The translations under genes and the position numbers were made by a program. From Methylomonas rapida (GTDB lineage: Bacteria; Pseudomonadota; Gammaproteobacteria; Methylococcales; Methylomonadaceae): a DNA stretch of 64,000 nt. The DNA lies in assembly GCF_024360925.2 (NCBI RefSeq), contig NZ_CP113517.1:1798001-1862000 (forward strand), written 5' to 3'. Under the pieces are notes generated by a model. It made no database searches. It saw nothing but the letters and a program-made list of their open reading frames with translations, and had not been told where the DNA came from. Each line of letters starts with the position of its first letter. The stretch's first letter is position 1. Shown piece after piece: positions 1 through 64,000 of the stretch.

Positions 1-225
1 AAACATACCAAGCTGACCGACGGCCTGCTGGTGGTCGTGGAAGGGCAGGGCGTGCGTTGCGGTTTGTTCGTCGACGATCTGCTCGGGCAGCAGCAAGTGG
101 TGATCAAGTCGCTGGAGGCCAATTATCGTCGGGTTGAGGGCGTCTCCGGCGCCACCATACTGGGCGATGGTTCGGTGGCCTTGATTCTGGACATACCCGG
201 TTTGGTGCGTCTGGCGAATCAGTAA
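1..225 (+). CDS. cheA: CheA chemotaxis histidine kinase, 3' end only
   Basis: The window opens inside the last domain of CheA; 74 codons and the TAA stop are present. The visible part is the CheW-like regulatory domain that docks the kinase to CheW and to receptor tips: a strand with GVRCGLFVDDLLGQQQVVIK followed by the closing ATILGDGSVALILDI segment, which is typical of the CheA C-terminus. The catalytic and phosphotransfer domains lie outside the window. It heads the chemotaxis cluster that continues to 9985. The stop codon is the first base of a dispersed palindromic repeat. CheW or CheV could share this fold, but the closing motif and the cheW copies downstream favour CheA. Confidence 0.88.
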   Translation, partial: KHTKLTDGLLVVVEGQGVRCGLFVDDLLGQQQVVIKSLEANYRRVEGVSGATILGDGSVALILDIPGLVRLANQ

Positions 226-348
226 CGCTCATGAAGGCTTTGCATCGCCCCGGCAAATGAAAGTTCTGGCTGTAGGAGCGACGCATAGTCGCGAATTGAA
301 GCCATTTATCGCGACTGTGCGTCGCTCCCACAATGACTTTCAGAGTAA
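222..348. repeat. Dispersed palindromic repeat, family D (copy 1)
   Basis: Starts at the cheA stop codon. The core is two facing arms, GTAGGAGCGACGCATAGTCG (from 272) and CGACTGTGCGTCGCTCC (to about 329), flanked by CGCCCCGGCAAATGAAAG on the left and ATGACTTTCAGAGTAA on the right. Near-identical copies lie at 53023-53147 and, as a multi-unit array, at 55970-56310. It is REP-like: it begins directly at a gene end in two of three places. Confidence 0.8.
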
Positions 349-381
349 ATCTAAAAAAGGTCATGATTTTGGATTACGGAT

Positions 382-684
382 ATGTTTTGGGTTTATATAC
401 TTCGATGTGCTGACGGGAGTTATTACACTGGGCATACCGATGACCTTGAAAGACGCATGGGACAACATGCGACCGGAGGATTCTCAGGGTATACGGCATC
501 GCGTCGTCCTTTGGTCCTTGTGTGGTCGCAGGAATGTTTTACTCGTGAAGAAGCCTTGGCAGCAGAGAGACAAGTCAAAGGTTGGAGTCGTAAGAAAAAA
601 GAAGCAATGATTAGTGGTGATTGGGATGAGGTTTCTCGGCTAGCGAAAAGTAAATCCGTTCATCCTTCGACAGGCTCAGGATGA
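382..684 (+). CDS. GIY-YIG nuclease family protein (UPF0213/YhbQ type)
   Basis: A 100-residue single-domain GIY-YIG protein. The N-terminus FWVYILRCADGSYYTGHT carries the signature pair (YIL ... YYTGHT), followed by the conserved Arg in DDLERRMGQH, and Glu in REEALAAERQVKGWSRKKK completes the catalytic layout. Length fits the small stand-alone UPF0213 family, whose cellular role is poorly known. It sits between cheA and cheW in the same direction but has no obvious chemotaxis role. The last ten or so codons and the stop lie inside an inverted repeat, so the C-terminal tail (SVHPSTGSG) is encoded by repeat DNA, not by conserved gene sequence. Start is ATG at 382. Confidence 0.85.
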   Translation: MFWVYILRCADGSYYTGHTDDLERRMGQHATGGFSGYTASRRPLVLVWSQECFTREEALAAERQVKGWSRKKKEAMISGDWDEVSRLAKSKSVHPSTGSG

Positions 685-697
685 ACGGATTTACTTT
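647..697. repeat. Inverted repeat, family E (TTCGACAGGCTCAGG type)
   Basis: Perfect 20-bp arms at 647-666 and 678-697 (AAAGTAAATCCGTTCATCCT and its complement) around an 11-nt loop. It overlaps the 3' end of the GIY-YIG gene and could act as a terminator or mRNA-stabilising hairpin. Related units lie at 766-810, 4055-4105 and 4115-4165. Confidence 0.85.
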
Positions 698-765
698 CTG
701 ATGTCATTCAAACGAAGGGCTTAGGCCATGATTGACCATAACTTATTTATTATGCGATGCGGTTA

Positions 766-810
766 ATTTTTCCGTTCGTCCTGAGCCTAGTCGAAGGGCG
801 AATGGAAAAA
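766..810. repeat. Inverted repeat, family E (second copy)
   Basis: Arms TTTTTCCGTTCG and CGAATGGAAAAA enclose CCTGAGCCTAGTCGAAGG, a variant of the same unit as at 647-697. It lies in the gap before cheW; the rest of 700-916 shows no gene. Confidence 0.7.
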
Positions 811-916
811 TCCCAGCTTCTTGCGTCAAGCCATTTGATGAGATTCAGTATCAAGTGCAGAACCTAGGAAAAAGCTGGGCCAGTTATTTATGATATTTGC
901 CTGAACACAAAACGAC

Positions 917-1432
917 ATGTCGCAAATGGCCGAAATTAACGAAGCAGAACCGTCGAGCAAGAAAGTGCAAAGTACGAGCGCGCAATTTTTGAGTTTTACC
1001 TTGGGTAAGGAAGAATATGGGGTCGATATATTGAGGGTGCAGGAAATCAGGAGCTGGGAGCCGGTTTCGCGTATTCCCAATGTGCCGGCCTATGAAAAAG
1101 GCGTGGTGAATTTGCGTGGCGCCATCGTGCCCATCATCGATTTGCGCGAGCGGTTTGGCTTGGGCCGCAGTCACTACACCCCGCTGACGGTGGTCGTGGT
1201 GTTGCAGGCGCAAATCCGCGACAAGACCCGGGTGATGGGGGTCGTGGTCGATGCCGTGTCCGACGTGATAGACGTCGATAAGAAGAGCATTCAGAGTTCG
1301 CCCAACTTCGGCGCGAAAGTCAGTACCGAGTTCATTACCGGTTTGGTTTCGGTGAATCAACGCATGGTGATGCTGTTGGATGTGGATAAATTATTGAAAT
1401 TGGAAGGCGTGGACGATGACGATGAAAATTGA
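917..1432 (+). CDS. cheW: CheW coupling protein (first copy)
   Basis: A 171-residue CheW-fold protein that links receptors to CheA at the inner face of the cytoplasmic membrane. The family signatures are clear: FLSFTLGKEEYGVDILRVQE, then SWEPVSRIPN, KGVVNLRGAIVPIIDLRERF and the late VVVDAVSDVIDV block. About 28 residues precede the domain (QMAEINEAEPSSKKVQ), with no recognised motif. ATG at 917 is chosen because the domain begins shortly after; no strong ribosome binding site is visible. The gene lies between cheA and the receptor gene and shares clear similarity with the second cheW at 4416, so the cluster may use two distinct coupling proteins. Confidence 0.95.
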   Translation: MSQMAEINEAEPSSKKVQSTSAQFLSFTLGKEEYGVDILRVQEIRSWEPVSRIPNVPAYEKGVVNLRGAIVPIIDLRERFGLGRSHYTPLTVVVVLQAQIRDKTRVMGVVVDAVSDVIDVDKKSIQSSPNFGAKVSTEFITGLVSVNQRMVMLLDVDKLLKLEGVDDDDEN

Positions 1433-1471
1433 ACGGCCAATAGCATGGCTATGTTTTGAGAGGGTTGGATA

Positions 1472-3808
1472 ATGAAAATCAATCACCCGGTGACCGATCG
1501 CGAAGTGATGATGAAGCCAGGCACCATATTGGTGACCCGAACCAATTTGAAGGGCATCATCACTTACGCCAATGATGCCTTCATCGAAATCAGCGGATTC
1601 AGCAAAGACGAGCTTATAGGCGCCAATCACAACGTGGTTCGCCACCCGGACATGCCGCCGGCGGCGTTCGAGGATTTGTGGCTGTGCCTGAAAGCCGGTA
1701 AGCCCTGGACCGCGCTGGTCAAGAATCGTACGAAGAGCGGCGATTATTATTGGGTGGAAGCCAATGTGACGCCGGTTTTCAAAGATGGCAAGGCGCGGGA
1801 ATATTTGTCGGTGCGTTATGCCCCGTCGCGCGAGCAGATCCAGCAAGCCGAAGCCCTTTACGCGAAGCTCAACGCCAATCAGGCGAGCATGCGTCCGACC
1901 GGTTTCAAGGCTGTGCTGCAAAAAATCACCGATATGAGCCTGGGCAGAAAAGCCGGACTTGCCTACCTGTTGTTGCTGTTGCCCATACTGGGGGCCTTGT
2001 ATCGGCATTTCCTGGCGCAAGAATGGCTGGAGCTATCGCTTTGTTCGGCCTTGCTGATTTTGGGTACCTGGGCGGGGCATGCCTTGCTTCGTAGTATCGT
2101 TGAGAGCCTGGGGCATTCCATGAAGGTTTGCTACAACCTGGCCGACGAGCAATTCAGGAACCGCTTCGATCTCGATCGCGGCGACCAGCTCGGCGATTTC
2201 AATCGGGCCTTGTACGGCATGCAGGTCAAACTGAATGCCGACATGGCTTATACCAAACAAGTGGCGGCGGAAGCGACCCGCATCCGGCAAGCCCTGGACA
2301 ACGTGCAATCTTGCGTGATGGTGGCGAATAACGAGCTGGACATCATTTACATGAACAATACCGTCCAGGATATGTTCAAGAATGCAGAAGCCGACATTCG
2401 CACGCAATTGCCGAACTTCGATGCCAGTAAGCTGCTGGGCGCCAATATCGATCAATTCCATAAGAATCCTGCGCATCAGCGCGGTTTGCTGGCCAGTTTG
2501 AGCAGCACGTTCAGTTCCGAGCTGGTCATTGGGGGCCGGCACATGAACATCGTCGCCAACCCGGTCAGAAATGACGAAGGCGAGCGCATCGGCGTGGTGG
2601 TCGAGTGGCTGGACAGAACCCGGGAAGTCATGGTCGAGCGAGAAATCGAGGAAATCGTCGACAGCGTCAAGATCGGCCGACTGGACAAGCGTTTGTCGCT
2701 GGCCGACAAGCAAGGTTTCTTCGCCAAATTGAGCGAAGGCATCAACGAGTTGACGGACATCATCGAGCGCGTGTTCAAAGATGTCGGCAGCACGATGGAA
2801 AGCATGGCCGAAGGCGATTTGACCAATCGCATCACCAGCGACTACCAAGGCGTGTATCTGAATTGCAAGAACGACATCAACGCCACGATCGACAAGCTCA
2901 GCGAGATTTTTGGCCAAGTGGCCGAGGCGGCTGTCTTCATCAACAATTCATCGCAGGAAATTGCCAGCGGCAACAATAATTTGTCGCAGCGGGCCGAACA
3001 ACAAGCCGCCAATCTGGAAGAAACCGCCGCCAGCATGGAAGAGCTGACCAGTACCGTGAAAAACAACGCGGAAAATGCCCAGCAGGCCAATCAGGTGGCC
3101 AGCAATGCCCGTGAGCTGGCGGAAAAAGGCGGCAGCGTCGTCAACGCGGCGGTCGCGGCGATGCAGGAGATCAACGAAAGCAGCAACAAAATTGCCGACA
3201 TCATCGGCGTGATCGATGAGATCGCCTTCCAGACCAATTTGCTGGCGCTGAATGCTTCCGTGGAAGCGGCGCGCGCGGGTGAACAAGGGCGCGGTTTCTC
3301 GGTGGTGGCGACCGAGGTGCGCAATCTGGCGCAACGCAGTGCGACGGCGGCGCGCGAAAGCAAGGAATTGATACAGAGCAGCGTGCAAAAAGTGCGGGCC
3401 GGCAGCGAGTTTGTCAATCAGACCGGCGTGGCTTTGAACGAGATCGTCGCCGGGGTGAAAAAAGTCGGCGATATCGTTGCCCAGATTGCCAACGCCAGCA
3501 TCGAACAATCGGCCGGCATTGCTCAAGTCAACCAGGCCGTCGCGCAAATGGATGAAATCACCCAGCAAAACGCGGCTTTGGCGGAAGAAGCGTCAGCTGC
3601 CAGCGTCTCGATGAGCGACTTGTCCACCAACATGGTGGATTTGTTGTCGTTTTTCAAGCTCGATAGTCAGCGAAACGCGGCAGTGGCCAATGCCGGCCAC
3701 GAGCCACGGACTTATGATACGCGCGTTGCCGCGTCCAAGCCTGCGGTGCCCGCGCGGCAACCGGCCTACAAGAGCGTCGCCAGCGATGAGGAGTGGCAGG
3801 ATTTTTAG
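1472..3808 (+). CDS. PAS-containing methyl-accepting chemotaxis protein (Aer-like)
   Basis: A 778-residue chemoreceptor. Residues 1-125 form an Aer-type PAS domain ([29 protein letters not shown]), which in Aer binds FAD and senses redox state. Two close hydrophobic segments around 165-205 make a membrane hairpin without a large periplasmic domain. A second PAS-like region (about 270-380, [14 protein letters not shown]) and HAMP-like linkers follow. The cytoplasmic signalling domain has the invariant hairpin tip [20 protein letters not shown] and [17 protein letters not shown]. The C-terminus ends EEWQDF, matching the xWxxF pentapeptide that tethers CheR and CheB to receptors. It lies between the two cheW genes. 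Ligand is not known; redox or oxygen sensing is an inference from the PAS type. Confidence 0.93.
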
Positions 3809-3819
3809 GATGTCGTGTC

Positions 3820-3910
3820 TTTAGAAAACACCAGCGCGATTCGGCAATAACTAAAGCTATTGCGCTCCCGAGTTGCGCTGGAGTAAAAAAGCTTTAGCTT
3901 TTTCCATAAG
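3820..3910. repeat. Dispersed repeat, family F (copy 1)
   Basis: The complement of this stretch matches 36660-36740: GGAAAAAGCTAAAGCTTTTT, then GCAACTC, then GCAATAGCTTTAGTTATTG with paired arms. The AAAAAGCTTTAGCTTTTT part is a strong hairpin just after the receptor gene and may terminate its transcript. Confidence 0.6.
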
Positions 3911-3930
3911 GACGTGCCCCTTTTTCCAAA

Positions 3931-3980
3931 GGAGGCTGTCGTAAAAGGTAAAACAATTCCTTCTCCTGTGGGGAGAAGAT
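3931..3980. repeat. Partial family B repeat (TGTCGTAAAAG type)
   Basis: GGAGGCTGTCGTAAAAGG followed by a CCTTCTCC...GGAGAAG hairpin. It is the left end of a repeat present more fully at 27053-27189 and 34551-34684. Confidence 0.55.
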
Positions 3981-3982
3981 TG

Positions 3983-4298
3983 GGATTTCGCAGAAATAAC
4001 TTCCGCTTAGGATATGGTTACAAATAACTTCCCTGTTTCAGGGTACAAGGATTTTCCCGTTCGTCCTGAGCTTGTCGAAGGATGGGCGGGAAAATCCGAG
4101 CATCCACCACGCCAAACCGTTCATGCTTCGACTGGGCTCAGCACGAACGGTTTGGCGGGAAAAGTCATTTCGGAAAGTTATTTTTAGCGGAATCCTTATG
4201 GTTCCCATGCTCCGCGTGGTAACCCGCTCAGGGACGCTAGAGCGTCCCGAACCGCGGAGCGGTTCAGGCTGCATTCCCACGCGGAGCATGGGAACGAT
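3983..4298. mobile_element. Family A MITE, interrupted by a second MITE
   Basis: Left end GGATTTCGCAGAAATAAC matches the family A terminus seen at 9996 and 45229. The element breaks at CTTA (4006-4009) and resumes at TTATGGTTCCCATGCTCC (from 4196), giving the usual core of paired GTTCCCATGCTCCGCG and CGCGGAGCATGGGAAC arms. The right terminal repeat is missing, so the copy is truncated near 4298. No coding sequence. The rest of 3809-4415 holds only repeats. Confidence 0.75.
4010..4195. mobile_element. 186-bp MITE nested in a family A element, TSD TTA
   Basis: Bounded by GGATATGGTTACAAATAAC and, on the other strand, GGATTCCGCTAAAAATAAC, with the 3-bp direct repeat TTA at 4007-4009 and 4196-4198. 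Inside are two family E inverted repeats (GTTCGTCCTGAGCTTGTCGA and a TTCGACTGGGCTCAGCACG unit). The uninterrupted target sequence is readable at 45249-45262. It encodes no transposase. Confidence 0.8.
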
Positions 4299-4415
4299 GA
4301 ACTGTCCCTTCTCCCGGGGAGAGGGGCTTTTTCGATTACCTCCACAGGGGGACGTTATGGGTAGCGAGATACTTAAAACGATGCAATTTTTAGTTCACCG
4401 TTCGGAATACATACT

Positions 4416-4925
4416 ATGACCGCCGACGCGAAGTCTGACACAACGATGGAACAATTCCTGACTTTTGAATTGGCCGGCGAGGCCTACGGCATCGAAATTT
4501 TGAAAGTCCAGGAGATTAGGGGGTGGGAACCCGTCAGGATGATTCCCAACACGCCGGCTTATGTCAAAGGCGCGCTGAACCTGCGCGGCTCTATCGTGCC
4601 CATCGTGGATTTGCGCGTGCGCTTCAACATGGAAACGGTCGAATATACGCCGATGACGGTGGTGATCGTGATGTGCGTGCAGGCGGAAAATGGCGATGCG
4701 ACCGTGATGGGTATCGTGGCCGATGCGGTGTCCGACGTGCTGGACATCCATTCGGGCGACATCAAGCACACGCCGAATCTCGGTTCCAAGATCGATACCC
4801 GTTATATTCGCGGCATGTATGTCGGCAAGAAGAATATGGTGTTGCTGCTGGATGTGGTCAAGTTATTGAATCCAGACGAGTTCATCGAGATCGCCGGCTT
4901 GCCGGCTTCGTCGGGCGGCAAATGA
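4416..4925 (+). CDS. cheW: CheW coupling protein (second copy)
   Basis: A 169-residue CheW-fold protein with FLTFELAGEAYGIEILKVQE, GWEPVRMIPN, KGALNLRGSIVPIVDLRVRF and VADAVSDVLDIHSGDI. It resembles the first CheW closely through the core but differs at the termini. The stop TGA overlaps the ATG of the ParA-type gene (ATGA at 4922-4925), so the two are translationally coupled and start a compact operon that runs to 9985. ATG at 4416 follows the repeat-rich gap; an in-frame ATG at 4446 (MEQFLTFEL) is a possible alternative start and would remove ten unconserved residues. Confidence 0.94.
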   Translation: MTADAKSDTTMEQFLTFELAGEAYGIEILKVQEIRGWEPVRMIPNTPAYVKGALNLRGSIVPIVDLRVRFNMETVEYTPMTVVIVMCVQAENGDATVMGIVADAVSDVLDIHSGDIKHTPNLGSKIDTRYIRGMYVGKKNMVLLLDVVKLLNPDEFIEIAGLPASSGGK

Positions 4926-5683
4926 CCGCCAGGATCGTTGCCGTTCTGAATCAAAAAGGCGGCGTCGGCAAAACCACGACCACGCTGAATCTGGCCCACG
5001 CCTTGGCAAGGCTGGGTTCGAAAGTCTGCGTGATCGATCTGGACCCTCAATGCCATTTGGCCGTGGCCTTGGGCGCGACGTCCCGGCAACAGAGCGGTAT
5101 CGATGCCGTCATGTTGGGCCAAGCCTCATTGCACGCGCAACGCTTGCCTATCCGGGAAGACTTGAGTCTGATCGCGGCCGGACCGCGTTTGCAAGAGATA
5201 GAGCAACTGACGGAAGGCGGGTCGCATCGTGGCGATTTGTTGCGTAAGGCCCTGGCTACCGACGCGGAGGAGCTGGATTTCGTGTTTATCGATTGTCCGC
5301 CGTCGTCCGGTATTCTGGTGGCCAATGCGCTGATTGCCGTCGATGAGCTATTGGTGCCAATGACCAGTGATTATCTGGCATTACAGGGCTTGTCGCATTT
5401 GATGGGCACGATCAGGAAATTCGAGGCGGCGTTGCAGAAAAAATATTGCATGCGGCTGGTGATGTCTCGTTACCTACCGACGCGCCGACTTTCCAGGGAT
5501 GTGTTGGAAACCATCAAAAAATATTTTCCTGGGCAGATTTTGGCGACTCCAATCAGAGAAACGTCGGCACTGGCCGAGTGCCCAAGTTTCGGTAAAACCA
5601 TTTTTGAATACCGTCCGGGTTGGCGTTCGGCGCAAGATTTCGCCGCGCTGGCGGAGGATTTTTTGCAAGACAGGGTGATGTAA
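4922..5683 (+). CDS. ParA/Soj-family ATPase of the chemotaxis operon
   Basis: A 253-residue ParA-type ATPase. The deviant Walker A motif is complete (NQKGGVGKTTTTLNLAHAL, with the signature second Lys), followed by the switch segment VIDLDPQCHLAVALG and Walker B FVFIDCPPSSG. Such proteins position cargo on the nucleoid or cell pole. ParA homologues in chemotaxis clusters (ParC of Vibrio, PpfA of Rhodobacter) place signalling arrays, and the location between cheW and cheR suggests the same job here. It overlaps the second cheW by ATGA and the downstream STAS gene by TAATG. No ParB or parS site is visible, which argues against plasmid-type partitioning. Confidence 0.9.
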   Translation: MTARIVAVLNQKGGVGKTTTTLNLAHALARLGSKVCVIDLDPQCHLAVALGATSRQQSGIDAVMLGQASLHAQRLPIREDLSLIAAGPRLQEIEQLTEGGSHRGDLLRKALATDAEELDFVFIDCPPSSGILVANALIAVDELLVPMTSDYLALQGLSHLMGTIRKFEAALQKKYCMRLVMSRYLPTRRLSRDVLETIKKYFPGQILATPIRETSALAECPSFGKTIFEYRPGWRSAQDFAALAEDFLQDRVM

Positions 5684-6222
5684 TGGCAGAAAAAGACGAT
5701 GACAGCATGATCGGTTACGATCCCTTGGCTTGGCTGCAGGAATCCGGCCAAGCCGGCGGCGAGGTAGCGCCGTTACCGGTGGAGTTCGTGACGGAGGACG
5801 AGCCTGAAGACTTGGCGCCGCCGGCTGTCGCGGCGAGCGTGGCGGAACCTGAATGGGTGACGCTGGCCGAAACTGAAACGGTCGAGGAGGAGGACGCGAG
5901 TATGGCTGAAGCTACGCAGGGAGCAGCCGATGTCCAGTCTGTCCTATTGGCAGCGGTTCAGAATATCCAGAATGTGGCCCAATTGCATGAGCGCTTGATG
6001 AGCGCGTTGGATAAAGGCAGTCAATTGGAGATCGATGCGTCGGCCATTACGACGATAGATACCGCAACGCTGCAATTGTTGCTGGTGTTGAAGCAGACCG
6101 CGCTCAAAATGCACAAGCAGGTAGTGATAGACTTTCCTTCCGATAAATTCGTCGAAGCGGCAAGCCTGTTGGGATTGGCGGAAATGCTGGATGTCGATCA
6201 AGCCGCGGCGGGTTTTTTCTGA
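5683..6222 (+). CDS. STAS-domain protein in the chemotaxis operon
   Basis: A 179-residue protein starting in the TAATG overlap with the ParA gene. Residues 1-80 are acidic and low in complexity (TEDEPEDLAPP, ETVEEEDASM) and look disordered. Residues 85-179 form a STAS domain (LEIDASAITTIDTATLQLLL). The residue that is a phosphorylated Ser in SpoIIAA-like proteins is Thr here (IDTAT), as in MlaB-type STAS domains. STAS genes recur in chemotaxis operons but their role is not settled; the acidic N-terminus could bind the ParA ATPase as ParP-like partners do. That link is an inference from position only. Confidence 0.8.
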   Translation: MAEKDDDSMIGYDPLAWLQESGQAGGEVAPLPVEFVTEDEPEDLAPPAVAASVAEPEWVTLAETETVEEEDASMAEATQGAADVQSVLLAAVQNIQNVAQLHERLMSALDKGSQLEIDASAITTIDTATLQLLLVLKQTALKMHKQVVIDFPSDKFVEAASLLGLAEMLDVDQAAAGFF

Positions 6223-6247
6223 GGGGACGAGGGGATTTTAATCAGTT

Positions 6248-7096
6248 TTGAAGGCGGCCGTGGCAAACAACGCGCGAGAATTTGAATACACACAGGACGA
6301 TTTTGATTTCCTGAGGAAAATCTCCAATCAGCATTCCGGTATTCTAGTACCCGATGACAAGTTTGATATGTTTTATTCCAGACTGTCGAAACGGGTGCGC
6401 TTGCTGGGGTTTACCCGCTTCAAACAATACTGCGATTATCTGCAGCACCATCCCGAACAGGAATTTACCGAATTCATCAATGCGGTGACGACGAACTTGA
6501 CGTCGTTTTTTCGGGAAAAACACCACTTTGATTATCTGGCTGAAACCGTACTGCCCGAGTTGCTGAAAAAGAATCAAGCCCAAAGGCAAATCAAGGTCTG
6601 GTCGGCCGGTTGTTCGACCGGCGAAGAGCCTTATTCATTGGCGATGACCTTATTGGAAAACGTGCCTTCCGGTTGGGATGTAAAGATTCTGGCCACCGAC
6701 CTCGATACCAACGTTCTGGCCACCGCGGCCGAAGGGATTTATGCGCTGGAGCGGGTGACTTCGATTGGCGAGCAACGCTTGAAGCGCTGGTTTCAGAAAG
6801 GCGTCGGGGCGCAAAGCCGCAAGGCCAGGGCTAGGGCGGACCTCAGGCGGATCATACATTTCAAGCAATTGAATTTGATGCAGGACTGGCCGATGCAGGG
6901 TGTGTTTGATGTTATTTTTTGTCGCAACGTGCTGATTTATTTCGACAGGGACACCAAGGCGCGCTTGGTCAATCGCTATGCGGGATTGCTGCGGCAAGGC
7001 GGCCATTTGTTCATCGGTCATTCGGAATCGTTGCATCAGATCGACGTGCCTTTTATGCTGGTTGGACACACTATCTATCGGAAGACGGACGTATGA
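6248..7096 (+). CDS. cheR: CheR receptor methyltransferase
   Basis: A 282-residue S-adenosylmethionine-dependent glutamate O-methyltransferase that methylates receptor signalling helices for adaptation. The N-terminal helical domain (DDFDFLRKISNQHSGI) leads to the catalytic domain with NLTSFFREKHHFDYL, SAM motif VWSAGCSTGEEPYSLAM, LATDLDTNVL and FDVIFCRNVLIYF. The first codon is TTG at 6248; GTG at 6260 is an alternative. A GAGGGGACGAGGGG stretch just upstream can serve either. The stop overlaps the cheD start (ATGA). The xWxxF tail of the receptor at 1472 is a plausible docking site for this enzyme. Confidence 0.96.
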   Translation: MKAAVANNAREFEYTQDDFDFLRKISNQHSGILVPDDKFDMFYSRLSKRVRLLGFTRFKQYCDYLQHHPEQEFTEFINAVTTNLTSFFREKHHFDYLAETVLPELLKKNQAQRQIKVWSAGCSTGEEPYSLAMTLLENVPSGWDVKILATDLDTNVLATAAEGIYALERVTSIGEQRLKRWFQKGVGAQSRKARARADLRRIIHFKQLNLMQDWPMQGVFDVIFCRNVLIYFDRDTKARLVNRYAGLLRQGGHLFIGHSESLHQIDVPFMLVGHTIYRKTDV

Positions 7097-7731
7097 CGAA
7101 TAGCGACGTGGTCGGCAAACCATCCCTTCCCGGCTTTGAACATATCAATCGCTATTGGGACACGGAAAATGGCGTGATTGCCGCCAAATTATTGCCCGGC
7201 GAATATTATGTCACTACCGATGATGAGCTGATTACCACCGTGTTGGGCTCGTGCGTGTCGGCCTGCATACGCGACGCCGTGGCGGGCATTGGCGGCATGA
7301 ACCATTTCATGCTGCCGGTAACCAGTCAGTCGCGTTTGAATTCCAGGGATGAATCCATAGTAGGTACGGCCCTGCGCTATGGCAATTATGCGATGGAGCA
7401 TCTGATCAATACCATTTTGCAATACGGCGGCAAGCGCAAGAACCTGGAAGTGAAGTTGTTCGGCGGCAGCAAGATCATCGCGACGCTGGGCGACGTCGGC
7501 TTGAGGAATATCGAGTTCGTATTGGATTATGTCGATACCGAGGCCTTGAAGTTGGTCTCTCACGACTTGGGTGACATTTATCCGCGCAAGGTGAATTTCT
7601 ATCCCCAAACCGGTCGGGTCAGGATGAAAAAAATCAAGGACTTGCACAACGACACTATCCTGCTGCGGGAAAAACAATACGGCACGCAACTGAAAACCGC
7701 CCCGGTTGAGGGCAGCATAGAACTGTTTTAG
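7093..7731 (+). CDS. cheD: CheD receptor glutamine deamidase
   Basis: A 212-residue CheD, which deamidates receptor glutamines and in some species modulates CheC. The catalytic Cys lies in [14 protein letters not shown] and the His in [23 protein letters not shown] and [15 protein letters not shown] are further family blocks. The start ATG overlaps the cheR stop. Upstream in-frame codons exist but would overlap cheR deeply and lack CheD homology. The C-terminus ends VEGSIELF, very like the ends of two other proteins in this window (GDVELF at 9985 and DEIEFF at 14473), which may be a shared docking peptide. Confidence 0.96.
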
Positions 7732-7738
7732 GTTAGCC

Positions 7739-8776
7739 ATGGAAAAGATAAAGCTGTTAATTGTGGATGATTCGGCCCTGATCCGGCATATGTTGACGCA
7801 GATTTTCAACACCGCCGAGGATATCGAGGTGGTCGGTACGGCCGGCGATCCGTTGATTGCGCGCGACAAGATCAAAGCCCTGAATCCCGATGTATTGACG
7901 CTGGACGTCGAAATGCCGCGCATGGATGGTTTGACTTTTTTGCGCAATCTGATGCGCCTGCGGCCGATGCCGGTGGTAATGATATCGACCTTGACCGCCA
8001 AAGGGGCGGAAGTCACGCTCGAGGCATTGTCCTTGGGGGCGGTGGATTTTGTCGCCAAGCCTAAGGCCGATGTGCCGAACGCGTTGCGGGAATACGCCGA
8101 TGAAATCATCAATAAGGTACGGATGGCGGCCAAAGCCAAGGTGCGGGCCCTGGAAACACCCAGGCCAGTGGAGCAGGCGCATGTCGCGAGCAAAAAACAT
8201 TTCAGAACGACCGATAGGATAGTCGCTGTCGGTTCATCGACAGGCGGCACGGAGGCCTTGAAAATCGTGGTCAAAAGCTTGCCGGCCGATGCGCCGGCCA
8301 TGGTGGTGACACAGCATTTGCCGGTGACATTCAGTGACTCGTTTGCCAAGCATGTCGATGCCGCCGGGGACATGAGGGCCTGCATTGCCAGGGATGGGCA
8401 GTTGATATTGCCCGGCAACATTTATATCGCGCCCGGCGACAGGCATTTGAGCGTGGCGCGCGACGGTGCCCGCTATATCTGTCGCCTTGACGACGGACCC
8501 CTGGTCAATCGCCACAAGCCTTCGGTCGAAGTGTTGTTTGAGTCGGTAGCGGAAAATGTCGGTGCCAATGCGATAGGCGTGATGCTGACCGGCATGGGGG
8601 CGGATGGCGCCAAGGCCATGGTGCGGATGCGTGAAGCCGGCGCGATCAATATCGTGCAGGACGAAGCCTCGAGCGTGGTGTGGGGCATGCCCGGCGAGGC
8701 CTATAGACAGGGCGCCGCGCATCATGTGTTATCCTTGGACAAGATTGCGGACCAAATTCTTGCATTGATGAATTGA
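7739..8776 (+). CDS. cheB: CheB receptor methylesterase/deamidase response regulator
   Basis: A 345-residue two-domain protein. The receiver domain ([16 protein letters not shown], phospho-acceptor Asp in [13 protein letters not shown], and Lys in FVAKPKADV) controls a C-terminal methylesterase with the Ser-His-Asp triad in [24 protein letters not shown] and [12 protein letters not shown]. CheA phosphorylates CheB, which then removes methyl groups added by CheR, giving negative feedback. Seven bases separate it from cheD, and the next gene starts immediately after its stop. Confidence 0.97.
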
Positions 8777-9985
8777 ATGATGAGCAGATTTCTAATCGAT
8801 AACCGATGGCGGGTGCTGTCAACCCTTGTGCTGATGCTGTTGCCATTGGTAATTCCGTCCAAGCCGGGCGATTGTCTGGCCATGCTGGCGGTCGCATTGC
8901 TATGGATTCATAAGGCGTATGCGATGCACAGGAAGTTGCAGCTTGGCGGCGATGCCGGCACGAAAAGGGATGAGGCGGAACGATTGGAACAGGCGATAGA
9001 CCGTTATGTCAACGGCCTGGGGACGTGCATAGGCGAAGAGTTGACGCAATTCAATGACGAACTGCTGCAGCTGAAAGCGATGGTCGCGGACGCGGTGGCG
9101 ACGATGTCGAATAGTTTTAACAACCTGCATCAGCTTACTTCCGGGCAATCGGTGGTGGTGCATGGCCTGATCAAGGATCTCGATCGTTCGGAACAAAGGG
9201 CCGACGGCAGCATGAGCTTTCAGCAATTTGCCGAAGAAACCGACAAGGTGCTGAGTTTTTTCATCGAGCATATTTTGCTGATCAGCAAGCAGAGCATGGA
9301 GATGGTCGGCGTGATCAACGATGTCGGCGGCCATATGGCGCATGTCGAGAAGTTGTTGGGCGATGTGCAAAAAATTGCCGATCAAACCAATTTACTGGCG
9401 CTGAATGCCGCGATCGAAGCGGCCAGGGCAGGCGAGGCGGGGCGCGGCTTTGCGGTCGTGGCCGACGAAGTTCGCAACCTGTCCAAGAATTCCGACAAGT
9501 TCAGCGAAGAAATCAAGGCTGTCGTCAACGCTTCGAAGAATAATATCCATCAAGCCCAGGCCATGATCGAAGAGATGGCCTCCAAGGACATGAATATTAC
9601 GATCAGCTCGAAGGCCAAGATCGACAAGATGATGAACGACATCGCCGTGATCAATCATAAGGTGTCGCAAAGCATCGATCAGGTGTCGAATTTGAACAAC
9701 AAGATCGAACGTAGCGTCAACGATGCGGTCAGAGGCTTGCAGTTTGAGGATATGTCGCGGCAACTGATCGAATATTTGCAAGCGAACATCGAAAATTTTC
9801 AAGCCGTGGTTGATGAAATCAACATAGGCATGGGGGTATTTAAAACCACCGATACCGCCAATTGGGCCAGCCAGTTGAACGACGGTACGGAACGCTTGCG
9901 TGAAATGAGGCAGCAATGGCGGGCAAAAGCCAGCAAAGCGGTATCGCAATCTTCCGTCGAAGAGGGCGATGTCGAGTTATTTTAA
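8777..9985 (+). CDS. Short membrane-anchored MCP-like protein with CheZ-like helix
   Basis: A 402-residue protein directly after the cheB stop. Residues 10-50 hold two hydrophobic segments; there is no periplasmic sensor domain. Residues 190-260 contain the receptor hairpin tip ([38 protein letters not shown]). Near the C-terminus is [15 protein letters not shown]: Asp325 and Gln329 match the DxxxQ catalytic pair of the CheY-P phosphatase CheZ in the same helical setting. The last residues are GDVELF, like a CheY-binding tail. It could be a receptor-associated phosphatase or only a soluble-type receptor; the sequence cannot decide. Adaptation sites were not identified. Confidence 0.8.
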
Positions 9986-9995
9986 AATTTAGTAA

Positions 9996-10160
9996 GGATT
10001 TCGTCAGAAATAACTTCCACTTATGCTTCCCATGCTCCGCGTGGGAACCTGCTCAGGGATGCTCTCGCATCTCGAACCGCAGAGCGGTTCAGGCTGCATT
10101 CCCACGCGGAGCAAGGGAACGATGAGCCCGGAGTGCGGGAAATTATTTTCAACCAAGTCC
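9996..10160. mobile_element. Family A MITE, 165 bp, TSD TAA
   Basis: Terminal inverted repeats GGATTTCGTCAGAAATAAC and, on the other strand, GGACTTGGTTGAAAATAAT; direct repeats TAA at 9993-9995 and 10161-10163. The interior is built from facing arms GTTCCCACGCGGAGCA-like and GAACCGCAGAGCGGTTC. No open reading frame of note. Confidence 0.85.
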
Positions 10161-10401
10161 TAACTATTCAGGGCGAAGCGCAAAAACCCTCTTGTTATTG
10201 AGGCTGCCGTAAAAGTCAAAACAGTTCCTTCTCCCCCTGGGAGAAGGTTTTAGGATGAGGGGGATAAATAAGTGCGTACATTATTTATTTCCTTCACCCC
10301 ACCCTCTCCCGCGAGGAGAGGGGGTTTTTAAGACGGTCCCATCCAGGAAAAGGAGCAGGTTGTCGACAATTGGCTCGGTTTTACGCTTTGCTGAACGGTT
10401 A
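10161..10401. mobile_element. Family G repeat with an internal family B repeat
   Basis: Ends TAACTATTCAGGGCGAAGCG and, on the other strand, TAACCGTTCAGCAAAGCG form imperfect terminal repeats. The interior (about 10201-10337) is a family B unit with CCTTCTCC/GGAGAAGG and CCCTCTCC/GGAGAGGG hairpins. A second copy lies at 13645-13895. The remaining 160 bases before the STAS gene show only its ribosome binding site. Confidence 0.65.
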
Positions 10402-10563
10402 CAAATTTAAAAGCCAAAATGTAGCGTGACATTACCCAAGAAACCAGTGTGTTGGGTCAGTCCAAGCGCCTTTTGCGACAGGTTCCCGACAGGGCGAGCA
10501 GATGAAGACATCACACCGGGGACTGGGCCGATGGCATGCAAAAAAAATTGATTGGAGAATGGA

Positions 10564-10863
10564 ATGAGTGTTGAGTCAAAAGTAGAATCCGGGGTTTTGC
10601 ATATCAATATCGCGGGACGCTTTGATTTTGGTGTGCATAAACAGTTTAGAGACGCGATAAATCAAATCACGGCCGGTATCAAAAAAATAGAGGTGGATTT
10701 GTCGGCGACCGATTATGTCGACAGTTCGGCCCTGGGCATGTTGTTGCTGTTGAGGGATAAAGTTTCCTGCGACAGGAATGCGGTCGAGATCAAGGGCGCG
10801 CGCGCCGAAGTCAAAAAAATTCTTGAAATCGCCAATTTCAGTAAACTTTTTATCTTGTCTTAA
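10564..10863 (+). CDS. STAS-domain anti-sigma factor antagonist
   Basis: A 99-residue single STAS domain. GVLHINIAGRFDFGVHKQF begins the fold and IEVDLSATDYVDSSALGML carries the DSSxLG motif with the Ser that is phosphorylated in SpoIIAA/RsbV-like switches. Unlike the STAS protein at 5683 it keeps that Ser. GGAG six bases before ATG at 10564 fixes the start; an upstream TTG at 10552 is less likely. No cognate anti-sigma kinase is visible nearby. A strong hairpin follows the gene. Confidence 0.9.
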   Translation: MSVESKVESGVLHINIAGRFDFGVHKQFRDAINQITAGIKKIEVDLSATDYVDSSALGMLLLLRDKVSCDRNAVEIKGARAEVKKILEIANFSKLFILS

Positions 10864-10877
10864 TTTCCATGTCTTTC

Positions 10878-10908
10878 GCCTTACCCTTTGCGTGACAAAG
10901 GGTAAGGC
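10878..10908 (+). terminator. 13-bp hairpin after the STAS gene
   Basis: Perfect arms GCCTTACCCTTTG and CAAAGGGTAAGGC with a CGTGA loop, 15 bases after the STAS stop and 29 bases before the permease ATG. There is no T-run after it, so attenuation or mRNA stabilisation is as likely as termination. Confidence 0.6.
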
Positions 10909-10936
10909 CTTCGAGTCCACCAGGCTATACGCGCCG

Positions 10937-12031
10937 ATGAGCAAACAAACCAATTTTTCCAATCTCGACTTCGTGCGAGATTTTTTTCACCGTTTCCTGC
11001 CCAATTCCCAAGTCGTTTCGTTGGCCATCAGCCTGTTTGCCGGCTCCTTGTTGATTTATGCTTTGTCCGGGTTGTTGATGCCGGTTTTTGCCTCCGTCAT
11101 TCTGGCTTACTTGCTCGAGGGGCTGGTCAAGAAACTGGAACCCGTCTGGATGCCCCGCTTGATTGCGGTGCATGTGGTGTTCTTCGCGTTTCTGACCGCG
11201 CTGGGCTTCATATTGTTCGTGCTCGTGCCTGTCGTTTCCGAGCAAACCGTGCAATTGGTGCAGCGTATTCCGGAGATGTTGGCCAGCGCTGAGCTCAAGA
11301 TCATGCAGCTGCCCGAGTTGTATCCAGACTTCATTTCGCAGGCGCGTATCAGGGACATCATGTTGTCTTTTCAGCATGAGTTGTTGAAGCACGGTCAAAA
11401 CGTCATTTCCGGTTCGGCGGAATCGTTTGCCGGCTTGCTGGCGGCCGTGATCTATTTGTTCCTGGTGCCAATGATGGTGTTTTTCTTCATGAAGGACAAG
11501 GACGTGCTGATTGCCTGGTTTGCCCAATTCTTGCCGCAGGATATGACGCTGACCACCCGAGTCTGGCAGGAAGTGGATTTGCAAATCGCCAATTACATTC
11601 GCGGCAAGTTCGTCGAGATTTTCATTCTCTGGGCCGCAAGCTATCTGACTTTTATGATGATGGGTCTGAATTACGCGATGTTGCTGGCGGTGTTGATGGG
11701 CTTGCAGGTGGTGATTCCGTATGTTGGGGCGACCTTGGTGACTTTTCCGGTATTGGGGGCGGCCTATGCCCAATGGGGCATGAGCGACGGCAACGAGTTC
11801 ATGTATGTGCTGATTGCGTATTCGGTGATTCAGGCCATTGATGGCGTGGTTTTGGTGCCGCTGTTGTTTTCCGAGGCGGTCAATCTGCATCCGATTGCAA
11901 TCATCGTCGCCATTTTGTTTTTTGGCGGCTTATGGGGCTTTTGGGGGGTGTTCTTTGCAATCCCGCTGGCCACGCTGGTCAAAGCCGTGTTGACCGCATG
12001 GCCGAGGGAAGGGCAGGTCTCGTCGGCTTGA
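10937..12031 (+). CDS. AI-2E/PerM family membrane permease
   Basis: A 364-residue polytopic inner-membrane protein of the AI-2E transporter (PerM/YdiK/TqsA) family. Hydrophobic segments cluster at both ends (SLAISLFAGSLLIYALSG, VIYLFLVPMMVFFFMKDKD, LLAVLMGLQVVIPYVGA, AIIVAILFFGGLWGFWGV) around a soluble middle region. The family signature near the C-terminus (VVLVPLLFSEAVNLHPIAI, GFWGVFFAIPLATL) is clear. Substrates vary in the family and cannot be read here. ATG at 10937 gives the usual N-terminus; in-frame codons upstream run through the hairpin and are unlikely to be translated. Confidence 0.92.
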   Translation: MSKQTNFSNLDFVRDFFHRFLPNSQVVSLAISLFAGSLLIYALSGLLMPVFASVILAYLLEGLVKKLEPVWMPRLIAVHVVFFAFLTALGFILFVLVPVVSEQTVQLVQRIPEMLASAELKIMQLPELYPDFISQARIRDIMLSFQHELLKHGQNVISGSAESFAGLLAAVIYLFLVPMMVFFFMKDKDVLIAWFAQFLPQDMTLTTRVWQEVDLQIANYIRGKFVEIFILWAASYLTFMMMGLNYAMLLAVLMGLQVVIPYVGATLVTFPVLGAAYAQWGMSDGNEFMYVLIAYSVIQAIDGVVLVPLLFSEAVNLHPIAIIVAILFFGGLWGFWGVFFAIPLATLVKAVLTAWPREGQVSSA

Positions 12032-12038
12032 GCGGGTT

Positions 12039-13451
12039 TTACAGCACGTCGGAGGCATAATCCGCCAAGCGCGAGCGTTCGCCGCGTTTCAGCGTGATAT
12101 GCGCGCTGTTTTCCCAGTTCTTGAAGCGATCGACCACGTAGGTCAAACCGGAGCTGGTGGCCGTCAAATAAGGCGTGTCGATTTGTGCCAGATTGCCGAT
12201 GCAAATGATTTTGGTGCCCGGACCGGCGCGGGTGATCAGGGTTTTCATCTGTTTGGGCGTCAGGTTCTGCGCCTCGTCGATGATCAAATAACGGTTCAGG
12301 AAGGTGCGGCCGCGCATGAAATTCAAGGAACGTATTTTGACCCGGTTCATCATCATGTTCTGCGAAGCGCCTTGTTCCCATTCGGTCGTGCCGGAGCGGC
12401 TGCCTAGCACTTCCAGGTTGTCCATCAAGGCGCCCATCCAGGGGGCCATTTTTTCTTCCTCGGAACCCGGCAAAAAGCCGATGTCCTCGCCAACCGGCAC
12501 GGTTTCGCGGGTCATGATGATTTCCAGAAAGGCCTTGTGTTCCATCGTCAAGGACAGGCCGGCGGCCAGGGCCAGCAGGGTTTTACCGGTGCCGGCGGAA
12601 CCGAGCAGGGTGACGAAGTCGACGTTGGGGTCGAGCAGGGCGTTCAGGGCGAAGTTTTGCTCGCGGTTTTTCGCGCATACGCCCCAGACGCTGTGGTGTT
12701 TGTTGCGGTAGTCGCGCGCGAGTTGCAATACGGCCGTCTCGCCGTCCACGGATTTGACGATCGCTTCAAACCCCGATTCGTCCTCGAGATATAGAAATTG
12801 ATTGGGGTACCATTCCGCTACATGCGGGCCGTGGATGCGGTAAAAAGTATGGTTGTTATCTTGCCAGGATTCCATTTTGTCGCCGTGCTGTTCCCAGAAA
12901 TCCGGCTCCAATGCCATCGAGCCGCTGTAGAGCAGGTCGATGTCTTCTATGGTTTGGTCGTTATGATAGTCTTCGGCAACGATCTGCAAGGCAGCAGCCT
13001 TGATGCGCATGTTGATGTCCTTGGACACCAGAATCACATTGACGTTGGGATATTCCTTGGTCAACGCCAGTACGATGCTGAGTATCGAGTTATCGGCGAT
13101 TTGACCGGGCAGGTCCGCCGGCAGCAAGTGCGATAACTGGCGGGTTTGAAAATAAAGGCGCCCGATATCGGCCTGTTCGCCAGCGGGGCCGTGCTCGATT
13201 TTGGATAATGGCAGACCTTCGTTGATCGTGTGTTGGTCGGCGTCCCGGATCAGGTCGTCCAGAAAGCGGCTGACCTGGCGCACGTTACGGGCGACATCGG
13301 ATACGCCTCTTTTCGCATGGTCCAGTTCTTCCAGCACCACCATCGGAATGAAAATATTGTGTTCCTGAAAACGAAAAATCGCGGTAGGGTCGTGCATCAG
13401 GACATTGGTATCCAATACGAACAGTTTTTTGGCGGTGGCTTGAATATTCAT
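12039..13451 (-). CDS. PIN-PhoH family ATPase/ribonuclease (PhoH2 type)
   Basis: A 470-residue protein joining an N-terminal PIN nuclease domain (KLFVLDTNVLMHDPTAIF; acidic residues in VLEELDHAKRG and ILVSKDINMRIKA) to a C-terminal PhoH ATPase (Walker A LLGSAGTGKTLLALAAGLSL, Walker B YLIIDEAQNLTPKQ). Proteins of this architecture unwind and cleave RNA in vitro. ATG at 13451 is preceded by AAGGAG. It converges with the permease gene, with only seven bases between them. No antitoxin-like partner (PhoAT) is visible upstream. Confidence 0.93.
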   Translation of the reverse strand: MNIQATAKKLFVLDTNVLMHDPTAIFRFQEHNIFIPMVVLEELDHAKRGVSDVARNVRQVSRFLDDLIRDADQHTINEGLPLSKIEHGPAGEQADIGRLYFQTRQLSHLLPADLPGQIADNSILSIVLALTKEYPNVNVILVSKDINMRIKAAALQIVAEDYHNDQTIEDIDLLYSGSMALEPDFWEQHGDKMESWQDNNHTFYRIHGPHVAEWYPNQFLYLEDESGFEAIVKSVDGETAVLQLARDYRNKHHSVWGVCAKNREQNFALNALLDPNVDFVTLLGSAGTGKTLLALAAGLSLTMEHKAFLEIIMTRETVPVGEDIGFLPGSEEEKMAPWMGALMDNLEVLGSRSGTTEWEQGASQNMMMNRVKIRSLNFMRGRTFLNRYLIIDEAQNLTPKQMKTLITRAGPGTKIICIGNLAQIDTPYLTATSSGLTYVVDRFKNWENSAHITLKRGERSRLADYASDVL

Positions 13452-13644
13452 GGGCTCCTTGAAAATCGAAGGGAAGTCGAATGCGCTAGTGTTTAATGGA
13501 CAGTCTTTCTACTCCATCTGTTGGGGAGGCGTCAAATCCGGCGTGTATTGCGGGTTTGCGATGGGCGCATTTTGGGGTGGCGGTTTGTGTTGGCTGTCCA
13601 ATTACAATAGAATGCAAGCTTCATGCGATTTTCCTCTGTACATG

Positions 13645-13895
13645 GTGACTATTCGGTGTGAAGCGCAATAACCCTGTCCTCAGGAGGGGTGTCGAAAAGC
13701 CCCCTCTCCCCGCGGGAGCGGGCAGGGGTGAGGGAAATAATAATGTAAGCATCTGATTTATACCCCCTCATCCTACCTTCTCCCGGCGGGCAAAGGAATT
13801 GGACACCTCTCCGGCGATGAGAGGGGGCTTTTTCGACAGGAGTGGGCGCGGGTCATCGGTAGTTTGCTCGGCTTTACGATTTGCCGAGCAGTTAC
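13645..13895. mobile_element. Family G repeat (second copy)
   Basis: Ends GTGACTATTCGGTGTGAAGC and, on the other strand, GTAACTGCTCGGCAAATCG. Inside are TGTCGAAAAGCCCCCTCTC and GAGAGGGGGCTTTTTCGACA as nearly perfect facing arms. It fills most of the 480-base gap between phoH and the next gene; 13452-13644 should hold the phoH promoter, which I could not pick out. Confidence 0.65.
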
Positions 13896-13933
13896 CTGGA
13901 TTGTTGTTTTAATCAAATAATTGGTGTCTCGTT

Positions 13934-14473
13934 ATGGCATTTTCAGGATCACGCCAGCCGGATTTGGATTGGAGTCAAATTAGGGAAACCGTTAAATTGC
14001 TAGCGGTATCGGTGGCGCAGGTTGAAGGCGGCCTGAAAAGCGGTGACGAATCGGTTGGGGTGCTGGCGACCTCTTTTACCCGCATGGTCGATGACATGAG
14101 TGCGGTGCAGGAGATCTTGACGAATTTGGCGCCCAGCGAAGAACGCGACCGGGCCCTGCGGCATTGCGCCTCCACCCAGGAAACCATCTATTCGTCGATC
14201 GTGGCGTTTCAATTTTACGATCGCTTGCAGCAATGTTTACAACACGTCTCCAGTGGGCTAAAAGGCTTGTCGAATATCATCGAAACCCCAGGCCGCCTTT
14301 ACAATCCGGTCGAATGGTGCAAGCTTCAGGAGGAAATTCGTAGCCGTTACACGATGGAATCGGAAAAGATCATGTTCGATGCGATCCATGATGGTAAAAG
14401 CATCGAAGAAGCATTGGCTTTGGCGGCGGAATCGGCCAACAAGGCGGATCAGGACGAAATCGAATTTTTTTAA
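13934..14473 (+). CDS. CheZ-like helical protein (putative CheY-P phosphatase)
   Basis: A 179-residue, mostly helical protein without membrane segments. SIVAFQFYDRLQQCLQHVSS contains Asp96 and Gln100 in the DxxxQ spacing of the CheZ active site, placed on a long predicted helix as in CheZ. The C-terminus KADQDEIEFF resembles both the CheY-binding tail of CheZ and the CheY-binding N-terminal peptide of FliM (QDEIDALL type). No annotated CheZ is visible in the chemotaxis cluster upstream, so this could supply signal termination. Overall identity to CheZ is not evident by eye; it may instead belong to an uncharacterised family. Confidence 0.6.
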   Translation: MAFSGSRQPDLDWSQIRETVKLLAVSVAQVEGGLKSGDESVGVLATSFTRMVDDMSAVQEILTNLAPSEERDRALRHCASTQETIYSSIVAFQFYDRLQQCLQHVSSGLKGLSNIIETPGRLYNPVEWCKLQEEIRSRYTMESEKIMFDAIHDGKSIEEALALAAESANKADQDEIEFF

Positions 14474-14499
14474 TTGATATACACGTTATACAGTCGTTG

Positions 14500-15234
14500 A
14501 TGAAAAACAAATCCTTGTTAGCTTTTCTGCCGTTGCTGGTTCTGGCATCCGCCTGTAGCACGGTGCCTGAGCAACAGCAAAAACCCGTGGCCAAGGTGGT
14601 CAAGCCAAAGCAGCCGGCGCCGGTAAAACCGCCCATCGCCAAAAAGCCTGCTCCTCCGGTGGTTAGAAAAGATCCGCCCGGCACAGCGACTTACGCCATC
14701 GATGACGCCAAAAGCAGTTTTAAAATAGAGCCTAGCGTGCCGGCCATGCGTATCGATCCCATGGCGCCGCCGGTGGAATTGCCAAGCGCTACCGGGAGTG
14801 CGGATGGTACGGCCACACCCGCGCCGGGCAGCAATCTGATCACCCCTACGCCTGTCGTTTCGGCGCCCGTGATGCCGGCCTATGCCGTTGAAGACGTTCG
14901 CATGCCGGCGGGAACATCGCCCGCCGTCGTGGCCTTGCTGACCGAGGCCGATCGCAATCGTGCCTCGGGCGATCTCGATGCGGCGGTGATTTCCACCGAG
15001 CGGGCCTTGCGTATTGATTCCCGAAATCCCGCGCTGACCTATAAACTGGCTCAACTCAGGATCAAGCAAAACAAGCCGCAGTTGGCCGAGGAATTGGCCG
15101 GCAAGGCCGCCTTATTGGCCGGCAGCGACCTGGATTTGAAGCGCAAAAGTTGGTTGTTGATTGCCGAAGCCCGACGCATGCAGCAAAACTACCAGGGCGC
15201 CAAGGAAGCCAAGGCAAAGGCGGAAAGCTTTTAA
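14500..15234 (+). CDS. TPR-containing lipoprotein
   Basis: A 244-residue lipoprotein. The signal peptide ends with lipobox LASAC, giving a lipidated Cys at about residue 19. A Pro/Lys/Ala-rich linker (residues 25-110, PAPVKPPIAKKPAPP) could span periplasm or peptidoglycan. Residues 150-235 form tetratricopeptide-like helices (GDLDAAVISTERALRIDSRN, KPQLAEELAGKAA). ATG at 14500 is used; TTG at 14497 would add one residue. The next gene is a helicase on the same strand, 21 bases on. Function unknown; an envelope scaffold role is plausible. Confidence 0.8.
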   Translation: MKNKSLLAFLPLLVLASACSTVPEQQQKPVAKVVKPKQPAPVKPPIAKKPAPPVVRKDPPGTATYAIDDAKSSFKIEPSVPAMRIDPMAPPVELPSATGSADGTATPAPGSNLITPTPVVSAPVMPAYAVEDVRMPAGTSPAVVALLTEADRNRASGDLDAAVISTERALRIDSRNPALTYKLAQLRIKQNKPQLAEELAGKAALLAGSDLDLKRKSWLLIAEARRMQQNYQGAKEAKAKAESF

Positions 15235-15255
15235 GGCCGCCTGGTTTGTGACTAC

Positions 15256-17178
15256 GTGACCGAACTCGCCGACGTCTTTGGTAGTGACGGCGCATTAGCC
15301 GGTGTCATCGCCGGTTATTCGCCCCGCTCCGCGCAAATCGAAATGGCCGAAAAGATTGCCGAGGCGATTGCCAGCGGGCAAAACCTGATCGCCGAGGCCG
15401 GCACCGGCACCGGCAAGACCTTTGCCTATCTGATTCCGGCGATTTTGTCGCGCAAGAAAGTCATCGTCTCCACCGGTACCAAAAACCTGCAGGATCAGCT
15501 ATTCAACAAGGATCTGCCGCTGATCCGCAAGGCCTTGAGTCGTATTCCGTTCAAGGCCAGCCTGCTGAAAGGCCGGGCGAATTATCTGTGTACTTATCGC
15601 TTGGAATTGGCGTTGAATGCGTCTTTTGGTTACAGCAAGGAAGACGCGGCGGCGCTGGCGCAAATCAAGTCCTGGTCCCGACGCACCAAGACCGGCGATG
15701 TCTCCGAAGTGGCCGATGTGCATGATGGTGATCCGGTCTGGTATCACGCCACTTCCACCACCGATAATTGCTTGGGGCAAAACTGTCCGGATTACGCCGA
15801 CTGTTTTTTGACCAAGGCCCGCAAACAAGCTCAGGAATCGGACGTCGTCGTCGTCAATCATCATTTGTTGTGCGCGGATTGGTCGATACGCGAAACCGGT
15901 TTCGGCGAGTTGCTACCGGATGCCGAAATCGTCATCATCGACGAGGCGCATCAACTGGCCGATACCGCGTCCAATTTTCTGGGTGTTACCGTCAGCGGCA
16001 AGCAGCTCACAGATTTGGCCGACGATGCGCTGGCCGAATATTTCACCGACGCCAAGGACATGCCGGATCTGCGCACGGCCTGCGAGGATTTGCAACTCGA
16101 GGTCAAGGACATGCGGTTGGCGTTTGGGCTTGAATTGCGCCGCGGCGACTGGAAAGACATCGAGGAAAATCCCAAAATCGCCGGGGCATTGGAATCGTTG
16201 CAAAAACAGCTGGCGCGTCTGACCGATCAACTGGAACGAGCTTCGGTGCGCAGCAAGGGCTTGGAATCCTGTTTCGATCGCGCCGAAGCGCTGGACATGC
16301 AACTGGAAACCCTGATCAACGACAAGGACGGGCAATGGATCAAATGGTACGAAACCTACAGCAAGTCGTTCACGTTGAGCCGCACTCCGCTGGACATCGC
16401 CAAGGAATTTCGCGGGTTCATGGCCCGGCATAAGGCGACCTGGATTTTTACCTCGGCGACTTTGAGCGTGGCCAATAATTTCGGTCACTTTTCCCGCAGT
16501 CTGGGGCTGAACGGCGCCCAAAGTCAGAGCTGGGAAAGCCCATTCGATTACCCCAACCAAGCCTTGTTTTATCATCCACGCGGTTTGCCCCAACCCAGCG
16601 ACCCCGAGTTTACCGACAAGATCGTCGATTTCGTCTTGCCGGTATTGGAGGCCAGTCGGGGCAGGGCGTTTTTCCTGTTCACCAGTCACAAGGCCTTGCA
16701 GCGTGCCGCGCAATTGCTGGAAGGCAAAATTGATCATCCGTTGTTGGTGCAGGGCAGTAAATCCAAGGGCGTATTGTTGGAAGAGTTCAAGAAATTGGGC
16801 AATGCGATATTGCTGGCGACCGCCAGTTTTTGGGAAGGGGTTGATGTCCGCGGTGACGCGCTATCCTGCGTGATCATCGACAAGCTGCCGTTTGCCTCGC
16901 CGGGCGATCCGGTTTTGAAAGCCAGAATGAGCGCGATGGAAAAACAGGGCAGAAATCCCTTCTTCGAGCATCAATTGCCCAGCGCGATCATCATGTTGCG
17001 CCAGGGTGTGGGCCGTCTGATCCGCGATGTCAACGATAGGGGGGTGTTGATGGTGTGCGACCCGAGACTGTTGAAACGCACCTATGGGCAAATGTTTTTG
17101 GACAGCGTGCCGGCGATGAAACGTAGCCGTGAGATCGAAGATGTGCGGCGGTTTTTTGCCACAGAGGAAACACATTGA
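15256..17178 (+). CDS. DinG/YoaA-type iron-sulphur DNA helicase
   Basis: A 640-residue superfamily 2 helicase of the XPD/DinG group. Walker A is LIAEAGTGTGKTFAYLIPA. Cysteines for a 4Fe-4S cluster are in ANYLCTYRL and DNCLGQNCPDYADCFL. The DEAH box is VIIDEAHQLADTA, and late motifs include LLATASFWEGVDVRGD and QGVGRLIRDVNDRG. YoaA in E. coli works with the clamp-loader subunit chi in DNA repair; length and the lack of an exonuclease domain fit YoaA better than Gram-positive DinG. Start is GTG at 15256. The stop overlaps the next start (TTGA), coupling it to tsaB. Confidence 0.94.
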   Translation: MTELADVFGSDGALAGVIAGYSPRSAQIEMAEKIAEAIASGQNLIAEAGTGTGKTFAYLIPAILSRKKVIVSTGTKNLQDQLFNKDLPLIRKALSRIPFKASLLKGRANYLCTYRLELALNASFGYSKEDAAALAQIKSWSRRTKTGDVSEVADVHDGDPVWYHATSTTDNCLGQNCPDYADCFLTKARKQAQESDVVVVNHHLLCADWSIRETGFGELLPDAEIVIIDEAHQLADTASNFLGVTVSGKQLTDLADDALAEYFTDAKDMPDLRTACEDLQLEVKDMRLAFGLELRRGDWKDIEENPKIAGALESLQKQLARLTDQLERASVRSKGLESCFDRAEALDMQLETLINDKDGQWIKWYETYSKSFTLSRTPLDIAKEFRGFMARHKATWIFTSATLSVANNFGHFSRSLGLNGAQSQSWESPFDYPNQALFYHPRGLPQPSDPEFTDKIVDFVLPVLEASRGRAFFLFTSHKALQRAAQLLEGKIDHPLLVQGSKSKGVLLEEFKKLGNAILLATASFWEGVDVRGDALSCVIIDKLPFASPGDPVLKARMSAMEKQGRNPFFEHQLPSAIIMLRQGVGRLIRDVNDRGVLMVCDPRLLKRTYGQMFLDSVPAMKRSREIEDVRRFFATEETH

Positions 17179-17858
17179 AATTACTAGCACTGGAAACTTC
17201 CACCGACGCCTGTTCGGCGGCCTTGTTCATCGACGGCGAGATTTGCGAAAAATTCGAGTTGGCGCCGCGCGAACATACCAAACTGATTTTGCCGATGGTG
17301 GACGCGTTGATGGCTGAAGCGCAGCTAAAACCCTGGCAACTCGATGCGGTCGCCTTGAGCCGCGGACCGGGCTCTTTTACCGGCGTGCGCATTGCTACCG
17401 GCGTGGCGCACGGCATCGCGTTTGGCGCCGACGTGCCGGTGGCGCTGGTGTCGACCTTGGCGGCCATTGCGCAGGATTTCTTCAATCGATACCCGGTTGA
17501 CGTGTCCTTCACGGCTATGGACGCGCGCATGGACGAGATTTTTTGGGGCGTATATCGGCGCAATGATTCAGGCTTGGCCGAGTTGCTCGGCGACGAGGCG
17601 GTGACGCCGGCGGCCGCGGCAAGCTTTCCCGAACTGGCCGGGTTTGGCGTCGGTTCGGGCTGGGCGGTACATGGCGAATGTTTGAGCGAACGTTTGGGCG
17701 CGCGCGTGCAGGGTGTCGTCAGCGAGATTTGGCCGCGCGCGGCCTGCGTCGCGCAATTAGGCGCCGATGATTTTGCCAAGGGCTTGGCCGTGCCGGTCGA
17801 GCAAGCGCTGCCGGTCTATCTGCGCGACAAAGTCGCTAAAAAGCAGTCGGAAAGATAA
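17175..17858 (+). CDS. tsaB: TsaB, tRNA threonylcarbamoyladenosine complex subunit
   Basis: A 227-residue actin-like-fold protein that partners TsaD and TsaE to make the t6A37 modification of ANN-decoding tRNAs. The N-terminus LLALETSTDACSAALFIDGE and ALSRGPGSFTGVRIATGVAH are diagnostic; the metal-binding His pair of TsaD is absent, as expected for TsaB. Start is TTG at 17175, with GAGGAA eight bases upstream and overlap with the helicase stop. An unrelated YrdC-fold gene follows, so two proteins of threonylcarbamoyl chemistry type are adjacent. Confidence 0.95.
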   Translation: MKLLALETSTDACSAALFIDGEICEKFELAPREHTKLILPMVDALMAEAQLKPWQLDAVALSRGPGSFTGVRIATGVAHGIAFGADVPVALVSTLAAIAQDFFNRYPVDVSFTAMDARMDEIFWGVYRRNDSGLAELLGDEAVTPAAAASFPELAGFGVGSGWAVHGECLSERLGARVQGVVSEIWPRAACVAQLGADDFAKGLAVPVEQALPVYLRDKVAKKQSER

Positions 17859-17894
17859 GGTACAATGGCTTTCATTTAAGCCTTGTATTCTTAA

Positions 17895-18518
17895 ATGGCC
17901 GAGTTTCTCGAAGTTCATCCACAAAACCCGCAACCGCGCTTGATTCAACAGGCGGTCAATATCATCCGTAACGGCGGGGTCATCGTTTATCCGACCGATG
18001 CGTCCTACGCGCTGGGTGCGCAAATCGGCGACAAGCAGGCGATGGATAAAATACGTCGCATCCGGCGTCTGGATGATAATCACAACTTTACGCTGCTCTG
18101 CACCGATCTGTCGCAAGTGTCGACCTTTACCAAGATGGGCAACGATGCTCACCGGTTGATCAAGAGCCTGACGCCCGGACCGTTCACGTTTTTGTTGGAT
18201 GCGACGCGCGAGGTGCCACGGCGTCTGCAGCATCCGAAAAAGAAAACCATAGGCGTCCGCATCACCGATAACCGCATCGCGCGGGCGCTGTTGGAGGAAC
18301 TCGGCGAACCGCTGCTGACCACGACGATGATATTACCCGGCGAGGATGAGGCTTTGGCCGATCCTTATGAAATCCGGCAAAAGCTGGATAAGGAGCTCGA
18401 TTTGATCATCGACGGCGGCATCATCGACTACAAACCCACCACCGTGATTGCCTGTACCGATAAGGTCATCGAGATCGTCAGGCAGGGTATAGGCCGCGCC
18501 CCTATGCTCGAGGATTGA
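17895..18518 (+). CDS. YciO-like Sua5/YrdC-domain protein
   Basis: A 207-residue YrdC-fold protein. GGVIVYPTDASYALGAQIGD and LTPGPFTFLLDATREVPRRL are the nucleotide- and threonine-binding regions of the L-threonylcarbamoyladenylate synthase family, and KTIGVRITDNRIARALLEEL is also conserved. The overall pattern fits YciO rather than TsaC, so genuine t6A activity is uncertain. Start ATG at 17895, 36 bases after tsaB. The C-terminus overlaps the TTG codon of the next frame but that gene probably begins at ATG 18521. Confidence 0.9.
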   Translation: MAEFLEVHPQNPQPRLIQQAVNIIRNGGVIVYPTDASYALGAQIGDKQAMDKIRRIRRLDDNHNFTLLCTDLSQVSTFTKMGNDAHRLIKSLTPGPFTFLLDATREVPRRLQHPKKKTIGVRITDNRIARALLEELGEPLLTTTMILPGEDEALADPYEIRQKLDKELDLIIDGGIIDYKPTTVIACTDKVIEIVRQGIGRAPMLED

Positions 18519-18520
18519 AT

Positions 18521-19174
18521 ATGATGGGTGATTTGACTTTGGTACAGTTATTTGTCGTCATTTTGGTGCCTTTGGTCTTAGCTGTCACAGTTCATGAAGT
18601 AGCTCATTGCTGGATGGCGAAATTGTTCGGTGATAATACAGCAGAGCAACAAGGGCGTTATACCTTGAATCCGCTTATGCATATTGATCTATTGGGTACG
18701 ATTGTTGTACCCGGTATTCTTCTGTATTTTACTGGATTCATAATTGGCTGGGCTAAGCCGGTTCCCATCGATTCGAGAAATTTCAAAAAACCTAAGGAAG
18801 CTATGATGCTAGTTGCTTTAGCTGGACCATTTTCAAATATTTTGATGGCATTTGGTTGGGCGTTTCTAGGTAGATTCGCTGTAGAAATTTCTCAAATCGA
18901 ATTTGTAGCAGACCCGTTAAATCTCTGGAGTAGAGCAGGTATCCACTTTAATCTGATTTTGGCTTTAATTAACCTCTTACCTATTCCTCCTTTGGATGGT
19001 AGCCGAGTAATCAGCGGTCTTTTGCCCGATTACTGGGCTTGGCGCTACAACCAGTTGGAGCGTTTTGGACTAATTATCATGGTTATATTACTTTTAACAG
19101 GAATGCTAAATATTCTTTTTGATTACCCTATATATTATTTAGAACAATGGTTTGTAGGTTTGGCTGGTCGATGA
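18521..19174 (+). CDS. Site-2 protease family (M50) membrane metalloprotease
   Basis: A 217-residue integral membrane protease homologue. The zinc motif HEVAH lies in LAVTVHEVAHCWMAKLFGD and the third ligand in LLPIPPLDGSRVISGLLP; several hydrophobic spans surround them. Small stand-alone M50 proteins like this lack PDZ domains and often sit beside scpA, as here. Base use is odd: codons are markedly more A/T-rich (GATAATACAGCAGAGCAAC type) than those of tsaB, yciO and scpA on either side, suggesting a different history or recent replacement. ATG at 18521 preferred over TTG at 18515. Confidence 0.9.
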   Translation: MMGDLTLVQLFVVILVPLVLAVTVHEVAHCWMAKLFGDNTAEQQGRYTLNPLMHIDLLGTIVVPGILLYFTGFIIGWAKPVPIDSRNFKKPKEAMMLVALAGPFSNILMAFGWAFLGRFAVEISQIEFVADPLNLWSRAGIHFNLILALINLLPIPPLDGSRVISGLLPDYWAWRYNQLERFGLIIMVILLLTGMLNILFDYPIYYLEQWFVGLAGR

Positions 19175-19250
19175 TGTCAACACGATTAGCCGTGAAGTAT
19201 GCATTGCTAAGCAATGTAAGGTACGCACTGCGTACCACGATGCTGTGAGC

Positions 19251-20075
19251 ATGGATACCGTCGAGACGCAAGTCGAAGCGCCTATTACGCAACCATTGGC
19301 GATGGTACAGGGTGAGCCTTATCAGGATTTGCCCGAAGACTTGTATATTCCGCCAGATGCGTTGGAAGTGTTTCTGGATGCGTTCGAAGGGCCGTTGGAT
19401 TTATTGCTGTATTTGATCCGGCGGCAGAATCTGGATATTCTGAATATCCCCATTGCGCAGATCACCCGGCAATATCTGGCTTACATCGACATGATGGAAA
19501 ATCTGCGGCTGGAGTTGGCGGCGGAATATCTGGTGATGGCCGCGCTACTGGCGGAAATCAAATCCCGCATGTTGCTACCCAGGCAGCCTGAGAGCGAAGA
19601 GGAAGAAGAGGACCCGCGCGCGTTTTTGATTCGTAAGTTGCAGGAATACGAAGCGATCAAAAAAGTCGCCGAAGAAATCGATCAATTGCCCAGGAATGAG
19701 CGTGATACCTTCGAGGCGTCAGTGGATACGGCGACGGTCAACGTGCGGCAAGTGTTGCCGGATGTGCAACTCAAGGAATTATTGCTGGCGTTTCAGGATG
19801 TGTTGAAGCGCGTCGAGCAACTCAGTCACCACCATATAACCAAAGAGCCCTTATCAGTCCGTGAACGAATGGCAGCCATTTTGGAAAAACTTAACGGAGC
19901 AGATCAGCTCCCTTTCCCAGCGTGTTTTACCCGAAGTGAAGGAAAAAACGGGGTGGTTGTCTCGTTTCTTGCCATCCTTGAACTCTCCAAAGAGCGAGTC
20001 ATCGACATTTTCCAGCCCGAACCCTACGCCGGTATCCACGTTAGAATCCGCGCCAATAGCAGTACCGGCGATTGA
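19251..20075 (+). CDS. scpA: ScpA segregation and condensation protein
   Basis: A 274-residue kleisin that bridges SMC heads in the chromosome condensation complex. The kleisin N-terminal helix is in VFLDAFEGPLDLLLYLIRRQ, followed by IPIAQITRQYLAYIDMM and a Glu-rich middle (ESEEEEEDPRAFLIRKLQEY). The C-terminal winged helix is FSFLAILEL-like: VVVSFLAILELSKERVIDIF. ATG at 19251 follows a GTACGC/GCGTAC hairpin. The last 215 bases overlap the long reading frame of scpB in another frame; both the ScpA winged helix and the scpB frame appear intact there. Confidence 0.93.
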   Translation: MDTVETQVEAPITQPLAMVQGEPYQDLPEDLYIPPDALEVFLDAFEGPLDLLLYLIRRQNLDILNIPIAQITRQYLAYIDMMENLRLELAAEYLVMAALLAEIKSRMLLPRQPESEEEEEDPRAFLIRKLQEYEAIKKVAEEIDQLPRNERDTFEASVDTATVNVRQVLPDVQLKELLLAFQDVLKRVEQLSHHHITKEPLSVRERMAAILEKLNGADQLPFPACFTRSEGKNGVVVSFLAILELSKERVIDIFQPEPYAGIHVRIRANSSTGD

Positions 20076-21225
20076 AGCATCCGTTAGCCAAACCGTCGTC
20101 GATGATGTTGTTGCCAAGCCTAAACCACGCAAACCCAGGGCAAAGCCCGAACCCATTATCCAGGTGGTCGAGCGGCGGAAAAAGGTGGTTCGTTTTCCGG
20201 CGATCTGGACGGCGGAGTTGCGGGCCAGGCCGGCACAACGGCAGCCAATCGCACCTGTGCCTATCCTTGAGCGTAAACCCGCGACCCGGCTACCGCCAAA
20301 GTGGGCAGCGAGTTTTCGAGCCACGCCGCCTTTGTCACGGACAAAAGCTGTCAACAAATCCGCCAGCCGACTGCCGGCTCAATGGGCTGCTGAATTGCGC
20401 ACCAAGAAGATTTCCGTACCGGCAAAATCGGTCAGGAAATCTTCGGCCCGGCTACCCTCGCAGTGGGCGGCGACCTTGCGTGCCGGTGCCGGCAAGGCCA
20501 TTGTATTGGAACGCCCGTTGCAGTTACCCGAACAACCGATAGAGTACGACGTGAACATCAAACGCATCGTGGAAGCCATCCTGTTTGCCGCCAACAAGCC
20601 GATGACGGTCAAGCAGATTCAAGAGGCCTTTCCGGAGCTGGAGCAACCGGACACATTGGAAATTCAAATGGCGCTGGAAGCCATTGCCCGGGACTATATG
20701 ACGCGGCCCATAGGCTTGAAACAACTGGCCAGCGGCTATCGTTTTCAAATCCGGGAAGGTATGGCGCCCTGGGTGACGCGCTTGTTCGAGGAAAAACCGG
20801 CACGGTATTCCAGGGCTTTGCTGGAAACTCTATCCATCATCGCGTACCGGCAGCCGGTGACGCGCGGCGAGATAGAAGACATCCGGGGGGTCAGTGTCAG
20901 TTCCGGTATCATCCATACCCTGCTTGAGCGGGAATGGATACGCGTGATCGCCCATAAAGAAGTGCCGGGCCGGCCGGCCTTGTACGGCACCACCAAGCAA
21001 TTTCTGGATTATTTCAATTTAACATCGTTGAGCGAATTGCCGACGCTGCAAGAAATCAGCGATCTTGATTTCAGTAACGAACAACTACCGCAGGAACACC
21101 GTGAAAGACCGCAAACCGAGCCATCCGAAACAGAAGTCGTCTCAACCTCAGCCGCAGAACAGGAAACCGCATCCGATACGGAAGCCAAAGCCGACAACGG
21201 CTGCGAAACCCGAACGCTCCACTGA
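19861..21225 (+). CDS. scpB: ScpB with a long repeat-bearing N-terminal extension
   Basis: The C-terminal part (from about residue 228: VNIKRIVEAILFAANKPMTV, then LLETLSIIAYRQPVTRGEIE and HKEVPGRPALYGTTKQFLDY) is a normal ScpB of two winged helices. Before it is an extension of up to 228 residues that normal ScpB (about 180-200 residues in total) lacks. It holds four copies of a Trp motif: RFPAIWTAELRA at 111, RLPPKWAASFRA at 143, RLPAQWAAELRT at 170 and RLPSQWAATLRA at 197. The start is uncertain: GTG 19861 lies inside scpA, and GTG near 20161 is an alternative that keeps all four motifs. The 3' end overlaps rluB by 125 bases. Confidence 0.85.
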   Translation: MNEWQPFWKNLTEQISSLSQRVLPEVKEKTGWLSRFLPSLNSPKSESSTFSSPNPTPVSTLESAPIAVPAIEASVSQTVVDDVVAKPKPRKPRAKPEPIIQVVERRKKVVRFPAIWTAELRARPAQRQPIAPVPILERKPATRLPPKWAASFRATPPLSRTKAVNKSASRLPAQWAAELRTKKISVPAKSVRKSSARLPSQWAATLRAGAGKAIVLERPLQLPEQPIEYDVNIKRIVEAILFAANKPMTVKQIQEAFPELEQPDTLEIQMALEAIARDYMTRPIGLKQLASGYRFQIREGMAPWVTRLFEEKPARYSRALLETLSIIAYRQPVTRGEIEDIRGVSVSSGIIHTLLEREWIRVIAHKEVPGRPALYGTTKQFLDYFNLTSLSELPTLQEISDLDFSNEQLPQEHRERPQTEPSETEVVSTSAAEQETASDTEAKADNGCETRTLH

Positions 21226-21970
21226 GTCCGCGCCCGGCGGCGAACGTATCCAGAAATTGCTGGCCCGGGCCGGTTTGGGTTCCAGGCGCGAAATCGAGCG
21301 CTGGATAGAAGAGGGCAAGTTGACCGTCAATGGCAACCGTATCCAGCCGGGTTATCATTTGAAACCGCATGACCATCTGCAAATCAACGGCCGGGTGGTG
21401 AAATGGGAAAAATACGCCGAGCAGCCGACGCGCGTGCTGGTATATCACAAACCGGTTGGCGAACTGGTCACCCGACGCGATCCGGAAGGCCGGCCGGTAA
21501 TCTTTACCCAATTGCCGCGCCTGGCGGTGGGCCGATGGATTGCGGTGGGTCGGCTGGATATCAATACGTCCGGATTGATTTTGGTGACCAATAACGGCGA
21601 ACTGGCCAATCGTCTGATGCATCCTTCGCGGCAAGTCGAACGTGAATATGCGGTCAGGATATTGGGCGAAGTCGATGAAGCCATGATGGAAAGATTGCGG
21701 CAAGGCGTCGAGCTGGAAGATGGTCCGGCGCATTTCGAAGACGTGCGTTTCTATGCCGGCGAGGGCGCAAACAAATGGTTTTATGTCACGGTCAAACAGG
21801 GGCGCAACCGGCTGGTCCGGCGCCTGTGGGAATCGCAAGGCGTCAAGGTCAGTCGCTTGATTCGGGTGCGCTATGGCGACGTCGTATTGCCGGAACGGGT
21901 CAGGGCACATTCGTTTTATGAGTTGGAAGCCAAGGAGCTAGAAACGCTGATGGCCTCTGTCGACTTGTGA
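21101..21970 (+). CDS. rluB: RluB-type 23S rRNA pseudouridine synthase
   Basis: A 289-residue RsuA/RluB-family enzyme that in E. coli makes pseudouridine 2605 in 23S rRNA. A Lys/Gln/Pro-rich basic N-terminus (residues 1-45) leads to an S4 RNA-binding domain (RIQKLLARAGLGSRREIERW) and the catalytic domain with the active Asp in VGRLDINTSGLILVTNNGE. KQGRNRLVRRLWESQGVKV is also typical. GTG at 21101, with AGGA upstream, is chosen because earlier in-frame codons give no conserved sequence; this still leaves a 125-base overlap with scpB. The scpA-scpB-rluB order is common in proteobacteria. Confidence 0.94.
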   Translation: MKDRKPSHPKQKSSQPQPQNRKPHPIRKPKPTTAAKPERSTESAPGGERIQKLLARAGLGSRREIERWIEEGKLTVNGNRIQPGYHLKPHDHLQINGRVVKWEKYAEQPTRVLVYHKPVGELVTRRDPEGRPVIFTQLPRLAVGRWIAVGRLDINTSGLILVTNNGELANRLMHPSRQVEREYAVRILGEVDEAMMERLRQGVELEDGPAHFEDVRFYAGEGANKWFYVTVKQGRNRLVRRLWESQGVKVSRLIRVRYGDVVLPERVRAHSFYELEAKELETLMASVDL

Positions 21971-22469
21971 CAGGGATTGATCAGCCTATCGCAAAAGTCA
22001 AAACGTTATTCAAAACAGGCGGGCGGCAAGCTGGATCAAGCGCCGTCCGCAGTCATCATCACGAGGTGAGTCGGCTAATCATGGGTGTTTGGCCTTGCCG
22101 TCGCAGGTAAAGTAAACTATTTCGGATTGGTGTGGTTGATTGCCAGGCGCGCCGGCTTCGTGGCGAATAATGGTTTTTGACTTGCGCCGGTCGGGCTCAT
22201 GATGAACTGTCAAAAAATTTTACAAAACCAAACAGCAATTGTTTTTCGTTGATATGGGATGTCAATGAATTCAAGGGTTTATTTTTTTTGGTTCGCGGTT
22301 TGCTTATAAATGGAGGCTTGATAGTCAAAAGTCTAGCGTCTTTGTTATGTCTGTGTTAATGACTCTGACGGAGATATATCGGCGCTGAGGCGGACAAGCC
22401 TTTTATAGGTGTCTATTTATATTGGATGTAGGGAATTTTTCTATAAGAAAAAACAATTAATTCTTCATT
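21971..22469. other. Intergenic region without recognised gene
   Basis: About 500 bases after rluB. A fragment CGCAAAAGTCAAAACG near 21990 resembles a family B end. No conserved reading frame, tRNA or strong hairpin was seen. Confidence 0.5.
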
Positions 22470-22566
22470 GAGGAACTTGCAAAATACCACTATTAGTGGC
22501 CAATTAATTTTAAAAACCACTATATCTAGTGGTTTTTGCGTAAAATTTCATAATTTTGCAAGTACC
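22470..22566. repeat. 97-bp inverted-repeat element with nested palindromes
   Basis: Outer arms GAGGAACTTGCAAAAT (from 22470) and ATTTTGCAAGTACCTC (to 22566) enclose two further palindromes: CCACTA-T-TAGTGG at 22487-22499 and AAAAACCACTA-TATC-TAGTGGTTTTT at 22512-22537. The inner hairpin, flanked by A and T runs, would work as a terminator in both directions. The inner palindromes share CCACTA. Confidence 0.7.
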
Positions 22567-22608
22567 TCCATTGAATGCGGATTTTGGGTTGAATCCATGA
22601 CGATGTTA

Positions 22609-22717
22609 GGGATGTGTGAGAAATAAGCCAGGCAATGGTAGGTGCGAATTCATTCGCGCTGTGCGGATAAATCCGCGCCTACACCGAAGGCTTGTATAGT
22701 TATTTGATGTTCATTCC
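22609..22717. mobile_element. Family C MITE, 109 bp, TSD TTA
   Basis: Ends GGGATGTGTGAGAAATAAG and, on the other strand, GGAATGAACATCAAATAAC; direct repeats TTA at 22606-22608 and 22718-22720. The core is GGTAGGTGCGAATTCATTCG facing GGATAAATCCGCGCCTAC. Other copies: 26849-26958, 38038-38146 and a remnant at 48232-48278. Confidence 0.8.
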
Positions 22718-22748
22718 TTAGTTTCATGGCTTTGTTTAGGGGGGAGGA

Positions 22749-23576
22749 ATGAGAGTTATCAGCAATGTTTTTGTTTTTGAAGCCGATTATATATTCTCGG
22801 CGGTTTTGAAAGGATATTGCTATGCCAATAAAGTCAATTTTTCCGAAAAGGGATTTGATGACGAGGGTATTGAGGAGGCTATAAAAGTTGGTCCTTCTTT
22901 AATTTTTTTACCCATCGATATATTGAGGTCCAATCAATCCAAAACAGAAGTGCTAAAAGCCTTGAAGGGCAATGACGGAACTGTTATTTGCGGATTGCTT
23001 GATTCCGACGTTATCGATTCAGACGATTTGGATGATTTGATTGATATACGGTTGGTTACTACATCGGATATTTCAGAGATAGATGCTTTTATCAAAAGGC
23101 ATTTTTTGTTGCTGAATTATGGGTTGCAAGATAGGCGCTGCACTGAAAGGCGATCAATGGGCGATAGGCGTGTTGCGTCGATTGCGGATATTTTAGGCGG
23201 AACCAGGCGACCGACTGGCTTGAGCCATCAAACGTATGATGACGACGCATGCAAAAATGAACGGTTAAGAATTGATCACCGTAATAAATGTTTGTTCTTG
23301 AATGGGAAAAAGGTCGATTTGACGCGCAAGGAATACGCGCTGTTTGAATTGTTATCAACCGATACGGATCGTGTATTCGCGGCCGATGAAATTATTGATT
23401 ATCTGTGGCCGGAAAATAACCGGGCGACGAAGTCAGACCTCTATCAATACATGCATTTGCTCAGGAAGAAAGTAGAGAAAGATCCCAATAACCCTCGGTG
23501 GATTCTGACGATTAAAGGTTTTGGTTATAGACTCAACCTGAACGCCAGTGAAATTCTCAGGGAAGAGGTTTTGTAA
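22749..23576 (+). CDS. OmpR/PhoB-type winged-helix regulator with degenerate receiver
   Basis: A 275-residue regulator. The C-terminus (residues 175-265) is a winged-helix DNA-binding domain: KKVDLTRKEYALFELLSTDT, LWPENNRATKSDLYQYMHLL and RWILTIKGFGYRL. The N-terminal 115 residues have a receiver-like rhythm but no acidic pocket: where the phospho-Asp would be the sequence is LIFLPIDIL. The linker carries an Arg cluster (DRRCTERRSMGDRR) that recalls PilZ-type or nucleic-acid-binding segments. Start ATG at 22749 has GGGGAGGA. It precedes the amyloid-type locus on the same strand and is the natural candidate to control it; a phosphorylation-independent signal is likely. Confidence 0.85.
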   Translation: MRVISNVFVFEADYIFSAVLKGYCYANKVNFSEKGFDDEGIEEAIKVGPSLIFLPIDILRSNQSKTEVLKALKGNDGTVICGLLDSDVIDSDDLDDLIDIRLVTTSDISEIDAFIKRHFLLLNYGLQDRRCTERRSMGDRRVASIADILGGTRRPTGLSHQTYDDDACKNERLRIDHRNKCLFLNGKKVDLTRKEYALFELLSTDTDRVFAADEIIDYLWPENNRATKSDLYQYMHLLRKKVEKDPNNPRWILTIKGFGYRLNLNASEILREEVL

Positions 23577-23722
23577 TATCTTTTAAGCAAGACGGCATAA
23601 CCGTTTTGAAGCGGAATATTGTGGAAGAGACGCATTTTCACGGCCGATGGCTTATCCATGTCGAGCCATATCTCGTTCCTGCAGCATTTTTTGAAATAGT
23701 TTTGCATTTATTTCTTGAACAT

Positions 23723-23768
23723 GAAAAAACGATTAACCTGATATTCATTCAAAGTTAGTCGTTTTTTC
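23723..23768. terminator. Hairpin terminator after the regulator gene
   Basis: Arms GAAAAAACGATTAAC and GTTAGTCGTTTTTTC (one mismatch) around a 16-nt loop, about 150 bases after the regulator stop. The T-run lies in the 3' arm, as in bidirectional intrinsic terminators. Confidence 0.55.
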
Positions 23769-23835
23769 TTGTGCAAAAATCCAATTCCAGCGTAAACCGG
23801 GACAGTTTTTGGGCCCCATTCATGATGATCTTGTC

Positions 23836-23920
23836 GAGCCATGAACCGCAAGTTCTTTGACATGGCTCTCCTGGGCGAAGCCGAAGGACTCGGGACGAAC
23901 GGCTGTTCCGTCTAAAATCA
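23836..23920. other. Rest of the gap before the amyloid-type gene
   Basis: GAGCCATG ... CATGGCTC forms a hairpin at about 23836-23868, followed by a decayed family E unit (CTGGGCGAAGCCGAAGGACT). No gene was found in 23577-24204; the promoter of the next gene should lie near 24000-24180 but no convincing -35/-10 pair was picked out. Confidence 0.4.
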
Positions 23921-24204
23921 GTAGCCACAAAATTCATTATTTTGGCAGGGAATGCCGAATCCTGACTTCCTCTCCGTCGCTTCTAATGCTATTCAGGCCT
24001 GCATGAACGCTTGGAATCAGCAGTGTTAATAAGGTTTTTGAGTTTGTTTTGATGTTGCTTTTATGGATATTTAAGGAGATTTTTTAAGAAACTGTCACCG
24101 TGGTAGCGAAAGGTTCAACTCTCTAACATTGAATCAGATGTTCCACCCATGTCGGATTTAAGTGTCTGATGGAATTCGAAACTTACCTTCTAGGAGTAAC
24201 AGTT

Positions 24205-25596
24205 ATGAAACAATTCAATAAAACATTATTGGCTACCGGTATTTTTTTGGCTTTGGGTTCTGCGTCAGTTGCTTGGGCGCAAGAGCCGCCTGCGGATGCC
24301 TTGCCTACAATACAAGACGGTATCGATTTGACCAAGACCAAAGGTGAAGGCAATGCTTCTACTGTTGGTGCCGGCAGCTCGACGAGTACCTTTACTGAAG
24401 ACAGTAACAATACTCTGACCAAAAACGTCACTGACAACGACACAAAAACCATCACCAAAACAGAGACTGAGAACAGCAACAACACGCTGACCAAAAACGT
24501 CACTGACAACGATACAAAAACCATTACCAAAACAGAGACTGAGAACAGCAACAACACGCTGACCAAAAACGTCACTGACAACGACACAAAAACCATCACC
24601 AAAACAGAGACTGAGAACAGCAACAACACGCTGACCAAAAACGTCACTGACAACGATACAAAAACCATTACCAAAACAGAGACTGAGAACAGCAACAACA
24701 CGCTGACCAAAACAGTCACTGATACCAGAACCATTACCAAAACTGAAGATAGCAACAATACCATTACTAAAACAGAGGACAGCAACAACACGCTGACCAA
24801 AAACTACTCAGAAACCGATACGAAAACCATTACAAAAACTGATTCAAGTGTAAGTTCGTTCGGTAAAGTTAAAGGCGATGATGGCGCTGCAAGCGTTGTA
24901 GGAGGTGGCTCAGCAACTACTGCCTATGCGGAAGATAGCAACAATACAAAAACCATAGATAGCAATAACACATTGACAAAAACCGAGACCGATACAGGTG
25001 GTATTGGCGAGGATGGCAAATCCAAAGCCGAAGACAATGCGGCTTCTGTAAATGGCAGTGGCACGGCTTCAACGACAAACACCAATACAAAAACGAATAA
25101 CAGTGTCGCGGAAAATGGCAAAACCAAAGCCGAAGACAATGCGGCCGCCGTCAATGGCAATGGCAGTGCAACCACCAATAATCAAAAAACCATTGCCAGT
25201 AACAACTCCGATAGCAGTACAAACAATAAAAGCGAAGCCGACGGCGATGGTTCTGCTTCATCCAACACGGGCTCAGCTACTTCAACCTACACTGATGTAA
25301 CCGCGCGCGCGTTTGGCCCTGCGTCTCCCGCCATTGCGAGTACGGGTGCCGTTTCCGTTAACAATTCCTATCTGTCAGGCAGCGTGACCGGCGCTGGAAC
25401 GGTTGCGTATTTGCCAGCGGCAACCGATGCCGAAGGCAGCCTGATTCCTGTGGTCAGTAACAATATCGATAGTTCCTACAACAACTTTGCCGGTATCAAT
25501 CAATCGGTACAAAACGCAGGTAATGCTTCGTTGGCTCAACAACAAGTGTCATTCCAAGGCAATGTCAACGTAACCCAGCCTGCTGTTGCTCCCTAA
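24205..25596 (+). CDS. Secreted Asn/Thr-rich repeat protein, putative amyloid subunit
   Basis: A 463-residue exported protein. The signal peptide is cut near SVAWA-QEPP. Residues 65-195 are tandem copies of a 24-residue unit (NSNNTLTKNVTDNDTKTIT core), four nearly identical at DNA level with 72-bp period, then shorter variants. Residues 215-370 hold a second looser repeat built on KAEDNAASVNGSG. The C-terminus has NNIDSSYNNFAGINQSVQNA. It has no Cys and is rich in Asn, Thr, Ser and Gly, as functional amyloid subunits are. With the C39-type and FapF-like genes downstream, a FapC/FapB-like role is the best reading, though the repeat itself is not the Pseudomonas FapC repeat. AGGAG precedes ATG 24205. 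Confidence 0.65.
   Translation: MKQFNKTLLATGIFLALGSASVAWAQEPPADALPTIQDGIDLTKTKGEGNASTVGAGSSTSTFTEDSNNTLTKNVTDNDTKTITKTETENSNNTLTKNVTDNDTKTITKTETENSNNTLTKNVTDNDTKTITKTETENSNNTLTKNVTDNDTKTITKTETENSNNTLTKTVTDTRTITKTEDSNNTITKTEDSNNTLTKNYSETDTKTITKTDSSVSSFGKVKGDDGAASVVGGGSATTAYAEDSNNTKTIDSNNTLTKTETDTGGIGEDGKSKAEDNAASVNGSGTASTTNTNTKTNNSVAENGKTKAEDNAAAVNGNGSATTNNQKTIASNNSDSSTNNKSEADGDGSASSNTGSATSTYTDVTARAFGPASPAIASTGAVSVNNSYLSGSVTGAGTVAYLPAATDAEGSLIPVVSNNIDSSYNNFAGINQSVQNAGNASLAQQQVSFQGNVNVTQPAVAP
24400..24720. repeat. 72-bp tandem repeats inside the amyloid-type gene
   Basis: At least four consecutive 72-bp units that differ mainly at silent positions (GACAACGACACAAAAACC versus GACAACGATACAAAAACC). 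Near-identity at DNA level points to recent expansion and possible copy-number change between strains. Confidence 0.9.
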
Positions 25597-25686
25597 AGCC
25601 AGTTTAGGAGGCTCTAATTGCATTGGAAAAATAGATCGATGATTTTTCTGAAGTAATTCATTAGAGCCTGCCTTTACGGCTTGTGT

Positions 25687-25716
25687 TTTCCGGTGAGGAA
25701 GCAATTCCTCACCGGA
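25687..25716 (+). terminator. 13-bp GCAA-loop hairpin between amyloid-type genes
   Basis: Perfect arms TTCCGGTGAGGAA and TTCCTCACCGGAA closed by a GCAA tetraloop, 90 bases after the repeat-protein gene. No T-run follows, so partial termination or protection of the upstream mRNA is likelier than full termination; this would raise subunit output over downstream genes. Confidence 0.6.
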
Positions 25717-25749
25717 ATTTCCTTGGTAAGATTGATAAAAGGAGCAAAC

Positions 25750-26106
25750 ATGAAAGTGGCAATGAAATGTTCCTTCTCGATTCTTCTTGTGGCGTCTTTG
25801 CAAGGTCCTATGGCCATTGCCGACGAACAAGGAGAGGCATTTTTAGAGCGGGCAGAGGTTGCTTTGCTGGATGAGCTCGATGATCAGCGGGGACGCGGCG
25901 GCGAAGTCGACATCGTCACGTTAAACAATCAGAATGTGGCGGCTTTGTTACGCGGCAATACTGCCATTAACAACGCAACCGGTCACAACATGATCGATAA
26001 CGGTTCTTTTGCCGGTGCCAGCGGCTTAATTTCGGTCGTACAGAATTCGGGCAATAATGTCATCATTCAAGATTCCACTATTGTGAATGTTACAATCGTA
26101 CCTTGA
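25750..26106 (+). CDS. Small secreted protein with a GG-like motif, amyloid locus
   Basis: A 118-residue protein with signal peptide (CSFSILLVASLQGPMAIA, cut before DEQGEA). Residues 30-52 read AEVALLDELDDQRGRGGEVD: an acidic helix with E-L followed by RG-rich residues, similar in layout to the double-glycine leader motif cut by C39 peptidases, although degenerate. The remainder is Asn/Ile/Val-rich (NNQNVAALL, NNATGHNMIDNGSF, SGNNVIIQDSTIVNVTIV) and strand-prone, like a minor amyloid subunit. AAGGAG lies seven bases before ATG 25750. It sits 23 bases upstream of the C39-type gene. No named family recognised. Confidence 0.65.
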   Translation: MKVAMKCSFSILLVASLQGPMAIADEQGEAFLERAEVALLDELDDQRGRGGEVDIVTLNNQNVAALLRGNTAINNATGHNMIDNGSFAGASGLISVVQNSGNNVIIQDSTIVNVTIVP

Positions 26107-26129
26107 GTGTTTGATTACCGCATCCGTGT

Positions 26130-26822
26130 ATGAGACTAGCATATCGATTCCTTGTATTGTTTATGGTGTTCATGAATGATTGTTATGCTGGCTCGGTTGA
26201 GTTATTCGGTTTGGCGGGCGGGGCAGTATTTTCCGTTCCGGTGACCAGTTTCGCAGAGAGGCGCTTTAAGACGGTATATAAGCAGCAATATGATTTTAGT
26301 TGCGGTTCCGCGGCTTTAGCCAGTTTATTGACTTACCATTACGATGATTTGGTCAATGAACAAACCGTGTTTGTTGATATGTATAAAAACGGTGATCAAC
26401 AAAAGATTCAAAAACTCGGTTTTTCCTTGCTGGACATGAAACTGTATCTGGAGCGCAGAGGTTATGTGGCCAACGGGTTCAAGATAGACCTGGATGGTTT
26501 GGTAAAAGCAAATGCACCGGCCATTACCATTATCAACAACAAGGGCTATCTGCATTTTGTCATTATTAAAGGCGTTAGCGAAGATGAGGTATTGATTGGT
26601 GATCCTGCCGCAGGTGTCAAGGTAATCCCCAGGGAAGAATTCGTGAGCATGTGGGAAAACAGAATTTTGTTCCTGATACACGACAAGTTCGATACGGCAG
26701 ATAATCATTTTCAGGATAAAAAAGAATGGGCTTTGAGAACCAAGGCTCCGTTGGAGTTAGCGGTTGATCGCGAAAGCTTGGCCAGATTTCAACTTTTTCT
26801 GCCCGGTAAATGGGATTTCTAA
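26130..26822 (+). CDS. Secreted C39-type cysteine peptidase (FapD-like)
   Basis: A 230-residue protein with an N-terminal signal sequence (FLVLFMVFMNDCYA) and a C39-like papain-fold domain. The oxyanion Gln and catalytic Cys are in KQQYDFSCGSAALASLL, the His in GYLHFVIIKGV and the Asp/Asn position in VLIGDPAAGVKVIP. C39 domains usually cut double-glycine leaders inside ABC exporters; stand-alone periplasmic forms such as FapD occur in Fap amyloid operons. Two neighbouring secreted proteins carry GG-like motifs, so they are the likely substrates. Codon use is AT-richer than the core genes. The last 30 residues (DRESLARFQLFLPGKWDF) are outside the domain. Confidence 0.82.
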   Translation: MRLAYRFLVLFMVFMNDCYAGSVELFGLAGGAVFSVPVTSFAERRFKTVYKQQYDFSCGSAALASLLTYHYDDLVNEQTVFVDMYKNGDQQKIQKLGFSLLDMKLYLERRGYVANGFKIDLDGLVKANAPAITIINNKGYLHFVIIKGVSEDEVLIGDPAAGVKVIPREEFVSMWENRILFLIHDKFDTADNHFQDKKEWALRTKAPLELAVDRESLARFQLFLPGKWDF

Positions 26823-26848
26823 ATCCTTGTTTGATGCATGAAGCGTTG

Positions 26849-26958
26849 GGAATATGCGAGAAATAAGCTCGACAATGGTAGGTGCGAATTCATCCGCGCA
26901 TTACGGATAAATCCGCACCTACACCGAATACTTGCATGGATTATTTCATGTTCATGCT
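26849..26958. mobile_element. Family C MITE (second copy)
   Basis: Ends GGAATATGCGAGAAATAAG and a decayed ATTTCATGTTCATGC; flanks TTG and TTA do not match exactly. It lies between the C39-type gene and the next amyloid-locus gene. Confidence 0.7.
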
Positions 26959-27052
26959 TTAGCGCCGATGGGGTGTCAAGGAGTGTGGTGTTGAAAACCA
27001 TGGAAATGTGGTGTCAGCCAATTTGCGGGGCTCTCGCTAAGAATAAATTCTT

Positions 27053-27222
27053 CGTTGTCGTAACAGTTCCTCTTCTTGCGGGAAACGGGCTGGATTGAGA
27101 GAAGTAATAATTTAAACACTTGATTTATATTCCCTCATCCTAACCTTCTCCCCTCGGGAGACGAAACTGTTTTGACTTTTACGACACCCTATAGGGAAAT
27201 TTATTTATGACCATATTCTAGG
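27053..27222. repeat. Family B repeat next to a family A-type end
   Basis: Left TTGTCGTAACAGTTCC and right GAAACTGTTTTGACTTTTAC arms mark family B (to 27189). Directly after, AAATTTATTTATGACCATAT resembles the right end of the elements at 54856 and 55861. The remaining bases to 27433 hold no gene; this gap splits the amyloid locus. Confidence 0.55.
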
Positions 27223-27433
27223 TATGGGCGAGCTTTCGATGATGTTTGCGTACAAGGGCGATAGATAGCGCTGTCCCCGATTTTTGCCGATTTATCCCGC
27301 AAGCCGCCGAAAAAACCTACCGCAACATTGACGACTCTCCGGGAAACTCGGTGTTACATCCTGTGCCGGGTTGAGTCCAGTGCTTTTAATCCACTGACTT
27401 CGATCGGTGTGTGTCTAGTTAAGGGTGATTACG

Positions 27434-27928
27434 ATGAAAAAACATTTATTCGGTGATCTAATCTATCAGCTCGTTGGCAAGATTTTGGGGGCGATTTTGT
27501 TGATGGTCTGTATCGTGGGCCAGGCTGGTGCCGTCGACGATATGGCTTTGAAAAAGGCTTTTCTGGCGGCCTTGGTGCCGGCATCCGACGAAGAGCTGGC
27601 CGAATTGAGAGGTGGTTTTGTGTTGCCAAATGGCATGAATGTCGAGTTCAGCGTTGAAAAAATAGTTTCTATGAATGGAATGATCACGTTTTCGTCCACA
27701 TTCAATATGCCGGCCAATATTTCCTTGATACAAAATGGTCTTGGTAACGAGGCGCCTGAATTTCAGGGGCCTGTGTTAGGTTCCGTGGTACAAAATAACC
27801 TCGATGATCAATTCATCAGTACCTTAAAAACCATCAATATTGAACTGAGCAACCTGAGGAACAGTATCACCCCGGCGCAGCGGGCTTTGGTTGCTAGTGA
27901 TTTAGCGGTGCCTAATGTTAATAGATGA
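27434..27928 (+). CDS. Secreted protein with double-glycine motif, amyloid locus
   Basis: A 164-residue exported protein. A long N-terminal signal (VGKILGAILLMVCIVGQAGA) is followed by VPASDEELAELRGGFVLPNG. The stretch SDEELAELRGG fits the C39 leader rule (S-x-x-E-L-x-x-hydrophobic-x-G-G) at every key position, yet it sits after a Sec signal rather than at the N-terminus, so cleavage would have to occur in the periplasm. The mature part is strand-prone, with polar residues (MNVEFSVEKIVSMNGMITFS, LGSVVQNNLDDQF). GTG at 27425 is an alternative start. Likely a FapA/FapE-like accessory protein, or a cleaved minor subunit. Confidence 0.65.
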   Translation: MKKHLFGDLIYQLVGKILGAILLMVCIVGQAGAVDDMALKKAFLAALVPASDEELAELRGGFVLPNGMNVEFSVEKIVSMNGMITFSSTFNMPANISLIQNGLGNEAPEFQGPVLGSVVQNNLDDQFISTLKTINIELSNLRNSITPAQRALVASDLAVPNVNR

Positions 27929-28068
27929 CTTGAAATATTATGCTTATTGTACTATTTTATAAACAGTTTTTAGTTGATAAGCGTTTGGGGTGGCTCTGCA
28001 TCTGATGCGTTTCAGATAATCATGCTTATCGGCGATTGTCCTTGATGATCAGGTAAGGTTGAGCATAG

Positions 28069-29454
28069 ATGAATGCGGAACAGACATTGGATTTTTCTAG
28101 AACCAGAGATGTTGGCAAATTTGTAGCGTTTGCCGGTGTTTTATTGATGTCCAATGCGGTAACCGTGCAGGCGGACGAGGAAGAAATTCTCGAGCAATAC
28201 AAAAAATTATTGGCGCAACAACAAAAGGAATTCGAAGCGCAGCGGCAGATCATTGCAAATCAAGGCAAGGAACTTGAGCAGCTAAAACAGCAAATGAATG
28301 CCTTGTTGTCGCAAAAGGCGGAGAATAAACAACCCACGCCCACGGAAAATGCCACTAGAGAGCCAACCCCGCCACCACCCCAAGCTACAGTCGTAAGTCA
28401 GGCGCCAAAAGCGGAGCCTGTGAAACCAGTAAGTCCACCCGGTCAATTGCCAAGCAAGCCTGTTGGTCAAGCGCCGGCCGAAGCCACGGAAAAACCCAGA
28501 CCACCGGAAATTCCACGCCTGAGTGACGAAGTTGGCGGGGTATTGACCCGTAAAGGAAATTTCGTTGTCGAGCCATCCTTTCAATACGGTTATACCGATA
28601 ATTCCAGGGTATTTTTGGATGCGTATACCTTTATCCCTGCCATTGCGATTGGCTTGATCGATATTAGACAAATCAAGCGCCATACACTGATGGGAAGTCT
28701 TGCGGGACGTTATGGCTTGACCGATCGATTGGAGCTGGAATTAAAAGCCCCATATGTTTATCGTTCCGATACGCAACGCTCCCGCCCGGTCAGCGTCAGT
28801 GCGGCTACGGACGAGACATTCGAAGCCGATGGCATGGACATAGGGGACATAGAATTCAACGCTCGCTATCAGTTGACCGATGGTGCGGGCGGCTGGCCTA
28901 TTTTGGTAGGAAACATGGCGGCGACAGTGCCAACGGGTACGAGTCCGTTCGATATTGAATATGTTGCCGCACAAGGCGTTCCAGGCGCGACGTATCCTAG
29001 TGAGTTGCCTACCGGGGTTGGGTTTTTTAGTTTTCAACCCAGTGTAACGGCCCTGTATCCAACCGATCCGGCGGTCTTTTTCGGTAACCTGGGTTATATC
29101 TGGAACGCTGAAACCAGCGAGGATTTCGGTAAATACGATCCCGGTAACGCAATTGGACTCAGTTTTGGTATGGGTTTCGGCCTCAATGAGCGTTCATCCT
29201 TCAGTTTGGGATATTCGCATAGGCACGTTTTCAATTCAGCGGTTAATGGAGAAACTATTGAAGGCAGTGAATTGGATATTGGCCAATTCATGGTGGGCTA
29301 TTCATTCAAATATTCGCCAAGAACCACCTTCAACCTCTCATTGGGTATCGGTACGACGGATGATGCCCAGAATGCTTATTTGAATCTTAGAGTGCCGTTT
29401 ACGTTCGACACCAAATCGCCTTTCAATTTCGATTTCTTCGGCCCGCCTTCATAA
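28069..29454 (+). CDS. FapF-like coiled-coil outer-membrane barrel protein
   Basis: A 461-residue exported protein. Signal peptide FVAFAGVLLMSNAVTVQA is followed by a coiled coil (residues 42-85, EEEILEQYKKLLAQQQKEFE), a Pro-rich linker (residues 90-145) and a beta-barrel of about 300 residues with alternating aromatic strands (FVVEPSFQYGYTDNSRVFL, SSFSLGYSHRHVF, FMVGYSFKYSP). This is the architecture of FapF, the trimeric pore that exports Fap amyloid across the outer membrane. It closes the locus, after the repeat protein and C39-type peptidase. Other phenol-pathway-type barrels (MetA-like) share the barrel but usually not the coiled coil. Confidence 0.78.
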   Translation: MNAEQTLDFSRTRDVGKFVAFAGVLLMSNAVTVQADEEEILEQYKKLLAQQQKEFEAQRQIIANQGKELEQLKQQMNALLSQKAENKQPTPTENATREPTPPPPQATVVSQAPKAEPVKPVSPPGQLPSKPVGQAPAEATEKPRPPEIPRLSDEVGGVLTRKGNFVVEPSFQYGYTDNSRVFLDAYTFIPAIAIGLIDIRQIKRHTLMGSLAGRYGLTDRLELELKAPYVYRSDTQRSRPVSVSAATDETFEADGMDIGDIEFNARYQLTDGAGGWPILVGNMAATVPTGTSPFDIEYVAAQGVPGATYPSELPTGVGFFSFQPSVTALYPTDPAVFFGNLGYIWNAETSEDFGKYDPGNAIGLSFGMGFGLNERSSFSLGYSHRHVFNSAVNGETIEGSELDIGQFMVGYSFKYSPRTTFNLSLGIGTTDDAQNAYLNLRVPFTFDTKSPFNFDFFGPPS

Positions 29455-29506
29455 ACCAGTCGCCGATGAAGCATTTCAAAGCCCGATGATCCTAAAAACA
29501 TCAGTA

Positions 29507-29637
29507 GTCCACGAAAAGCACGAAAGACACGAAATAAAACAGATGGTTACGTCACTTGATTTAGTTGCCCGCAAGGTGTCGGCTTTTTGAGCAATAACTT
29601 TTTGAAACTGTTCGTGATTTTTGTGTGTTTCGTGGAC
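29507..29637. repeat. Inverted repeat with TTCGTGGAC ends
   Basis: GTCCACGAAAAGCACGAAAG at 29507 faces TTTGTGTGTTTCGTGGAC ending at 29637. Resembles short dispersed repeats rather than a terminator; lies between the barrel gene and bglX. Confidence 0.55.
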
Positions 29638-29683
29638 CAAATGATTTTTATAGGATGATGGAGCTTCCGTTTGGCGTCTACTT

Positions 29684-29709
29684 CGTTCCCATACTTCGGT
29701 ATGGGAACG
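29684..29709. terminator. 11-bp stem with TTCG loop
   Basis: CGTTCCCATAC-TTCG-GTATGGGAACG, a perfect stem with the highly stable UUCG tetraloop. The arm sequence is a variant of the GTTCCCATG arms of family A. It may protect the 3' end of the amyloid-locus transcript. Confidence 0.55.
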
Positions 29710-29839
29710 CATGAGCTGAAATAGCAGGGGCGTGATCCTCGCGGCGTGAGCCGGCGCTTTATTTCTGTTCTGCCCAAGCCGTTGGGCATGCCATAATTAT
29801 CGCCTTTAAACCTTCGTTTACAGAGCGAGAATTCGTCCC

Positions 29840-32089
29840 TTGAAAATCCCAAAAATCATTTCGGTCTTTTCCTTATTTGCGATAGTGGAGTCTGCCGTGA
29901 GCGCACAAGAAACAAGCGAGGCCATCGAAAACAAAGTCCAGGCCTTGCTGGGGCAAATGACGCTGGAAGAAAAAGTCGGGCAGATGACGCAGATCGATTT
30001 CAGCGTGGTTTCCGTGGTCAATGGCCAGGATGCGGAAAATCCGATCGACCAAGCCAAGCTGGAGGATGCGATCCTGCATCACCATGTCGGCTCCATCCTG
30101 AATACGCCGACCACGCCGAACAACAAAGCCCAGTCGATCGAGAAATGGCGCAAAATGACGCAAACCATCCGGGAGACCGCGGCCAGAAGCCGGCTGAAAA
30201 TACCGGTGATTTATGGCATAGACGCGATCCACGGCGCGACTTATACGCAAAATGCGGTGCTGTTTCCGCAGGCCATCAGCATGGCGGCCACTTTCAATAC
30301 CGAACTGTCGTTCAAGGAAGGTGAAATTGCCGCGCGGGAAGTCAAGGCTTCCGGTTTGGATTGGAACTTCTCGCCGGTGATGGACATTGGGCGCCAGCCC
30401 TTGTGGCCCAGACTCTGGGAAACCTACGGCGAGGACGTGCATTTGTCCAGCGCGATGGGTACGGCTTACATTAAAGGTCATCAGGGCGACAACATGGCGG
30501 ATGCCGACAAGGCGCCGACCTGTTTGAAGCATTATGTCGGCTACAGTTATCCATTGAACGGCAAGGATAGAACCCAGGCCTGGATCGGCGAGCGGGCGCT
30601 GCGAGAATGGTTCTTGCCTGGTTTTCAGGCCGGCGTGCTGGCCGGCGCGCCGACCGTGATGATCAATTCCGCCGAAGTGGACGGCATTCCGGGGCATGCC
30701 AATTACCATTATCTGACCGAGATCCTGCGCGGCGAAATGGGTTTTAACGGCTTCACCGTATCCGATTGGGAAGACATTATCCGGCTGCATACGCGGGACA
30801 AACTGGCGGCGACACCCCGCGAGGCGGTCAAGATGGCGGTGATGGCCGGCGTCGATATGAGCATGGTGCCGTTTGATTTTTCTTTTTACGAGCTGTTGCT
30901 CGATCTGGCCAAGACCGGTGAGGTGCCGATGAGCCGCATCGACGAGGCCGTTTCGCGCATCCTGCGGGTCAAATATCAAACCGGTTTGTTCGAGCGCAGC
31001 GAGCCCGCGCTGGCCGTGGAGGGCAATTTCGCTACCGAGGAAGCCGTCGAGGTCAACAAACAGGCGGCGCGTGAGGCCATCGTGTTGGCGAAGAACGACA
31101 ATGAAATGCTGCCGCTGCGCAAGGACGTCAGCATCCTGGTGACGGGACCTACCGCCAATTTGCTGAGCGTGATGAACGGCGGCTGGACCATCACCTGGCA
31201 GGGCGACGCCGAAGAACTCTATCCCAAGGACAGGCCGACGCTGCTGCAAGCGCTGCGCGCGAAGACCAGCGGCAAGGTCACCTTTGTCGGTGGTCAGCGG
31301 TTCAGCGACGAAATCAACATCGAGCAGGCCGTGACTGAAGCGCGCAATCACGATGTCGTGATATTGGCGTTGGGCGAAAAACCCTATTGCGAAACCCCCG
31401 GCAATATCGATTCCCTGACGCTGGACCCTGTGCAAATGCAATTGGCCCGAGCAATTTTCGAGATCGGCAAGCCGGTGGTTTTGGTGACCTTCGGCGGCAG
31501 GCCGCGCATCATCACTGAAATCGCCGACAAGGCCAGGGCGGTGGTACTGGGCTTTTTGCCCGGTATGGAAGGCGGCGAGGCGATGGCCGACATTCTGTTC
31601 GGCGACGTCAATCCAAGCGGCAAGTTGCCGCTGTCCTATCCGCGCGCGGTCAACGACATATTGCCCTATGACCATAAGCCCATCGAAGCCTACGAAGGTA
31701 ACCAGTACCGGCCGCTATATCCCTTTGGGCATGGCTTGAGTTACACCAGCTTCGAGACCAGCGGTTTGAAACTGGACAAAAGCCAAATCAAGCTTGGCGA
31801 TAACGTTGAGGTCAGCGTCAGGGTTAAAAATACCGGGCAGCTTAGCGGCAAGGAAACGGTATTGCTGTATTTGCATGACGCGGCGGCGTCGGTGTCGCGG
31901 CCGGTCAAGCAGTTGAAGGGCTTCAAAAAAGTCGAATTAAAGCCCGGCGAGCAGCAAAGCCTAGAGTTCACGTTGACGCCGGAAGACATGAGTTTCATCG
32001 GCTTGGATATGAAACGCGTGGTCGAGCCCGGCGAATTTCAGGTCATGGTCGGCGGTGAGATGGCGAGCTTTACCGTGCTTAAAGACTGA
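29840..32089 (+). CDS. bglX: Periplasmic GH3 beta-glucosidase (BglX-like)
   Basis: A 749-residue glycoside hydrolase family 3 enzyme, exported by a signal peptide (IISVFSLFAIVESAVSA). The first domain has MTLEEKVGQMTQID, GIDAIHGATY and the nucleophile Asp in FNGFTVSDWEDIIRL; the second has ILALGEKPYCETPGNI-like blocks, and a fibronectin III-like domain ends the protein (ETVLLYLHDAAASVSRPVKQ). It removes terminal glucose from beta-linked oligosaccharides such as cellobiose in the periplasm. The sugar transporter gene follows 12 bases on, which suggests the freed sugar is imported. Start is TTG at 29840; no closer ATG gives a signal peptide. Confidence 0.93.
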   Translation: MKIPKIISVFSLFAIVESAVSAQETSEAIENKVQALLGQMTLEEKVGQMTQIDFSVVSVVNGQDAENPIDQAKLEDAILHHHVGSILNTPTTPNNKAQSIEKWRKMTQTIRETAARSRLKIPVIYGIDAIHGATYTQNAVLFPQAISMAATFNTELSFKEGEIAAREVKASGLDWNFSPVMDIGRQPLWPRLWETYGEDVHLSSAMGTAYIKGHQGDNMADADKAPTCLKHYVGYSYPLNGKDRTQAWIGERALREWFLPGFQAGVLAGAPTVMINSAEVDGIPGHANYHYLTEILRGEMGFNGFTVSDWEDIIRLHTRDKLAATPREAVKMAVMAGVDMSMVPFDFSFYELLLDLAKTGEVPMSRIDEAVSRILRVKYQTGLFERSEPALAVEGNFATEEAVEVNKQAAREAIVLAKNDNEMLPLRKDVSILVTGPTANLLSVMNGGWTITWQGDAEELYPKDRPTLLQALRAKTSGKVTFVGGQRFSDEINIEQAVTEARNHDVVILALGEKPYCETPGNIDSLTLDPVQMQLARAIFEIGKPVVLVTFGGRPRIITEIADKARAVVLGFLPGMEGGEAMADILFGDVNPSGKLPLSYPRAVNDILPYDHKPIEAYEGNQYRPLYPFGHGLSYTSFETSGLKLDKSQIKLGDNVEVSVRVKNTGQLSGKETVLLYLHDAAASVSRPVKQLKGFKKVELKPGEQQSLEFTLTPEDMSFIGLDMKRVVEPGEFQVMVGGEMASFTVLKD

Positions 32090-32101
32090 TTCGAGGGTGT
32101 T

Positions 32102-33367
32102 ATGGTAAACCGTCAGAACGCAGCCCATTACAACGCGCCGCTAGTGATATTGACTTCGTTGTTTTTCATCTGGGGCTTCATTACCTGTCTGAACGACATT
32201 TTGATCCCGCATTTGAAGGCGGTGTTCACGCTGAATTACACCCAGGCGATGTTGATACAGTTTTGTTTCTTCGCCGCTTATTTCGTGGTATCGCTGCCGA
32301 GCGGCTATCTAGTGGAAAAAATCGGCTACAAAAACGGTATCGTGGCTGGCCTCGCAATCGCCGGCAGTGGTTGTTTGTTGTTTTATCCGGCGGCGGGCCT
32401 GCAGGCCTATCCCTTGTTTTTGACGGCTTTTTTCGTGCTGGCGTCCGGAATCACCTTGTTGCAGGTCGCGGCCAATCCCTACGTGACGGCATTGGGTAGG
32501 CCGGAAACGGCTTCCAGTCGCTTGACCATGACCCAGGCCTTCAATTCGCTCGGCACGACGCTGGCACCTTATTTCGGCGCGCTGTTGATTTTGTCCACGG
32601 CTGTCAAAAGTGCAGACGAACTCAAGCTGTTGAACAGTGAAGAATTATCGGTCTACCAAGCCGCGCAAGCGGCGGCGGTGCAAAATCCCTATTTGCTGTT
32701 GGCGACAGTGCTTTTCCTGATGGCGGCGGTCTTTGCCGTGTTGAGATTACCCGAAATTCAAGCCCGAGCTGAAATTCTTGATGCTGTCGGCACGGATGTA
32801 AACGAAAGCGCCTGGCATTATCCGCATCTCGTTTTGGGTGCCTTGGCGATTTTTGTCTATGTCGGCGGCGAGGTTTCCATTGGCAGCTTCATGGTGAATT
32901 TTCTGGGCGAACCGCAAATCGCCGGGCTCGCCGAGCAGGAAGCCGGCAAATACCTGTCGTTTTATTGGGGCGGCGCCATGGTGGGGCGTTTTGCCGGGGC
33001 GGTGGTGATGCGGAAAATCCGGCCGGCGCATGCCCTGGCATTCAACGCAACCATGGCTGTCGTGTTGCTGACGTTGGCGATCATGACCAGCGGTGCCCTG
33101 GCCATGTGGAGCCTGCTGGCGGTTGGTCTGTGCAATTCCATCCTGTTTCCGACCATTTTCTCGTTGGCGGTTTCCGGTTTGGGACGTCACACGGGTCAGG
33201 GTTCCGGAATATTGTGCGCGGCGATCGTCGGTGGCGCCATCGTGCCGCTGATACAGGGGATGTTCGCCGATAGGCTGGGCTTGCAACCGGCTTTGTTCGT
33301 GCCGGTGCTGTGCTATTTGTATATCGCTTTTTACGGCTTGAAATTCCGCGGACTGGTTGCCGAGTGA
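32102..33367 (+). CDS. FucP/GluP-family sugar:proton symporter (MFS)
   Basis: A 421-residue major facilitator of the fucose/glucose-galactose porter group, with about 12 hydrophobic segments. The opening [20 protein letters not shown], then [19 protein letters not shown] and [19 protein letters not shown] are signatures of that group, including residues that bind the sugar. Coupled to the beta-glucosidase gene (12-base gap), so glucose is the best guess. This pair would let the cell use beta-glucans or cellobiose, or recycle its own glucans. Confidence 0.92.
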
Positions 33368-33497
33368 CGTACTGCTTCGGGGCATGCGTCTATGAAATTT
33401 GCCTCTGCAAGACCTGAATAAAATTTACCTGGCGCTTGGCTTTATCTTACAATTCAGCCTCGTTGCTAATAATAATTAACGATTTTCGGAGGATGAC

Positions 33498-34505
33498 ATG
33501 TTAAAACTGCGTATGCTGGTCACTGCGATTGCAATGGCCGGATCCTTTTCCGTCATGGCGGCGGATTCTCTGCCAACCACCGCGCCGGCACCGGCCGACA
33601 ACCCGACCACGCCGGAAAAAGTGGCGCTGGGTAAAATGCTGTACCACGATCCACGCCTGTCTTCGACCGGTACTGTCTCTTGCGCGTCATGCCATAACAC
33701 CATGCTGGGCGGCGAAGACAATCGTCCCAACTCCATGGGCGTAAATGGCCAGACCGGCGGCCGTAGCGCGCCTACCGTCTGGAACGCCGCTTTCAATAAA
33801 GTCCAATTCTGGGATGGCCGCGCGGCCAGCCTGGAAGAACAAGCCGCGGGCCCCGTGACCAATCCGATCGAAATGGGCATGAAAAGCTGGGATGACGTGG
33901 TGGCGCGTTTGAAAACCATCAAAGGTTACCGTCAGGCGTTTGAACTGGCTTTCGGTAGCGATCACGAAGCCATCACCAAGGACAACGCGACAAAAGCGAT
34001 TGCGGCTTACGAAAGAACCCTGATCACGCCAAACAGCGCTTACGACAAATACGTCGAAGGTGACAAGGATGCGATGACCGAGCAGCAAATTCGCGGCATG
34101 AACAAGGCCGTGGAACTGGGTTGCACCAGCTGCCACAGCGGCCCTGCCTTCAATGGCCCGGGGGCTTTCCAAAAATTCCCGGTTCATTCGAACGGCTATT
34201 TCGAGGCTCAGTACCACTTCAACAAGGATAAAGGTCTGGCCGAAGTGACCAAGAAAGAAAGCGACGAGCACATGTTCAAAGTGCCGACGTTGCGTAATAT
34301 TGCGTTGACCGCGCCTTACATGCACAACGGCTCGGTCAAAACCCTGGACAAGGCGGTCAAGCTGATGGCCAAGTTGCAATTGAACAAAGACTTGTCCGAC
34401 GAGGATACAGCCGACATCGTGGCGTTCCTGAACGCCTTGACCGGCGAGTTCCCGAAACAAACCATGCCTGAATTGCCCGGCACTCCCGGCAGCACATTCA
34501 ACTAA
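33498..34505 (+). CDS. Dihaem cytochrome c peroxidase (CcpA/MauG family)
   Basis: A 335-residue periplasmic protein with signal peptide ([16 protein letters not shown]). Two haem c sites are visible, CASCH at about residue 57 and CTSCH at about residue 213, and late Met residues ([16 protein letters not shown]) typical of bacterial peroxidases. [20 protein letters not shown] is the usual N-terminal block. It reduces hydrogen peroxide using electrons from small cytochromes or cupredoxins. GGAGG precedes ATG at 33498. The TAA stop is also the left flank of a repeat element. Confidence 0.94.
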
Positions 34506-34744
34506 GGATTTGGCCTAATAACTTCCATTTCGCTCTCGCGCCCTCTGGATGTTGTCGTAAAAGCCTTCTCTCTCCTCGCGGGAGAGGCTGGAGCGAGGGG
34601 AATAAATAATCTACACACGTGATTTATCCCCTCATGCTAGCCTTCTCCCTGAGAGAGAAGGCATTGTCTTGACTTTTACGACACTCTCTTCTGGGCCAGA
34701 GTCGGAATGAGGGGAATACACAAGAAGTTATTTCTGGCAAATCC
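34506..34744. mobile_element. Family A-type element carrying a family B repeat
   Basis: Ends GGATTTGGCCTAATAACTTC and, on the other strand, GGATTTGCCAGAAATAACTT. It begins right at the TAA stop of the peroxidase gene; the right flank GTT does not match. A family B repeat (34551-34684: GTTGTCGTAAAAGCC ... GACTTTTACGACAC) fills the middle, so it looks nested. Confidence 0.65.
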
Positions 34745-34761
34745 GTTAGTCGCCGGAAAGC

Positions 34762-34785
34762 AAAAGGGGCCTCATGGCCCCTTTT
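34762..34785. terminator. Bidirectional rho-independent terminator
   Basis: AAAAGGGGCC-TCAT-GGCCCCTTTT, a 10-bp stem with T-run on the + strand and matching run on the other. It lies between the converging peroxidase and GspE/PilB genes. Confidence 0.85.
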
Positions 34786-34809
34786 TTCATGTCCGCGATA
34801 CGACAAAAA

Positions 34810-36591
34810 CTACAACTCGATCCGCTCCGGCGCCACGCGCATCACCTCGTCGATAGTCGTGATGCCGGCCGCGACTTTTTCCGCGCCGCTCAAACGCAAT
34901 GGCCGCATGCCTTCCTTGATGGCCTGTTTCTGCAACAACACACTGTCGCAATTTTCGACGATTAAAGACTGCAAACCCGGCGTGTTTTCCAGGATTTCAT
35001 AAATACCGATGCGGCCGGCATAACCGGTATTTCGGCATTCCTTGCAACCGACCGCTTGATAGGTTTTGGGTGGCATTGACGCTTTAAAAGGCGCCACCAA
35101 GGCCTGCCACTGTTTTTCGTTGGTGGCGACGGCCGTTTTGCAATGACACAGTACCCGAATGAGGCGTTGCGCCATGACGCCCAATAAGGTTTGTTGGAGC
35201 AAAAATGCCGGCACGCCGATGTTCAGCAAACGGGTTACGGCGGCGGGCGCATTGTTGGTATGCAGGGTAGAGAACACCAAATGTCCGGTCAGCGAGGCTT
35301 GTACCGCCATTTCGGCGGTTTCGTGGTCGCGAATCTCGCCGACCATGATGATGTCGGGGTCTTGCCGCATCAAGGTACGGATGCCGCTGGCAAAGTCGAG
35401 CCCGATATTGGTTTGTACCTGCATCTGGTTGAAACTCGGCTCGATCTGCTCAATGGGGTCTTCGACCGTGCACAAATTGATTTCGGGGGTTGCCAGCCTT
35501 TTCAGGGTGGAATACAGCGTCGTGGTTTTACCGGAACCGGTCGGACCGGTAACCAGGATGATGCCGTGGCTCTGGCCGATCATCCGGTTCCACAGTTCGA
35601 GTTCCTGTTTGTTGAAACCCAATTGCATATAGTCGCGCAGCACCACGTCCGGGTCGAATATGCGCATGACCAATTTTTCACCGAACGCCGTCGGCATCGT
35701 CGATAGCCTGAGTTCGATTTCCTTGCCGCTGCTGTTTTGGGTTTTGATGCGGCCGTCTTGGGGCAGACGTTTTTCCGCGATATTCATCCGTCCCAGGATT
35801 TTCAACCGGCTCAACACCGCGTTCAGGATCGGTTTGGGGAGTTGGTAAACCTGGTGCAGGATGCCGTCTATGCGAAAACGCACATTACCCTGGCCGCGGC
35901 GCGGTTCGATGTGAATATCGCTGGCGCGTTGGTCGAAGGCGTATTGCATCAGCCAGTTCACCAGATTGACCACGTGTTGGTTATTGGCATCGAGGTCGCC
36001 GATTTTGCTCAACTCGACCAGTTGCTCAAAATTTTGGATCGCGGAATGCTCTTCCTGACCGGTTTGGTAGCCGGCGCCTTTCAAGGACCTGGAAAAGTTG
36101 TAAAACTCGTCCAAATAGCGTTTGATTTCTTCCGGATTGGAAAATACGCAACGAATCTGGCCGGCATGCATCTTGGCCAAATCCTGTTGCCAGGCCTGCA
36201 CGTAAGGCTCTGCGGTGGCGACGACGATTTCATCGTCGCTGATCTTGATCGGCAGGATGTTGTAATTGCTGGCGTAAGCCCGGCTGAACAGGGATGTGAC
36301 TTTGGCGACATCGATACGCAAGGGGTCGAAATAGTAATAGGTCATGCCTAGTTTTTTCGCCAGCCATTGCGATAAATCCTCCAGCGTGAGGCGTTTGCCG
36401 AGTTGGGATTGGTCGGCCAGTTCGCATTCCGCCAATGTCTTCAGCGGATGTTTGTGTTTGTTGATCGCGGCTTGCGCATACTTTTGACATTTCACAAGAT
36501 CCTTTGGCGTCAGCATGCTGTCCGCCGCAAGCCAGGCAATGATTTGTTGCACATCCAGTTTTCGGTCTTCTAATGTATGTTCTTCGCGCAT
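34810..36591 (-). CDS. GspE/PilB-type secretion or pilus assembly ATPase
   Basis: A 593-residue hexameric-type ATPase. N-terminal GspE-N-like domain (residues 50-190), then the catalytic core: SDIHIEPRRGQGNVRFRIDG, Walker A LVTGPTGSGKTTTLYSTL, Asp box CTVEDPIEQ, Walker B RQDPDIIMVGEIRD and His box FSTLHTNNAPAAV. Zinc-binding Cys are partly altered: LCHC and GCKECRNTGYAGR. It is encoded alone, with no pilin, inner-membrane platform or secretin gene nearby, so type IV pilus, type II secretion or an orphan role cannot be separated. ATG 36591 preferred; TTG 36597 adds two residues. Confidence 0.9.
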   Translation of the reverse strand: MREEHTLEDRKLDVQQIIAWLAADSMLTPKDLVKCQKYAQAAINKHKHPLKTLAECELADQSQLGKRLTLEDLSQWLAKKLGMTYYYFDPLRIDVAKVTSLFSRAYASNYNILPIKISDDEIVVATAEPYVQAWQQDLAKMHAGQIRCVFSNPEEIKRYLDEFYNFSRSLKGAGYQTGQEEHSAIQNFEQLVELSKIGDLDANNQHVVNLVNWLMQYAFDQRASDIHIEPRRGQGNVRFRIDGILHQVYQLPKPILNAVLSRLKILGRMNIAEKRLPQDGRIKTQNSSGKEIELRLSTMPTAFGEKLVMRIFDPDVVLRDYMQLGFNKQELELWNRMIGQSHGIILVTGPTGSGKTTTLYSTLKRLATPEINLCTVEDPIEQIEPSFNQMQVQTNIGLDFASGIRTLMRQDPDIIMVGEIRDHETAEMAVQASLTGHLVFSTLHTNNAPAAVTRLLNIGVPAFLLQQTLLGVMAQRLIRVLCHCKTAVATNEKQWQALVAPFKASMPPKTYQAVGCKECRNTGYAGRIGIYEILENTPGLQSLIVENCDSVLLQKQAIKEGMRPLRLSGAEKVAAGITTIDEVMRVAPERIEL

Positions 36592-36659
36592 TGGCAATGG
36601 TCAGCGGTGGGCTAGCGTGCAATATCGGGTATGAGGCTTGTTTTTTCGGCTCATTTCAG

Positions 36660-36740
36660 TGGAAAAAGCTAAAGCTTTTTCAGCCTAGTTGCAACTCAGG
36701 CATGCAATGGCTTTGGCCATTGTCGAATAATAGCGCTGCA
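36660..36740. repeat. Dispersed repeat, family F (copy 2)
   Basis: GGAAAAAGCTAAAGCTTTTT, GTTGCAACTC and CAATGGCTTTGGCCATTG are three nested palindromes; the complement lies at 3820-3910. A 9-10 base G-run follows near 36766. No gene in 36600-36909 apart from the likely ald leader. Confidence 0.6.
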
Positions 36741-36909
36741 TTTTTTACTTTTACGCCGACCCCAGGGGGGGGGGCGGAGATGAAATGCGGAACTTATTTG
36801 TAGCGAGCGCCTGGACAGTTCGCCCCGCTTGTCATTGACAGCCTGTGAATGCTTCGCAATACTCACAAGCTGCTATTCTAGCCACCTCAATAGAAGGAGT
36901 TGCATTGCC

Positions 36910-38028
36910 ATGCGAGTCGGTTTGATCAAAGAAATCAAAAGCAAGGAAAATCGTGTCGGTTTGACGCCTAATGGTGTTGCCGAACTGATCGTGCGCGGGC
37001 ATCGGGTTTTGGTGGAGCAGGGTGCGGGTATGGGCTCGGGGTTTGGCGATCAGGATTATCACGGCGCCGGTGCGGATATCGTCGATGCCGCGCATGCATG
37101 GGATCAAGAGCTGATCGTCAAGGTCAAGGAGCCTGTCGAGTCCGAATACCGTTACCTGAAACAACAGATCGTATTTACCTATTTTCATTTGGCCGGCCAG
37201 CCAAAAGCCTTGACCGAGGCATTGCTCAAAGCCAAAACCAGCGCTGTGGCCTACGAAACTCTGGAAAACGGCAACGGCCGCTTGCCGCTGTTGGCGCCGA
37301 TGAGCGCGGTGGCCGGCAACATGGCCGTGCAAATGGGCTGTTATTATCTGGCGGCCTGCAATGGCGGCAAGGGCGTGATGCTGGGAATGGTGCTCGGAAG
37401 ACGGCACGGCCAGGTATTCATCATCGGGGACGGTGTCGTCGGCAGCCAAGCTGCCCGCGTCGCGGTTGGCTTGGGGGCGCGGGTGACGGTGGCCGGCTTG
37501 TTTCCGGAAAATGGCGAGCGGCTGAAACGCGAGATTTCCAGCGACATTGAATACGTGATTTCGACGCCGGAGACCGTAGCCGAACATGTGCGCAAGGCCG
37601 ATCTGCTGATTGGCGCGGTCTTGATGCACGGGGCGCGCGCAACGCATGTGGTGACAGAGGAAATGGTGAAAAGCATGCAGCCGGGATCGGTGATCGTCGA
37701 TGTCAGTATCGACCAGGGCGGTTGCATCGAAACCGCGCACCCTACTACGCATGAGGCGCCGGTTTATGCAAAACACGGCGTGATTCATTATTGCGTCAGC
37801 AATATGCCTGGCGCTTATCCCAGGACGTCGACGCTAGCCTTGACCGATGCAACCTTGCCGTATGTGCTGAAACTGGCGGACGGCGGCCTGGCAGCGCTGG
37901 CAAGCGATGCCGGCTTTGCCAGGGCCTTGAATACTCATCAGGGCTACATTACCTGTCAGCCAGTCGCGGAATTCCATGCGATGCAGAACAGCTACAGGCC
38001 GTTTCCCGATCAGTTTCAAAAACTATGA
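36910..38028 (+). CDS. ald: Alanine dehydrogenase
   Basis: A 372-residue NAD-dependent L-alanine dehydrogenase that interconverts pyruvate plus ammonia and alanine. MRVGLIKEIKSKENRVGLTP with substrate Lys/Arg, VKVKEPVESEYRYL, and catalytic His in TYFHLAGQP are family blocks; the Rossmann segment is slightly altered (VFIIGDGVVGSQAARVAVGL). NMPGAYPRTSTLALTDATLP confirms the assignment over saccharopine or transhydrogenase relatives. In several methanotrophs this enzyme assimilates ammonia. AGAAGGAG lies upstream of ATG 36910. A family C element separates it from the LysR-type gene. Confidence 0.95.
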   Translation: MRVGLIKEIKSKENRVGLTPNGVAELIVRGHRVLVEQGAGMGSGFGDQDYHGAGADIVDAAHAWDQELIVKVKEPVESEYRYLKQQIVFTYFHLAGQPKALTEALLKAKTSAVAYETLENGNGRLPLLAPMSAVAGNMAVQMGCYYLAACNGGKGVMLGMVLGRRHGQVFIIGDGVVGSQAARVAVGLGARVTVAGLFPENGERLKREISSDIEYVISTPETVAEHVRKADLLIGAVLMHGARATHVVTEEMVKSMQPGSVIVDVSIDQGGCIETAHPTTHEAPVYAKHGVIHYCVSNMPGAYPRTSTLALTDATLPYVLKLADGGLAALASDAGFARALNTHQGYITCQPVAEFHAMQNSYRPFPDQFQKL

Positions 38029-38037
38029 ACCCGCTAA

Positions 38038-38146
38038 GGAATATGTGAGAAATAAGCCAGGCAATGGTAGGTGCGAATTCATTCGCACTGTGCGGATAAT
38101 GCGCACCTACACCGAGTGCCTGCATAGTTTATTTCATGCTCATTCC
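38038..38146. mobile_element. Family C MITE, 109 bp, TSD TAA
   Basis: Ends GGAATATGTGAGAAATAAG and, on the other strand, GGAATGAGCATGAAATAAAC; direct repeats TAA at 38035-38037 and 38147-38149. The interior is GGTAGGTGCGAATTC facing GCGCACCTACAC. Confidence 0.82.
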
Positions 38147-38173
38147 TAAGCCAATGACAGGAAAAACACTCGG

Positions 38174-39073
38174 ATGAATCTGAATCAATTGGAGTTATTG
38201 CGAGCTTTGCAAGAGACGCAATTCAATCTCAGCAAGGCCGCGGACAAAATGCACGTCGTGCAGTCGGCAGTCAGTCGCCAGTTGCAATTGCTGGAAACCG
38301 AACTCGGTTCGCCGCTGTTCGAGCGCCACGGCAAGCGTTTGCTGGGACTGACCCCGCTGGGCGAGCGCATCATGGCCGAGGTCGATCAGATTCATCGGGC
38401 CAAGAAAAACATTCAAACCATGGCCGACGATTTTCGCGATAACCGTAACGGCACCTTGCATATCGCTACCACCCATACCCAAGCCAAATATTTGTTACCG
38501 GTGCCGGTGCAGAAATTTCGGCGGAAGTATCCAGGCATCAAGATCTACATGGTGCAGTCGTCACCGGATAATCTGATCAATTTATTGCATCAACACCAAG
38601 CCGATATTGCCATCTGCACCGAAAAGCTGGCCGAGGATGACAGTTTGGTTTTAAGGCCGTGTTATCAATGGCATCACGTCGCCATTGTGCCCGCTGGGCA
38701 TACTTTGACCGAAGGTAAGATCAGCCTGGAGCGCTTGGCGGCGCAACCGGTCTTGACTTACAGCCCAGGCTTCACCGGGCGTTCCGCGATCGAAAAAGCC
38801 TTTGGCGAGGCCGACTTGCATCCCGACATCATTTTGGCCGCGGCCGATTCGGATGTGATCAAAACCTATGTCAGATTGGGCCTTGGCGTGGGCATCATCG
38901 CCGAAACCTCGTATGAGCCCGGCAAGGACAGCGACTTGGTCGCGCTGGACCTGGAGCATCTGATACCGGCTTCTGTTACCAAGATCGCCTACTTGAAGCA
39001 ACTTTACCTGCCGTCTTATTGCTGCTATTTCATCGATGAATTGCTGAAGGAAGCGGAAGCGAAGAGAACCTGA
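38174..39073 (+). CDS. CysB-like LysR-type transcriptional regulator
   Basis: A 299-residue LysR-family protein. The N-terminal winged helix-turn-helix is clear (LSKAADKMHVVQSAVSRQLQ, LFERHGKRLLGLTPLGE). The effector domain starts GTLHIATTHTQAKYLLP, the signature of CysB/Cbl, where the Thr residues contact sulphate or N-acetylserine. RLGLGVGIIAETSYEPGKDS is also CysB-like. It probably activates sulphur assimilation genes, none of which is in the window. An upstream family C element may have displaced its promoter region; the neighbouring nitrilase gene is convergent. Confidence 0.92.
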   Translation: MNLNQLELLRALQETQFNLSKAADKMHVVQSAVSRQLQLLETELGSPLFERHGKRLLGLTPLGERIMAEVDQIHRAKKNIQTMADDFRDNRNGTLHIATTHTQAKYLLPVPVQKFRRKYPGIKIYMVQSSPDNLINLLHQHQADIAICTEKLAEDDSLVLRPCYQWHHVAIVPAGHTLTEGKISLERLAAQPVLTYSPGFTGRSAIEKAFGEADLHPDIILAAADSDVIKTYVRLGLGVGIIAETSYEPGKDSDLVALDLEHLIPASVTKIAYLKQLYLPSYCCYFIDELLKEAEAKRT

Positions 39074-39178
39074 AAGCCGATAGGCTGGATAAGATGCAAA
39101 CCCAACGCTCCCCGCGTCGGACCTGGACAAACGAATTTCCGCCGAAAAACCGCTGCCAGGCTTGACGCTCAGAGCGGC

Positions 39179-40039
39179 CTATCGGCAGTCAAACTGTTTC
39201 GGCCAATCCCGATAATTGAACACCTGGCCTTCCCGGCGCACCGTGTCTACGGCGGCCAAATCCAGATCGGCATAGACCCATTGCACCTTGTTGTATTCGC
39301 CGATGGACAAGATGCCATTGTTCGGAAAGCCTCTGTCGACCGGCGTGTAAATCGCCGCCGCGCCGCAATTTACATCCACGGCTTCCGACCAATCGGCATT
39401 GCCCACCAGCGACGCTTGCACCACGTAGCATTGGTTTTCCAGCGCGCGCGCCTGGCAGCCGATGCGGACCCGGTAATAGCCGGCTTCGGTATCCGTGCAG
39501 CTCGGCACCAGAATCAAGCTCGCGCCGCGTTCGGCCTGCTGTCTGGCGTAATGCGGAAATTCACTGTCGTAGCAGATATTGATCGCCACCTTGCCGAAAA
39601 TCGTGTCGAACACTTTGATATCAAGGCCGCGCGAGATATGCCAATGCTCGTTTTCGAAGCGGGTCATGGTCAGCTTTTCCTGGTAATCGAAATCGCCCTG
39701 TGGGGTGAAGAAATAGGCGTGATTGCGGAATTCGCCGGTGCCATGCTTGACCGGGTAGGTGCCGGCCTGGATGTAGACCCGGTGTTCCATGGCCAGGGAT
39801 TTGAACAATTCCAGGTATTTAGGCAGCAGGGATTGCAAGGCTTCGAGCTGGCCGGACAAGGACGAATAAACCTCCTTTGAGAACAGCGAAGCCAGTTCCA
39901 TGCAGGCGTATTCAGGGAACAGCAGGATCTCGGCCTGGTTATCGGCGGCTTGCTTGACCCATTGGCGGGTTTTGGCGGCGAAATTGTCCCAGGTTTCCAG
40001 GAAACCGATGTCGTATTGAGCGCTGGCGATTCTAGGCAT
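39179..40039 (-). CDS. Carbon-nitrogen hydrolase (nitrilase superfamily)
   Basis: A 286-residue nitrilase-fold amidase. The Glu-Lys-Cys triad is visible as ILLFPEYACMELA, KLTMTRFENEHWHI and VAINICYDSEFPHYARQQ. GGAGGAGC lies just before ATG 40039, which overlaps the stop of the GNAT gene by eight bases. In many bacteria (YhcX type) the same GNAT and nitrilase modules are one fused protein; here they are two coupled genes. The substrate is not known. Confidence 0.92.
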   Translation of the reverse strand: MPRIASAQYDIGFLETWDNFAAKTRQWVKQAADNQAEILLFPEYACMELASLFSKEVYSSLSGQLEALQSLLPKYLELFKSLAMEHRVYIQAGTYPVKHGTGEFRNHAYFFTPQGDFDYQEKLTMTRFENEHWHISRGLDIKVFDTIFGKVAINICYDSEFPHYARQQAERGASLILVPSCTDTEAGYYRVRIGCQARALENQCYVVQASLVGNADWSEAVDVNCGAAAIYTPVDRGFPNNGILSIGEYNKVQWVYADLDLAAVDTVRREGQVFNYRDWPKQFDCR

Positions 40040-40637
40040 GACGCTCCTCCTTCAGCCAGAAGGTCATCGGCTTGGGCGTTTCTGCCTCGTCGTCCAAATC
40101 CTTCCAGCTATAGGTGGTTTTCAGTTCCGGATGCTTGAAATAGCCACGTTTGTTCCAGAATGCATCCAGCGGCACGTAATCGGCCGGACGGCGCGGATGG
40201 TCGAGCGGGCGTTCGACGCAGCAAAAGGTGATGTGCTTGAATCCGCCCAGGTCTTCGGCATGGGCTTCGCGCTGTTCGAAGAATTTCACCCCGATGCCGA
40301 GGCCGCGGTAAGCCTTGTTCAACACCGACTCGCCGCAATAAAACACATCATCCGGATTATAGCCGTTCTCGATGAAGGGTTTTTTCACCTCGTCGGTTTC
40401 GTATTTCAGCGGAATCGCGGTCGAGGCGCCGATGATCTTGTCACCGTCGAACGCCAGCACGATGACGCTTTCCGGGCAGTCGATATAGGTTTGCAGGTAT
40501 TTTTTCTCGTATTCGTAGTCGCCGTCGTACAGGTACGGAAAGTCGCGGAATACTTCGATGCGCAGGCGGGCCAGTTCGGAAATGTATTGCACCAGGGCTT
40601 CGCCGCTGAGGCGCTGAATGCGGATGTCTTTGCTCAT
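40032..40637 (-). CDS. GNAT family N-acetyltransferase
   Basis: A 201-residue acetyltransferase. IRIQRLSGEALVQYISELAR begins the fold; VIVLAFDGDKIIGASTAIPL is the central strand, and AYRGLGIGVKFFEQREAHAE holds the acetyl-CoA loop (RGLGIG, matching R/Q-x-x-G-x-G/A). It is the first gene of a two-gene operon with the nitrilase-type amidase. Because the two domains occur fused elsewhere, they probably act on one substrate in sequence, perhaps acetylating an amine exposed by amide cleavage; this is inference. Confidence 0.9.
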   Translation of the reverse strand: MSKDIRIQRLSGEALVQYISELARLRIEVFRDFPYLYDGDYEYEKKYLQTYIDCPESVIVLAFDGDKIIGASTAIPLKYETDEVKKPFIENGYNPDDVFYCGESVLNKAYRGLGIGVKFFEQREAHAEDLGGFKHITFCCVERPLDHPRRPADYVPLDAFWNKRGYFKHPELKTTYSWKDLDDEAETPKPMTFWLKEERHA

Positions 40638-40736
40638 GGATTTATGTTGGATTGAGAAAACGGAACAATGGCCAGGTTCGTTTGGCCAGGCCGCTTATTG
40701 TATTGCAGGCAAGCCCGGAATGCCTACCCGATGCAG

Positions 40737-40943
40737 TCAATGAACTTCCGTCGAGGCGACGATGGGATAGTGCAGTTTTCCGGGGTAATCTTGCACAAAT
40801 TCCACGAGCTCCCACGCTATTTTCATTTTGTCCTGATTTTTCAAGAGCGCCTCTAAATGTGAGAGTTGTTTTCTCAGTTCCTTGATTTCCGCATCTTGTT
40901 CGGCGACCGTTTTCAAGAGCGCTTCGAGTGAAATCATTGGCAT
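40737..40943 (-). CDS. Small coiled-coil protein of unknown function
   Basis: A 68-residue protein. Residues 3-45 form a heptad-like helix (ISLEALLKTVAEQDAEIKEL, QLSHLEALLKNQD), followed by a short tail (WELVEFVQDYPGKLHYP). GAGGTG seven bases before ATG at 40943 supports that start over ATG at 40964. I recognise no family; antitoxin-like or structural roles are both possible. It stands alone upstream of the GNAT gene on the same strand, with 99 bases between. Confidence 0.55.
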   Translation of the reverse strand: MPMISLEALLKTVAEQDAEIKELRKQLSHLEALLKNQDKMKIAWELVEFVQDYPGKLHYPIVASTEVH

Positions 40944-41201
40944 AACTATCACCTCATCTGTCAACTAATCATGCTGTGAACGAAAACGAGGGTGCCCATG
41001 CCCTCAACGACGAATCTGGTGGTTCGAATGTCAAATTTCAACGTCTTGCAGCTAAAAATAACGTGAACAGTGTCGGTGCGATTGCGCCGATAAGCGGGCT
41101 ATTTTTTCTTGGTATCGGGCAGAACTGATAAAATAAGCGCTTGATCGCCGCTAAGGCCCGTTTTTCTTCATCTTTCGATATTCCATCCACTCAAAGATCT
41201 T

Positions 41202-42845
41202 ATGAAACTAGAAAAATCTTCCCGTTTTACCGCTTGTGCGGGTCCTGTCGTCACTATCGTGCTCGATGGGGTCGGCATTTCACCGCGCGAGGACGGCGAT
41301 GCGGTCAAAACCGCGCGCACGCCCATGCTGGATAAGCTGATGGCGAATTTTCCGATGACCACTTTGCTTGCGCACGGCACTGCGGTCGGCATGCCCAGCG
41401 ACGAGGACATGGGCAACAGCGAAGTCGGTCATAACGCCATCGGCGCGGGCCGCGTGTTTGCGCAAGGCGCCAAACTGGTGGCCGAATCCATCACCAGCGG
41501 CAATCTGTGGAAAGGACAAGCCTGGCATGACGTGGTTGCCACCGCCAAACAAGGCGGTACGCTGCATTTCATGGGGTTGTTCTCCGACGGCAACGTGCAT
41601 TCGCACATCGACCATCTGAAAGCGATGATAGAACAGGCCAAACAGGAAGGCGTGGCCAAGGTCAGATTGCATATCCTGCTGGATGGCCGCGACGTGGGCG
41701 AGACTTCGGCGCTGGATTACGTTGATCCGTTCGAAACCTATCTGGACGGCTTGCGCAGCCCAGATTTCGACGTAGCCATTGCGTCTGGCGGCGGCCGCAT
41801 GACCATCACGATGGACCGTTACGAAGCCAACTGGACCATGGTGCAGCGCGGCTGGGACATTCATGTCAAAGGCGAGGGTCGCCAGTTTGCCAGCGCGCAT
41901 GACGCCATCGTTACCTACCGCAATGAAGCGAACGTGATCGACCAGGATTTGCCTGGCTTCGTGATTGCGAAGGACGGTCAGCCCGTGGGTAAAATCGTCG
42001 ACGGCGACGCGGTGGTGTTCTTCAACTTCCGCGGCGACCGCGCGATCGAAATCTCCCGCGCCTTTACCGAAGAAAACTTCAAGCCGTTCGCGCGCGGCCC
42101 GCTGCCCAAAGTCACTTACGCCGGCATGATGCAATATGACGGCGACACCAAGCTACCGCCGCGTTTTCTGGTTGAGCCGCCGGCCATCGATAGAACCATG
42201 GGCGAATACCTGGCCAAAAACGGCGTTTCCCAATACGCGATCAGCGAGACGCAAAAGTACGGCCACGTGACTTATTTCTGGAACGGCAACCGTACCGGCA
42301 AATTCGACGAAACTTTGGAAACCTACGTCGAAATCCCCAGCGACGTGGTGCCGTTCGAACAACGCCCCTGGATGAAATGCGCCGAAATCACCGACGCATT
42401 GATCGATGCCGTTCGCAGCGGCAAGTACAAATACTTGCGCGTCAACTATGCCAATGGTGACATGGTCGGCCATACCGGCAATTTCGAAGCGGCGGTCACC
42501 GCGATGCAAGGCCTGGATTTGCAATTGGCGCGTTTGATCCCGGTGATTCTGGAGGTGGGCGGGGTGGCATTGATCACCGCCGACCACGGCAACGCCGACG
42601 AAATGTACGAACTGGACAAAAAAGGTAATGTGACCCGCGACGCCGAAGGCCGCACCAAGGCCAAAACCTCGCATACGCTGAATCCGGTGCCGTTTGTTTT
42701 GGTTTCCGGCGAAGCCGATCCTGCCTACAAACTGCGCGAGGATTTGGCGGCGCCCGGTTTGTCGAACATTGCCGCGACCGTGTTGAATTTGCTGGGCTTC
42801 GAAGCGCCGGAAGACTACGACGCCAGTTTGATCAAAGCGGTTTAA
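41202..42845 (+). CDS. gpmI: Cofactor-independent phosphoglycerate mutase
   Basis: A 547-residue manganese enzyme that interconverts 3- and 2-phosphoglycerate. The N-terminal metal-binding [20 protein letters not shown] and catalytic Ser in [20 protein letters not shown] are clear; [18 protein letters not shown] and [17 protein letters not shown] supply further ligands. [20 protein letters not shown] closes the active site. Length is near the upper end of the family. The long intergenic 40965-41201 contains no second gene. The product serves glycolysis and gluconeogenesis. Confidence 0.96.
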
Positions 42846-42954
42846 ACCCGCCTGGCTCGACCGCCGTGCATGGAGGCGCGGCGGGCCAGAGCTTCCGAAA
42901 AGGTCATTGTCCGCGTTAGAATGAACTTTATCCACTGATTACAGGAAACAGGCT

Positions 42955-43530
42955 ATGGCACTGGCGGAACAATTAACCTTAAGCGTGGAAGAGTATTTGC
43001 AAGGCGAATCCTCCGCCACGGTCAAACATGAATATTTCGATGGCGAAGTTTGGGCCATGGTCGGTGCCAGTGATGCTCATGTTTCGATTGCTGGCAATCT
43101 GTTTTTTCTACTCAAACAGGCTCTCAAGGGTACGCCTTGCCGAGCCTATATTTCGGACATGAAAGTCAATGTCACCAAGGCTAATGCCTTTTTTTATCCT
43201 GATGTATTGGTGAGCTGCGAGCGGCGAGAGAAGGACAACCGCTTGTACAAGCAGCATCCGCTATTCATTGCCGAAGTGTTGTCGCCTTCCACCGAAGCCT
43301 TCGACCGCGGCGCCAAGTTTGCCGCCTACCGGCAACTGGACAGCCTGCAACACTACTGGCTGATCGACAGCCAGACCCAGTCCATCGATTGTTTCGAGCG
43401 TACCGCCGATCAAGGCTGGCTGTTGCATGGCTTTAATCAGGCCAGCGATCGCCTGCCATTGCGCGCGTTGGACATAAATCTGGATTTGGGCGCGATTTAC
43501 GAGGATGTGCTGTTGGATTTTGGGCAATAA
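42955..43530 (+). CDS. Uma2-family (DUF820) PD-(D/E)XK protein
   Basis: A 191-residue protein of the Uma2 family, common in cyanobacteria and some proteobacteria. EEYLQGESSATVKHEYFDGE starts the fold; the putative nuclease residues are in AFFYPDVLVSC (Asp) and LFIAEVLSPSTEAFDRGAKF (Glu plus Lys). No DNA target or biological role is established for the family. It is downstream of gpmI, and followed by the excisionase-like remnant and tRNA-Leu, so it may be part of an old insertion. Confidence 0.88.
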   Translation: MALAEQLTLSVEEYLQGESSATVKHEYFDGEVWAMVGASDAHVSIAGNLFFLLKQALKGTPCRAYISDMKVNVTKANAFFYPDVLVSCERREKDNRLYKQHPLFIAEVLSPSTEAFDRGAKFAAYRQLDSLQHYWLIDSQTQSIDCFERTADQGWLLHGFNQASDRLPLRALDINLDLGAIYEDVLLDFGQ

Positions 43531-43620
43531 GCTCCGATGCTCGCTATGGAATAACCGGAGCAGCAAACCCCGTGCCCCGGAATCAATGGCACTCAACGGA
43601 TAAGACGATCAACTTTTGGG

Positions 43621-43839
43621 ATAAAATATACGCTTCAACAAATCCTAATTGCACTCGAAGGAAAAGCTAAAGGTTATAGGCTTTGGGATATTGCCTACTA
43701 CTTTGGGGTTGGTAAGTCCAAAGCGCATGAGATTAAATCTCATCCTAGATTTCCAAGGCCGGTCAAACCTTATCCTGGAAGTCACCCTAAATATTTACCT
43801 GAAGAGGTTAAGGATTTTGCTAGAAGGCAAAGAGGATAG
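43621..43839 (+). pseudogene. AlpA/excisionase-like DNA-binding protein remnant
   Basis: The frame to the TAG at 43837 reads a helix-turn-helix protein: LWDIAYYFGVGKSKAHEIKS, then HPRFPRPVKP and YLPEEVKDFARRQR, the layout of AlpA/MerR-like excisionases (recognition helix, FPxPV wing, xxEVxxW/FxxRR end). The frame is open from 43555 but has no ATG, GTG or TTG, so the start is lost or another codon is used. It is 63 bases from the 3' end of tRNA-Leu, a usual integration site. It may be the last trace of an integrated element. Confidence 0.55.
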
Positions 43840-43901
43840 GTATTTCGTTACATCAAAATTACATCATTAATACCATAACGCATTGATTTTATTGATATTA
43901 A

Positions 43902-43988
43902 TGGTGCCGAGGAGAGGACTTGAACCTCCACGGGGTTACCCCCACTAGCACCTGAAGCTAGCGCGTCTACCAATTTCACCACCTCGGC
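43902..43988 (-). tRNA. tRNA-Leu (CAG)
   Basis: On the minus strand the molecule reads GCCGAGGTGGTGAAATTGG ... with D-loop TTGGTAGAC, anticodon stem-loop CTAGC-TTCAGGT-GCTAG (anticodon CAG), a long variable arm as in leucine tRNAs, T-arm GTTCAAGTCC and acceptor end CCTCGGCACCA. The CCA is encoded (43902-43904). Length 87 nt. Confidence 0.96.
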
Positions 43989-44123
43989 ATCCCCACTCAG
44001 AGTGGGAAAGAGCGCCCATTATATAGTCATAATCTTTCTTGTCAAACAAAATTTCATTTTTGTACAAACAAGGGAGTTGTATGGGGGCGAATAATCGCAA
44101 CAAAGGCGATGGGGCAAATGTCG

Positions 44124-45167
44124 TCAGCAACATGAACCGCCTGAAGCGGAAGATTCGCCGTGTGGGCCAGGGGAGCAATCGAATAAGCCAAAGTGACGGG
44201 ATTTGTCGCCCATTATTTGAAAGTGATCGCCGTAACGGCTGAGGCCCAGCATGTCGGCGGTATTGCCGCATACGCGCAATGGCCGGCCGGTTTCAAAATG
44301 ATGATGATCGTCCAGGTCGAACGCGTGCCGGTGCTCTGGTATCGTGCCCAGATAACAAGCTACCTGGCCGTAATCTTCGCAGCGGTCTTCTAGGTTCATT
44401 TTGAAGGCGCGTACCGTTACCGATTTGAATTTGACCATGCCAATCTTGTGGGCGATGTCCGGATCATCCAGGCTGATCGGGTTTTGCTTGACCATGCGCA
44501 CGTCCGGGCAGCCCAGTACCTGCAACATGCGGCGAAAGTCTTCCCAATATAAGGCGCCCGCCAGGCATTCGCCCAGTAATACCGGATCTTGACGTAGTTC
44601 GCCGGGGATGCGGCGGTCGGCAAATACATCTGAAAAATAGAGTTCTCCGCCTGGTTTCAGCACCCTGAAAATTTCGGCCAGTACTCGGGGTTTTTCGGGT
44701 GACAGGTTGATCACGCAGTTGGAAACGACGACATCGATACTATCGTCCGCTATGCCGACCGTCGTTAGATTTTCGATATGGCCGTGCAAAAACTCGATGT
44801 TGGCATAGCCGAAACGTTGCGCATGCCAGTCCCGGTGACGCATGGCGATTTCAAGTTGCTCCGGTGTCATGTCCACGCCGATGACGCGGCCACTTGGGCC
44901 GACCAAGCGCGATAACAAGTAGCAATCCCGTCCGCTGCCGCAGCCTAGGTCGAGCACTGTTTTGCCTGCCAGTGCAGGAGGCAGGGGCGAGCCGCAGCCG
45001 TAAAAACGTTCCACCACTTCCGGGTGCAGGCTGGCCATTAAGGTCTTTAGATATTGAGGCATTGCGTCGATGCTGCAGCAGGCGCTGGTTTTCAGATCGG
45101 CGCTGGATTGTAATACTTCGCCATAATAATGGCGGACGGTTTCGTTGATTTCGATGCTGGTGCTCAT
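44124..45167 (-). CDS. arsM: ArsM-type arsenite methyltransferase
   Basis: A 347-residue SAM-dependent methyltransferase. SAM motif VLDLGCGSGRDCYLLSRLVG and VVVSNCVINLSPEKPRVLAE, with FSDVFADRRIP and GALYWEDFRRML, are characteristic of ArsM. Conserved Cys residues are present: paired Cys near residue 30 (KTSACCSID), Cys in SNCVINL and Cys in LGECLAGAL. The C-terminus ends GGSCC, a Cys pair seen in some ArsM proteins and possibly metal binding. It methylates trivalent arsenic to volatile species. No arsR or arsB is nearby. Confidence 0.93.
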   Translation of the reverse strand: MSTSIEINETVRHYYGEVLQSSADLKTSACCSIDAMPQYLKTLMASLHPEVVERFYGCGSPLPPALAGKTVLDLGCGSGRDCYLLSRLVGPSGRVIGVDMTPEQLEIAMRHRDWHAQRFGYANIEFLHGHIENLTTVGIADDSIDVVVSNCVINLSPEKPRVLAEIFRVLKPGGELYFSDVFADRRIPGELRQDPVLLGECLAGALYWEDFRRMLQVLGCPDVRMVKQNPISLDDPDIAHKIGMVKFKSVTVRAFKMNLEDRCEDYGQVACYLGTIPEHRHAFDLDDHHHFETGRPLRVCGNTADMLGLSRYGDHFQIMGDKSRHFGLFDCSPGPHGESSASGGSCC

Positions 45168-45228
45168 GTAATGCCTCTGAAAAAGGGGAAGTTTTTTGGG
45201 CGCAAGCCTATGTCGTTTTGCGTGTTTG

Positions 45229-45393
45229 GGATTTCGTCAGAAATAACTTCCGCTTATGGTTCCCATGCTCCGCGTGTGAACCTGCTCAGGGACGCTCTAG
45301 CGTCCCGAACCGCAGAGCGGTTCAGGCTGCATTCCCGCGTGGAGCATGAAAACTATGTGCCCGGCGTGCGGGAAATTATTTTCAACCAACTCC
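45229..45393. mobile_element. Family A MITE, 165 bp
   Basis: Ends GGATTTCGTCAGAAATAAC and, on the other strand, GGAGTTGGTTGAAAATAAT. The flanking triplets TTG and TGG differ, so the duplication has decayed. The sequence CTTCCGCTTATGGTTCCC at 45249-45265 is the uninterrupted form of the site hit at 4006-4198. No other content in 45168-45573. Confidence 0.82.
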
Positions 45394-45573
45394 TGGGTTG
45401 CGAAGACGTCCCCCGTTTTTAGCCGCTCCCTGTAAACGCGATCTCCGGTCGAAACGGAGTTGGTCTTTCTGAAACATAACACGATCGTGCTAGCGGCAAA
45501 ACCCTTTTAGCATATTTAAGCCATAATCCTACAATAGGCTAAAATTTCCGCATTTCCCAAACCGACTGACACT

Positions 45574-47208
45574 ATGAAGCCGATTCTGGCAGGCAAATCC
45601 ATTTTGATTGTGGAAGACTATCCGGCGATGCGTAAAGCCATACGCGACATGCTGTATATCCTGGAAGCGGATACCATCGTCGAGGCCGACAATGGCGTCA
45701 ATGCCATCAATGCAATGACGAAGACCAGTTTCGATATCGTGTTGTGCGATTACAATCTTGGCAATGGCAAGAATGGTCAACAAGTGCTGGAGGAGGCCCG
45801 GTATCGAAAATTGATCGGCCAGCATTGTATTTTCATCATCGTTGCCGCCGAACAAACCGCCTCGATGGTGTTGGGGGCAATGGACAGCAAGCCCGATGAG
45901 TATCTGACCAAGCCTTTCAACGCGCAGCAGTTGTTCGCCCGGATAGAGCGCAATCTGCGGCGCAAGCAGTTTTTGCAAGGCATAGAAAAGGAAATCGAGC
46001 GCGGTAATTTGTTTCAGGCGATTCAAGATTGCGAGCAATTGCTGGCGGCGAACGATCAGAAAATGCGCACTCATCTGTTGAAAAAACGGGCGGAATTGGC
46101 GACTTTGGTCGGTGATTTCGAAACGGGGCGACAAGTTTATCAACAGATTTTGCAAGAGCGCGATTTGCCATGGGCGCGCTTGGGCTTGGGCATCATCGAG
46201 TATCAACAGGGCAATTTCGACACGGCAATCGCTATTTTTGAAGCACTATTGCAAGACAATCCCCTGTTTCTGGAAGGCTATGACTGGTTGTCCAAAACCT
46301 ATGAAACACAGGATAAATTGCAAGACATGCAGCAGGTGCTGAATCAGGCGGTCGATCTGTCCCCTCAATCCATCTTGCGGCAAAAAAAACTTGCTGAAAC
46401 GGCCGACAAAAACGGTAATTTGGCCATCGCGGAAAAGGCCTACAAAGCGGCTGTGACATTGGGCAAGCATTCCGTGCATAAATCCTGTGGCGACTTTACC
46501 AATCTGGCCAAGTTGTATGCCAAGACCAATGATTCCGAGCACGCATTGAAAGTCCTGAAGGAAATGCGCCATGAATATCTCAACAATCCCGAAGCCGAAT
46601 TGCGCGCAACCACGCTGGAAGTCGAGTTGCACAAGAAAGCCGGAAACGAACAATTGGCGGACGACTGCCTGAAAAAGATGTTGACACTGAGTCAACAGCT
46701 TGGAAACGAAGTGCCCAAGGATCTGCAGCTCGATATTGCCCGTAGTTGTTTTTTACAAAATCAGCCGGAGCGTGCGGAAGAGATTTTAAATGGCTTGATC
46801 AAGACCCATATCGACGACGATGGCTTTTTGAACGACATCCGGCGCATGCAGAGCGGGATAGGCCTGGAAAACCACTCGGAGGCTTTGATTCAATCCACCA
46901 AGCGCGAATTGGTCGCGATCAACAACAAAGGCGTGACGCTGTATAAACAGGGCAGGTACGGGGAAGCGATGGCGCTTTTTGAAAAGGCCATGTCGGTGAT
47001 GCCGGATAACAAGACCATCATCATCAATATGCTGAAAATCACCCTGCATGACTTGAAAAACGCCGATCATGACCAGCAGAAACTTTTGCGCGCGCAAAAA
47101 TTATTCAAAAAAGCCCGACAGGTCGGTATCGACAAGCAAAAACTGGGTATTTTGCAAATGGAATTCTCCAATTTGCTCAGAAAAAATAAGCTTGAGGCGA
47201 AAGCATGA
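45574..47208 (+). CDS. Response regulator with TPR output domain
   Basis: A 544-residue protein. Residues 8-130 are a receiver with SILIVEDYPAMRKAI, phospho-acceptor Asp in DIVLCDYNLGNGKNG and Lys in DEYLTKPFN. Residues 135-540 are tetratricopeptide helices (LPWARLGLGIIEYQQGNFDT, NKGVTLYKQGRYGEAMALFE) in place of a DNA-binding domain, so output is by protein-protein contact. The histidine-kinase gene follows with an ATGA overlap. Similar CheY-TPR proteins occur beside motility and pilus systems; the partner here is unknown. Confidence 0.9.
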   Translation: MKPILAGKSILIVEDYPAMRKAIRDMLYILEADTIVEADNGVNAINAMTKTSFDIVLCDYNLGNGKNGQQVLEEARYRKLIGQHCIFIIVAAEQTASMVLGAMDSKPDEYLTKPFNAQQLFARIERNLRRKQFLQGIEKEIERGNLFQAIQDCEQLLAANDQKMRTHLLKKRAELATLVGDFETGRQVYQQILQERDLPWARLGLGIIEYQQGNFDTAIAIFEALLQDNPLFLEGYDWLSKTYETQDKLQDMQQVLNQAVDLSPQSILRQKKLAETADKNGNLAIAEKAYKAAVTLGKHSVHKSCGDFTNLAKLYAKTNDSEHALKVLKEMRHEYLNNPEAELRATTLEVELHKKAGNEQLADDCLKKMLTLSQQLGNEVPKDLQLDIARSCFLQNQPERAEEILNGLIKTHIDDDGFLNDIRRMQSGIGLENHSEALIQSTKRELVAINNKGVTLYKQGRYGEAMALFEKAMSVMPDNKTIIINMLKITLHDLKNADHDQQKLLRAQKLFKKARQVGIDKQKLGILQMEFSNLLRKNKLEAKA

Positions 47209-47879
47209 GCGGTGGCGGGGTGTTTCCAACCATTCTGGCTTCGACGGTACATGACATAAAAAACTCGCTGGGCACCTTGCTAGGACTGATTCAACAACTG
47301 ACCTTGAGTCAATCGGCCGATCAGGTTGACAATATTCGGCAGCTTGAATTCGAGGCCAATCGCATCAATCACAGCCTGATGCAGTTGTTGGTCATGTACA
47401 GGATTGATAGTCAGAAATTTAGTCTGGTCATCGACGAGTATCCGGCGCTTGATTTGATCAATGAAGCCGTGTCCCAGCAAGATGGCCTGCTCCAGTTGAA
47501 TCGAACCGTAGTGAAGGTCGAGTGTGGCGAAGATCTGATGTGTTACTGCGACTATCAACAAGTCGCCAATGCGCTGGGCAATATCGTCAACAACGCCCAG
47601 CGCTATGCTCGCAATGCGCTTTGCATATCCGTTGAAAAGCTCGATGGTTATCTGAAATTTTGCATAGAAGACGATGGCGTGGGGTATCCGGAACATTTGC
47701 TGAATGCGAACTTGAGCGACCCTTCCGATCTCGATTGGGTGAACGGAAATACCGGCTTGGGGCTTTATTTCGTGGCTGCCATTGCCGGCTTGCATAAAAA
47801 CCGGGATAAAAGTGGTTTCGTCAGGATCGATAATCACAGTCGCTTGGGCGGGGCCAGGTTTTGTCTGTTTTTACCCTAA
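47205..47879 (+). CDS. Soluble sensorless histidine kinase
   Basis: A 224-residue protein without membrane or sensor domains. The phospho-acceptor His is in LASTVHDIKNSLGTLLGLIQ, N box in NALGNIVNNAQRYARNALC, G1 in CIEDDGVGYPEHLL and G2 in WVNGNTGLGLYFVAAIAGL. The ATG overlaps the stop of the TPR response regulator, so the two form a cognate pair. With no input domain of its own, sensing may depend on a partner protein or on the TPR regulator. Confidence 0.9.
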   Translation: MSGGGVFPTILASTVHDIKNSLGTLLGLIQQLTLSQSADQVDNIRQLEFEANRINHSLMQLLVMYRIDSQKFSLVIDEYPALDLINEAVSQQDGLLQLNRTVVKVECGEDLMCYCDYQQVANALGNIVNNAQRYARNALCISVEKLDGYLKFCIEDDGVGYPEHLLNANLSDPSDLDWVNGNTGLGLYFVAAIAGLHKNRDKSGFVRIDNHSRLGGARFCLFLP

Positions 47880-47934
47880 TGGTGTATCCTAGTCCGCTTT
47901 TGAAAGGGAAAGGCGGCGTGAAATTGTCCTACCT

Positions 47935-48060
47935 GGAGGCTGTCGCAAAAGCACCCTCTTCTTGCGGGAGAGGGCGGGGTGAGGGGGGGGATGTAAGCAT
48001 CTGATTTATATCCTTTATCCTGACCTTCTCCCGGCGGGATAAGGAACTTTTTTGACCCCT
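47935..48060. repeat. Family B repeat (partial)
   Basis: GGAGGCTGTCGCAAAAGCACC at the left, then paired CCCTCTTC/GGAGAGGG and CCTTCTCC/CGGGATAAGG tracts. It is the first of three repeats filling 47880-48300. Confidence 0.55.
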
Positions 48061-48114
48061 TGCCGGGGCGAAGGTTTTGCGCGCAGATCTCGTTTCGCTG
48101 AAATCCTTCACTAA

Positions 48115-48228
48115 GGATTGGGTTGAAAATAATTTCCCGCACTCCGGTTCGGGACGCTAGAGCGTCCCCGAGCAGGTTCCCACGCGGAGCATGGGAACCA
48201 TAAGTGGAATTTATTTCTGACGAAATCC
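48115..48228. mobile_element. Family A MITE, shortened, TSD TAA
   Basis: Reverse orientation: GGATTGGGTTGAAAATAAT left and, on the other strand, GGATTTCGTCAGAAATAAAT right; direct repeats TAA at 48112-48114 and 48229-48231. At 114 bp it lacks one core arm pair. Confidence 0.8.
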
Positions 48229-48231
48229 TAA

Positions 48232-48278
48232 GGAATGAACATGAAATAACCTATGCTTGGCTTATTTCTCATATATTC
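48232..48278. mobile_element. Family C remnant (two ends only)
   Basis: 47 bp: GGAATGAACATGAAATAAC joined to the complement of GAATATATGAGAAATAAGC. The left flank TAA is shared with the preceding family A copy; the right flank is TTA. Confidence 0.55.
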
Positions 48279-48300
48279 TTAATCCACTCTGTAAATATCT

Positions 48301-49371
48301 ATGACTATTTTAGTAACCGGTGGCGCCGGATTCATTGGCAGTAATTTTGTTCTGGACTGGCTGGGGCAAAGCGACGAACCGGTCGTCAATCTGGACAAAC
48401 TGACCTATGCGGGCAATCTGCAGAACCTGGCTTCATTGCAAGGCGATTCCCGGCATGTATTCGTCAAAGCCGACATTGGCGATTACGATTTGATTTTAAG
48501 TCTGCTTAAACAACATGGGATTCGCGCGGTGGTCAATTTTGCCGCGGAATCGCATGTCGATCGTTCGATTCACGGCCCGGAAGATTTTATTCAAACCAAC
48601 ATCGTTGGCAGTTTTCGCCTGTTGGAAGCGGTGCGCGCTTATTGGAACGGCTTGCAGCCGGCGGCTAAAGACGAATTCCACTTTTTGCACGTGTCCACGG
48701 ATGAAGTCTATGGTTCATTGGAAAAGCAAGACCCGCCCTTTGCCGAGACCCACCAATACCAGCCCAACAGCCCTTACTCGGCGAGCAAGGCGGCCAGCGA
48801 CCATTTGGTGAGAGCCTATCATCACACCTATGGCTTGCCGGTTTTGACCACCAATTGCTCGAATAACTACGGCCCGTATCATTTTCCGGAAAAATTGATC
48901 CCTTTGTGCATCCAGAATGCCCTGACTGGCAAGCCTTTGCCTATCTATGGCGATGGCCAGCAGATTCGCGACTGGCTCTATGTCAAGGATCATTGCAGCG
49001 CGATTCGCCGGGTATTGGAGGCAGGCCGCGTGGGTGAGGTGTATAACGTGGGCGGATGGAACGAAAAAGCCAATCTGGACGTGGTCAATACCTTATGCGC
49101 GATTCTCGACGAGCTGAAACCACGCACGGACGGCAAGTCTTATGCCGAGCAAATTACCTATGTCACCGATCGTCCCGGCCACGACCGGCGTTATGCGATA
49201 GATGCGAGTAAGCTTGAGCGCGAATTAGGCTGGAGGCCCGCGGAAACCTTTGAAACGGGTATCCGCAAAACCGTGCAGTGGTATCTGGATCATCAAGCCT
49301 GGGTCGAGAATGTCGTATCCGGCGATTATCAATCCTGGGTGGAAAAGAATTACTCTGACCGCGTGGCATGA
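48301..49371 (+). CDS. rfbB: dTDP-glucose 4,6-dehydratase
   Basis: A 356-residue extended short-chain dehydrogenase; second step of dTDP-L-rhamnose synthesis. NAD-binding motif [17 protein letters not shown], substrate block [18 protein letters not shown], catalytic [10 protein letters not shown] and [20 protein letters not shown] with the Tyr-x-x-x-Lys pair. [20 protein letters not shown] is also diagnostic. First of four rhamnose genes in the order B-D-A-C on one strand. Confidence 0.97.
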
Positions 49372-49468
49372 TCCAAGATGGCCTTGAAACCATAGTCTCA
49401 TCTCTCGCGAGGCTGTCGTAAAAGCCCTAAACCCCGATTGTTAAACCGCAGCCAAAAAAATATACAAA

Positions 49469-50365
49469 ATGAAGATTGTTTTATTCGGCAAAAACGGCCA
49501 GGTTGGCTGGGAATTGCAGCGTAGCCTCGCACCGCTGGGTGAACTGATCGCGCTTGATCGCCGTAGTCAGGATCATTGCGGCGACTTGGCCGACAAAGAA
49601 GGCATAGCGCGGACTATCGAAGCGCTGCAACCCGATGTCATTGTCAATGCCGCGGCTTATACCGCGGTGGACAAAGCCGAATCCGAGCCGGATATGGCGA
49701 GCCTGATCAACGCGACGGCGCCCAGTATATTGGCCGAAGCGGCGCAACATGCAGGAGCCTGGTTGGTGCATTACTCGACGGACTATGTATTTGACGGCCG
49801 TGGAGATAGACCATGGCGCGAAAATGATGTCGTCAATCCGCTCGGCGTCTATGGCAAGAGCAAGCTTGCAGGCGAACAAGGGATTCAAGCCACGCTTGAT
49901 AAGCATCTGATATTCCGGACGAGCTGGGTTTACGCCGCGCGAGGCAATAACTTCGCCAAGACCATGTTGCGGCTGGCGCAAGAGCGCGAGCAGTTGTCGG
50001 TCATCGACGACCAGATCGGCGCGCCGACCGGGGCGGAACTCATCGCCGACGTCACGGCGCATGCCATTCGAAGCGCCATGAATCGTCCAGAACTGGCGGG
50101 GCTTTATCATCTGGCCGCCGACGGAGCAACGAGTTGGCATCGATATGCTTTACAAGTGCTGGATTTCGCTCGGCGGCAAGGCATTGAATTAAAGGTGCCG
50201 CTGCAAGCGATCAAGGCCATTTCGACTGACGAATACCCAACCCCGGCTACGCGCCCCCTGAATTCGCGTCTGAATACCGACAAGCTAAAACAAGCGTTTC
50301 ATTTGGAACTGCCGGATTGGCGAATGGGTGTTGAACGCATGCTGACTGAAATATTAGGAAAATAA
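49469..50365 (+). CDS. rfbD: dTDP-4-dehydrorhamnose reductase
   Basis: A 298-residue reductase, last step of dTDP-L-rhamnose synthesis. Rossmann start [20 protein letters not shown], then [39 protein letters not shown] and YGKSKLAGE with catalytic Tyr and Lys. Ninety-seven bases separate it from rfbB, including a short family B fragment (GAGGCTGTCGTAAAAGCCC), and rfbA starts one base after its stop. Confidence 0.97.
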
Positions 50366-50366
50366 C

Positions 50367-51251
50367 ATGACTCATCGTAAAGGTATTATTTTGGCCGGCG
50401 GTTCCGGCACCCGGCTATATCCTGTTACCAAGGCTGTTTCCAAGCAGTTGTTGCCGATTTACGACAAGCCGATGATCTATTACCCCTTGAGCACGCTGAT
50501 GCTGGCGGATATTCGAGATATTTTGATCATCTCCACGCCGCAGGATACGCCGCTGTTTCGGCATTTGCTCGGCGACGGTAGTGATTGGGGGCTGAATTTG
50601 GAATATGCCGTGCAACCCAGTCCCGACGGTTTGGCGCAGGCTTTCATCATCGGCAAAAACTTTATCGGCAACCATCCAAGTGCCCTGGTTCTGGGGGATA
50701 ACATTTTTTACGGGCACAATTTACATGTGCAACTGAAGGATGCCAACGCGCGCACATCGGGTGCGACGGTGTTCGCCTATCACGTTAATGACCCGGAGCG
50801 TTATGGCGTCGTGAGTTTCGACGCGGAGGGCAGGGCAACCACCTTGGAAGAAAAGCCGGCAAATCCCAAAAGCAATTATGCCGTGACTGGATTGTATTTT
50901 TACGATAACCAGGTCGTAGATATTGCCGCCAATTTAAAGCCTTCTCCGCGCGGCGAACTGGAAATTACCGATGTCAACAAGGCGTATCTGCAGCAACGCC
51001 AGCTCAGCGTCGAAATCATGGGGCGTGGCTATGCCTGGCTGGACACCGGCACGCATGCCAGTCTGATAGAAGCCAGTAATTTCATCGAGACCATAGAACG
51101 GCGGCAAGGTCTCAAGATTGCCTGTCCGGAAGAAATCGCCTGGCGTAACGGCTGGATCAGCGACGAACAAGTAGATAACTTGGCAAAACCCCTTGCCAAG
51201 AACGGCTATGGCCAATACCTGCTGGCCTTGCTCAAACAGCACGTGTTTTAA
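50367..51251 (+). CDS. rfbA: Glucose-1-phosphate thymidylyltransferase
   Basis: A 294-residue nucleotidyltransferase that makes dTDP-glucose. [20 protein letters not shown] is the nucleotide loop; [20 protein letters not shown] and [20 protein letters not shown] follow, with [20 protein letters not shown] near the sugar site. AGGAAA precedes ATG 50367. Normally followed directly by rfbC; here a 400-base repeat array intervenes. Confidence 0.97.
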
Positions 51252-51261
51252 CCCATCTTTA

Positions 51262-51556
51262 CTCTGGTTCCCACGGTCCTCCGTGGGAACCCATGCGTAA
51301 CCCAAGCGCAAGTACGAAGCAGTTGCTGACGTGGGTATGCTGGTCTGCATTCCCACGCGGAGCATGGGAACGATGGGCCCGTAGTGTACTCTGGTTTCCA
51401 CGGTCCTCCGTGGGAAAACCCATGCGGAGCCCGAGCGCAAGTGCGGAGCTGTCCCTGACGTGGGTATGCCGGTCTGCATTCCCACGCGGAGCATGGGAAC
51501 GATGGGATCGTAGTGTACTCTGGGTCCCACGGTCCTCCGTGGGAACCCATGCGTGA
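51262..51556. repeat. Tandem array of a 128-bp family A core unit
   Basis: CTCTGGTTCCCACGGTCCTC starts units at 51262, 51389 and 51518 (periods 127 and 129; the last is partial). Each unit holds CCCACGGTCCTCCGTGGGA and TTCCCACGCGGAGCATGGGA hairpins related to the family A core. It separates rfbA from rfbC. Confidence 0.85.
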
Positions 51557-51649
51557 GCCCGGAGTGTGGAAAATTATTCTCACCAAATCCTTAGAACTTG
51601 CCAAATACGCTCAAGTTCAGTATCTTTGCCAGCTCTTTTGGCTATAGGT

Positions 51650-52204
51650 ATGCCTGTGCAGGTTACACGTCTCAACATTCCTGATGTTATCTTGTTTACC
51701 CCCAAAGTCTTCGGCGACGAGCGCGGTTTTTTCTTTGAAAGCTTCAACCAGCAAAAATTCGAAGAACTAAGCGGACTGAAACGCGAATTCGTGCAAGACA
51801 ACCACTCCAAATCGCAAAAAGGCGTCTTGCGAGGCTTGCATTATCAATTGCCGCCCAAGGCTCAAGGCAAACTGGTGCGGGTGGTTCAGGGCGAAGTGTT
51901 TGACGTGGCCGTCGATATCCGCAAAGGCTCGCCGACCTTTGGAAAATGGGTGGGAGAAATTTTATCGGCGGAAAACAAACGCCAAATGTGGATACCGGAA
52001 GGCTTTGCGCATGGTTTCGTGACATTGTCAGAAACGGCGGAGTTTTTGTATAAGACTACCGATTATTACGCCCCTGAATACGAGCGCTGCATTGTCTGGA
52101 ATGATTCCTCCATCAATGTGCAATGGCCATTCAATGACGCACCTGTTTTATCTGGAAAGGATCAACAAGGCTTAGCCTTAAATTCTGCAGAGATTTTCGC
52201 CTGA
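51650..52204 (+). CDS. rfbC: dTDP-4-dehydrorhamnose 3,5-epimerase
   Basis: A 184-residue cupin-fold epimerase. DVILFTPKVFGDERGFFFES, then EFVQDNHSKSQKGVLRGLHY (catalytic His at LRGLHYQ) and WIPEGFAHGFVTLSETAEFL. ATG at 51650 is chosen since the conserved domain starts 10 residues on; upstream in-frame codons come from repeat DNA. The TGA overlaps the wzm ATG (TGATG), tying rhamnose supply to export. Confidence 0.96.
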   Translation: MPVQVTRLNIPDVILFTPKVFGDERGFFFESFNQQKFEELSGLKREFVQDNHSKSQKGVLRGLHYQLPPKAQGKLVRVVQGEVFDVAVDIRKGSPTFGKWVGEILSAENKRQMWIPEGFAHGFVTLSETAEFLYKTTDYYAPEYERCIVWNDSSINVQWPFNDAPVLSGKDQQGLALNSAEIFA

Positions 52205-53022
52205 TGCAAAACTTCAGTATTTCGCCGCGCGAGATGGTCGCGAGCCTATGGCGTAACCGAGGATTGATCAAGGCCTTGATCAAGCGCGAAGTGATCGGCC
52301 GCTATCGTGGTTCAGCCTTGGGTATCTTGTGGTCGTTTTTTAACCCGGTTTTCATGCTGCTGGTTTATACCTTCGTGTTTAGTGTGGTGTTTAAAGCGCG
52401 CTGGAGCGGGGGGAGCGATTCCAAAACCGAGTTTGCTTTAGTGTTGTTTGCAGGCTTGACGATATTCAACCTGTTTGCCGAATGCTTTGCCCGCTCACCG
52501 AGCCTGATCCTGGCCAATGTCAACTATGTGAAAAAAGTGGTATTTCCGTTGGAAATATTGCCTTGGGTCAGCATGGGGTCGGCCTTGTTTCATGGCCTTG
52601 TCAATTTGCTGGTTTGGCTTATTTTTTACACCCTCTTATTTGGCATGCCGCACCCGGAAGCGCTGTTGTTTCCAATCATCATGGCACCGCTTTTGCTGTT
52701 GACGATGGGGTTATCCTGGTTTTTGGCGGCCTTGGGTGTTTATCTGCGTGACATTGCCCAGATCATTGGCTTGGTGACGACGACCTTGATGTTTCTGTCG
52801 CCGATTTTTTATCCCGTTTCGGCGTTGCCGCCCAAATATCAGACTTTTCTGTTAATGAACCCATTGACCCCCGCCATCGAACAAGGCCGGGCCTTGTTGG
52901 TTTGGGGCACGTTGCCTAACTGGCAAATGCTGGCGATCTACTTTTTAGCGTCCTTATTGATTGCCTGGCTGGGCTTTGCCTGGTTTCAAAAGACCCGCAA
53001 GGGCTTTGCGGATGTTATTTGA
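52204..53022 (+). CDS. wzm: Polysaccharide ABC transporter permease (Wzm type)
   Basis: A 272-residue ABC-2 permease with six hydrophobic segments. IKREVIGRYRGSALGILWSF is the conserved N-terminal amphipathic block, and YLRDIAQIIGLVTTTLMFLS with FLSPIFYPVSALPPKYQTFL is typical of O-antigen and teichoic exporters. It overlaps rfbC by TGATG. The ATP-binding partner Wzt is not next to it but 5 kb downstream at 58075, past an island of toxin-antitoxin genes. The product flips a lipid-linked glycan across the inner membrane. Confidence 0.93.
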   Translation: MQNFSISPREMVASLWRNRGLIKALIKREVIGRYRGSALGILWSFFNPVFMLLVYTFVFSVVFKARWSGGSDSKTEFALVLFAGLTIFNLFAECFARSPSLILANVNYVKKVVFPLEILPWVSMGSALFHGLVNLLVWLIFYTLLFGMPHPEALLFPIIMAPLLLLTMGLSWFLAALGVYLRDIAQIIGLVTTTLMFLSPIFYPVSALPPKYQTFLLMNPLTPAIEQGRALLVWGTLPNWQMLAIYFLASLLIAWLGFAWFQKTRKGFADVI

Positions 53023-53147
53023 GTAACGCTCAGAAGGCTGGGCAGTCGCCCCGGCAAATGAAAATTTTCTGTAGGAGCGACGCATAGTCGCGAATTGAAG
53101 CCATTTATCGCGACTGTGCGTCGCTCCCACCATGACTTTCAGAATAA
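53023..53147. repeat. Dispersed palindromic repeat, family D (copy 2)
   Basis: Starts one base after the wzm stop: GTAACGCTCAGAAGG, then GTAGGAGCGACGCATAGTCG and GACTGTGCGTCGCTCCCA arms, ending ATGACTTTCAGAATAA. Nearly identical to 222-348. Confidence 0.85.
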
Positions 53148-53150
53148 TCC

Positions 53151-53357
53151 ATGCGTTTAACACCCAGCTACAGAGAGACGATCAAGGAAGTTGCCAAAAA
53201 CGTATTTGGCGATAACGTATCTGTCTGGTTGTTTGGTTCCCGCTTGGACGCTACAGCAAAAGGCGGAGATGTGGATTTACTGATAAAGCTGGAGTCGTCA
53301 ATGTCCGATAAAGCCCTTTTGGCGGCGCGATATAACCCCAAATCAGGAGTTTTCTAA
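53151..53357 (+). pseudogene. Truncated MNT-type nucleotidyltransferase antitoxin
   Basis: A 68-codon frame. The first 50 residues match the MntA-like protein at 54980: SVWLFGSRLDATAKGGDVDL carries the GS-x-GGDxD nucleotidyl-transfer motif. After SSMSDKALLAAR the conserved C-terminal strand (third acidic residue) is missing and the frame ends at a join with another toxin-antitoxin remnant. The HEPN partner is absent. Confidence 0.75.
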
Positions 53358-53770
53358 TATTACAAAGTTACCAAGCCATATACGATAACGGCCAATTCAG
53401 GATTGAAACGAGTCATCATTATCTTATTAGGCACTCATATATGGATCAATTGGATATTGCTTGGTGGTAACGCATTAAAACCAATGATTGCATCTGTTAT
53501 AGAGGATGCCGACAGGGTCGTAATTTCTTCCATATCCTGTTTTGAAGTGACGCTCTTAGGATTTGGTTGAAAATAATTTCCCGTACTCCGAGCGCATCGT
53601 TCCCATGCTCCGCGTGGGAATGCAGCCTGAACCGCTCTGCGGTTCGGGACGCTAGAGTGTCCCTGAACAGGTTCCCACGCGGAGCATGGGAACCATAAGA
53701 GGAAGTTATTTCTGACGAAATCCTTAGTTAAAAACCGGAAACTGGAATTGCCGCTTGTCGCAAATGATCT
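53358..53770 (+). pseudogene. Decayed antitoxin/PIN toxin pair broken by a MITE
   Basis: 53360-53394 (TACCAAGCCATATACGATAA) matches the antitoxin start at 57453. 53420-53558 and 53724-53770 match the PIN toxin gene at 57674 (GGATATTGCTTGGT, CATATCCTGTTTTGAAGTGA, TTAGTTAAAAACCGGAAACT). An in-frame TAA follows TTGGTGG, most of the antitoxin is deleted, and a family A element sits inside the toxin. Confidence 0.85.
53559..53723. mobile_element. Family A MITE, 165 bp, TSD TTA, in toxin pseudogene
   Basis: Ends GGATTTGGTTGAAAATAAT and, on the other strand, GGATTTCGTCAGAAATAAC; direct repeats TTA at 53556-53558 and 53724-53726. The intact paralogue at 57805-57830 (GACATTATTAGTTAAGAACC) shows the site without the element. 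Confidence 0.9.
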
Positions 53771-53835
53771 GTGACACGCTGTTTCAAGTCGGTGCAATCA
53801 AGCAGAGCAGTTCTGATTGATATCCAGAGAATATA

Positions 53836-54855
53836 ATGGTCGATCAAGATGATGGATTTTCTGTAAATTCCGCAAGCGAACCGGATGATTATGATAGTCC
53901 GTGGAAAGATGCCGTAGAGCATTATTTCTCGGCGTTTATGGCATTTTATTTTCCAGATGCGTTTTTAGAAATTGACTGGTCAAAAGGGTATACGATTTTA
54001 GATCAGGAATTAATGGCCGTAGTACGTGATGCCGAACTGGGTAAACGCTTTGTTGATAAGCTGATCAGAGTATTGTTGCAAAGTGGCGATGAAAAATGGA
54101 TTTACATTCACATTGAAATACAGGGCACTAAACAAGCAGAATTTGCCAAGCGTATGTTTGTTTACAACTATCGACTTTTCGATCGCTACGATAGACCGAT
54201 AGCCAGTATGGCTGTATTGGCCGATGCACAACCTGATTGGAAGCCTGCCTCATATGGATTTGAAGTATTGGGCTGTAAACACTTTTTAGAGTTTCCAGTT
54301 GTCAAACTGACCGATTATCATAACCAACTGGATAAACTGTTAGTTGCGGATAATATCTTTGCTGTTGTTACGGCAGCGCATATTTTGACGCAACGGACCC
54401 GAAAGAACGACGAGGAACGCTACAAAGCCAAAAGCCTGCTGATGAAATTGTTATACCAGCGTAATTGGGATAAGCAGAAAGTCATTGATCTATTTTATGT
54501 GATTGATTGGATGATGCGCCTGCCGGAAGAGCTGGAGCAGCAGTTGTGGTATGAAATTGAAGCCATTGAAGAGAGTCGAAAAATGCACTATGTCACCAGC
54601 GTAGAAAAAATAGGTATTGCCAAAGGACGACAAGAAGGCAAGCAAGAAGGCTTGCAAGAAGGCTTGCAAGAAGGCTTGCAAGAAGGCGAAGCCAAGATGC
54701 TGAGTATTCTGCTTACGCATCGCTTTGGAGCACTGCCTGTGGCGATAGTAGACAAACTTGCGCGTTCTAGTGAAGAGCAACTTAAAAACTGGCTGATTAG
54801 CGCTATTTCTGCGTCTAGCCTGGATGCCGTGTTTAACGATGACATGACTCACTAA
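53836..54855 (+). CDS. Rpn-family PD-(D/E)XK nuclease/transposase-like protein
   Basis: A 339-residue protein of the recombination-promoting nuclease (Rpn/YhgA-like) type. WKDAVEHYFSAFMAFYFPDA begins the fold; EKWIYIHIEIQGTKQAEFAK holds the Glu-x-Gln nuclease core, and the preceding Asp is in DAELGKRFVDKL. A run QEGKQEGLQEGLQEGLQEGE (residues 267-286) comes from tandem 12-base repeats and could slip. Rpn proteins cut DNA in vitro and promote RecA-independent recombination. It lies in the island between wzm and wzt. The TAA stop is also the left target triplet of the next MITE. Confidence 0.82.
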   Translation: MVDQDDGFSVNSASEPDDYDSPWKDAVEHYFSAFMAFYFPDAFLEIDWSKGYTILDQELMAVVRDAELGKRFVDKLIRVLLQSGDEKWIYIHIEIQGTKQAEFAKRMFVYNYRLFDRYDRPIASMAVLADAQPDWKPASYGFEVLGCKHFLEFPVVKLTDYHNQLDKLLVADNIFAVVTAAHILTQRTRKNDEERYKAKSLLMKLLYQRNWDKQKVIDLFYVIDWMMRLPEELEQQLWYEIEAIEESRKMHYVTSVEKIGIAKGRQEGKQEGLQEGLQEGLQEGEAKMLSILLTHRFGALPVAIVDKLARSSEEQLKNWLISAISASSLDAVFNDDMTH

Positions 54856-54955
54856 GGATTCCGTCAAAAATAGCGTCCACTTTTTTGCTCCCTCACCCTC
54901 TGGGAGAGGGGCGGGGTGAGGGATATACGCATAAAAGATATTTTTGACCATATCC
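54856..54955. mobile_element. 100-bp MITE, TSD TAA
   Basis: Ends GGATTCCGTCAAAAATAGCG and, on the other strand, GGATATGGTCAAAAATATC; direct repeats TAA at 54853-54855 (stop codon of the Rpn gene) and 54956-54958. The interior is one CCCTCACC/GGTGAGGG hairpin. Confidence 0.88.
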
Positions 54956-54979
54956 TAAGTGCCAAAATGAATTGATAAA

Positions 54980-55276
54980 ATGAGACTGACAAAACAACAA
55001 ATAAATGCCATCACTCAAACAGTTGTCCGTTTGGTTGGCATGGACGCGGCAGTCTATTTATTTGGCTCCAGACTCAACGATCAAGCAAAAGGTGGTGATA
55101 TAGATTTATTCATCGAATCCGATACGCAATTATCGCTGTTGCAGCGAGCACACATTAAAATGCAGCTTGAATCTCAACTTGGCTTGCCGGTCGACATCGT
55201 GTCAAAATCCCGCTTTGCTGTAGCTACGCCATTTCAAGACATCGCTAAATCGCACTCGATTGAACTGGTGAACTGA
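54980..55276 (+). CDS. MNT-domain nucleotidyltransferase antitoxin (MntA-like)
   Basis: A 98-residue minimal nucleotidyltransferase. AAVYLFGSRLNDQAKGGDID has the GS-x-GGDxD catalytic pattern and GLPVDIVSKSRFAVATPF the third acidic strand. Such antitoxins AMPylate (MntA) their HEPN toxin partner and silence it. It ends directly before the HEPN gene (GTG follows TGA with no gap). Confidence 0.92.
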   Translation: MRLTKQQINAITQTVVRLVGMDAAVYLFGSRLNDQAKGGDIDLFIESDTQLSLLQRAHIKMQLESQLGLPVDIVSKSRFAVATPFQDIAKSHSIELVN

Positions 55277-55837
55277 GTGGATCGATCTATCCTCAATTCA
55301 GAAAAACAGCACCTTGCAGAGCTATTAGAGGCAATACAACGTTGTGTTTATTTCCTTGATGCCTCTAGCAACAAACTAATTTGGCCATTAACCGCAGATC
55401 GGCTAGAAAAGCAGAAGAAAGATGTCTCGCTATTTGAAGCCATGGCAGCCGTTAACGAGAGATTCGCCAAATTACAAGATACACTGGCTGCTGCCATGCG
55501 GCATGCCTGCATTCTTGCAGGCGAGCCCGCCGATAGTTTTCTTAAGGTACTCGGCTTTTACGAAAAAAATGGGGTAATCGAATCGGTTGAAGCGTGGCAA
55601 TTATGTCGAACAGCACGTAATCTTGCCGCGCATGATTACGATATTGAATACGCAGAAATCGCCGACCATTTTAATTCGTTAAAGGCATTAACCCCTTTAC
55701 TTTACAACATTGCCGAACGCTTCCTTAGCTATTGCCAAGAGCAACTGGATCTTTTACCTAAACAAGCAGATTTCACGACAGAATTCATGTTGATTGTAAA
55801 AACAAAACAAGCTGATGAAAGCTGGATGCCCCAATGA
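55277..55837 (+). CDS. HEPN-domain RNase toxin
   Basis: A 186-residue all-helical HEPN protein. The catalytic RxxxxH motif is complete in CRTARNLAAHDYDIEYAEIA (Arg-Asn-Leu-Ala-Ala-His), followed by the Tyr that MntA modifies in known systems (HDY). HEPN toxins cleave RNA, often tRNA. It starts with GTG immediately after the MNT gene, as in other type VII toxin-antitoxin pairs. A decayed second MNT gene without HEPN lies at 53151. Confidence 0.92.
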   Translation: MDRSILNSEKQHLAELLEAIQRCVYFLDASSNKLIWPLTADRLEKQKKDVSLFEAMAAVNERFAKLQDTLAAAMRHACILAGEPADSFLKVLGFYEKNGVIESVEAWQLCRTARNLAAHDYDIEYAEIADHFNSLKALTPLLYNIAERFLSYCQEQLDLLPKQADFTTEFMLIVKTKQADESWMPQ

Positions 55838-55860
55838 GTGCAGCAGACACCACCATCAAA

Positions 55861-55949
55861 GGATTTAACGTCCACTTTTTGCTCCCTCGCCCTCTGGGAG
55901 AGGGGCGGGGTGAGGGGGATACGCATAGAAGTTATTTTTGACCATATCC
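55861..55949. mobile_element. 89-bp MITE, left end decayed
   Basis: Same interior and right end as 54856-54955 (on the other strand GGATATGGTCAAAAATAAC), but the left end is shortened to GGATTTAACGTCC. Flanks are AAA and TAA. Confidence 0.7.
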
Positions 55950-55969
55950 TAACGCTCGGTATCACTCCT

Positions 55970-56310
55970 GGTAATGACAGCAAGGAATGTAGCGAGGCAT
56001 AGTCGCGAGTTGAAGCGATTTATCGCGACAAGGGCGTCGCTCCAGGAGCCTTTCATTTGCGGGGCGATGCCAAGCCTTCATGAACGTTACTCTGAAAGTC
56101 ACGCGGCAACCCCAAAAACAGACTAACGACATAACAAAGTTGACTTTCATTTGCCGGGGCGATGCCCAGCCTTCATGAGCGTTACTCTGAAAGTCATGGT
56201 GGGAGCGACGCACAGTCGCGATGCGAGCCTATTGTCGCGACGAGGCGTCGCTCCTACAGAAAACTTTCATTTGCCGGGGCGATGCCAAGCTTTCATGAGC
56301 GTTACTTTAA
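55970..56310. repeat. Array of family D palindromic repeats
   Basis: Three adjoining, partly overlapping units share CTTTCATTTGCCGGGGCGAT, TTCATGAGCGTTACTCTGAA and the AGCGACG-CGTCGCT arms. It fills the gap between the HEPN gene and the next antitoxin. Confidence 0.8.
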
Positions 56311-56370
56311 AGTTGTTTTAGGTGTCTTGATGCCGTATCATCATGATGATTTTGTGGTTTGGAGCTAGTG

Positions 56371-56616
56371 ATGCGCACAACAGTCGATCTTGAAGATGAT
56401 GTGCTTGCCGCGGCCAAAGAGTTGGCGCGCATGCAAAATGTAGCGGTTGGCCGTGTGATCTCCCGGTTAATGAGAGAGGCGTTATCAGGTCAGTCGAGTT
56501 TATCTGGAACAACCGTCGAAAGCAGAACCGTCGGTGGATTCCGCCCTTTTTCTTCACGCGGTATAGTAGTGACCAACGACAGGGTCAATGAGCTGCGCGA
56601 TCGAGAAGGCGTTTGA
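56371..56616 (+). CDS. Ribbon-helix-helix antitoxin (VapB-like)
   Basis: An 81-residue antitoxin. MRTTVDLEDDVLAAAKELAR is a ribbon-helix-helix start and ARMQNVAVGRVISRLMREAL the second helix; the C-terminal half (STFESRTVGG-type, GFRPFSSRGIVVTNDRV) is the toxin-binding tail. GGAG six bases before ATG 56371 sets the start. The stop overlaps the toxin ATG (TGATG). Confidence 0.88.
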   Translation: MRTTVDLEDDVLAAAKELARMQNVAVGRVISRLMREALSGQSSLSGTTVESRTVGGFRPFSSRGIVVTNDRVNELRDREGV

Positions 56617-57050
56617 TGCGAGCCTTGCTTGATGTCAATGTGTTGATTGCGTTAATGGATGCCGGACACGTGCATCATGAGATGGCAATGAACTGGCTGG
56701 AGAAAAACTTATCCTTCGGCTGGGCATCTTGTCCGATTACCCAAAATGGATGTATCCGGATCATGTCGCAACCCAACTATCCTGGAGCCCTGCCGGTGAC
56801 ACAGGTTGCCGATAGATTGGCAGAGGCCGTGGCTTCTGTTGAACATGAATTCTGGCCGGACAGCATCAGTTTATTGGATTCCAATGTGTTCAGTTGGTCA
56901 AAAGTGCTGGGGCATCGCCAAGTTACGGATATATACCTATTGACTCTGGCTGTGCAGAATGGCGGCAGGTTCGTCACGCTGGATCGCCGCATCGCATTCG
57001 ATTCGGTAAAAGGCGCGTCCCCTACTCAGCTTGTGCATCTGCAGGCCTAA
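56616..57050 (+). CDS. PIN-domain RNase toxin (VapC family)
   Basis: A 144-residue PIN domain. The first acidic pocket residue is in RALLDVNVLIALMDAGHVHH, the second in HEMAMNWLE, and the late pair in VTDIYLLTLAVQNGGRFVTL with DRR at the end. ATG 56616 overlaps the antitoxin stop, the usual VapBC coupling; TTG at 56613 adds one residue. It likely cuts tRNA or rRNA when freed from its antitoxin. Confidence 0.9.
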   Translation: MRALLDVNVLIALMDAGHVHHEMAMNWLEKNLSFGWASCPITQNGCIRIMSQPNYPGALPVTQVADRLAEAVASVEHEFWPDSISLLDSNVFSWSKVLGHRQVTDIYLLTLAVQNGGRFVTLDRRIAFDSVKGASPTQLVHLQA

Positions 57051-57083
57051 ATAAAGCCACCTGCAGAGCAATCACGCTATCTC

Positions 57084-57156
57084 TAGGTAGGTGCGAATTT
57101 ATTCGCAAAATCCATGGGTTGCGTGCGAATAAATTCGCACCTACACGGGGTGGTTT
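57084..57156. repeat. Hairpin with GTAGGTGCGAATTTATTCGC arms
   Basis: GTAGGTGCGAATTTATTCGC at 57088 faces GCGAATAAATTCGCACCTAC ending near 57145. This is the core of family C without its ends. It may end the PIN toxin transcript. Confidence 0.75.
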
Positions 57157-57252
57157 GCATTGAATTCTTGTGAAATCAATGTGTTGAATGTCAAGTGGCG
57201 AATGTCCTGAAGCCACCTGTCTTCGGATCTTGAAAATTGAACTCGCTAATAA

Positions 57253-57400
57253 ATGTTTAAAGTCACCACCAAATTAGAAAAGATCAGCAAGTGTTACCAA
57301 ATTTATGATAGGTCACAAGGCCGCTTGTTGCAGATGCTGATAAGAAGGTTCAAGCAATACTATCTTGAATCCGCGTGCTTCAAGGTGGTTCGTTTTAAAT
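57253..57400 (+). pseudogene. Remnant of the wzt 5' end
   Basis: The frame KLEKISKCYQIYDRSQGRL and RFKQYYLE parallels the start of Wzt at 58087 (KVENLSKCYQIYNQPHDRL, TKQYFREF) with an internal deletion. No Walker motif follows. It marks a second, decayed copy of the transporter ATPase gene just upstream of the last toxin-antitoxin pair. Confidence 0.75.
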
Positions 57401-57449
57401 TACACCTTGCGTTGTATACGATCAATAAACACAACACTGAGAGATTGAA

Positions 57450-57677
57450 ATGCTGCAAAGCTACCAAGCCCTATACGATCACGGCCACTTGACTTGGTTG
57501 ACGGATAAGCCATCCGTCGAAGAGGCGCATGTCATTGTCACTTTATTGTCGTCTGAAGAAGTGCCTGTGCTGAAGGCAAAACGCCAACCTTCGCCACGCA
57601 TTGCCGGGCAAGGTAAAATTCTGGGCGATATCATCGCGCCGGTAGCACCTATTGAGGATTGGAACGGGTTAGCATGA
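57450..57677 (+). CDS. Antitoxin of a PIN toxin pair
   Basis: A 75-residue protein without a clear DNA-binding motif. MLQSYQALYDHGHLTWLTDK opens like small antitoxins of the DUF2281/prevent-host-death neighbourhood; the C-terminus ILGDIIAPVAPIEDWNGLA is a likely toxin-binding tail. The stop overlaps the PIN toxin ATG (ATGA). Its 5' end has a decayed copy at 53360. Assignment rests on position and size. Confidence 0.75.
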   Translation: MLQSYQALYDHGHLTWLTDKPSVEEAHVIVTLLSSEEVPVLKAKRQPSPRIAGQGKILGDIIAPVAPIEDWNGLA

Positions 57678-58069
57678 TATTGTTAGATACCCACATATGG
57701 CTAAATTGGATATTGCTTGGTCGTGACGCATTAAAACCGCTGATTGCATCTGCAATAGAGGACGCCGACAGAGTTGTGATTTCTTTCATATCCTGTTTTG
57801 AAGTGACATTATTAGTTAAGAACCGAAAACTGGAGCTGCCACTATCGACAGATGAGTGGATAAGAGAAGCATTGGGACAATCCGGGGTTGAGTGTTTGTC
57901 CATTACGTGCTCAATTGCACAACGATCTGTTGGACTGACCGATATACATCGAGACCCGGCTGATCGGATTATCATTGCAACAACATTAGAGCATGGTGCT
58001 CAGTTAGCGAGTTATGACATGGCATTTCCAAGCTACCCGGAGCTTTCCGGTTATTTGTTAACGGGATAA
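57674..58069 (+). CDS. PIN-domain toxin (VapC family, second system)
   Basis: A 131-residue PIN protein. LLDTHIWLNWILLGRDALKP is the opening typical of the type with DTHxxxW; VISFISCFEVTLLVKNRKLE has the second acidic residue and DIHRDPADRIIIATTLEHGA the third and fourth. ATG 57674 overlaps the antitoxin stop. A broken paralogue lies at 53420-53770. The gene ends five bases before the wzt ATG. Confidence 0.92.
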   Translation: MILLDTHIWLNWILLGRDALKPLIASAIEDADRVVISFISCFEVTLLVKNRKLELPLSTDEWIREALGQSGVECLSITCSIAQRSVGLTDIHRDPADRIIIATTLEHGAQLASYDMAFPSYPELSGYLLTG

Positions 58070-58074
58070 TCAGC

Positions 58075-59394
58075 ATGACTGACATCGCTATCAAAGTAGA
58101 AAACCTCAGTAAGTGCTATCAGATTTACAACCAGCCGCATGATCGCTTGAAGCAATCGATCTATCCACGCTTGCAGAGGCTAGTCAGACAGCAAACCAAG
58201 CAATATTTCCGTGAATTCTGGGCGCTAAAGGATGTGTCCTTCGAAATCAAAAAAGGCGAAACTGTTGCGATCATCGGGCGTAATGGTAGCGGTAAATCGA
58301 CACTGTTACAGATGATCTGCGGCACATTATCCCCAACCAGCGGGACCTTAGAAACCCAAGGACGGATCGCGGCTTTACTTGAGCTCGGCGCGGGATTTAA
58401 CCCCGAGTTTAGTGGCCGGGAAAACATATACTTAAACGGTTCGTTATTGGGATTAAGCAGAGATGAAATAGATAACCGTTTTGATGATATTGCGGCCTTT
58501 GCCGATATTGGCCAGTTTATCGATCAGCCGATTAAGACCTATTCCAGTGGCATGGCAGTGCGTCTGGCCTTTTCTATTCACGCACAGTTAGATCCAGATA
58601 TTTTGATCGTTGACGAAGCCTTGAGCGTGGGGGATTATTTTTTTCAGCAAAAATGTTTTGCTCATTTGCGTAAACTGCGTGAGGACGGGTTGACTCTGCT
58701 ATTTGTATCCCATGACATGGGTACTGTACGCGATCTGTGTCCTAGCTCGATTTATTTAAGCAAGGGCGAGGCAGTTTTTATTGGCGATAGCCAAGAGGCG
58801 ATTAGGGCCTATCTGTCAGAAAAAAGCAATTTGGTCCCCGTAGAATCAAATCCTTCATTGAAAAAACCTGATGGTGACTCCGATCCTTCAGAGAGCACAC
58901 TGCAAGAGGCATTGAATGTTGCTTTATGGCGACGGGATATGGATAGTTTAAGTAATAATGACCGACTTCTGGCCGTTGTGGTTAGAAATGAGAAAGGCGA
59001 GCCGACCACTGCTGTCCGCATGGGAGAAAAATTAATTTTCCAAATTTATTTTCGTCTCCAACCTGACGACAAGGGACATTTCGCGCTAGAAATAAAAAAT
59101 AAGTACGATCAGCTTGTGTCTAGTACAGGTTCGTATATGCTAGGTTTTGAGCCAATTACTAGTAAATGTGATTTATATGGATTATTTGAATTCGAAATAG
59201 AATGCATGATTGAAAGTGGACTTTACTCATTTTCAGTTTCTTATGGTTTGCCTATTGGGCAAAACAACGGAGTGATAATGGATCAAACGGATTGGATAGG
59301 CCCTCTACAGATAAAATGGGATTACGAAACTGAAATAGCGCCATTTTTGGGGATGTTTGGCTTGCCAGTAAAGGCACATAATTTTATTCGATAA
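58075..59394 (+). CDS. wzt: Polysaccharide ABC transporter ATPase (Wzt type)
   Basis: A 439-residue ATP-binding protein. The nucleotide-binding domain (residues 1-245) has Walker A AIIGRNGSGKSTLLQMICG, signature YSSGMAVRLAF and Walker B PDILIVDEALSVGD. A C-terminal domain (residues 285-430) is a Wzt-type carbohydrate-binding beta-sandwich that recognises the finished chain end (LIFQIYFRLQPDDKGHFALE, DWIGPLQIKWDYE). Wzm at 52204 is the partner. The nucleotide composition drops in GC after about residue 270. Confidence 0.94.
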   Translation: MTDIAIKVENLSKCYQIYNQPHDRLKQSIYPRLQRLVRQQTKQYFREFWALKDVSFEIKKGETVAIIGRNGSGKSTLLQMICGTLSPTSGTLETQGRIAALLELGAGFNPEFSGRENIYLNGSLLGLSRDEIDNRFDDIAAFADIGQFIDQPIKTYSSGMAVRLAFSIHAQLDPDILIVDEALSVGDYFFQQKCFAHLRKLREDGLTLLFVSHDMGTVRDLCPSSIYLSKGEAVFIGDSQEAIRAYLSEKSNLVPVESNPSLKKPDGDSDPSESTLQEALNVALWRRDMDSLSNNDRLLAVVVRNEKGEPTTAVRMGEKLIFQIYFRLQPDDKGHFALEIKNKYDQLVSSTGSYMLGFEPITSKCDLYGLFEFEIECMIESGLYSFSVSYGLPIGQNNGVIMDQTDWIGPLQIKWDYETEIAPFLGMFGLPVKAHNFIR

Positions 59395-59574
59395 GGATGT
59401 GAAATTGATCAACATGAATAAGGGGTATTTAGTGCGAGAAATAAATAGCTTTGCAAATTTTTGTAATTTCCTCTGGTAATTATGTTTAAAAATCATGCGT
59501 ACCTTTCAAAAAAATAATCAATCTGATCAATACTGTTTGCCAAAAAGTTTTTTTACGAATCAGTGTACTCAACG

Positions 59575-60414
59575 ATGAATCCGAGTCTTTCTAAGTTACT
59601 GCAATTAGCTTGCAATACTGATAATGCAAAAAGCTGTTTTGCAATCGATGTTGGAGCGCATCACGGCGAATTTTCAAAATTCCTCATGCAAACCGGGTTG
59701 TTTGGAAAAGTGCTGGCCTTTGAACCCAATTTGGAAAGTTACTTGGCTACTCAGAGCGCAGTGCCATCACAGGATAACTGTGTGGTTGAGGTGATAAATT
59801 CCGCATTAAGTTCTGCATCGGGGATGCTAGACCTGCATTGTGATGCAGATACCGCTACCGCATCACTGCTCCAGTATGACTCAAGTTATCTAATTTCTGG
59901 AAAAATTAAGAGACACACTGTTTCTGTCCTCACATTGGACGAATATTTGGGCGCGAATTCTGACCTCGGCAGATTACAGTGCTTGAAAATTGATACCCAG
60001 GGTAATGACCTTTCTGTGATTAAAGGTGGGGAGTGTGCAATTTCGGTTCATCGGCCAATTATCCAGACTGAATTTATCTATATTCCTCTATATGAGGGAC
60101 AATGCTCACCTGCCGAATTGACCGAAGCTCTTGTCCATCTGGATTATAAAATGTATTCATTAAACAATTTACACGTCACTCCAGAAGGGCGACTTGCTTT
60201 TTGTGACGCGGTTTTTATCCCAAAAGAATTGGATATTCCTGTAACACAAAAATTTATTTGTATAGATGACCAAATATCGTATCAGACCCAGATTAATATT
60301 CTTACAGAAATATGCGAGGATCGCTTGAATGTAATCAATGTACTTGATGCGGAAGTTCAGCGTCTGAATAAGATTCTGAACGGTTCACATAAACCTAACA
60401 GCGAGAAAGTTTGA
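59575..60414 (+). CDS. FkbM-family methyltransferase
   Basis: A 279-residue SAM-dependent methyltransferase. SAM motif CFAIDVGAHHGEFSKFLMQT, then VLAFEPNLESYLATQ and LQCLKIDTQGNDLSVIKGGE, the FkbM signature with the Asp-x-Gln-Gly loop. IIQTEFIYIPLYEGQCSPAE fits the family. FkbM enzymes O-methylate sugars and polyketides; in this locus the target is probably a glycan residue. GTG at 59563 is an alternative start. The coding region is AT-rich. Confidence 0.88.
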   Translation: MNPSLSKLLQLACNTDNAKSCFAIDVGAHHGEFSKFLMQTGLFGKVLAFEPNLESYLATQSAVPSQDNCVVEVINSALSSASGMLDLHCDADTATASLLQYDSSYLISGKIKRHTVSVLTLDEYLGANSDLGRLQCLKIDTQGNDLSVIKGGECAISVHRPIIQTEFIYIPLYEGQCSPAELTEALVHLDYKMYSLNNLHVTPEGRLAFCDAVFIPKELDIPVTQKFICIDDQISYQTQINILTEICEDRLNVINVLDAEVQRLNKILNGSHKPNSEKV

Positions 60415-60417
60415 ATT

Positions 60418-61233
60418 ATGGGTGCAGTAAATTTTTCATTAGATGTGCAACTGGTTTCAAGCCTTAAAAAAGTATTACCGCTTCCCGTTTTTTTTGAAAC
60501 GGGTACTTTCAAAGGCGATACCATCAAGGCAATGATTCCATTTTTTGATCGAATCATAACAGTCGAGTTATCGGAACCTTTATGGCTGGAAGCTTCGCAC
60601 CGGTTTTCAAGCGAAAGTAAAGTGGAAACTTGTCATGGACATTCGCCTGATGTGATTGTGAGGTTTATGCCGGCTCTTCAAGATGCATCTGTTTTATATT
60701 GGCTGGATGCGCATTGGTGCGTGGCTGACGACACCTCGGGTGAAAAAAGCCAGTGTCCTCTGTTAGAAGAGATTCAAGCCATTGGATCGCTTAATGAGAA
60801 TTCAGTAATCATTGTCGATGATGCTCGTCTATTTCTCGCCCCTCCTCCAGCCCCTCATGAAGTTTCCCAATGGCCATCATTTGATAAGATCATTACTGAA
60901 TTGCGTCGCTTGAGTAATGTGCATGAATTAATGGTAATTAACGATGTAATTGTGTTTTATCCAGGAAGCATTAATAAACAAATAACCGACTATGCCCGAG
61001 CAGTTGGGGTGGATTGGTTGCGGGCAAGTCAATCGCTTACTGAGAATGCCGAATTAAGAGGGGCATTGGAAGAAAAGGAGGCCGAAATTGATCAGAAAGA
61101 GGCTGAAATCCATAGAAAACATGACGCATTGATGCTGTTAACACACTCCATCGAAGAAAAGGAATCAGTCATTCAGGAACTTAGCAGGGTGGTTCAAGCT
61201 CTTCGATCGCAAGAAAAGGGGCATCGTTCATGA
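60418..61233 (+). CDS. Methyltransferase-like protein with C-terminal coiled coil
   Basis: A 271-residue protein. LPVFFETGTFKGDTIKAMIP has the acidic-Gly layout of a class I methyltransferase motif; VLYWLDAHWCVADDTSG and SVIIVDDARLFLAPPP follow. Residues 205-260 are a charged coiled coil (LEEKEAEIDQKEAEIHRKHD), as in chain-length-setting methyltransferase or kinase partners (WbdD-like). It is three bases after the FkbM gene and overlaps the glycosyltransferase by ATGA. A chain-capping role with Wzt is possible, but no family is certain. Confidence 0.65.
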   Translation: MGAVNFSLDVQLVSSLKKVLPLPVFFETGTFKGDTIKAMIPFFDRIITVELSEPLWLEASHRFSSESKVETCHGHSPDVIVRFMPALQDASVLYWLDAHWCVADDTSGEKSQCPLLEEIQAIGSLNENSVIIVDDARLFLAPPPAPHEVSQWPSFDKIITELRRLSNVHELMVINDVIVFYPGSINKQITDYARAVGVDWLRASQSLTENAELRGALEEKEAEIDQKEAEIHRKHDALMLLTHSIEEKESVIQELSRVVQALRSQEKGHRS

Positions 61234-62165
61234 AACGTATAATCGCTGCAGCCCAAAACGGCAAGCATCGGTTACGAGCTATCTTTGGTTTTCGACTTGG
61301 TCATTTGGTTCAGCATGGCCCCAAAGAGTTGCATCTACCAAAACACTATGCGCGGCCCGTTCATGTTAGCCAGCCTCCAAAAATCTCCATCGTTACGCCT
61401 TCTTTCAGGCAAGCCGCATTCATAGAGCGGACGATAAAGAGCGTAGTCGATCAGAAGTACCCAAATCTGGAATATTTTGTTCAGGACGGCGGCTCCCAGG
61501 ATGGTACTGAAGAAATCCTAAATAGTTACGCCGACAGACTGGCTAGTTGGGAGTCACGCCCAGACAACGGACAATCTCATGCAATTAATCTGGGGTTTGC
61601 CAAAACATCAGGTGAAATCATGGCCTGGTTAAATTCGGATGACATTTTGCTTCCAGGATCATTGGCCTATGTGGCAAATTATTTCAAACGTCATCCGAAA
61701 GTCGATGTGGTATACGGGCATCGCATTCTAATTGACGAAAACGATCAACAAATTGGTCGCTGGATGCTGCCACGGCACTGTAACGAAGTATTGTCATGGG
61801 CCGACTATATCCCGCAGGAAACCCTGTTCTGGAGAAGAAGTATCTGGGATAAGGCGGGCGGTCAAATTGATGAATCATTCCGTTTCGCGATGGATTGGGA
61901 TTTGCTAATACGCTTCCGTGAGGCTGGAGCACGTTTTGCGAGGCTCCCACGTTTTTTAGGTGGATTCCGTATTCACATGCAGCAAAAAACATCCGCGGAA
62001 ATATCGAGCATTGGCATACAAGAAATGACCCGTATTCGAGAGCGTGTGCTTGGACGAGTTCCCTCTAACGAGGAAATTTACAACACAGTACTGCCTTATT
62101 TGCGTAGGCATATCACCACGGATTTGTCGTGGCGAATTTGCAATAAGCTGGGAATACTTATTTGA
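61230..62165 (+). CDS. Glycosyltransferase family 2 protein
   Basis: A 311-residue GT-A fold enzyme. PKISIVTPSFRQAAFIERTI opens the nucleotide-sugar domain; FVQDGGSQDGTEEILNSYAD and IMAWLNSDDILLPGSLAYVA carry the DxD-like metal residues (NSDD). FRFAMDWDLLIRFREAGARF is the acceptor-side block. ATG 61230 overlaps the preceding stop. Donor and acceptor sugars cannot be told from sequence. Confidence 0.92.
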   Translation: MKRIIAAAQNGKHRLRAIFGFRLGHLVQHGPKELHLPKHYARPVHVSQPPKISIVTPSFRQAAFIERTIKSVVDQKYPNLEYFVQDGGSQDGTEEILNSYADRLASWESRPDNGQSHAINLGFAKTSGEIMAWLNSDDILLPGSLAYVANYFKRHPKVDVVYGHRILIDENDQQIGRWMLPRHCNEVLSWADYIPQETLFWRRSIWDKAGGQIDESFRFAMDWDLLIRFREAGARFARLPRFLGGFRIHMQQKTSAEISSIGIQEMTRIRERVLGRVPSNEEIYNTVLPYLRRHITTDLSWRICNKLGILI

Positions 62166-62242
62166 CGATTCATTGCGATGATCGTTGTAATAAAGCCTAT
62201 AACGAAGAATGTTCGACCTAAAATGAGAATATTCACAGGCGA

Positions 62243-62437
62243 TTGTTCTGGCGTATTTGGTTAAATGAAGAATGCGCAGCTTATGGTTTGGCGCATACTA
62301 AAATTGTGCCGCTACCGGAAATCAAGGAGAGCCTACAATTGGGGGTTCATTTGTATACCTTTTACCGTTTTGAGTGGCAAGCAACATTATCCCTTAGCCG
62401 GCCCAAGAAACGTTTACTATTGAGAATTGCATTATGA
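62243..62437 (+). CDS. Small unassigned frame, possible remnant
   Basis: A 64-codon frame (WRIWLNEECAAYGLAHTKIV start, RPKKRLLLRIAL end) between the glycosyltransferase and the EamA-type gene, overlapping the latter by ATGA-like contact. It shows no known domain. It could be a real small gene or the residue of a deleted one. Confidence 0.25.
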   Translation: MFWRIWLNEECAAYGLAHTKIVPLPEIKESLQLGVHLYTFYRFEWQATLSLSRPKKRLLLRIAL

Positions 62438-62784
62438 TTTATACCATTTTGATTGCTGCTGCTATATCAGCGTTTGGGCAAGTGCTATTGAAATATGCCA
62501 TGCTTAAGCATGGTTCAATTGATTTTAATCTGCAAGGTTTAATCCGCTTAATAATTGAATGGCGACTTATTTGTGCTTTGGGTTTATATGCTGCAGCATT
62601 GCTAATGTGGTTGCATGTGCTTTCTAAAGTGCCGTTGAGTATTGCATATCCCATGTTGGCAATTACTTATGTGATCGTTCCGTTAATGTCCTTCGCGTTT
62701 TTTGGTGAGCGCATAAATCAACCTCAAATAATTGGTATCTGTCTTGTTCTAGCGGGTGTCGCAATAATAGGAAAAACTGCATGA
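62434..62784 (+). CDS. Small EamA/SMR-type four-helix membrane protein
   Basis: A 116-residue protein with four hydrophobic segments (ILIAAAISAFGQVLLKYAML, CALGLYAAALLMWLHVLS, AYPMLAITYVIVPLMSFAFF, IIGICLVLAGVAIIG). FGQVLLKYAM and SKVPLSIAYPMLA resemble ArnE/ArnF, the undecaprenyl-linked aminoarabinose flippase halves, and small multidrug resistance proteins. In this locus flipping of a lipid-linked sugar is more likely than drug export. ATGA overlap with the next gene. Confidence 0.82.
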   Translation: MIYTILIAAAISAFGQVLLKYAMLKHGSIDFNLQGLIRLIIEWRLICALGLYAAALLMWLHVLSKVPLSIAYPMLAITYVIVPLMSFAFFGERINQPQIIGICLVLAGVAIIGKTA

Positions 62785-64000
62785 GTCAATCAGTTAAACA
62801 AAAAGTACTTATTTTTATCGTCGCTTATAATGCAGAGAAGACAATTGTCAGCGTAATTGATCGAATTCCGCGTCAACTATTAAATCACTTTGATTTATCT
62901 TTGTTGATAATCGATGATTGCAGCAAGGACAATACGCAGAGAGTCGCTTTTAACCACCTCAAAAATGGTTACTGGTGTCCTTTTATGGTTATGCGTAATC
63001 CCGAAAATCAAGGGTATGGCGGCAACCAAAAAGTGGGTTACCACTACGCGATTGAAAATGGTTTTGACGCGGTGGTTCTATTACATGGCGATGGCCAATA
63101 TGCGCCGGAATGCCTGCCTGTTTTGCTTGACCCATTTGCTAATGAAGAAGGCCACCTAGGTGCAGTTTTTGGCTCACGTATGTTGAACCGACGGGATGCC
63201 TTAGAAGGAGGCATGCCTCTATATAAATTTGTTGGTAATCAAATATTAACGGCAATGCAGAATAAACTCTTGGGTTCTCAGTTATCTGAGTTTCATACAG
63301 GCTATCGGGTTTATTCTGTAAAGGCATTGCAAAACATACCTTTTGACCTAAACACAAATGACTTTCACTTTGATACAGAGATAATCGTGCAAATGTTTTT
63401 TTCTGGTGCACGAGTAGTTGAGTTACCAATTCCCACCTATTACGGTGATGAAGTTTGTCATGTTGATGGGTTGAAATATGCTTGGGATGTAACTAAGGCA
63501 TCCATTAAAGCTCGCTTAATTAGAATGGGTATTTTCTTTGATCCAAAATTTTCAATTCAAGGAGAGCAGGCTTCAAACTATGTAAGTAAATTCGAATTCC
63601 ATAGTACACATTCAGTTTCTTTTTCTCAAGTGCCCGAAAAAAGTGTGGTTTTGGATCTTGGTTGTGCGGATGGCTATCTATCCGAGCGTTTATATAAAGA
63701 GAAAGGTTGCACAGTATTTTCGGTTGATATGGAAGCAGGCAGATCAGTTCCAGGTTGTTCCTATCAGTCCTGTGACCTGAATAATTCGTTACCTGATGTG
63801 CCTTGGGAAAAATTAAATGTTGTGGTACTTCTCGATGTCATTGAACATTTGAATAATCCCGAATTGTTTTTGGAGCGTTTACGTGACAGGTTATCAGGCA
63901 ATGATAAAGTAAAAATTATTGTCAGCTCTGGCAATGTTTGTTTCTTTGTTACACGTATTATGATGTTTATAGGGCAGTTTAACTATGGTCGACGTGGTAT
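62781..64000 (+). CDS. Glycosyltransferase 2-methyltransferase fusion, partial
   Basis: Open to the right window edge, at least 406 residues. The first 230 residues are a DPM1-like glycosyltransferase: KVLIFIVAYNAEKTIVSVID, LLIIDDCSKDNT, VVLLHGDGQYAPECLPVLL and GYRVYSVKALQNIPF. From residue 285 a class I methyltransferase begins: VVLDLGCADGYLSERLYKEK, then VVLLDVIEHLNNPELFLERL. Such fusions make and modify a polyprenyl-linked sugar. The end of the protein is outside the window. Confidence 0.88.
   Translation, partial: MSQSVKQKVLIFIVAYNAEKTIVSVIDRIPRQLLNHFDLSLLIIDDCSKDNTQRVAFNHLKNGYWCPFMVMRNPENQGYGGNQKVGYHYAIENGFDAVVLLHGDGQYAPECLPVLLDPFANEEGHLGAVFGSRMLNRRDALEGGMPLYKFVGNQILTAMQNKLLGSQLSEFHTGYRVYSVKALQNIPFDLNTNDFHFDTEIIVQMFFSGARVVELPIPTYYGDEVCHVDGLKYAWDVTKASIKARLIRMGIFFDPKFSIQGEQASNYVSKFEFHSTHSVSFSQVPEKSVVLDLGCADGYLSERLYKEKGCTVFSVDMEAGRSVPGCSYQSCDLNNSLPDVPWEKLNVVVLLDVIEHLNNPELFLERLRDRLSGNDKVKIIVSSGNVCFFVTRIMMFIGQFNYGRRG

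Follow-up and report, generated by a model that had tools for sequence, protein, structure and literature searches.

The Fap operon of Pseudomonas (FapABCDEF) encodes a C39 peptidase, FapD, which is periplasmic and whose active-site Cys is needed for the secretion of FapC; the C38A substitution abolishes secretion (PMC5557850). Work on Pseudomonas did not settle what FapD cuts (PMC5557850, PMC6173800). A 2025 review relates that the enzyme is thought to process the N-terminus of FapE and the periplasmic region of FapF (PMC12822426), and a paper on serrapeptase writes of FapC modification by FapD (PMC10638192). In Pseudomonas sp. UK4, FapE alone was without peptides from its first ~70 residues in mass spectrometry (PMC5557850). 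The published recognition pattern of C39 peptidases comprises hydrophobic residues at -12, -7 and -4 and GG, GA or GS at -2/-1, Ala at -12 permitting only partial processing by LahT150 (PMC6363468).

The window analysed here is a 64,000-nucleotide stretch of Methylomonas rapida DNA (contig NZ_CP113517.1), in which positions 24205..29454 hold a Fap-like locus made up of FapC-like, FapX, FapD-type, FapE homologue and FapF-like genes. As the first-pass annotation had stated, these are five ORFs, all on the (+) strand; the order fapC-D-E-F is kept apart from the insertion of FapX, and in the list of exported ORFs of the locus none looks like FapA or FapB. The FapC-like amyloid candidate (24205..25596, +, 463 aa, Sec signal) was assigned by its place and repeats, and its gene contains a 72-bp tandem array (24394-24722). 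Its family has 74 matches in 63 of 141 loci, and the family profile matched none of the eight Pseudomonas-type loci (L153-L160), so that homology to Pseudomonas FapC was not found by a search which the repeats make unreliable. Between this gene and the one at 25750 lies a 13-pair hairpin followed by a T-rich tail (25688..25717, +), the longest stem among the five terminator-like sites of the region (shuffle mean 7.6). The FapF-like outer-membrane protein (28069..29454, +, 461 aa) has an N-terminal coiled-coil-like region and a barrel; it scores 155 bits over residues 24-446 with NCBIfam FapF (NF058560), below the cut-off of 700, and its family profile matches 8/8 of the loci L153-L160. A winged-helix (OmpR-type) regulator (22749..23576, +, Pfam Trans_reg_C), homologues of which occur at 20 further fapD loci among those fetched, possibly controls the locus.

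The FapD-type exported C39 peptidase (26130..26822, +, 230 aa) scores 71.5 bits with Pfam Peptidase_C39 (PF03412; gathering cut-off 22), and the Gln, Cys, His and Asp seen in place at first pass are Q52, C58, H142 and D158. All four are invariant in an alignment of 15 peptidases; among 143 relatives Q52 is found in 142/143 and C58, H142 and D158 each in 143/143. The FapD profile aligns with the LahT150 peptidase 6mpz (E 2.4e-15), Cys, His and Asp falling opposite one another. With 140.1 bits against a cut-off of 330 for the FapD equivalog (NCBIfam NF058616), the enzyme is related to FapD and belongs to a separate clade: in the FapD tree it lies in a clade of 104 rows, and the Pseudomonas-type enzymes in one of 19.

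The FapE homologue (27434..27928, +) has 164 aa from its ATG, an alternative GTG start lying at 27425. It carries a predicted Sec signal (residues 1-33, the signal-peptidase site after A33 being placed by a custom rule) and a C39-type leader (34-61). The leader motif, A50-S-D-E-E54-L55-A-E-L58-R59-G60-G61 (27581..27616, +), starts 17 and ends 28 residues downstream of A33, and the proposed cut is G61|F62. The SDEELAELRGG that had been read here as a double-glycine match is one, with A50, L55 and L58 as the hydrophobic residues at -12, -7 and -4 and G60-G61 at -2/-1. The protein scores 15.4 bits with the FapE equivalog (NCBIfam NF058559; cut-off 250), over residues 48-74 only. Its AF2 model (mean pLDDT 72.6, pTM 0.42) places a helix at 52-58, then GG, then strands, and a fold search with this model returned no match at E <= 0.001. 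The homologue is present in 13/121 genomes of the family, and fapD adjoins it in all 13 (one fapD being interrupted by a contig end); no second FapE or FapX copy was found in the M. rapida genome at E <= 1.

Across 103 nonredundant FapE-type proteins the leader is conserved at L(-7) (99/102, the other three Met), R(-3) (102/102), G(-2) (99/103), G(-1) (100/103) and F(+1) (89/103), and position -12 is V, A or L in 94/102. Position -4 is Leu or Met in just 58/102, which counts against the leader reading. Conservation in FapE runs on beyond the motif in either direction, and the motif might accordingly be a piece of the fold or a docking site.

The motif is tied to the peptidase by more than chance. 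In 80 named loci, L...RGG occurs in 74/200 small exported proteins encoded on the fapD strand no more than 4 kb away from that gene (63 loci positive), against 0/265 of the others in these loci, that is, proteins more than 4 kb from fapD or on the opposite strand, and 0/120 of the M. rapida genome background; signal peptides were called by a custom rule, and counts are limited to proteins under 330-340 aa. The pattern [EDQ]h..h.G[GAS] gave 32/200 near fapD, 3/265 among others of the same loci and 1/120 in the background. A downstream L...RGG protein is found in 75/80 named loci; it is absent from L076, L085, L087, L089 and L100, with close variants at L076, L089 and L100. In six loci (L073, L088, L108, L113, L118, L123) the downstream protein is longer, and its L...RGG lies between residues 153 and 281, away from the signal.

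The leader score and pattern CA, both devised after part of the data had been seen, were applied to newly fetched loci, where 16/32 same-strand exported proteins score at least 7 against 1/25 others, and 11/32 match pattern CA against 2/25. This set began as 30 loci, of which L235, L241, L247 and L255 were excluded beforehand as overlapping; among the remaining 26, at least L245, L252 and L263 share proteins with L071, L073 and L089, and at L236, L239, L253 and L257 the peptidase frame went unrecognised, so that their exported proteins are counted among the 25 others. A score threshold of 5.5 was too loose (263/464 near, but 70/534 other and 17/130 background), and the looser pattern CB was rejected (L213-L232: 18/49 near, 11/44 other, p 0.16; 20/120 background matches). 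By the rules used, 6/143 peptidases are without a leader-scoring exported neighbour (L118, L166, L228, L188, L178, L190), which counts against the leader reading. At L166 a FapE leader is present and was overlooked by the signal rule; at L118 a longer protein has the motif, at its residue 153.

That the motif is a mere structural element of the FapE fold, a helix cap ahead of the first strand with FapD uninvolved, is quite unlikely, even though conservation goes on past it. Similar leaders stand beside FilB-like peptidases (34/60 near against 3/41 others) on proteins whose mature parts form 23 groups among 32 tested, and a similar leader is also found in FapX, for which AF2 gives a mostly disordered, low-confidence model with a helix at 40-46 within the leader.

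FapX (25750..26106, +, 118 aa) is a small exported protein of FapE-type kin with a C-terminal amyloid-repeat-like segment; hhalign gives it 97.6% to the FapE set and 89.9% to the FapB set over the repeat segment. Its identity as a FapA homologue was rejected, no profile matching. The residues E42-L43-D-D-Q46-R47-G48-R49-G-G belong to the stretch first described as a degraded motif, DELDDQRGRGG. The site is indeed degenerate, but it is Arg49 that aligns at -1, rather than the last Gly of the GG which follows: the leader runs from A38 to R49 (ALLDELDDQRGR; 25861..25896, +), with L43 (-7) and G48 (-2) aligned to the FapE motif. With Q46 at -4 and R49 at -1 it falls outside the C39 double-glycine pattern. 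Position -1 of the FapX-side proteins is R in 40, G in 33, S in 24, K in 9 and M in 9 (n=136). FapX carries a weaker form of the FapE-type leader and may be bound, perhaps cut, likewise, the case for processing being weaker for 25750 than for 27434.

Neither of the other two partners commends itself as a target. All 25 FapC-like proteins listed score 5.5 or less for the leader; three, the window's among them, reach 5.5, as do 70/534 control proteins. The FapC-like amyloid lacks a convincing C39-type leader, so it would not be cut by FapD, and FapC was rejected as its target. FapF was rejected likewise, as the GG that precedes the barrel varies among 130 FapF-like proteins (Gly in 45/130 and 92/130 at the two positions).

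The Pseudomonas-type proteins bear on the cut site itself. Fap-type FapE, theirs included, has the same leader with G(-2) and R or K(-1) in 15/15, and hhalign of Fap-type against window-type FapE aligns the same leader (95.7%, E 8.6e-9), supporting homology of residues 1-79; an iterated profile of the window FapE family matched no protein in L153-L160. The strict GG rule fails in the Fap-type set L153-L172 (2/76 near, 0/59 others) because position -1 is Arg or Lys. Homologues lacking GG beside a retained C39 gene had been named by the first-pass annotation as evidence against its proposal, and literally they exist. They retain the leader otherwise, so it is the cut-site letter that has changed and the pathway is not refuted. 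Of the post-Sec motif that the first-pass annotation had suggested looking for, L(-7), G(-2) and G(-1) are almost fixed in the 103 FapE-type proteins.

Known C39 sites have Gly, Ala or Ser at -1, and the Arg or Lys of Fap-type sites counts against cutting. This is one of the observations that would be expected if the motif were a docking signal rather than a cut site: FapD would hold on to FapE-type proteins at their leader, and its proteolytic activity would be required for another substrate, such as the FapF linker. Certain C39-like domains do bind substrate without cutting (PMC5557850), FapE is conserved on either side of the motif, and the motif lies deep within the six longer proteins. 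We consider docking alone unlikely, in view of the Cys and His retained in 143/143 peptidases, the FapE N-terminus missing in published mass spectrometry (PMC5557850), the canonical GG of the window and the unfixed Gly positions before the FapF-like barrel.

A possible adjustment of the enzyme to position -1 was seen at residue 136 of FapD, numbered as in the window's enzyme, where it stands six residues ahead of His142. It is Asp or Glu in 17/18 peptidases with R/K at -1 of the downstream leader (exception L169) against 8/81 others, and the match recurs in 8/9 further loci (exception L248), L166, outside the main table, being a third exception. When the starred branches of the tree are used, the covariation comes down to 2 independent pairs, or to 4 if every branch is used, which is not significant. 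Where an upstream leader has R at -1, residue 136 is usually Asn (34/42), against a simple charge rule. We treat this charge match at the cut site as a lead only; it rests on essentially one clade.

We regard it as probable that the accessory subunits of the Fap-like locus mature in two steps, by signal peptidase and then by FapD, the FapC-like amyloid remaining uncut. In its favour, the leader is conserved next to FapD-type peptidases and fits the published recognition pattern (PMC6363468), and published data have FapD periplasmic and catalytically required and FapE lacking N-terminal peptides (PMC5557850). The periplasmic signal-peptidase-then-C39 maturation proposed at first pass is therefore supported for the FapE-type leader, but not for the amyloid subunit, no FapC-like protein among the 25 listed scoring above 5.5. 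That maturation ends with the signal peptide, the leader being retained as part of the fibre, is very improbable: N-terminal peptides are absent from FapE specifically in Pseudomonas sp. UK4, and the FapD Cys is needed (PMC5557850).

The genes, the catalytic residues and the conservation and position of the leader are observed; we infer the cut itself and its purpose. In two-step maturation Sec would export the FapE homologue and signal peptidase would take off residues 1-33; free periplasmic FapD would bind the short helical leader A50-L58 through the -12, -7 and -4 residues and cut after G60-G61, so that mature FapE would begin at F62 with its beta domain. Once freed of its leader, FapE would probably be able to interact with the FapF-like barrel and set off the secretion of fibres. 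Judged from sequence, the small exported proteins of the locus bear a second, probably removable tag of C39 type, and FapE-type proteins are what FapD, the amyloid protease, is likely to cut.

The comparison yields a residue-level, directly testable proposal for the FapD substrate. Arg or Lys at -1 leaves Fap-type FapE without GG, which may explain why the site went unrecognised, and a tryptic digest would not distinguish a FapD cut there from a trypsin cut; the GG version in the window takes this ambiguity away. We found no prior description of this post-Sec leader in the titles and abstract openings searched, preprints and most subscription journals lying outside their coverage.

Small Sec proteins adjoining FilB-like peptidases have similar leaders (MDxVTAG, LxxVEGG) and mostly dissimilar mature parts. 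We lean somewhat towards regarding FapD and FilB-like enzymes as one widespread periplasmic C39 family, serving an ABC-independent pathway of Pseudomonadota through Sec, C39 leader removal and a FapF/FilC-like barrel. Its substrates would be marked by a post-Sec leader, h-x3-[EDQ]-[LM]-x2-h-x-[GA]-[GRKQ], and would comprise Fap accessory subunits and several undescribed small exported families, often several per locus. If FilB-like loci work likewise, a single leader rule would reveal many unnamed exported proteins.

Among described systems, the locus resembles the Pseudomonas Fap operon in its Sec-exported FapC-like protein, C39 FapD, FapE and FapF-like protein, encoded on one strand in the same order, and in the equivalent place of the FapE leader; it differs in its separate FapD clade, in FapX between fapC and fapD, and in having GG where Fap-type FapE has GR or GK. 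The Fil putative pilus system (FilA, FilB, FilC) likewise has a FilB-like C39 peptidase and a FilC-like barrel, and FilA-like proteins bear a post-Sec leader such as ITGQ, but the window proteins fall below its curated cut-offs, the peptidase scoring 116.2 bits against a FilB cut-off of 475 and the barrel 59.9 against a FilC cut-off of 630. With the double-glycine leader systems of the peptidase-containing ABC transporters LahT, ComA and PCAT1 the locus shares the peptidase family and the -12/-7/-4/-2/-1 pattern (PMC6363468); unlike them, its peptidase is free and exported, and would meet its substrate after Sec, in the periplasm, with no ABC transporter.

The five genes of the Fap-like locus, encoding a FapC-like protein (24205), FapX (25750), a FapD-type C39 peptidase (26130), a FapE homolog (27434) and a FapF-like barrel protein (28069), all lie on the + strand, and their coordinates agree with the first-pass annotation. 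The product of the third gene belongs to the C39 peptidases (Pfam, 71.5 bits); its nearest NCBIfam model is FapD (140 bits; cut-off 330) and the second FilB (116 bits; cut-off 475), neither cut-off being reached. The barrel protein is closest to FapF (155 bits; cut-off 700), followed by FilC (60 bits; cut-off 630). The peptidase has its nearest named relative in Methylomonas lenta (71% identity), so a methanotroph of the Methylomonas group is the probable source of the window. The FapD profile aligns with LahT150 (6mpz; E 2.4e-15), and the catalytic residues of the two fall in register. The peptidase reading frame of one fetched locus, L239, contains an internal TGA. The NCBIfam FapE model weakly matches the 27434 protein (E 0.008) over residues 48-74, a stretch which includes the leader motif.

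The post-Sec leader noticed in the first-pass annotation is real and widely conserved. In exported proteins of <330 aa the first 70 residues after the predicted signal peptide were scanned for L...RGG. At 80 named loci this motif occurs in 74/200 proteins (63 loci) encoded on the fapD strand no more than 4 kb from that gene ("near") versus 0/265 of the remaining proteins of these loci ("others"), and in 0/120 background proteins from 400 kb of the genome that contains the window. The corresponding values are 18/49 versus 0/44 for 20 further loci, 4/76 versus 0/59 for the Fap-type set, and 0/60 and 0/41 for the FilB-like set. A literature-type pattern, [EDQ]h..h.G[GAS], was found at the named loci in 32/200 near proteins versus 3/265 others. 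A leader score which disregards position -1 (the last residue before the proposed cut) reached ≥7 in 148/464 near proteins, 4/534 others and 2/130 background proteins; in a newly fetched set of 26 loci, including three or more repeats of earlier ones, it did so in 16/32 same-strand proteins versus 1/25 other proteins.

Residue frequencies for 103 nonredundant FapE-type proteins encoded downstream of fapD define the motif V/A/L(-12), E(-8), L(-7), L/M(-4), R(-3), G(-2), G(-1), proposed cut, F(+1), with E(-8) in 49/102, L(-7) in 99/102, L/M(-4) in 58/102 and R(-3) in 102/102. The GG end lies a median of 28 residues past the predicted signal (79 proteins; range 18 to 163; >75 in four). An AF2 model of the 27434 protein, of moderate confidence, places a helix (52-58) before the two glycines, which lead into the first strands. 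For this protein the proposed maturation by signal peptidase and then C39 peptidase appears right in its main line as far as sequence tells, the leader being conserved and of the C39 type. Longer proteins downstream of fapD at L073, L088, L108, L113, L118 and L123 (295-403 aa) carry L...RGG mid-protein, at residues 153-281; they may possess an extra N-terminal domain ahead of the leader, be fusions, or have a wrongly assigned start.

FapX is related to FapE-type proteins (hhalign, 97.6%) and, in its C-terminal segment, to the FapB amyloid repeat (89.9%); a profile comparison with FapA gave no match. In its leader L43 is invariant in 60 proteins and G48 is present in at least 90%. In the window protein, -4 is Gln and -1 is Arg; several homologs elsewhere have leaders ending in RGG or TGG. 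C39 processing of FapX at this degenerate leader is conceivable, with a weaker case than for the 27434 protein. The suggestion that amyloid subunits are processed found no support, the FapC-like amyloid having no convincing leader. A long perfect hairpin (25688-25717) separates the major-subunit gene from the remaining operon, and possibly sets the ratio of their expression.

FilB-like and outlying-branch peptidases are flanked by small Sec proteins with leaders such as LTETQMDNVTAG, MTESQLAAVEGG and LAPSELDKVQGQ. Another pattern, [LIVM]...[EDQ][LM]..[ILVM].[GA][GASRKQ], matched 34/60 near proteins versus 3/41 others at FilB-like loci, 19/200 versus 1/265 at named loci, 16/76 versus 1/59 at Fap-type loci, 5/49 versus 0/44 at extra loci, and 0/120 in the background. 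The post-motif parts of 32 FilB-like-locus proteins (14 loci) fell into 23 groups (phmmer, E ≤ 0.001; a weak test with such short sequences), which suggests that most have little in common besides the leader. Ten neighbors (eight from FilB-like or outlying loci, one Fap-type FapE and one at the FapA place) were scanned against families: one gave a below-threshold match to the Pfam double-glycine bacteriocin family (E 0.007), one exceeded the DUF6160 cut-off and also matched FilA below cut-off, one exceeded the FapE cut-off, and the remainder matched no family above its cut-off. On this evidence FilB-like loci may follow a similar leader rule.

The source genome is a single contig of 4.59 Mb. 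Within the order, FapD matches (E ≤ 1e-20) occur in at least 21 genomes out of 121; the 14 other listed genomes of the genus have none. A peptidase above the FapD cut-off was present in 8/398 genomes, and in a further sample the outlying-branch profile (E ≤ 1e-25) matched 45/369 genomes of the class, the window FapD counted. The G+C content of 22001-30000 is 0.42-0.48, compared with about 0.5-0.57 across the greater part of 1-22 kb and 30-52 kb; together with the lack of fapD in the listed congeneric genomes this points to possible acquisition of the locus. The final 10 kb of the window is also low in G+C. One genome (G641) carries seven FapD/FilB-like C39 genes, and tandem fap duplications occur at L171 (fapC-fapX-fapD-fapE) and L161 (a second set). 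The fapD-fapE gap in the window is about 600 bases, and in many relatives the genes nearly touch; pieces 26849-26955 and 27069-27190 are fragments of interspersed repeats, the stretch giving 45 genomic matches including itself, most to one element of about 110 bases. A winged-helix regulator (22749-23576) has homologs in 20 other fetched fapD loci; no Pfam family matches its residues 1-185.

A charge match between substrate position -1 and FapD residue 136 is no more than a lead: it is not independent of descent on the tree, has three exceptions (L166, L169, L248), and is not obeyed by the upstream leaders.

At all eight Pseudomonas-type loci whose peptidase exceeds the FapD cut-off, FapE carries a leader soon after its signal peptide, for example LKDAEMAELRGR with Tyr at +1. 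In these and seven FapE from related loci (n=15) Gly(-2) is invariant and -1 is always Arg or Lys, whereas window-type FapE nearly always has Gly at -1. The two profiles align over residues 1-79 with leaders in register (95.7%, E 8.6e-9); an iterated HMM of the window FapE family did not reach Fap-type FapE. In Rouse et al. 2017 (PMC5557850) the canonical C39 sequence is described as absent from Fap proteins and the FapD target as unclear, FapD C38A abolishes FapC secretion, and for FapE alone no peptides were detected from the first ~70 residues. The leader found here fits those data, and a FapD cut at GR/Y would be indistinguishable from trypsin's own. Reviews of 2018 (PMC6173800) and 2025 (PMC12822426) treat the FapD substrate as undetermined or presumed, and the accessible parts of PMC3684753 and PMC11787515 hold no cleavage-site information. 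The leader moves the proposed FapD site to near the signal peptide, and it gives FapD a concrete, testable substrate rule. According to PMC6363468, LahT150 recognizes Leu(-12)-X3-Glu(-8)-Leu(-7) followed by GG/GA/GS, in a leader whose positions -4 to -11 form a two-turn helix; mutations showed -12, -7 and -4 to be important and -8, -5 and -3 to be tolerant of change. The FapE-type motif is the pattern read by C39 peptidases in bacteriocin precursors.
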